64,000 nt of DNA, taken from the NCBI GenBank assembly GCA_034401795.1, contig CM067367.1, positions 56,052,206 to 56,116,205 on the forward strand. Reading direction: 5' to 3'. The DNA is from Chaetoderma sp. LZ-2023a (taxonomy: Eukaryota > Mollusca > Caudofoveata > Chaetodermatida > Chaetodermatidae). The notes beneath the pieces were generated by a model that saw only the letters and a list, made by a program, of their open reading frames with translations, searched no databases and had not been told where the DNA came from. Positions 1 to 64,000 of the stretch are shown piece after piece (within the stretch, counting starts at the first letter, position 1; each line of letters opens with the position of its first letter). A program made the translations under genes and the position numbers.

Positions 1-567
1 GGAATACTGACATAGATGATAGGAACTAAGCACGAAAATATACCTCAATTCATTACAGTTCAAATAAATAACATTGAATCTTGAATTTATGACGTATATG
101 ACGTATGTATGTAAGGTATATTAATCTATATACCCGACATTTGCATGCCTAGTATAAATAAATACTATATATTTAACTATAACTCACCTATCATCCGTGA
201 TTGTTAAATACTAAAAAAATAACTATCAATAATCAAAATGGCGGCCAAAGTCTGTAAAATTGACGTTCGGGCAGGACTAGAGTAGTCCTTATATTTCCGA
301 GAATTCTATCTTTTTTTTCAGCAAAATCGTGAGTAGAATTTAGAAATAACTAATAACAATTTTTAATTTAGGGCCCAAAGTACTCCTGACACCATTTGTA
401 GTAACTTAACTACGTATAAAACGTTACTCACCCAACAGAGGTCTTGAATCGGCCAGTGGAACAAGCGGCAGATATGCACGGTTCAGGTTCCAAGGTACGA
501 CTGCCGGGCGTCCGTAGAAACGGCGGGAATCAGCTAGCCCGGCAGCCGCGAAACCCGAACTGCGGAA
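1..567. other. No recognised gene; possible intron or upstream part of the Cys-rich gene
   Basis: The first 400 bases are AT-rich. From about 430 to 560 the sequence becomes GC-rich with CpGs, but it has no long open frame joining the downstream coding block. I see no known repeat in it. Confidence 0.3.
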
Positions 568-1050
568 TTGCGGGGTACCGCCAGCACCACACTATGTATG
601 TATGGTGGTAGTGAAACTGATACATTGGACGCATTGAGACTTCGAAAATTTCGAGAAAAAGTGGTTAAGAGTATTTCATCTCTGCAGATTCAAAATCTGC
701 CACCAACGTCTGATGCAGCCAAGTATCATAGTTTTCGCGTTTACTTCCAAGTAAAGTTTTGGACGAAGGAGCAAGAGATCTTAAAGCCAGAGGATTTCGG
801 ATGGCAGATTCACCAGGGGAAATTTATTCCCAGAACAATGGATAAGCTACCAGCTCCTGATTGCATTCTGAAAGTTATTCGATGCCAGTGCCGAGGAGAA
901 TGTGCGACATTGCGATGCAGCTGCAGAAAGCATAGCCTACATTGTACATATGCATGTGGTGAATGCAAGGGTACCAACTGCAGCAACATTCCAAGTTGTC
1001 AAGCTGTAGATCTTGCAGAATTTGACGACATAGACGTTGGTCTTGTGTAA
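568..1050 (+). CDS. 3' part of a Cys-rich uncharacterised metazoan protein
   Basis: The open frame of 160 residues ends in a TAA, and a polyadenylation signal AATAAA follows at 1117-1122. The N-terminal half has LCMYGGSETDTLDALRLRKF and LPPTSDAAKYHSFRVYFQV. The C-terminal third is a Cys cluster with the pattern CxCxxxCxxxxCxCxxHxxxC, then CxxCxxxxC. I recall this architecture from uncharacterised, often multi-copy proteins of cnidarians and molluscs, some linked to mobile elements, but I know no function. The cluster is suited to zinc binding (inference). The first ATG at 568 is probably not the true start, because the homologous block begins near LCMYGG and the preceding bases look like the end of an intron or a truncated copy. 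Upstream exons were not identified in 1-567. The GC of about 45 per cent is above the flanks, as expected for coding DNA. Confidence 0.6.
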   Translation: MRGTASTTLCMYGGSETDTLDALRLRKFREKVVKSISSLQIQNLPPTSDAAKYHSFRVYFQVKFWTKEQEILKPEDFGWQIHQGKFIPRTMDKLPAPDCILKVIRCQCRGECATLRCSCRKHSLHCTYACGECKGTNCSNIPSCQAVDLAEFDDIDVGLV

Positions 1051-1116
1051 AGATAATATGAGTATGTTGGACCTTGCCGTCCATTGAGAAAATGACGGAT
1101 GTAACTGTTTGTATAT

Positions 1117-1122
1117 AATAAA
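1117..1122 (+). promoter_or_regulatory. Polyadenylation signal AATAAA
   Basis: A canonical AATAAA lies 67 bases after the TAA of the Cys-rich frame, on the same strand. It supports a real or formerly real 3' end there. Confidence 0.5.
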
Positions 1123-1202
1123 CCATTACTAAATTCATCATACTGATTCAACAAATCATAAAACTTGGATTAAATTTACTTGAATATTGGAAGATTGATA
1201 AT

Positions 1203-1221
1203 TGACGTCATGATGACGTCA
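1203..1221. promoter_or_regulatory. Two CRE-like TGACGTCA octamers
   Basis: Two copies of the CREB/ATF consensus TGACGTCA are separated by three bases and form a near-perfect dyad. No transcript start is identified nearby, so a regulatory role is only possible. Confidence 0.3.
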
Positions 1222-1499
1222 TCAAGAGACGTAGTAACGGATCTACTGTTAGCGGGATGTCATATAGCGATCATATCACGAAATAACAGTTCTTTGCTAT
1301 CACTTTTATTTATGTAGTTAAGACATTTTATGGGTCTCCAGTCAAAGATACGTAAGATATTCAGCTTAATAATTGGTTTTAAGTGGTCCTATTAAATTCT
1401 TTAAAATAGTCCTTTACCGGGATAGAATTTTTAGGAATTTTTTATTTTCTGGTAGGTGAGGACCAGTAGCATTACATAAAACCAAAAAAGCTTCTGTTG

Positions 1500-2675
1500 C
1501 AATTTGTTCTAGGTATATCCCTATATTGACTGGACTATAAGGATTGTTGCTGCCAAATATAATTGAAATAGGTCCATTGGTTTTTTAGCCGACAGTTTCG
1601 AAAATGGCAAATTTGAGATCAGAATACCAAAAAATATATATATAACCAATTTCGGCCTCAAAATCTATATAAAAAAATACATTATGGCCGCCAAACACGC
1701 TACATTTGGATTGGTTCATGGCGGCCATTATTTTTTATGGATCAACTTCCCATGAACAAACTTTAATGGCCCTTAGTCCATAATCATATCTCACAAATTT
1801 CGGCCCGATCTGTTGAGCAGTTCGGGAGAAGTCGTTTTCGCCAAAACTGTCGTCCAAGATGGCCACCAAACTATTTGGCCAATCAAGTTCCCGTCAACAA
1901 ACTTGGTTCAGCTCTTTCCCTAGATCATATTTTATGACTTTTGAATTGATGCCCCAAGATTTCGGAGATTTTTTAATATATTTTTTTTAATCGCCCAAAA
2001 TCCTAGATGGCCACGGGCCAAATTGGCCGATCGGCTTCATTTGAATCAACTTGAACCTCTATGCCCTAAGGATTGTTCTTGCCAAATATAATTAAAATCG
2101 GCCCACTGGTTCTCGAGAAGACACTTTAAATTTCACATTGCTTTAGTATGGGAGATTTTGGCAGGAAAATGATCCAAGATGGCCGCCAAACCGTTTATTC
2201 GACAATTTCGAAAATGACAAATTTTAGATCAGAATACCCATAAACACACAAAACCAATATCGGATGCAAAATCCATCAAATAAAAAAAATCTAATATGGC
2301 ACCCAAGATGGCTGCCAAACTATTTGGCCAATCAATTCCCTTGAACAAACTTGGTCAATCTCTTGCCGTAGATGATATTTCATGAGTTCTGAACATATTT
2401 TGACTGAATGTCAATCAGTTTCGAAGATTTTTAAAGACATTTCTAAAAATCAGCCAAAATCCAAGTTGGCCACCGTCCAAATTTGCCGATAAGCTTTGTT
2501 TGAACAAACTTCGATCCATATGGCCTAAGGATGCTTCCTGCCACATACAAATCAGCCTAGTGGTTCTTGAGAAGTTATTTAAAAATAAGTTGACAGATGA
2601 TGGATGGATGGACAGACACACGACGAACGGTCACCATGGCATAAACTCACTACTCTAAGGCCAGGTGAGCTAATA
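1500..2675. repeat. Family A non-coding repeat, copy 1 (5' truncated)
   Basis: It contains repeated AAGATGGCCGCCAAAC blocks alternating with CTTGAACAAACTTGG and AATGGCCCTTAGTCC blocks. It ends in a GGATGGATGG-rich run and the terminus GGCCAGGTGAGCTAA. The same order of blocks recurs at 6.66-8.39 and 39.2-41.1 kb. No open frame is conserved, so it is a non-coding, internally repetitive mobile element or its relic. The start is ragged and lacks the CAAGAGGCCC terminus of other copies. Confidence 0.7.
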
Positions 2676-2936
2676 AAACAACAAACAATTACTTTCCTCT
2701 TGGATGTATACAAGTATTTATTTTAAGATATGCACAAACAAAGATATCTGTTGGTACCTAATGCCCTGTATATGACATAAGTATGCGCGACACAACAAAT
2801 TGAGCATTGAGTACTAATTAATATAATCAATTCAATCAAATTTTGAGAATAAATTGCATTTCAAAGTAAAATGAAATATTAAAAAAATCAGTATACGTTA
2901 AATTCATAAAAAATGAGAGAATATAGACATAACGGT

Positions 2937-4204
<1,268 letters not shown>

Positions 4205-4286
4205 TAGTTTTGGAGATTTTTGCTATTTTCTTAAGACCAATGGTGTTTAGCAAAATTTTTGTACACTATTCAGTTTACGGTAATAT

Positions 4287-4304
4287 ATATATATATATAT
4301 ATAT
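4287..4304. repeat. (AT)n microsatellite
   Basis: A short pure run of TA dinucleotides sits just outside the Tc1 relic. Confidence 0.9.
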
Positions 4305-4359
4305 AGGGACTTGAAATACAAAGTTTTAATACTTTAATAGTCCAAACTGGTGATGAAAA

Positions 4360-4510
4360 GCAATTCGTTCTTTATGAATGTCCATCTGCAGGCGAAAGGA
4401 GCTTTTTTTTTTTAAATCTAACTATAATGAATGGCTTTACACTTGAGCCAGTCATTCATGTGAAACATTTTCAAAAATAATTTAACTTTGGCCTGCAAAT
4501 GGATGTTTCC
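4360..4510. repeat. P1 hairpin repeat, diverged copy
   Basis: The arms AATGTCCATCTGCAGGC and GGCCTGCAAATGGATGTT face each other around a TGAATGGCT / AGCCAGTCATTCA centre. It is more diverged than most copies. Confidence 0.6.
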
Positions 4511-4739
4511 AAAGAGCATTGAAGAAGTCATAAAAGAAGCAAACTATATTTGCATATTTAACATATTAATATCAAAATAACACAGGCGAAAACAATATCA
4601 TTAAATTCATAATATTGACAAAAATGTAATTGATCAGAGACAGAAATTTTGTGACTATGTATAATTTCGCTAAAACACCATCCTATGTTAACTGTGTGAT
4701 TAGTGCAAACCCCAGACAATAATTTCAATGAGCAATAGC

Positions 4740-4845
4740 TCTGGACCTTCTGACTATTTTGAAAACAATTTGACAGAAAGTTGTTGTTGGCTTAGCCACC
4801 AACAACTTCCAGTCAAATTGCTTTCAAAATATTCAGTATATCCAG
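4740..4845. repeat. P2 palindrome
   Basis: ATTTTGAAAACAATTTGAC on the left faces GTCAAATTGCTTTCAAAAT on the right around a GTTGTTGGCT / AGCCACCAACAAC centre. Confidence 0.7.
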
Positions 4846-4982
4846 AGTTAAACCCCATTGGAATTAGTGTCTGCTGGCTTGCAGCTGACAGAAAGTTGTC
4901 ATCATGACATATTCACGTAACAAATAGATAATCATAAATCTATAAAGCCACTCTACAGTTATCATTGGAAAATCAAATCCTT

Positions 4983-5196
4983 TAACCCTTTAAGCCGTGA
5001 ATTTGTTCAAGAAAATCCATTTTTTCAAAGAAAATGTCAATTTGCAGACCAAGAGAAGCCTATTTTTTAGTATTTACCACTGGAATGACTGGCTCGGTTC
5101 CAGCAGTAAATTTTCAAAAATAGGTTTCTGGTCTGCAAATGGACATTTCTCAAGACCAAAAGCCGTTTTTGGCTGATATGAGTGTTAAAGGGTTAA
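4983..5196. repeat. P1 hairpin repeat, one half of the centre deleted
   Basis: It begins AACCCTTTAA and ends TTAAAGGGTTAA. AATGTCAATTTGCAGACC faces GGTCTGCAAATGGACATT. The usual CGAGCCAGTCATTCC second half of the centre is missing. Confidence 0.8.
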
Positions 5197-5629
5197 CACA
5201 CTAGAGTAAGCAGAGATTGCTCACACTCACCCTCCAGGTCCCGCCACGTTTTCTTTTTAATTTCAGATTTTCTTCTGTTCAAATATGAGCAAAATCAGAT
5301 CAATAGTTTCTAAGATACAGCTATGGGCAGACAGACAGATGGATGGACGGATGGATGAACAGACAGACAGAGAAATCTGACTGCAATATCCTCTTCCTAT
5401 GAAGTTACAGGGTGACTGAGGTGAGGCAACATGGGTAAATGTGAACAAGTGTCATAAGAGAACAAATATAACTGCATAGTTATTTTTGTGGACATGGTAG
5501 TTATCTCCTCTTTTCCCATTAGTAATGCAGAGTACTTTCCCTTTACTTATCTCTAACGCTTGACAGAGAAATGTCAGTGATATAGATCTAAGAGTGAGCG
5601 TTAAACCAGCTAAATTGATCACCTGTCTT

Positions 5630-5836
5630 AACCCTTCAACCCTCGAATTTGTTCAATAAAATTTAAGTTTTCTCATAGAAAATGTCCATTTGCAGAGCAA
5701 GAGACCTGTTTTTGAAAATTTACCACTGGAATGACTGGCTCGGTTATCGAGCCAGTCATTCCAGTGGTAAATTTTCAAAAATAGTCTTCTCTTGATCTGC
5801 AAATGGACATTTTCAAGATCACCGCAGAAGGGTTAA
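5630..5836. repeat. P1 hairpin repeat, well preserved
   Basis: The arms around GACTGGCTCGGTTATCGAGC are near-perfect complements, including AATTTACCACTGGAATGACT and its reverse complement. The outer arms are the Tc/TTTGCAGA..AAGAGA blocks common to the family. Confidence 0.85.
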
Positions 5837-5879
5837 AGGATTAAAACAGGATTGACCATTATCACCCTAGTCAACAACC

Positions 5880-6060
5880 ACCCCATCACCCTACCCTCCA
5901 CACACCCCACCCCACACAAACCCCACCCACCCCACACGCATACATGCGTATGAATGCAAACACACATACAAGCACGTATACACAAGCACATTCCCGGACA
6001 CATACACACCTGTACGCACACACACACACTCATGCACACACACGCACATGCGTGCATGCA
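5880..6060. repeat. CA/CAC-rich microsatellite tract
   Basis: The tract is dominated by CACACA, CACCCCAC and CATGCAC motifs. The minus-strand frame across it is simple-sequence translation, not a gene. Confidence 0.85.
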
Positions 6061-6334
6061 GACAAATGCACAGATCTGACTGTAACCAAACTTGTTATGT
6101 TAAATGTCAAGCAATGTTAACACAGAAAATCTTAACGGAAAGCTTACCACAGCTACATTGAGACTGTGTTCTAACTAGAGGGTTAATCAGGAATAACACC
6201 ATACTTCAGTATGGCGTTATTCCGTATTAAGTCTCTAGTGAGAACACGTCCTAAGAGTACCACAACAGAGTTGCATCCTGATTACCACAAATGATATTTA
6301 TTTCTGTTGAATATCTAGCGTATTTTAATTTGAC

Positions 6335-6390
6335 TTAAAGGTTGTTGCTACATAAGCAGCAATTACCTTCAGTCAAAATATTATCAAACA
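6335..6390. repeat. P2 palindrome fragment
   Basis: A short hub GGTTGTTGCTACATAAGCAGC is followed by a TCAGTCAAAATATTATCAAA arm. Confidence 0.5.
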
Positions 6391-6657
6391 CACAGCAGGA
6401 TAGTTCGGACATGAGACAGAAAATCTGCAAGTATATTAAACTAAATGCAACTAAACTATATTAAATTAAATAAATATGACCAATGATATGATCAAACAAA
6501 AATTAAATAGGTAAGGCCTTTTGGAAGAAAAACAATATTCTCATACACCCAAGGGCCTATGGCTTATTGTGAAATAAATCAATCTATATACAAACAAACA
6601 GATAAAGCAAAGCATGGGATTTGTGATGTCAAACCAGTTAAGAGTTTTCCAGATTTA

Positions 6658-8388
6658 CAAGAGACCCAAAGGGCCTGTATCGCTCACCTGGAACATAGTC
6701 ATTTCAACTAGAAACGCCATCAACTATAGTAGAATCATAAAAAGGTGACCAGAATTGTAACAAGAACACAGCAGCCATGTTTCTTTATGTATCAACTTCA
6801 CTTGAACAAATTTTAATGGCCCTTAGTACCTAATCATATCCTCCAAATTTCAGACCGATCCGTTCCTTTTCACTAGGTCATCCAAGATGGCTGCTAAAGT
6901 ATGAGGCTAATCAAGTTCCTTTGAACAAATTTAGTTCAGCTGTTGCCCTAAATGACCTGTCATGAGACTCGAATCGATCCCTCAAGCAGATTCAGAAAAG
7001 AAGATTTTTAAAAGCGTTTCAGTCAGCCAAAATGCAAGATGGCTGCTTGGCAGATTGGCCGATCGGCTTCTTTGAACAAACCTCGATCTTTATGGCCTAA
7101 GCACGCTGCCTGACAGAGATGCGTGAAATCAGCCCAGTGGTTGTCGATAAGACACTTATTTCATATTTCTTTAGCATATGAATGTTTGGCGGGAAAAGGA
7201 TCAAAGATGGATGCCATAACGTTTATCTGACAGTTTCGAAAATGGCATATTTGATATCAGAATACCTTAAAACCTTTATGAACAAAATTTCTGACTGAAA
7301 ATCGATCAAATAAAAAAATCCAAAATGGCCGCCAAACATGTTACATATAGATTGGTCCATGGCGGCCAAGTTTTTCAATGTATTAACTTCACTTGAACAA
7401 ACTTTTATGGCCCTTAGTTTTGGACAGATCCATTCAGCAGTTTTCGAGGTCATTTTAATGAAAACTAGGTCATCCCAGATGGCCGCCGAAGCATATGCTT
7501 AGAGTACTTCCCTTGAACAAACTTGGTCCAGAAGTTTCCCTAGAAGATGCTGTATGAGTTTTGAATCGATCAACACCCCCAACCCCTCTCCCCTCCCACA
7601 CCTCCTCCACCACCACCCACCCATCCCCACAAGCGGTTTCAGAGATTTTTCAATAAGTTTAACACAATTGGCCAAAATCCAAGATGGCCGCTGGCCAAAT
7701 TGGCCGAACTGGCTTCGTTTGAACAAAACTGTATCTCAATGCCGTAAAGATGTTTTCTTCTAAATCTACTTAAAATCAGGCAGAGGTTCTCTCGAGAAGA
7801 CATTTTAGATTTCCTATTGCTTTAGTATGGGAGCTTTTGGTGGGAAAAAGATCAATGATGGCCGCCAAACCATTTATCCGGCAGGTTCGAAAATAGCAAA
7901 TTTGAAATCGGAATACCCTTGCCTCAATAATATTTCATCTGCTAGGAAGTCTGCTTGTTGAATAGCAAGATCTTTTAAGCGTTATACAGGGTCATCAGTA
8001 TACCTAGATCAATTATCAGTTATTTTGCATAGTTGTCATGAAATTGAGTCACTGGAATGATCTTAATGTAGGAATTTTGCAGGTAAACAACTTAAATCTC
8101 TAGAACAAAGCCGCTTGCACAGTGAGAGCACCATGTAACACCCAAGCAGTTTCAGTGAAGATTTTCAAAGGAGTTTTTAAAAATTGACCAAAATCCAAGA
8201 TGGCCGCCGGTCAAATTGCCCGATCAGCTTCGCTTGAACAAACTTGGATCTCTATGCCCTCATGATGCTTTCTACCAAGTATAATTGAAATCTGCTGTGG
8301 TTCTTGAATAGTTTAAATGAAAAGTTGGCAAACAACAGGCACATGCCAGGCGGTCGCCATGACATAAACTCAGGCCAGGTGAGTTAAT
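6658..8388. repeat. Family A non-coding repeat, copy 2
   Basis: It starts CAAGAGACCCAAAGGGCCTG with CGCTCACCTGG and ends GGCCAGGTGAGTTAA, so the outermost CTCACCTGG and CCAGGTGAG are inverted. Internal AAGATGGC-containing blocks repeat several times. A piece of a LINE relic interrupts it at 7927-8140. Confidence 0.75.
7927..8140 (-). mobile_element. LINE fragment inside family A copy 2
   Basis: The sequence matches 18590-18895 over its length (ATTTCATCTGCTAGG, GGGTCATCAGTATACCTAGA, CCGCTTG..CAGTGAGAGCACC), except for an internal deletion of roughly 90 bases. It therefore derives from the same non-LTR retrotransposon family as the 17.5-18.9 kb relic. Confidence 0.7.
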
Positions 8389-8641
8389 AATAAATAATAG
8401 TTACCTAGGGTACCAAAGAAACAAAGCAACAAAATATTTACTTAAGAATCTACTTATTCATAAAGAAAAGCTGTACCATTACATGCCAATGGTGGTAAAA
8501 CAACAACAAAAACTCGCTAAATTACTCTATATTAATAGCATGGATAGAAGACATTTGGAAAAATGTATAAGATGAAGTCAAGTCTGCAAGATAGAACACA
8601 TAATAAACGAAATCACGGATTTCTTTTTTCACGTGTGTTGA

Positions 8642-8773
8642 TACTTACCTCCCTAATACTCTTTGATATTGCCAAATATCGACTTTCACTCAATAAACTC
8701 AGATTAAAAAAGTTAGGTGCCCCTACTGGGCAGGTAGTCAGATGTCAGTCCGGCGGATGCCAGCCCCAACCTT
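8642..8773. repeat. DIRS left inverted terminal repeat
   Basis: It is the reverse complement, with few differences, of 12940-13072. It runs from TACTTACCTCCCTAATACTC to CAGCCCCAACCTT. Confidence 0.85.
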
Positions 8774-8879
8774 GCGCATGCGCAGGAATAGTACTTCCTC
8801 TGACTAATTTATTGGCTGACACCATGCAACTTACAAGAGCCTGAAGACCGAGCCTCTGTGGGGTGGAGAGGCCGGGTCC

Positions 8880-8985
8880 GTATTAGGGAGGTAAGTATCA
8901 ACTCTCGTGAAAAAAGAAATCTGTGATTTCATTTATTTCACTTCAAGAGTGTACTTACCTCCCTAATACTCTTTGATATTGCCAG
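8880..8985. repeat. DIRS internal complementary region
   Basis: GTATTAGGGAGGTAAGTATC at 8880 is the reverse complement of the left terminus near 8642-8661, and CTTACCTCCCTAATACTCTT at 8952 is a direct copy of it. CACTTCAAGAGT at 8939 matches the outer flank of the right terminus. This juxtaposition of both element ends is characteristic of DIRS elements. Confidence 0.7.
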
Positions 8986-8992
8986 AATTCGT

Positions 8993-9780
8993 CAGAGAAT
9001 CCACCTGGAAATGGTGTCCTTAGACGCCCTGCCATGGGGTTCAATATACGACAACCATAACGCTGTTGGGTCTGTCCGCCATTCCTGAGTACGTTGTTTG
9101 TACTGGTTTAATGCTCGGACTGGACACCATGCTTTTGAATTAGGATCATATCTAGTTAAAGCTGGCAAAACAATAGGTTGACCTGGATATTTCAGACTGA
9201 TTTTTTGCCAGGAAATTTATCCTAGGTAGAAACTTAAGGCCTTCCCATGTAACCACAAAATGGTCTGCCTCGGCTGATAAGGCATGAATTTCGCTTTTAC
9301 GCCTAGCCGAGGCCGCAGCAATTAAAAATAGTTTTAAGTGTCAACATTTTGATAGAAATGGAACTAAGTGGTTCAAAAGGCTTATCACCTAGTACCTGGA
9401 GCACTAGAGATAAACTCCAAGACGGAATCACTGGGGGATTCCTTGGTCTTAGATTGCCCATGCCTTTAATTAAAGTATTTAATGTACTTACTTCATCACT
9501 TCCCCTATTAGCCAAGCAAGGGATAACTGTCATTAAAGCTGACTTATAGCCAGCAATAGAGTTAGGCTTGAGGCTATAGGCATCATACAGGTGAGAGGAA
9601 ATCGGCTACTACCTGAATAGATGAATCCATTGGATTAATACATCTTTTTGAGTACCATTCTGCAAATCTGTTGATTTTATAATTATATACTCTGGAGGTT
9701 GACCCCCTTCTGGCTTTTGCCATGAACATGGCTGCTTGCTCAGAAAAGCCCTCCTTAATTCTAGATTCCATGACAACATC
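8993..9780 (-). pseudogene. DIRS tyrosine recombinase (YR) remnant
   Basis: Reading down from about 9780 the frames give a core-binding part (EGFSEQAAMFMAKARRGST, then NRFAEWYSKRCINP). They continue with GSDEVSTLNTLIKGMGNLRP, VPSW-type PSWSLSLVLQVL and EPLSSISIKMLTLKTIF at 9303-9533. The C-terminal piece near 8993-9180 reads AWCPVRALNQYKQRTQEW and WLSYIEPHGRASKDTISRW before a stop. This order matches DIRS/Ngaro recombinases. Frame changes occur between blocks, and I did not find a complete catalytic RHRY set. Confidence 0.75.
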
Positions 9781-10416
9781 TACGCAGTCAATTGGAACAT
9801 TGACGGATTGTTGTGAAGGGCCTTGCCCTGGAAGGTAATATTGTCCATCAGAGGCAGAGGAACCGGATTGCAGACCAGAAGGTCCAGCAGATCCGTATAC
9901 CATGATCGACTTGGCCAATTTGGGGCGATCAGAAGCACTTGGCACTCCTCCTGTCTGATTTTCTGAAGAATTTTTGGAATCAGGATTGCTGGAGGGAATG
10001 CGTATGCATACATTCCCACCCAGCTGATAGCTAACGCATCTGTTGCAATAGCACTCGGATCTGGAATCGGAGAGACGTACGTCGTCATCTTCGCATTCTT
10101 CTTCGTTGCAAATAAATCTATATTGGGTTTCCCCCATTGGTTGAATAGACGATCCACCACACATTGATTTAGTTGCCATTCCGTAGGTAAAACACTCATC
10201 CTTCGGCTCAATGAGTCTGCTAGCAGATTTAACCTTCCCGGAATATGAACTGCTTTCAAGGTAATCCTGTGATCCAGGCACCAGCAAAGGAGCTTCCATG
10301 TCATGTTCCAGGCCCAGGACTACCGCTCGTAATTCCAGTAGATTTATATGTTCTTCTTTTCGTTCGCTGATCATACCGCCAGTCCTGTAAGTGACTATCG
10401 ACATGATCATAAGCAT
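9780..10416 (-). pseudogene. DIRS RNase H and connection domain remnant
   Basis: The RNase H segment reads HINLLELRAVVLGLEHD, then AVHIPGRLNLLADSLSR, the usual C-terminal signature. It is followed by NIDLFATKKNAKMTTYVSP and APNWPSRSWYTDLLDLLV, as in DIRS polyproteins. The block is shifted between two frames near 10304. Its N-terminal portion is separated by an insertion and lies at about 10690-10830. Confidence 0.8.
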
Positions 10417-10419
10417 TAA

Positions 10420-10690
10420 GTGCGTGGATCCATGGTTTATTAGTGCGCTGTGAGGCCTGGAACCTCCGTCTTCAGCACTCGAGGTTTCTGTCAGGGTTAC
10501 CTCACCCTTACCTCCTTTAGTCGCCTCTTACGACACGCAGAGGATACGGAAGGTGTATTCTAAGCCCCACCTACAGGGCAAACCCCATTGTATGAGGAGG
10601 GCCTTTCTACTAGCGGCTACTAGCAACAACTAAATCCGATAAGATAGGATAGATCCACCTCCGCTCTTCGGGCATAAAACACATACTTTG
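10420..10690. mobile_element. SINE-like insertion in the DIRS RNase H domain
   Basis: The RNase H line reads YTDALMDGWGACLEESTISG up to about 10730 and resumes with HINLLELRAV at about 10350. Foreign sequence lies between, including TAGTCGCCTCTTACGACACG and the downstream GTATTCTAAGCCCCACC block. I recall that motif from SINE-type repeats widespread in invertebrate genomes; the family name is not certain. Exact ends and a target duplication were not resolved. Confidence 0.5.
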
Positions 10691-11785
10691 GTTAACCGCC
10701 AACCGTAGCCTAGGCACACACAGTCTGCCTGGTTACAAGTTCTTGCGACTGATCGAGATTCCAAAGCCCTGATATTGTGGATTCTTCCAGGCAAGCTCCC
10801 CACCCATCCATCAATGCATCTGTATACCGTTAACTGAGGGTGAGGTGGGGGTTAGCATCACCCCCGCCAGGAGATTCTCTGTCTTCAACCACCATTACAG
10901 GTGGTGAATTAGAGGCTCCAGCACTGACACATCTGAGTCCAGTGAAGCGGTACTCTGGGTCCATTGAGTCATGAGAACTAGCTGGATCGGCCGCCTGCGT
11001 AAGGCTGCCTGAGGAATGACTGGTTCCAGAGAAACCATCAACCGCAGCATTCTCAGGTAAACCTGTGCCAGGACATGATGACTGTTGCACACTGACTGTA
11101 TTAATGAGATGAGTACTTGTACCCTCTCCTGAGTAGGATAAACATATCCTATCTTCAGATCGAAGAACATTCCCAGGAAAACAAACTTCTGGGATGGAGT
11201 CAGCTCTGATTTTTGAAAATTGATTATCCAGCCCAAGTCTGTGAGAGTTTTCAAAACTATCTCCAGATTTGCTGATAAACTTTCCTGATTGTGTGCTTTT
11301 AACAGCCAGTCGTCGATGTACGTGTGGACTGCTATGCTTCTCCTGCGGAGGTATGCAGTTATCGCAAGAACTACTCTGGTGAAGGCCCGAGGAGCCGTAG
11401 AAATTCTGAAGGCTAAAATCCTGAATTCCCACTGTCTGCCCTGGAATGCGAACCTGAGGAACCGACGAAAACTCCTCGCTATTGGAATGTGGAAATAAGC
11501 ATCCTTCAAATCTATTGAAGACGTCCACATTCCCTTCTCCAACCCTGCCAACACCGATTTCACTGTCTCCATTTAGAACCTGGGTGTGTCTATGAACTTG
11601 TTCAATGGTTTGAAGTTGAGAATTGGTCTCCACCCTCCAGTGCTCTTCGTTACTAGGAACACGGTTGAATAGACCGGGCACTTTTGTGCCGGTTGAATTG
11701 CTCCTTTTAGTATGAGGGAATTTATTTCCTCCTCTATACACAACCGTTGATCTGGATCTCTTGGAATTTGAGTCCAGACTGGCAC
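10690..11785 (-). pseudogene. DIRS reverse transcriptase remnant
   Basis: The N-terminal finger region at 11573-11785 reads EEEINSLILKGAIQPAQ and STGGWRPILNFKPLNKFI. It continues, after a frame break, at 10895-11572 with SSIDLKDAYFHIPIARSFRR (motif A), AFRISTAPRAFTRV and HTYIDDWLLKA. The last is the catalytic YIDD box. GWIINFQKSELTPSQKFVFLGM follows, as expected for motifs D and E. The thumb end reads WWLKTENLLAGV near 10880. The domain order and LKDAY/YIDD motifs fit DIRS reverse transcriptases. Confidence 0.88.
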
Positions 11786-12012
11786 CAGAGACAGTCACGA
11801 TGGTGGGCCTGATATCCAGTCGGGATGATATCCGACTGAAAACCTTCGCAAGACTAAACGGTCCTGAGTCAACCGTCACCACTCTTGCATGTGGTTGGCC
11901 AATCGGCCTCCTACTGGTCCACCTAGGGAGAGGAGGACATAAGAAGCACAAGAGTGGCACTGTCTCTTGGTGCAGATGCACTGAAGTGGCCCTTATTGTG
12001 GTAACCGACCCT

Positions 12013-12900
12013 TTAGGTACGATTACTATGACCAGATCCTTGAGCGCCACGGCCCGCACCGCGCGCACGGCTGCCTGGCTCGCTGTGCCGGAGGAGCCTG
12101 CACGTCCCCCCACCCTCACTGCTGGCCGAAGCATGCGCGGCCGTGGCCGGCGCTGCGCTGGCCTCTGACCTGGCCACCACCACCTCGAGCCTGCAGGGGA
12201 TGATATGCAGGGGGAGCAGCGCGAACGCGCACTCTGCGGAGCACTTCAAATTGCTCGTGCAACGCCCTCTGGTTACTGACCAGAGTAACTGTCTCTTGGA
12301 GGCGCTTACATCCCTCACCTCCAGAGACCAGGACCTGTTATAGGCGTATTCAGCAGCCTATTATACAGATCCTGGGACGGGCACAAGTTGTCAAGGGCAA
12401 ACGTGCGCCTCGCCCAGACACTCCTGGTCACCGACCGGGTTAAACAGTCCAGAGCCAAGTTAATTCCATCTTGGATGGCTCTCTGGAGAGTCACCGGACG
12501 AGGCTGGCGCGATGCAGATGCTGTTACTACCCCTGGTAACAGCTGGGAGATGTGCGAGAGCGCTGACAGACGCCTTCGAACTCTCCTCCGCATCGCGCAA
12601 TGCGGTGTTTGCCGAACGCAAAGCGCTCGAGCACAGCGCTCCCGTGTCAGACCGGGACCCTGGCCGCGTATCCTCGCCTAGCACACCGCGATCATCCGTG
12701 CTTGGCTTAGGCACCACACCTTACAATTGATATTGATCAGGTACGATGCAACATTGTTTTGCCACCTCGCAAGGGGCCTTCGCGAGACATCCATGCGCCT
12801 TGATGGACGTCTCTGCCGCTGTAAACATATCAAAAATATGTTCAGCCAGCGGCAGATGGCATAGCGGTAAGTAGGCTTACCTGCCAACCACGGGCACTGG
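12013..12900 (-). pseudogene. DIRS ORF1 (Gag-like) remnant
   Basis: This GC-rich block lies upstream of the reverse transcriptase on the same strand and has overlapping minus-strand frames (12013-12318, 12315-12593, 12460-12717). They are rich in Arg, Ser and Ala, with a DGINLALDCLTRSVTRSVW helix-like stretch. No zinc knuckle is visible. Its position, composition and strand suggest the Gag-like ORF1. Homology was not demonstrable by eye. Confidence 0.5.
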
Positions 12901-12939
12901 TCCCGCTGGCTGGCCGACTGATCCACAGCAAGACCTGCG

Positions 12940-13072
12940 AGGTTGGGGCTGGCATCCGCCGGACTGACATCTGACTCCCTGCCCAGTAAGGGGCACCTAA
13001 CTTTTTTAATCTGAGTGTTTATTGAGTGAGTCTCTATTTAGCAATATCAAAGAGTATTAGAGAGGTAAGTAT
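12940..13072. repeat. DIRS right inverted terminal repeat
   Basis: It pairs with 8642-8773. It differs by a handful of substitutions and single-base indels, which suggests an old insertion. Confidence 0.85.
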
Positions 13073-13140
13073 ACTCTTGAAGTGAAAATCTTCAGGCCAA
13101 ACGATGGTGATTCATGAAAAGATGTCAAGGACTACCTGTC

Positions 13141-13350
13141 TTAGGCCTTTAAAACTCAAATTTGTTTCAATTTTCTCATTAAAAATGTCGATTTGCAGAC
13201 CGACAGATTATTTGTGAAAACTTATCATTGGAATGACTGACTTGGCTATCGTGCCAGTCATTCCAATGTTAAATTTTCAAAAAGTCTTAGTCTGCAAATC
13301 GACATTTTCCTATATCACTGCAGAAGCCTTTTTGCCTGGCCTGTGTAAAG
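13141..13350. repeat. P1 hairpin repeat
   Basis: AATGTCGATTTGCAGACC and GTCTGCAAATCGACATTTTC flank the TGACTTGGCTATCGTGCCAG centre. A TIR element (13355-13752) abuts or interrupts its right end. Confidence 0.8.
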
Positions 13351-13354
13351 GTGA

Positions 13355-13752
13355 CCACACACTGGGGCGACGCGACAGCGACACGATTTTGAACATCACT
13401 CTAGTGTGCGCTAGAAAGCGACGGCAACGCAATAAGCAAGCGAATGATCGCCAGTCGTTGGTCAACATTGAACATGCTTTCAAATGTTTTTGACGCTTGA
13501 GAATCGCCGGCGACCATAAATAACATTAACCAATGCCTGGGTAGGCTTAAACCACATGATTTTGGATATGTAATTTATGCACGTGTGCTGGTGTTAAAAA
13601 TAGAAATAAAAGCTGTTAAATCGCTAAGTAGTCTTATCCTGTCGGCGTAATGTGCGCTCAATAATGACGCGATAACGATACGATGAGACTAGTAGGCGAC
13701 AGGTAGCGATAGCTGTGGCCTCGTGTCACCGTCGCATCGGCATAGTGTGTGC
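13355..13752. mobile_element. Non-autonomous TIR element of about 400 bp
   Basis: The left end CCACACACTGGGGCGACGCG pairs imperfectly with the right end, which reads inward as CACACACTATGCCGATGCG and shares GACACGA further in. There is no conserved open frame. The superfamily is not determined. Confidence 0.55.
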
Positions 13753-13904
13753 CATGCTTTAATAGTCAGGTCTCAGCAGACATCTCGACAAAAATCTATT
13801 TGCAGATCAATAAAAGGCTATGTTTTAAATTGTACCTTCCATGTAAATTATCTTCACCATGTTGCGACTAAGCGGATAACCCCAGACACTGCCATGAGCT
13901 TCCG

Positions 13905-14000
13905 CAATCCACAGGAACATTTCCAGCACTGGAATGACTGGCTCAATAATCGAGCCAGTCATTCTAGTTGTAAACTATCAAGATAGTCTTTTATTGGATT
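13905..14000. repeat. P1 hairpin repeat, partial
   Basis: Only the centre, ACTGGAATGACTGGCTCAAT and its facing arm, plus a short part of the outer arm is preserved. Confidence 0.7.
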
Positions 14001-14094
14001 GTTTTCAATTTTCCTGACAAATCTTGAGCAATAAACGGGTAAAGAGGCATGACCAAGTGGTGCCCAAGTGCCTTTCATATGCCAACTGATAGGT

Positions 14095-14302
14095 CTTCTG
14101 GAGTGACCTTGAGAAATGTTGATTTGCAAACCAAGAGAATACCTTTCAAGACAGACTTATAACTGGAATGACTGGTTCAATAAGCGAGCCAGTGTCATTC
14201 TAGTGAGTTTTTTCAAAAATAATATTTTCATGATCTGCAAATGGACATTTTCTAAGAAAAAATTGAAATTTTCTTCAACAAATTTGAGGATTAAAGCGGT
14301 TA
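14095..14302. repeat. P1 hairpin repeat
   Basis: GAGAAATGTTGATTTGCAAA faces TCTGCAAATGGACATTTTC around a GACTGGTTCAATAAGCGAGC centre. Confidence 0.8.
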
Positions 14303-14630
14303 TACTCGAGAATCTTCATATAACAACAATTTATAAAATAAAATATCATAAACATGATAAAAATGAAAATAACATATCTTCAATTATCGTAGCACAGGGG
14401 TGGATTTCATATGAATTTTGAAATATAATAGTACAAAATAAAACATATTCAACATTTATAAACCAGATCAATAAACTACATGAAACCGACAAAAAAAAAC
14501 CCTGATGAAATAGTAGATGGAATAGGTTTATTTTAATACTATATTACGTAATTATGACCAAGAATAAAAAAATCTGTCATAAACAAGCAAAGTAAGGAAT
14601 AGCAAAGTGCTCTCTCAATATATATATATA

Positions 14631-16287
14631 CACCTGTGCAAAAGTTAAGCACCAGCAAAAACAATAGAACGTAGAAACATGATGGTACAACTAGGCTGCC
14701 ATACTTTTTGTCCCCGCGTTAGCTGACATAATTCCAAGTACGAAATGCACATGCATGCATGACTTCACGCCGCTTGATGTCCTTGCGTGGCGGGAAACAG
14801 CACACGTGTTCAGTTATGTAAAAGTCCAGTTTGAGGTGTAGAACATTACATACAGATTTAGGCGACAAGATTAGGAATTTTGTGTTCATGACCGTGGTTT
14901 ATTTGTACAGAGAGAATTAGCTCTTGATTGTGAACCGCTATGGCAAGACGAAGGTTAAGTGATCGTGTGAAATGGCAAATCATAGGCATGCATACCACTG
15001 GTATGTCATGCAGAGAGATTGGCAGACAGATGAACATTAACCATACTGTAATCAGTCATTTGATTGCAAAACATGGGCAAACTAACGAGGTGAAGGACAG
15101 GCCTAGATCTGGAAGACCGAAGAAGACTACTGCCCGTGATGATCGAGCCCTAGTACGCCTTGTTAGGAGATCTCCATTCACCAACAGCAGAGTGCTCAGC
15201 CAGCAATGGGAAACGCGCAATAGAGTGTCAATGTCTACCGTCAAAAGGAGACTGTATGCTGTTGGCATGAAAGCTAGGAGACCTGTCAGACGTCCTCTCC
15301 TCACTCCACACCACAAAGAGGAGCATCTGAGGTGGTGCAACGAAAGAAGACACTGGAACATGAGATCCTGGAGACGGGTACACTGGTCCGATGAAAGTCG
15401 GTTCCTGCTTCATGCCACAGATGGTCGAACTCGTGTATGGAGGTCCAGACGCACGGCGTACGACCAACGTAACATCATGGAAGAAGTTCCATTTGGTGGA
15501 GGTTCCGTTATGATATGGGGGTGCATCTCATTTGATTGTAAGCTGGGTCTGTTGACTGTACCTGGAACACTAAATGGACAAAGATATCAAGATTCCATAC
15601 TGGATAGAGTTGTGGTCCCTCATTTTGTAAATCATGCACCTGGAACACACCCTATATTCATGGATGACAACGCCCGACCACATCGTGCTAGAGCTGTGCA
15701 TGAATACCTCCGCCAGAATGCCATCGAAACCCTACCATGGCCAGCAAGGAGCCCTGACATGAACCCTATTGAGCATATCTGGGACATTCTGGGAAACATG
15801 GTGAGAAGGAGGGATCCTCCTGTGCAGAACCTACAGGAATTAACAGACGCACTCCATCTTGAATGGCAACGAATACCACAATGGCGTATCAGTCGGTTGG
15901 TGACCAGCATGAGACGTCGTGTCCAGGCTGTCATCCAGGCACAAGGTGGATATACCCGGTATTAATAATGACAGTCTCAAACTCGTGCACAGATGTTAAA
16001 CTTCGTTTTCAGACACCATTAATGACAATCTAGGCACGTGTGTCAACTGTAGGGCAATAGTTGTCAGTTGTGTCAACGTAACCATATTCAGGCCTCGTTT
16101 TCAAGTTCAAACAAAAACATACAGTGTTTCCCCACCATCATAATCAGCATTCCTCTAGTTGCATTATTACCTCTTGCACTAAGATGGATGGGTACATAAA
16201 TGTTTATGCTATTGCTTTCTTCATAGCACATGAATATACCCTCGCATGTGCGTAAAAATAGGGTGGTGCTTAACTTTTGCACAGGTG
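14631..16287 (+). mobile_element. Intact Tc1/mariner transposon, copy 1
   Basis: The element is 1657 bp, flanked by TA on each side, and has terminal inverted repeats CACCTGTGCAAAAGTTAAGC / GCTTAACTTTTGCACAGGTG. It carries one uninterrupted transposase gene on the plus strand. A copy of exactly the same length sits inverted at 25308-26964. An intact frame plus preserved termini suggests recent activity. Confidence 0.95.
14940..15965 (+). CDS. Tc1 transposase, complete, copy 1
   Basis: The frame encodes 341 residues, the usual length for Tc1 transposases (about 340). Residues 1-50 form a first helix-turn-helix (RLSDRVKWQIIGMHTTGMS, REIGRQMNINHTVISHLIAK). A GRPKK AT-hook-like link (about residue 58) and a second helix-turn-helix through residue ~115 follow. 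The catalytic triad is the Asp in HWSDESRFLL, the second Asp of MDDNARPHRA and the Glu of SPDMNPIEHIWD. There are 34 residues between the last two, so this is DD34E. The GGGSVMIWGCIS motif is the usual Gly-rich block. The enzyme cuts and pastes the element at TA sites in the nucleus. The ATG follows about 300 bases of untranslated leader after the TIR. No internal stop is present, so it may still be functional. Confidence 0.95.
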   Translation: MARRRLSDRVKWQIIGMHTTGMSCREIGRQMNINHTVISHLIAKHGQTNEVKDRPRSGRPKKTTARDDRALVRLVRRSPFTNSRVLSQQWETRNRVSMSTVKRRLYAVGMKARRPVRRPLLTPHHKEEHLRWCNERRHWNMRSWRRVHWSDESRFLLHATDGRTRVWRSRRTAYDQRNIMEEVPFGGGSVMIWGCISFDCKLGLLTVPGTLNGQRYQDSILDRVVVPHFVNHAPGTHPIFMDDNARPHRARAVHEYLRQNAIETLPWPARSPDMNPIEHIWDILGNMVRRRDPPVQNLQELTDALHLEWQRIPQWRISRLVTSMRRRVQAVIQAQGGYTRY

Positions 16288-16379
16288 TATATATGTGTTA
16301 AAGACACTTGGCACAAGAAATTTCTGTGGCTTCGACATTGTGATACAATAAGGTTTTGTGGTCAGATTTAGGAAACAAA

Positions 16380-16540
16380 ATACTTTCTCATAGAAAATGT
16401 CTGTTTGCTGACCATGAGAAGACTATTTATGAATGTTTACCATTTGAATGAATGGCTCTTTCAGCGAGCCGGTCATTTGAGTGGTGAATTTTCAAATATA
16501 TTCTTTTGGTCTTCTATTAGGCATTTTTCAAGACTAATGC
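16380..16540. repeat. P1 hairpin repeat
   Basis: AAAATGTCTGTTTGCTGACC is the left arm. The centre is AATGGCTCTTTCAGCGAGCC and the right arm is diverged. Confidence 0.65.
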
Positions 16541-16564
16541 ATTTTTGATTTCTTGACCATTATC

Positions 16565-16797
16565 CTTTAGCCCTCATATCAGCCAAAAATGGCTTCTGCA
16601 GTGGTCTTGAGAAATGCCCATTTACAGACCATGGAGAGTATTTTTGAAAATTTACCACTGGAATGACGGGCTCGATAACCAAGCCAGTCATTCTAGTGGT
16701 AAATTTTCAAAAATACTCTTCTCTTGGTCTGCAAATTGACATTCTCTATAAGAAAATTGAAATTTTCTTGAATAAATTCAATGGTTAAAGGGTTAAC
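16565..16797. repeat. P1 hairpin repeat, well preserved
   Basis: It ends in TTAAAGGGTTAA. GCCCATTTACAGACCATGG faces TTGGTCTGCAAATTGACATT, with an ACGGGCTCGATAACCAAGCC centre. It lies directly next to the copy at 16380-16540. Confidence 0.85.
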
Positions 16798-17399
16798 TAA
16801 TAAATGTTCTGAGCCAATGGTAGCACAAATAGATTCAACTAGGATGAAATGATATTAGTCTATAAATAAGCGAACATAATAAATATTATGCATAATTCTG
16901 TGGTCGTAATGCTGGCTAAATGTACTCATTGTTAATATCAATATCGGTGTCATGGTAAGGTATGGCACAACATAGCTATTTCGTATTTATAGGTAAATAC
17001 TGCTTGCAGATTCTGTAATGAATGAATTTCAATCAGACTAAAATTAATGAAATAAGGAAAATAATGGCAGTAACTCAATACTATGGAAAATGAAAATAGA
17101 AACAAAGGCACTAGCTATACTACAATATATTTATCAATGGATTACAAACAGATCACAGACATACCAAGCATTTAAAGCTGGCAAGGCACACTAAAAGATG
17201 GAAAACTAACAAATACCAGTAGTATAGCGCTACCAAATACACATCGGCTTTCGCTATCTGTGCCTAACTTTAGGTGTCTGGGTTTTATATACTTTGACCA
17301 TTTAGGCAGCTCACCATCCATAATGACATACGCTATACATTTAAACCTTTAACACGTACATGACAAAAGTGATAAATTCTTTATGATGGAAGGTTTATT

Positions 17400-17500
17400 T
17401 TGTTGAATATTTTGAAACTAGTTTGACTGGAATCTGTTACTCTCTATGGTAGCAACAGGATTCAGTCAAGTAAGTTTAAAAAAACATTCAACAGCTTTCG
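17400..17500. repeat. P2 palindrome
   Basis: TGTTGAATATTTTGAAACTA faces an imperfect TTTAAAAAAACATTCAACAG. The hub is GTTACTCTCTATGGTAGCAAC. Confidence 0.75.
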
Positions 17501-17544
17501 TGTAAGTATAATTACTTTATTCTGTGGTTGTAGTAGACAAGTAG

Positions 17545-18900
17545 AAACATCGCACAACTGCAATCGGTCCTTTGAATTTGACCACGTCCTTAGCCGCAAT
17601 CCTTAGCTTCCTCAGGTCCATTCTTGATCTGAATGTACCGAGTCATGCTTTCGTGAGGTCACCTCGTAGCACACTTAATGTATTTCTGCAATGACGTCCT
17701 GTCCTGGCTTTATGTTCGCTGGCTCCGAGTAGGGAGAATTCCAAGGCTCTCTGTGCTGGTGTGGGTTCTGATACCATTAGCACATGGACCATTTTGCTGG
17801 GTGACTTTACGGACAGCAGCGATGCATTACACATCTTGTATAGCACATCATTGGAAAATTATGGTCTGGCCATCGGTGTCCAGTTGGCCATCGGTGTCCA
17901 GTGATCAATACGTGTACCTCATCTTCATTGCAACTGGCCTGGTGTAGTACATTTAGAATCTTTGAGCGCTTAATTGTGTCGAATGTACCTAACATGTCAA
18001 TGCCCATTTTGTGGACATTCCCGTGTTTGGACAAAACTACTGAGATAAGCATGCATTGAGCACATATAATGTCTGCACAGCTGCGTCCACGTTTAAAGCC
18101 ACTTTGCCATGATCACGTGAATTCATCGATCTTGTCTCGAATGCGGCATAGAACAACATTGGATAGGATTTTCTGTATGCTGTTGAGGAACACAATGGTT
18201 TGCAGCTTGCCTGGGACTGGGTGGCTTCTTGGGCTTCGGTAGCGCTATAAGGGTGCCTTGGCCTACAGCAACGATGGGAAGGTGGTGCATAAAAGCTGAA
18301 TTGATTAGGTGTGTGGTCAATCTTGAGATATCTCTTGTGAATTTGAATAGTTCATTGCTCATGCTATAAGGTCAGGATGCATGGACATTTTTCAGGGCTT
18401 TGAGTGCCTTCTCAACTTCTGCTGTTTTAATTGGCGTGAGTAATGGCCTAGGGTCACCTGAGAATGTGTGCAAGGGCTCATAATCGTGGTCAGTGAACTG
18501 TTCCTTGAACCATTCTAGAATTGCGTTGGCTTTGCCCTGGTCAGGCTCGGGCTGCCCGAAACATTATATGACAGTCACCCGTGGTAGCGATTTCATCTGC
18601 TAGGGAGTCTGCTTGTTGAATAGCAATATCTTTTAAGCATTCGCTGATGTTGCACAAAATGTTATTCCGTTCCCTGTGTAGTTTGGTGCGTTCTTCTCTT
18701 TGACCACTTTCTGCTCTGCTGATAGTTTTACTACTACAGGGTCATCAGTATACCTAGATCAGTTATCAGCTTTCCTGCATAGCTGTCATGAAATTGAGTC
18801 ACAGGTATGATCTTAAGGTAGGCATTTTGAAGGTAAACAACTTAAATCTCTAGAAGAAAGCCGCTTGCCCAGTGAGAGCACCATGTTACACCTGATGTTT
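17545..18900 (-). pseudogene. Non-LTR retrotransposon (LINE) reverse transcriptase relic
   Basis: Reading down from about 18720 the minus strand gives QADSLADEI, then ANAILEWFKEQFTDHDYEPL and IKTAEVEKALKALKN (linker before the RT). SNELFKFT, GQGTLIALPKPKKP and IVFLNSIQKILS-like finger motifs follow, then SGFKRGRSCADIICAQ, and GIDMLGTFDTIKRSKILNVL with the motif-A-like aspartate. The order is that of LINE reverse transcriptases. Stops and frameshifts separate the blocks. The YxDD box was not located. I cannot assign a clade with confidence. Confidence 0.75.
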
Positions 18901-18904
18901 CTGA

Positions 18905-19883
18905 ATCTGGATTGGCTAGTCTGTTTTTTTGACAGTGATTCCTTTAATTTCCTTACCATTACGATATAATGTTGCACATTAGTATTACGATGTGAGGTAA
19001 CACTATCATTATTACGTCTCATTTTATTTCTTTACTCATATTATATTATCATGATATGATATGATATCAGGCAAAATGTGCGCAAACCGGTCAATTATTT
19101 GACTGAAAATGGCGGGATTTTTAGTTCCACTACAGGGACAGACAGGTCTTGGTTGGTCTCGGAATCAATCTGTAAAGCCGTCTAGTAAATATGGCACATA
19201 GAGGCTCATTAGCCGATTACTGAGTCATGTTTACCTGTCTAATGTGCATGTCAAGATCTGCTGACTAGATGAGGACAATGTTTGGAGGAGAGAATTAGGA
19301 GTTTGCCAGTAAACAGTAAGAAAACTTGTAATATTAATGACTAGTTGCCCAAAACAGACACCCAATTGTCGCGCTATAGCGCTGGAATCTGTTAGTATTG
19401 ATTATTTTAGTATGGCATATCAACTGTAAATGAAGAGTATTAGTTTTTAGTAGAATTCTGTGGAATTAAATGTATTATCACAGCACAGGGTTGGATTTCA
19501 TAAAGCCTTTATCTGCTCTTACCTTGGTCGTGATGTTTTGCTAAATGCAAAACATTAATAGTAATACTAATTAAGGAAGACCAGATTTACATGCTTAGCG
19601 TGTTAATATTTGTACATAAACACATATACATAAGGAGTATAGCTTCCAGTTCCATATCATTCATTTCCTGCCCACGGAAGCAACAGCTAACAGGCAAATT
19701 TCAAAATATTCAACAGCTTACGTGTATGGTTGAATGAGATTATTTTCCCTTTAACTCTTTCAGCAAGTAAATTAGCCTATTTTGGGATTTTTTTAGCCAA
19801 CCGTGAAACTTATTCTCAAAAACGAATTGGTGAGTGGGTGAGTTGGTAGATCCGTTGTCCCTGCCTACAATAGTTAGTTATTT
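18905..19883. other. No recognised gene or repeat
   Basis: AT-rich sequence with only short frames. A degenerate P2-like ATTCAACAGCTTACGTGTA arm occurs near 19710. Nothing else is supported. Confidence 0.4.
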
Positions 19884-20118
19884 TAACCCTTTAACACTTA
19901 AATTTGTTCAAGAAAATTTCAATATTCTCATAAATGTACATTTACAGACCAAGAGCAAACTATTTTTGAAAATTCACCACTGGAATGACTGGCTCGGTTA
20001 TCGAGCCAGTCATTCCAGTGGTAAACTTTCAAAAATAGTCTTCTCTTGGTCTGCAAATGGACATTTCTTAAGACCACTGCAGAAGCCATTTTTGGCTGAT
20101 ATGAGAGTTAATGGGTTA
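19884..20118. repeat. P1 hairpin repeat, near consensus
   Basis: It begins AACCCTTTAACACTTAAAT and ends GAGTTAATGGGTTAA. The arms around GACTGGCTCGGTTATCGAGC are almost perfectly complementary for about 60 bases. This is one of the best copies for deriving a consensus. Confidence 0.9.
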
Positions 20119-20141
20119 ATATTAAGATCAGAATATTAATA

Positions 20142-20404
20142 TTAACCCATTAACGGTCAAGGCGACCTAAACCGACCTCTGCAGTTCTCTTTGGGAATGA
20201 CACTTTTCTGGCCAAGAAAACTGTTTTTGAAAATAAGTTACACTGGAATGACTGGCTCACTAAGCAAGCCAGTCACGCGTAAGCAAGCCGGTCATTTTAG
20301 TGATAAATTTTCAAAAATATTCTCTTCGCCTGTAAATGGACGTCCACTGAGTGACAATTTCAATACTCTTGGGCAAATTTTAGTTATTTTACAATTAAAG
20401 GGAT
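20142..20404. repeat. P1 hairpin repeat, next to the previous copy
   Basis: It begins TTAACCCATTAACGGTC. The centre TGACTGGCTCACTAAGCAAGC is followed by a short duplication of GTAAGCAAGCC. It is separated from the previous copy only by an AT dyad rich in TTAATATTAA. Confidence 0.8.
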
Positions 20405-21430
20405 GAGCATGCAATTCCAAAACATACAGACCATGTGACACTTTAATACTTATCAATGCAGTCAAACCTGTCAATAATGGCCACCTGTCTTAAAGAACTT
20501 CCATCCAGAAAAACATTTACTACGGTATAATAAATAACTTGCATTAAATGACTACATGTCACTAATGACCATTGATGGACTTTACAATGTTCAAACACGG
20601 TTGTTCAAACATTTATTAATTCATTTATTTGAAATATACGAGGCATACTTAAATATAAATATCTGTACAATCACAGTTTGAAAGTAATAAATTAACAATA
20701 AATAACAGTAAGGCATTCAGAACTCTGTGATGACAATTATCAGCCCTAAGTTCAGTACTGCAAATATTTGTCCAAAAGCGCTTAAGTCACATGACTATTT
20801 TCTTACTTATTTGCAAGATCCTGTTCAGCGACTGAAAGAATGTTTGTGTTACTGAACCTAAGGCTGATGTCAGTTAAGTTTTCTACAAGACAAAAGTAGC
20901 AATTCATACATTATTTATAATAAATAACAGCAATAATAGTGATGTCTTTTCAGTGAATCTAGTACATGTACCTTCGTTGTGTTGTACCAATAAGCAGTCA
21001 GATAAATAAATAAATAATTTGATCACAAATAAGATCTATTTAACAAAGCTTAGATTGACTTTCGAAAAAATAATACTTCGCATGTTTTTAATGAACAAAC
21101 TTGTCAAAATTTTGTAGTGTAAGCTTCACAAGTCAAAGCTTTGTAGCATAAGTGCTAGTTTACCTTTGCAGGCAATGTTATCACGTAGGGTGTATCTTTT
21201 CTAATTTTTAATTTAAAAAAATAAACCTAACATTACCTAGTCAGGTCACGGAACATGGAATAATCAACCAGGAACTAACTCAATTCATCTTCATGTACTA
21301 AGATAACATTTATGAAAAGCTATGGGAACCTTCTAGGCAGTGATTGTGAATTCTGATAACCAGCACCAAGTGGTCAGCGCTGCAATCTTCCCAATGAGTT
21401 GTGTTATCTTAATATAAACCATTCAGCCCT
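20405..21430. other. No recognised gene
   Basis: AT-rich sequence without supported coding potential. It may be part of the 3' flank of the SAMHD1 gene or plain intergenic DNA. Confidence 0.4.
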
Positions 21431-21439
21431 GTCTAAAGC

Positions 21440-21690
21440 TTATCAGTCTAAAGCTAATAGCCATTGAGGGTGCTTCCAATAGACAGATCTACTTCTAGCT
21501 ATGCCCAGCCCATTTCTAGCTAAGCTCCTCCCACTTTTTGTATACATTTGAATTGATTTTAACACCTTGAACTCTGAATTCCAAGAATCCCAATTTCAAT
21601 GTAAGCTGTTGAATTTTATTAATCTAATTTTACTGAGGACTGTTACTGACTATCGCAGTTACTGCCTAACTGTGTATTTAGTTTCAAAAT
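21440..21690. repeat. P2-long element, diverged copy
   Basis: It contains AGCTATGCCCAGCCCATTTC and TAGCTAAGCTCCTCCCAC, then a P2 palindrome-like TTGAATTTTATTAATCTAAT facing GTTTCAAAATATTCAG. The same module order recurs at 35.1 and 57.1 kb. Confidence 0.55.
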
Positions 21691-21790
21691 ATTCAGTTCA
21701 CCCGATTGATAATTGAAATTCATCAAGGTCGTCAGGAAGATTGTAGAGCTGGCTGCTTGGTGATGATTATCAGGACTCATTATAGTTATT

Positions 21791-22009
21791 TTAACCCTCT
21801 AGAGGTCAAGATTGCTCAAGTACTTGCCTTGTCAATGTCCAGACCAATAAAAATTATTTTTGGAAAATTTATGACTGGAATGGCTAGCTGGATCATCGAG
21901 CCAGTCATTCCAGTGGTAAATTTCCAAAAATGATCTCTTGGCCTGCAAATCGACATCTCTTAAGACCATCCCAAAGGGCCGGCTTCAACATTAAGGTCGA
22001 CGGGTTAAC
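21791..22009. repeat. P1 hairpin repeat
   Basis: It begins AACCCTCTAGAGG and ends GACGGGTTAA. The centre is AATGGCTAGCTGGATCATCG facing CGAGCCAGTCATTCCAG. Confidence 0.8.
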
Positions 22010-22214
22010 AATGGTTTATGAGACACATTAAGATTACCGTTATTGGGCTTTAGTGCAGGATGACCTTAGCCTCCAAAATTACCAGCACAAAGTCACAAAT
22101 TCCTTATGATTATATTTTAAAATTACTTTTATCAGAACCTGTCGCTGACGTTGTTGTTTGTAAAATTCCACAGTAAATTAATGCTTACGATATGACTGCT
22201 AAACCCAATCTATC

Positions 22215-22430
22215 TTAACCCTTACCACTCTGATGTCAAAATTTTTAATTTTCAAATTAAATTAAAAGATGAACTGGTGTTCATTTTTCAACAAATTTGG
22301 TGGAAGATCGTGCTGTCGTAGACAGTAACATCGTCCACCAAAATTGTTGAAAAATGAACACTAGTTTCTTTGCTATTGTCACCGTAAAGGATAGAATATT
22401 GACATCAGTGTGCTACGGGTTAACTGTTGT
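22215..22430. repeat. Third palindromic family (single copy seen)
   Basis: GTGTTCATTTTTCAACAAAT on the left faces TTGTTGAAAAATGAACACTA on the right around a GTCGTAGACAGTAACATCGTC centre. The outer bases AACCCTTACCACTCTGATGTC and GACATCAGTGTGCTACGGGTT are also complementary. It is a whole-length foldback with sequence unlike P1 and P2. Confidence 0.75.
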
Positions 22431-22502
22431 CCTTTCTTTAAATTGAGCAAACAGACATAATGATCACATATCACTTGTAATGGCAACATTGTTGTTCCTT
22501 CA

Positions 22503-57705
<35,203 letters not shown>

Positions 57706-57934
57706 CTACAAACATATTAATTAAATATGGCTAAAACAGCTCTAGTGTTCACAAGTTTGTAAATTTGAAGTAAAATGAGCTTACCTAACATTCAGAGAAA
57801 ACTTGTTCTGGACATCAGTCAGGTCCGAAGACAGTTGTTAGGATGAATGATGAAGAAGTAAACATTATATTGCTTCTGCTTGTCTTTATCTAGGTACATT
57901 ACAATCTAGATTGGCCGGTCGATGGTACGTCATT

Positions 57935-58085
57935 GCAAATCGCTATGTTCGACGCTTTGACATTTCAAGAGACACACACCGTCGGGGCAGAGCCAATGTA
58001 AATGTCCTCGTGGAGTCCATAATCGCATGGGTGACTGACATACCAAATTTAGTAGAATTCTGTCCAACAGTTCTGGAGGAATGCA
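57935..58085. repeat. Family E repeat unit
   Basis: GACATACCAAATTTAGTAGA and CTGTCCAACAGTTCTGGAGG match the units at 33415-33660. Confidence 0.5.
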
Positions 58086-58228
58086 CGAGCGTACACGCAC
58101 ACACACGTACGCAGGCACCCACGTGCATGCGTCCGCACAGGCACACAATGTATGTACACGCTCACGTACATATGCGCACACATACCTATGCGCACATGCA
58201 TGTATGCGTACATGCACACGCATGTACA

Positions 58229-58288
<60 letters not shown>

Positions 58289-58330
58289 CACACGCACGCA
58301 CACACACACACGAACATATGCACACGCGCA
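58085..58330. repeat. (CA/CG)-rich (GCAC)n microsatellite
   Basis: It includes about 17 perfect CACG/GCAC tetramers at 58226-58300, flanked by degenerate ACACAC and CATGCA. The Thr-His and Arg-Ala-Cys-Val frames across it are artefacts. Confidence 0.93.
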
Positions 58331-58379
58331 CCTCTACGAAAAATCTGGGGATAAACAAGAATTCTGTGGAATTAAATGT

Positions 58380-59110
58380 CTCGCCTGTCTCCTGTTTGTC
58401 AGTGGCATTGACCTTTGACCTTGCGACCTACATGTTATCATGCTGCCAGTATAGGTAACCATGTATTCAGGTTTAGTTCCATTAACAATAACCAATTCTG
58501 AAATATAAATGATTTGCTGAATGCAAAAACCTACGGTTGAAAAAGCAGAGGTCACATAGCAATATTAGAATGGCCTTGACATTTGACCTAATGTCACCAT
58601 CCTGTATCCGTTTAGTATAAGCAACCATGTACCCATGTTGTGTTCCATTAAGGTTAAACAATCCCAAAACATAACATGATAAGATTTGCTAAGCCTAAGA
58701 ACTTAACATTGTAAAATAACAAAGATTTGTAAAGGTCAGAATGACCTTGACCTACGACGTTGTGACGTCAGTGTCAGCATGTTGCTTCCTAACATTAAAG
58801 GTAACAATGCATCCAAGCTTAGTTCCAATAGGATTAACCAATCCTGAAAGATAAGCCCAGAAGTTTTGCTAAATGCAAAAAATATTCAAAAAGGTTTTGT
58901 ATCAAGGTCACTGTGCCCTTGAGCCTTGACCTTGTGACCTCAGTATCATCATGCTGCTTCCTAACAGTATAGGCATCCACATAGCCAAGTTTAGTTGCAA
59001 TAGGATTAACTGATACCGAAATATAAGCCGAGAAGTTTTGCTAAACGTAAAAACTTAACATTGTTGACGCCGTCGTCATCGCCGTCAGAAAGGTGACACA
59101 TAGGTCTCGC
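58380..59110. repeat. Family B internally tandem repeat, copy 2
   Basis: Units of about 170 bases share GGTCACTGTGCCCTTGAGCC-type CCTTGACC blocks, CATCATGCTGCTTCCTAACA and CCAAGTTTAGTTCCAATAGG, then GAAGTTTTGCTAA. Four units are visible. Confidence 0.65.
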
Positions 59111-59181
59111 TTTCTGCTTCGCAGGCAAGACAAAAAGCAGAATCAAATTAGGAAAAGCAACTGTGCAGTGCTACTTGCACA

Positions 59182-59183
<2 letters not shown>

Positions 59184-59260
<77 letters not shown>
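59184..59260. repeat. (AT)n microsatellite, left part
   Basis: About 38 AT units, contiguous with 60779-60846 if the intervening hAT-like element is removed. Confidence 0.95.
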
Positions 59261-59263
<3 letters not shown>

Positions 59264-60778
59264 GGTTGCACGATTTTTCGATTAATCGCGATTATATAAT
59301 TCAAAATGATCGTGGACGATTATAAAATGAAATAATCGTATAATCGCCATGTTGAAATTTTTGTCACGGCACTTTTACGCTTGTGAAACTCTGCTCGCGT
59401 TACCAAGCATGGAAACAAACATCCGGCTATCAGCCGAATGTGTGAATGATTAAATAAACTAAATAAATAAATAACTAATTTGTTTGTATTGACTCAGGAT
59501 TAGTTTTAGATGAATAAAGATTGTTCACTTGGTCGCTATTTGTCATTGTTGTTGTAATCACACACGCTTATCACGCGTTCCCCATTCTCTGAATAGTTAT
59601 GCGCTAACGGTTTTCCCAAAAAAAGAACTGATACCACGGAAATTCAATGCATTTTCTCACGTAAAAATTCTCACCGCCTACGCCTATGTTTAATGTATAC
59701 CTCAAAACATCCCCAGGGAAGTGAAATTATTTGATTTGAGCGCCTAAATATTGCGTATCCTTTAATAAAGGTCGTTTATTACATCAAAATTAATCCACAA
59801 TTTGATATAAAATGGCGTCACGAATAAAATACAAATCACATGATTCGCCTCAAATTGAAGTTTATTTTAGAGCGAGTACTCGGATATAAATATTCTGGAA
59901 TCGGGGACTCGGGAATTTCTATATATTATCATTGCTCGATAGGAACCGAGTATTATACTGATCTGAATAACAGATACCAGTTTGATAAATTCCCGTTAGC
60001 GTATAATATCTCGCGAGAACACGCCGCCTCCCATCGCAAAAAATCCACTGGCTCTCCAACTTAAGAAGCCGGCTATATTGTCATTCGTAATAATTCAATT
60101 TGGATCATTTAATGTTGATCGGCATTACAAAATTGATGCACATTTTCTCCCGTACTTGTTTGGTACATAAATTTGGCCTTGCAATATATTTATAAGGAAG
60201 CTATTTAATCACGCCAAGACTGTTTTAAGCGCATTTTAACTACAAAAGTGTGGAATAAACTTTATTATATCTTGAACATACGTAGCCTACTATTAGTATT
60301 AATGTAATAGGTGGTCGAGATTTACAAATCCGAGGCCTGTATTGACTTCTAGAGGGGCCGGAAATGTATCTTAAGTCGACACACCCTGTGACACGATTGT
60401 TATTATTATACACACGGGTGGGCTTCTAATACAGTTTTGCCGTTTTGAAACTGCTAAGAAATCATTGGAGCTCATATGTCAAAGTTAGGGGGTGGACTTC
60501 TATTAGAGCATAGGCTACAATTAAACGAAATACGTTAGCTTCCGTTTTCCATCTAGAAAAATCTTGATACATTCCTTTGTTTGCAATCAGCAACTGGCGT
60601 ATTCTGTCCATGTATGTATACCCATGTGCCTAACCCATAATCTTACAATCTGCAGTAGCATAATACCGTCCTCTAAGCAGCATTGACGTAGTTAATATAG
60701 TTCATGATTAATCGTATGATCGCGATTATTTTTCTTAAATGATCGCGATTATGAAAAGTGAATAATCGTGCAACCCTA
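59261..60778. mobile_element. hAT-like non-autonomous transposon in an (AT)n tract
   Basis: The ends are TAGGGTTGCACGATTTTTCG and, inward from the right, TAGGGTTGCACGATTATTCA, with AATCGCGAT motifs near both. ATATATAT flanks each side, consistent with an 8-bp duplication but not testable inside an AT repeat. It is 1518 bp with no transposase frame. Confidence 0.8.
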
Positions 60779-61067
<289 letters not shown>

Positions 61068-61385
61068 ATATACATACACTAGTGTTCAAAAGTTTGGAAT
61101 CACTAAGAAATTTTTAAGTCCCATAAACAAATTGATAACTTTATTATCAGGTTATCATAAAATTAATATAAAATGTAGTCAATACATCAACAAAGCATCA
61201 TCATTAACATTTCTGTTTAAAGTAACAGTTCTATACTTCAAATTTTCTCTTTTTCAAAAAATCCCCCATGTGCAGCAATGACAGCTTTGCATATCATAGG
61301 CATTCTATCAATCAGTTTCTCTAGATAATTAGGTGTAATTTTGTGCCATGCTTCTTGTAACACTTCCCAAAGGTGTGCAGGGTCT

Positions 61386-62865
61386 AAAATAAGGAGAGTC
61401 AATTTGATCTAACAAAAAATCGGAAGTTGACTAACCTGACGGGGGGGCCCGGGGGGCCCTCACCCGGAAAATTTTTAAATCTAGTTGCTCTCAGAGGCCA
61501 TCTCCTGCATTTCTGGAGAAAAATATAGGTTTTCGGTTGGCTGTGAAATTGTTCTATTTTTACCCATTTTGTCCTGAAAAAGTCAAATAGACGAAGACAT
61601 TTTCATGAGAAAATGAATAAAGATAGAACAATTTCATAGTCAACTGTAGGACCCAGAAAATGAGGACTTAACCACTTATACTCGGTCCTCCATTTAGCAA
61701 GGGTTGCCCCTTTGGGCACTTTTTGCTCAGATGCCATTTTAGCAACACATCAACTGCTGTCACAGTCATGTACAATTAAATTTAAAAATTTTTTCACTTT
61801 AGAACACATTAGTCAAAGAAGGCTTGTGATAGTTTTCCTGATAAATGTTCACTTGCAGGTCGAGATTATTTTTGAAATTTTCCATTGAAATGGCTTATTC
61901 AGTAACTGAGACAGTCATTCCTGTGGTAAATTTTCAAAAATAATCTCTTGACCTGCAAATGGCCATTAACTATTTTTAATTAAAAATTTTAGGCAAATTC
62001 GACCATTAAATGGTTAATTGTAGAACGCGAATATAATGGTAACGCGCGTGTTGTCAAGTGTCTTCTACAGCGCGATTATTTATGAACTTGCTTTCTTCAC
62101 TTCTATTGTGAGAAAACTCGCCCGCTATTTCATTGGTTTTCTATATACAGCTACCAAGGAAATCGCGAGGAAGAATTAGCTTCTTCAGTATCGAAGGCGT
62201 GAAAGAACGCGTCTCAAACTTCTGTGAAAATCTCTCACGTAATGTCATTGGATTTTCTAGATATAATTATGTCCAACAACCAATGAAATTGCGAGACCAA
62301 ATTCTCTTCTCATGACAGAAGGTGTGTAAGAACACATCACTAACAATTGCGCAGTGGCAGATTTTGTAGATCCGCCATTGCTAATTTTTCATCGACTCGA
62401 TCATTTTCAGACTAGCGAAATGACAAGATTTTGAGTGGTATCATTTATCAGATGTTCTATGCAATTTTATCTGTCATTTATTCGCCGTATGACTTAATTT
62501 TCAAGTCACTCACAGTCTATATCCCTCATTAGAAATCAGAAAATTCGCCAGTATAAAGGGTTTACACTATTCCCGGGACAATTAGCTATTGTAAGACCAC
62601 CCTCTAGGATGAATTTGCCGGTATGACGCGTTTTGACAGATCACGAATACTGGTAACCAAGGTGAATATCGTTTTCACTTAGAAATGTGCAAATGACGCA
62701 CAAACGCGCGCTCGATCGATCTATCGTATTTGAGTGCGATACCAACATTGTTCACTTGTTCTCTTTTTCCAAAATTTGCATATTTTCCCCAAAATTCATG
62801 TTCAGTAAAAGATTTTTACCCAATCCAGATTTGATCGGACATGACCGATGTCCGACCATTACTTC
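61386..62865. other. About 1.5 kb inserted between the two parts of the Tc1 relic
   Basis: The sequence is AT-rich and non-coding. It contains a G/C run GACGGGGGGGCCCGGGGGGC at about 61439 and one P1 hairpin. Neither terminal repeats nor a target duplication were resolved. Confidence 0.6.
61835..62015. repeat. P1 hairpin repeat
   Basis: AATGTTCACTTGCAGGTCGA faces TTGACCTGCAAATGGCCATT around ATGGCTTATTCAGTAACTGA. It lies inside the insertion in the Tc1 relic. Confidence 0.75.
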
Positions 62866-64000
62866 ATACCCTGGGTGTGTCTGACTTGTAGGAGACTTTG
62901 CACAGACCTTGCGATCAAGCTGTTCCCAGAGAAGCTCGATGGGGTTTAGGTCAGGTGATTGAGCTGGCCAGTCCATCAGTGACAGTACTCCTGCTGCCTG
63001 CTTCTTCTGCAAATAGCTTTTACACAGCTTTGAAGTGTGCTTTGGGTCATTGTCTTGCTGCATGACGAAATTGGCACCAATCAAGTGTTGTCCACAGGGG
63101 ATGGGATGTCGTTGTAAAATAGAATGGCAACCTTGCTGGTTCAGTATACCTTGCACTCTGTGTAAATCTCCAACTGTGCCAGCACCAAAGCAGCCCCATA
63201 TCATTACATTTCCTCCACCATGCTTCACAGATGGTGTCAAGCACTCATCCAGCATCCTTTCATTGGTTCTTCGTCTCACAATGTTCTTCTGTTTGACCCA
63301 AACACCTCAAATTAGACTCATCTGTCCATAATACTCTCTTCCACTCACCTATTGTCCAAACCGTATGCTTCTTGGCCCATTTCAACCTTTTCGTCTTGTT
63401 TGCTGGCTTCAGAAGTGTTTTTTTCTTTGCCACTCTGCCCATAAGGCCAGCATCTCGGAGTCTTCTTTTTACTGTGGCAGATGAAACTGATGTCTTACGT
63501 GTACTGTTCAATGAAGCCGCTAGCTGAGGACCAGTGAGGCGTCTGTTTCGCAAACTAGAGACCCTGATGTACTTGTCTTCCTGTGCACTTGTGCATCTTG
63601 GCCTATCACTTCTTTTTCGGTCGTGATTTGATCCAGTTTCTTCTCTTCTTTAAGACAATAATGTACACCTTTGTATGAAACCTTCAGCTTTTTGACAATC
63701 TCACGTATTGAGTAACCTTCATCTCTTAAAATGACAATAGACTGGCGCGTTTCTAGAGAAAGTTGTTTCCTCTTGGCCATTTTGATCAATAATCAGAGTG
63801 TACCAGCTACAAATGACTGAAATAAGACACTAAAGTGCCATTTATACTCGTGGCAGTAATGTACATTTCTAGCACCCTCATGCTTCAGTGGTTTTCAATA
63901 TGAGTATGCATTACACTATCTGTCAGACACACATTTGAAAAGTGTTACAAGAAGCATGACACGAAATTAACCTGATTATCTAGAAAAACTGACTGCTAGA

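Follow-up and report, generated by a model that had tools for sequence, protein, structure and literature searches.

What kind of element gives rise to an abundant, hairpin-forming repeat in the Chaetoderma genome, why its hairpin is kept, and why its copies lie beside exons are the questions raised by a 64-kb stretch of contig C9 (64,000 nucleotides, hereafter the window) in this genome of 2.44 Gb. The copy of the repeat, P1, that was singled out in the original prediction at 19884-20118 was recovered as the same copy, but its true span was one base wider on each side, 19883-20119 (+ strand), running from TTAA to TTAA. Its start is TTAACCCTTTAA as predicted, while its end is TTAATGGGTTAA, one base off the predicted TTAAAGGGTTAA. 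The layout is TTAA-CCCTTTAAC...GTTAAAGGG-TTAA over ~237 bp, with the target-site duplications at 19883-19886 and 20116-20119, and a palindromic core composed of a left arm (19932-19996, +; 65 bp in the consensus), the loop GTTAT (19997-20001) and a right arm (20002-20066, +). The RNA fold of this copy reached -110 kcal/mol (z = -15.9), which was equaled by 0 of 200 shuffles, and its DNA fold gave z = -16.0; the near-complete hairpin that had been predicted is thus upheld.

A consensus was derived from 39 genome copies (40 fetched, with L014 removed as a duplicate contig), whose divergence from it of 3.7-9.1% (mean 6.6%) applies to copies chosen by similarity to the window copy. It opens with TTAA and CCCTTTAACNCT; an unpaired spacer on the left leads to the first 65-bp arm, the GTTAT loop and the second arm, and a spacer on the right leads to AGNGTTAAAGGG and the closing TTAA. 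The two arms form a perfect palindrome flanking the loop. Inside single copies the arms are mostly imperfect by now through decay, and the loop sequence ATAAC, which marks an inverted core, appeared in 1 of 84 rows. Short (~237 bp), without coding capacity and of high copy number, P1 is a MITE.

Searching the window with the 39-copy profile identified 27 P1 places covering 4,782 bp (7.4% of bases), and the same profile gave no match in 10 dinucleotide shuffles of the window; consistently, the tip motif with ≤1 mismatch was found 27 times on both strands vs. 0.46 expected. The claim of an abundant repeat with at least 23 copies in 64 kb was therefore confirmed. Outside the SAMHD1 region treated below, profile matches to P1 copies lie on the plus strand at 4327-4533 (subfamily B by its ends), 4982-5196, 5628-5831, 13143-13345, 16379-16558 (a core without recognized ends) and 21791-21976, and on the minus strand at 14072-14298, 16562-16796, 20142-20384 and 61805-62017, the last two belonging to subfamily B; fragments were matched at 13769-13836 (-) and 13924-14028 (+). 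Neighboring copies were separated by ≤100 bp in 5 of the 26 gaps. The window further carries two very similar 343-residue open frames with the Tc1/mariner-type domains HTH_Tnp_Tc3_2 and DDE_3 (14934-15965, +, and 25630-26661, -), a reverse-transcriptase region in a run of long minus-strand frames (8992-12245, -, with RVT_1 in the frame 10895-11572), and a 170-residue open frame with a cysteine-rich C-terminal part (538-1050, +) that had no Pfam match at E 0.001.

Genome-wide abundance was evaluated in 28 random stretches taken at round coordinates, 61 kb altogether. Nine P1 copies were present in 6 of them and made up 2.9% of bases; P1 density in the window is ~3-fold that of random stretches. 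Densities near transposases were left out of account, as transposons themselves fill a good part of the sequence there. Extrapolated from this 61-kb sample, the genome would hold ~360,000 P1 copies, with a Poisson 95% range of 165,000-683,000.

Which transposon class the repeat belongs to was assessed on a de-duplicated pool of 126 P1 places, 51 of them with both ends recognizable. TTAA was kept at the left end in 34/51 copies, at the right end in 34/51 and at both in 23/51. Repeats in the flanks directly beyond TTAA showed no excess at lengths of 1 and 2 bp (13 and 3 copies vs. 13.8 and 3.7 expected), and those of 3 and 4 bp numbered 2 and 2 vs. 1.0 and 0.3 expected. Joining the flanks of 49 insertions gave four sites with junction-spanning related repeats and 18 hits; a clean single TTAA was seen in two hits, one for L017 and one for the window copy at 56765, and the other 16 carry another four bases or a gap at the junction. 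For L017, the related repeat copy without P1 that has the single TTAA lies in the window itself (21486-21695). TTAA target choice, at which the original prediction had hinted, is thus borne out by the copy ends and by single-TTAA relatives at 2 of 4 sites; the 16 hits without a clean junction and the 3- and 4-bp flank repeats count against it.

Both piggyBac and Kolobok transposons use TTAA, so the termini were compared. The terminal inverted repeats of the P1 consensus, CCCTTTAACNCT / AGNGTTAAAGGG, start with CC[C/T]T, which is the piggyBac terminal motif according to the available part of a coral study (PMC2872659). Kolobok elements are reported from molluscs and other animals, and a Kolobok-type MITE would also have TTAA ends like those of P1; however, Kolobok termini are given as 5′-RR and YY-3′ in the available part of its description (PMC9587614), while those of P1 are 5′-CC and GG-3′. 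On these ends a Kolobok origin was rejected, and we regard it as highly improbable. Because of TTAA plus the 5′-CCCTTTAA terminus, P1 was grouped with piggyBac, not with Kolobok. A bacterial or viral carrier of the P1 core was also rejected: neither the tip pattern nor a 20-base arm pattern had any match in viral contigs, and the two arm-pattern matches in genome contigs were both single arms without the palindrome, where the profile covers 20-odd bases only and ~0.5 chance matches were estimated in 257 Gb.

The original prediction knew of no transposase source for P1. This part did not stand as to the class, as piggyBac genes are plentiful, with at least 119 genomic matches to PF13843 (piggyBac transposase) after scoring of 116 out of 427 first-look candidates; therefore, a class of transposase source for P1 exists. 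It stood as to a specific partner, in that no autonomous element bounded by P1 ends turned up in ~38 distinct transposase loci of the 119 listed, whose flanks reached ~1.5-2.5 kb, so that far element ends may be missed. These loci come from 40 fetched: L079 covers L077 a second time, and L060 and L061 are apparently a single locus present on two contigs. Several of them have open frames together with TTAA-flanked inverted repeats. They carry the piggyBac transposase domain and share with P1 the TTAA target; those with both ends found measure ~2.7-3.1 kb, and their ends differ from those of P1: many loci end in TTAACACGTTGACTGCC, several of them with open frames, one has TTAACCCTTATCCTGC, and three show TTAACCCTTAGCACTCGG at one end. 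Strong matches to the P1 end profile occurred in a few transposase loci and look like separate inserted P1 copies or fragments; matches weaker than E = 0.1 were left out of interpretation. At L053, L054, L055, L064 and L070, ~2.9-kb piggyBac elements have near-perfect TTAACACGTTGACTGCC ends and a stop-free matched transposase domain, which suggests recent piggyBac activity in this genome. L057 and L058 belong to further piggyBac subfamilies, whose TTAACCC ends are distinct, and therefore several piggyBac lineages coexist.

The P1 hairpin is kept unusually well for a piggyBac-type MITE. Subfamilies were assigned by the ends alone to A (52 copies), B (12) or neither (13), and the A and B consensuses differ at 20/104 end positions vs. 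3/135 core positions (p = 9e-6), although at some positions the B consensus base is backed by about half of ≤12 copies. With the end positions that define the assignment removed, the contrast was 9/80 vs. 3/135 (p = 0.01). Two of the three core differences form one complementary pair, and the B consensus has a single arm mismatch, at the outermost pair. In the 2,839 usable pairwise comparisons among 77 copies, divergence was 17.5% in the core and 26.9% in the non-terminal ends, and the 41 copies that had not been picked by similarity gave 0.15 for the core vs. 0.23-0.28 for the ends; this conservation of core over ends may be partly ascertainment, because the search profile includes the core.

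Changes in the two arms were then counted by pair in 87 de-duplicated cores, 14 loci (L001, L007, L009-L015, L048, L061, L077, L099 and L100) having been dropped as duplicate or foreign. Double changes numbered 150 (shuffles 69.0 ± 6.7, maximum 88 of 500), and 96 of the 150 were complementary (shuffles 33.7 ± 4.9, maximum 51 of 500), with 45 distinct complementary types vs. 21.8 in shuffles (maximum 32); these shuffle controls ignore the relatedness of the copies. At the true partner, 28.7 double changes per 1000 cells were found vs. 13.0-18.5 at 30 slides of 1-15 positions each way. Similar results were obtained when 77 whole-core copies were aligned with MAFFT (nine of the 86 available, outside 190-260 bp, having been dropped): 86 cells had changed on both sides vs. 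28.5 in shuffles (reached by 0/500) and 41-67 in slides, and the covariation score was 0.099 vs. 0.074, with 0.029-0.046 in slides. The number of pairs with a both-side change showed no excess over slid controls in this set: the true partner gave 33, slide +2 gave 38 and slide +3 gave 33. As the complementary paired changes exceed chance, the two P1 arms have changed non-independently.

Sorted by variant frequency, paired cells amounted to 97 vs. 26.3 expected for variants in ≥8 copies, 62 vs. 16.9 for those in 4-7 copies, 29 vs. 7.8 for those in 2-3 copies and 4 vs. 1.8 for single-copy variants, and the paired fraction was 97/283 cells in frequent variants and 4/97 in single-copy ones. Since the excess was ~3.7-fold in all three classes of shared variants vs. 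2.2-fold in single-copy variants (four cells), the frequencies argue weakly for pairing before insertion; the pattern fits pairing in source elements. The paired changes could instead be a neutral by-product of replication, with polymerase template switching or conversion rewriting one arm from the other; such arm-to-arm copying is a strong rival account, whose probability we put at about one in three. It agrees with the high share of exact complements (96/150) without an RNA bias, with the slight over-pairing of single-copy variants, and with copies whose changes are mostly paired, such as the window copy at 56765-56990 (6 paired, 0 non-complementary double and 3 one-sided changes in the core). 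However, it leaves the conservation of core over ends unexplained, both within the family (0.15 vs. 0.23-0.28) and between the subfamilies (3/135 vs. 20/104), and in two copies with six paired changes each the pairs are scattered over the arm and do not lie in tracts.

The second feature of P1 is its position relative to genes. SAMHD1 lies on the minus strand of the window (one of its exons matched a PDB entry at E = 9e-25), and its 10 kept exon matches span 28691-57699 (-); the tblastn hits at 11160 (E 0.82), 38221 (E 1.4) and, on the plus strand, 17093 (E 4.2) were excluded. Fourteen P1 places fall at 28,000-58,200. Copies near an exon match were found by profile at 28403-28619 (+, 72 bp from the match), 48578-48786 (-, 13-14 bp), 52789-52982 (+, 65-67 bp) and 56765-56990 (-, 173 bp), together with a lone left end at 53855-53908 (-, 59 bp), a copy at 32148-32294 (+, 25 bp, or 7 bp by a second profile) and a P1 part at 42655-42729 (+, with a left-end match at 42608-42650). 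The other seven, by profile, are copies at 30010-30168 (+), 32799-33009 (+), 34090-34264 (-), 42732-42924 (+) and 51367-51544 (+), a core at 52258-52399 (+) and a fragment at 54582-54660 (-). P1 was within 200 bp of 7/10 recognizable exons vs. 2.0 expected, a count reached by 1.2% of 3,000 circular shifts and by 0/5,000 independent placements, and by 6/10 exons when cut flanks were used. This agrees with the original prediction that copies in SAMHD1 introns lie close to exons.

Because that closeness had been a remark of the original prediction itself, fresh exons of myosin genes were tested. Twelve of 65 myosin-head matches from ~10 gene regions were hand-picked among those of ≤200 bp before the flanks were seen, not strictly by rank, and 8 of the 12 had P1 within 200 bp, which brings the two gene families to 14/22 exons (cut flanks). 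Pseudo-exons placed at overlapping positions in the 28 random stretches had P1 nearby in 354/8,706 cases (4.1%) under a rule of ≥30 bp of P1 in the flank, slightly unlike the profile match used on cut exon flanks. Even at a per-exon rate of 30%, which roughly allows for dense genic DNA, 8/12 gave p = 0.009. Under one rule for all 200-bp flanks, P1 was present in 10/22 downstream, 5/22 upstream and 4/122 random flanks, and the myosin flanks alone gave 9/24 vs. 4/122 (p = 1e-5); the difference between downstream and upstream was not significant (p = 0.20). All 10 downstream copies begin 7-72 bp from the exon match, the edges being those of the protein match and not of the transcript. P1 copies are concentrated beside exons, for these 22 exons of two gene families.

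Other short repeats, some hairpin-like by eye, also adjoin exons downstream and recur at different exons, for example in the flanks of L119 and window 57502, of L122 and L125, and of L126 and window 52579. Flanks hitting at least two other places of the pool, which is biased to genic DNA, numbered 17/22 downstream, 8/22 upstream and 20/122 random. As these repeats share the habit, lying close to exons is probably not a peculiarity of P1. Their presence is also what a survivor effect would produce, in which large elements dilute P1 within deep introns and between genes and are purged near exons so that small ones remain, and we give this account an even chance. In the 80 bp directly upstream of exons repeat coverage was 0.03-0.12, whereas downstream of them it was high, a pattern that selection on splice signals would produce. 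Against it stand the size of the myosin excess and the tight 7-72 bp start of all downstream copies, and the near-exon copies are not clearly older, with 82.3% identity to the nearer consensus vs. 79.7% for random pieces.

Covarying arms and a position beside 14/22 exons, where pre-mRNA would include the copies, could also be read as signs of a structured RNA whose hairpin is kept because its transcript acts, be it microRNA-like, as dsRNA or as an exon-side splicing element. We consider this unlikely: no Rfam family reached its gathering score when covariance models were run on the window, most core variation in the 87 cores is one-sided, one-sided transitions gave G.U vs. A.C in 189 vs. 192 cases and thus no preference for G.U, and P1 copies occur in both orientations.

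We conclude that P1 is, with good probability, a non-autonomous piggyBac-type MITE whose core is kept for propagation at the DNA level and which is concentrated beside the exons examined. As judged from its ends, a piggyBac-family transposase acting in trans would excise P1 at the CCCTTTAA... ends and paste it into TTAA, which becomes duplicated. Paired arm changes may have arisen in the source elements, and the core may be kept as a propagation aid, e.g., a transposase-bound or cruciform-forming spacer that unites the ends, with arm-to-arm copying possibly assisting its upkeep; the many one-sided changes would represent ordinary decay after insertion. Domains of the piggyBat transposase recognize imperfect palindromes near the transposon ends, according to the available part of that work (PMC11707139), and by this analogy a palindromic binding platform is plausible for P1. 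Exon closeness may result from preferred insertion in open gene chromatin combined with tolerance of small inserts near exons.

P1 is of the known piggyBac-type MITE kind, and its closest known system is the CMITE families of Acropora corals (Wang et al., 2010; PMC2872659). As far as the available part of that report goes, both have TTAA duplications and piggyBac transposases in the host genome, one CMITE family has CCCTTTAA-type ends, the internal region is better kept than the terminal repeats between CMITE families, as it is between the P1 subfamilies (3/135 vs. 20/104), and tandem arrays and one copy in a presumed intron resemble P1. In contrast, CMITEs are ~100 bp and their internal region of 75 bases is not presented there as a hairpin, while P1 is ~237 bp with a core that is a 65-bp-arm palindrome with paired changes; CMITEs number ~1,600 in A. 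millepora vs. ~360,000 for P1, and P1 is concentrated beside the tested exons. Kolobok and KolobokP share the TTAA-specific insertion, but the 5′-RR termini of the former and the long terminal direct repeats of the latter, as given in the available part of their description, are both unlike P1 (PMC9587614). MITEs have been described from Blepharisma as well (PMC9942856, available part). Among the matches listed in the open-licence literature, no title concerned a covarying MITE palindrome or MITEs crowding exon edges.

A bolder reading, to which we give a low probability, is that selection acts on the core as a structural part, which is perfected anew whenever a subfamily succeeds, and that a large proportion of exons have the MITE, placed or retained there, within tens of bases of their 5′ splice side. 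If true, near-identical hairpins would fold during transcription next to exons, in their hundreds of thousands, and could affect this animal's splicing, RNA editing or dsRNA sensing. MITEs are usually regarded as passive debris defined by their ends. Between the P1 subfamilies it is the ends that changed; the palindromic middle was retained and its arms covaried, which makes the role of a MITE interior, an old question, testable. The crowding of hairpins at exon sides offers a naturally occurring setting in which to ask whether such hairpins of transposons affect splicing or the dsRNA load.
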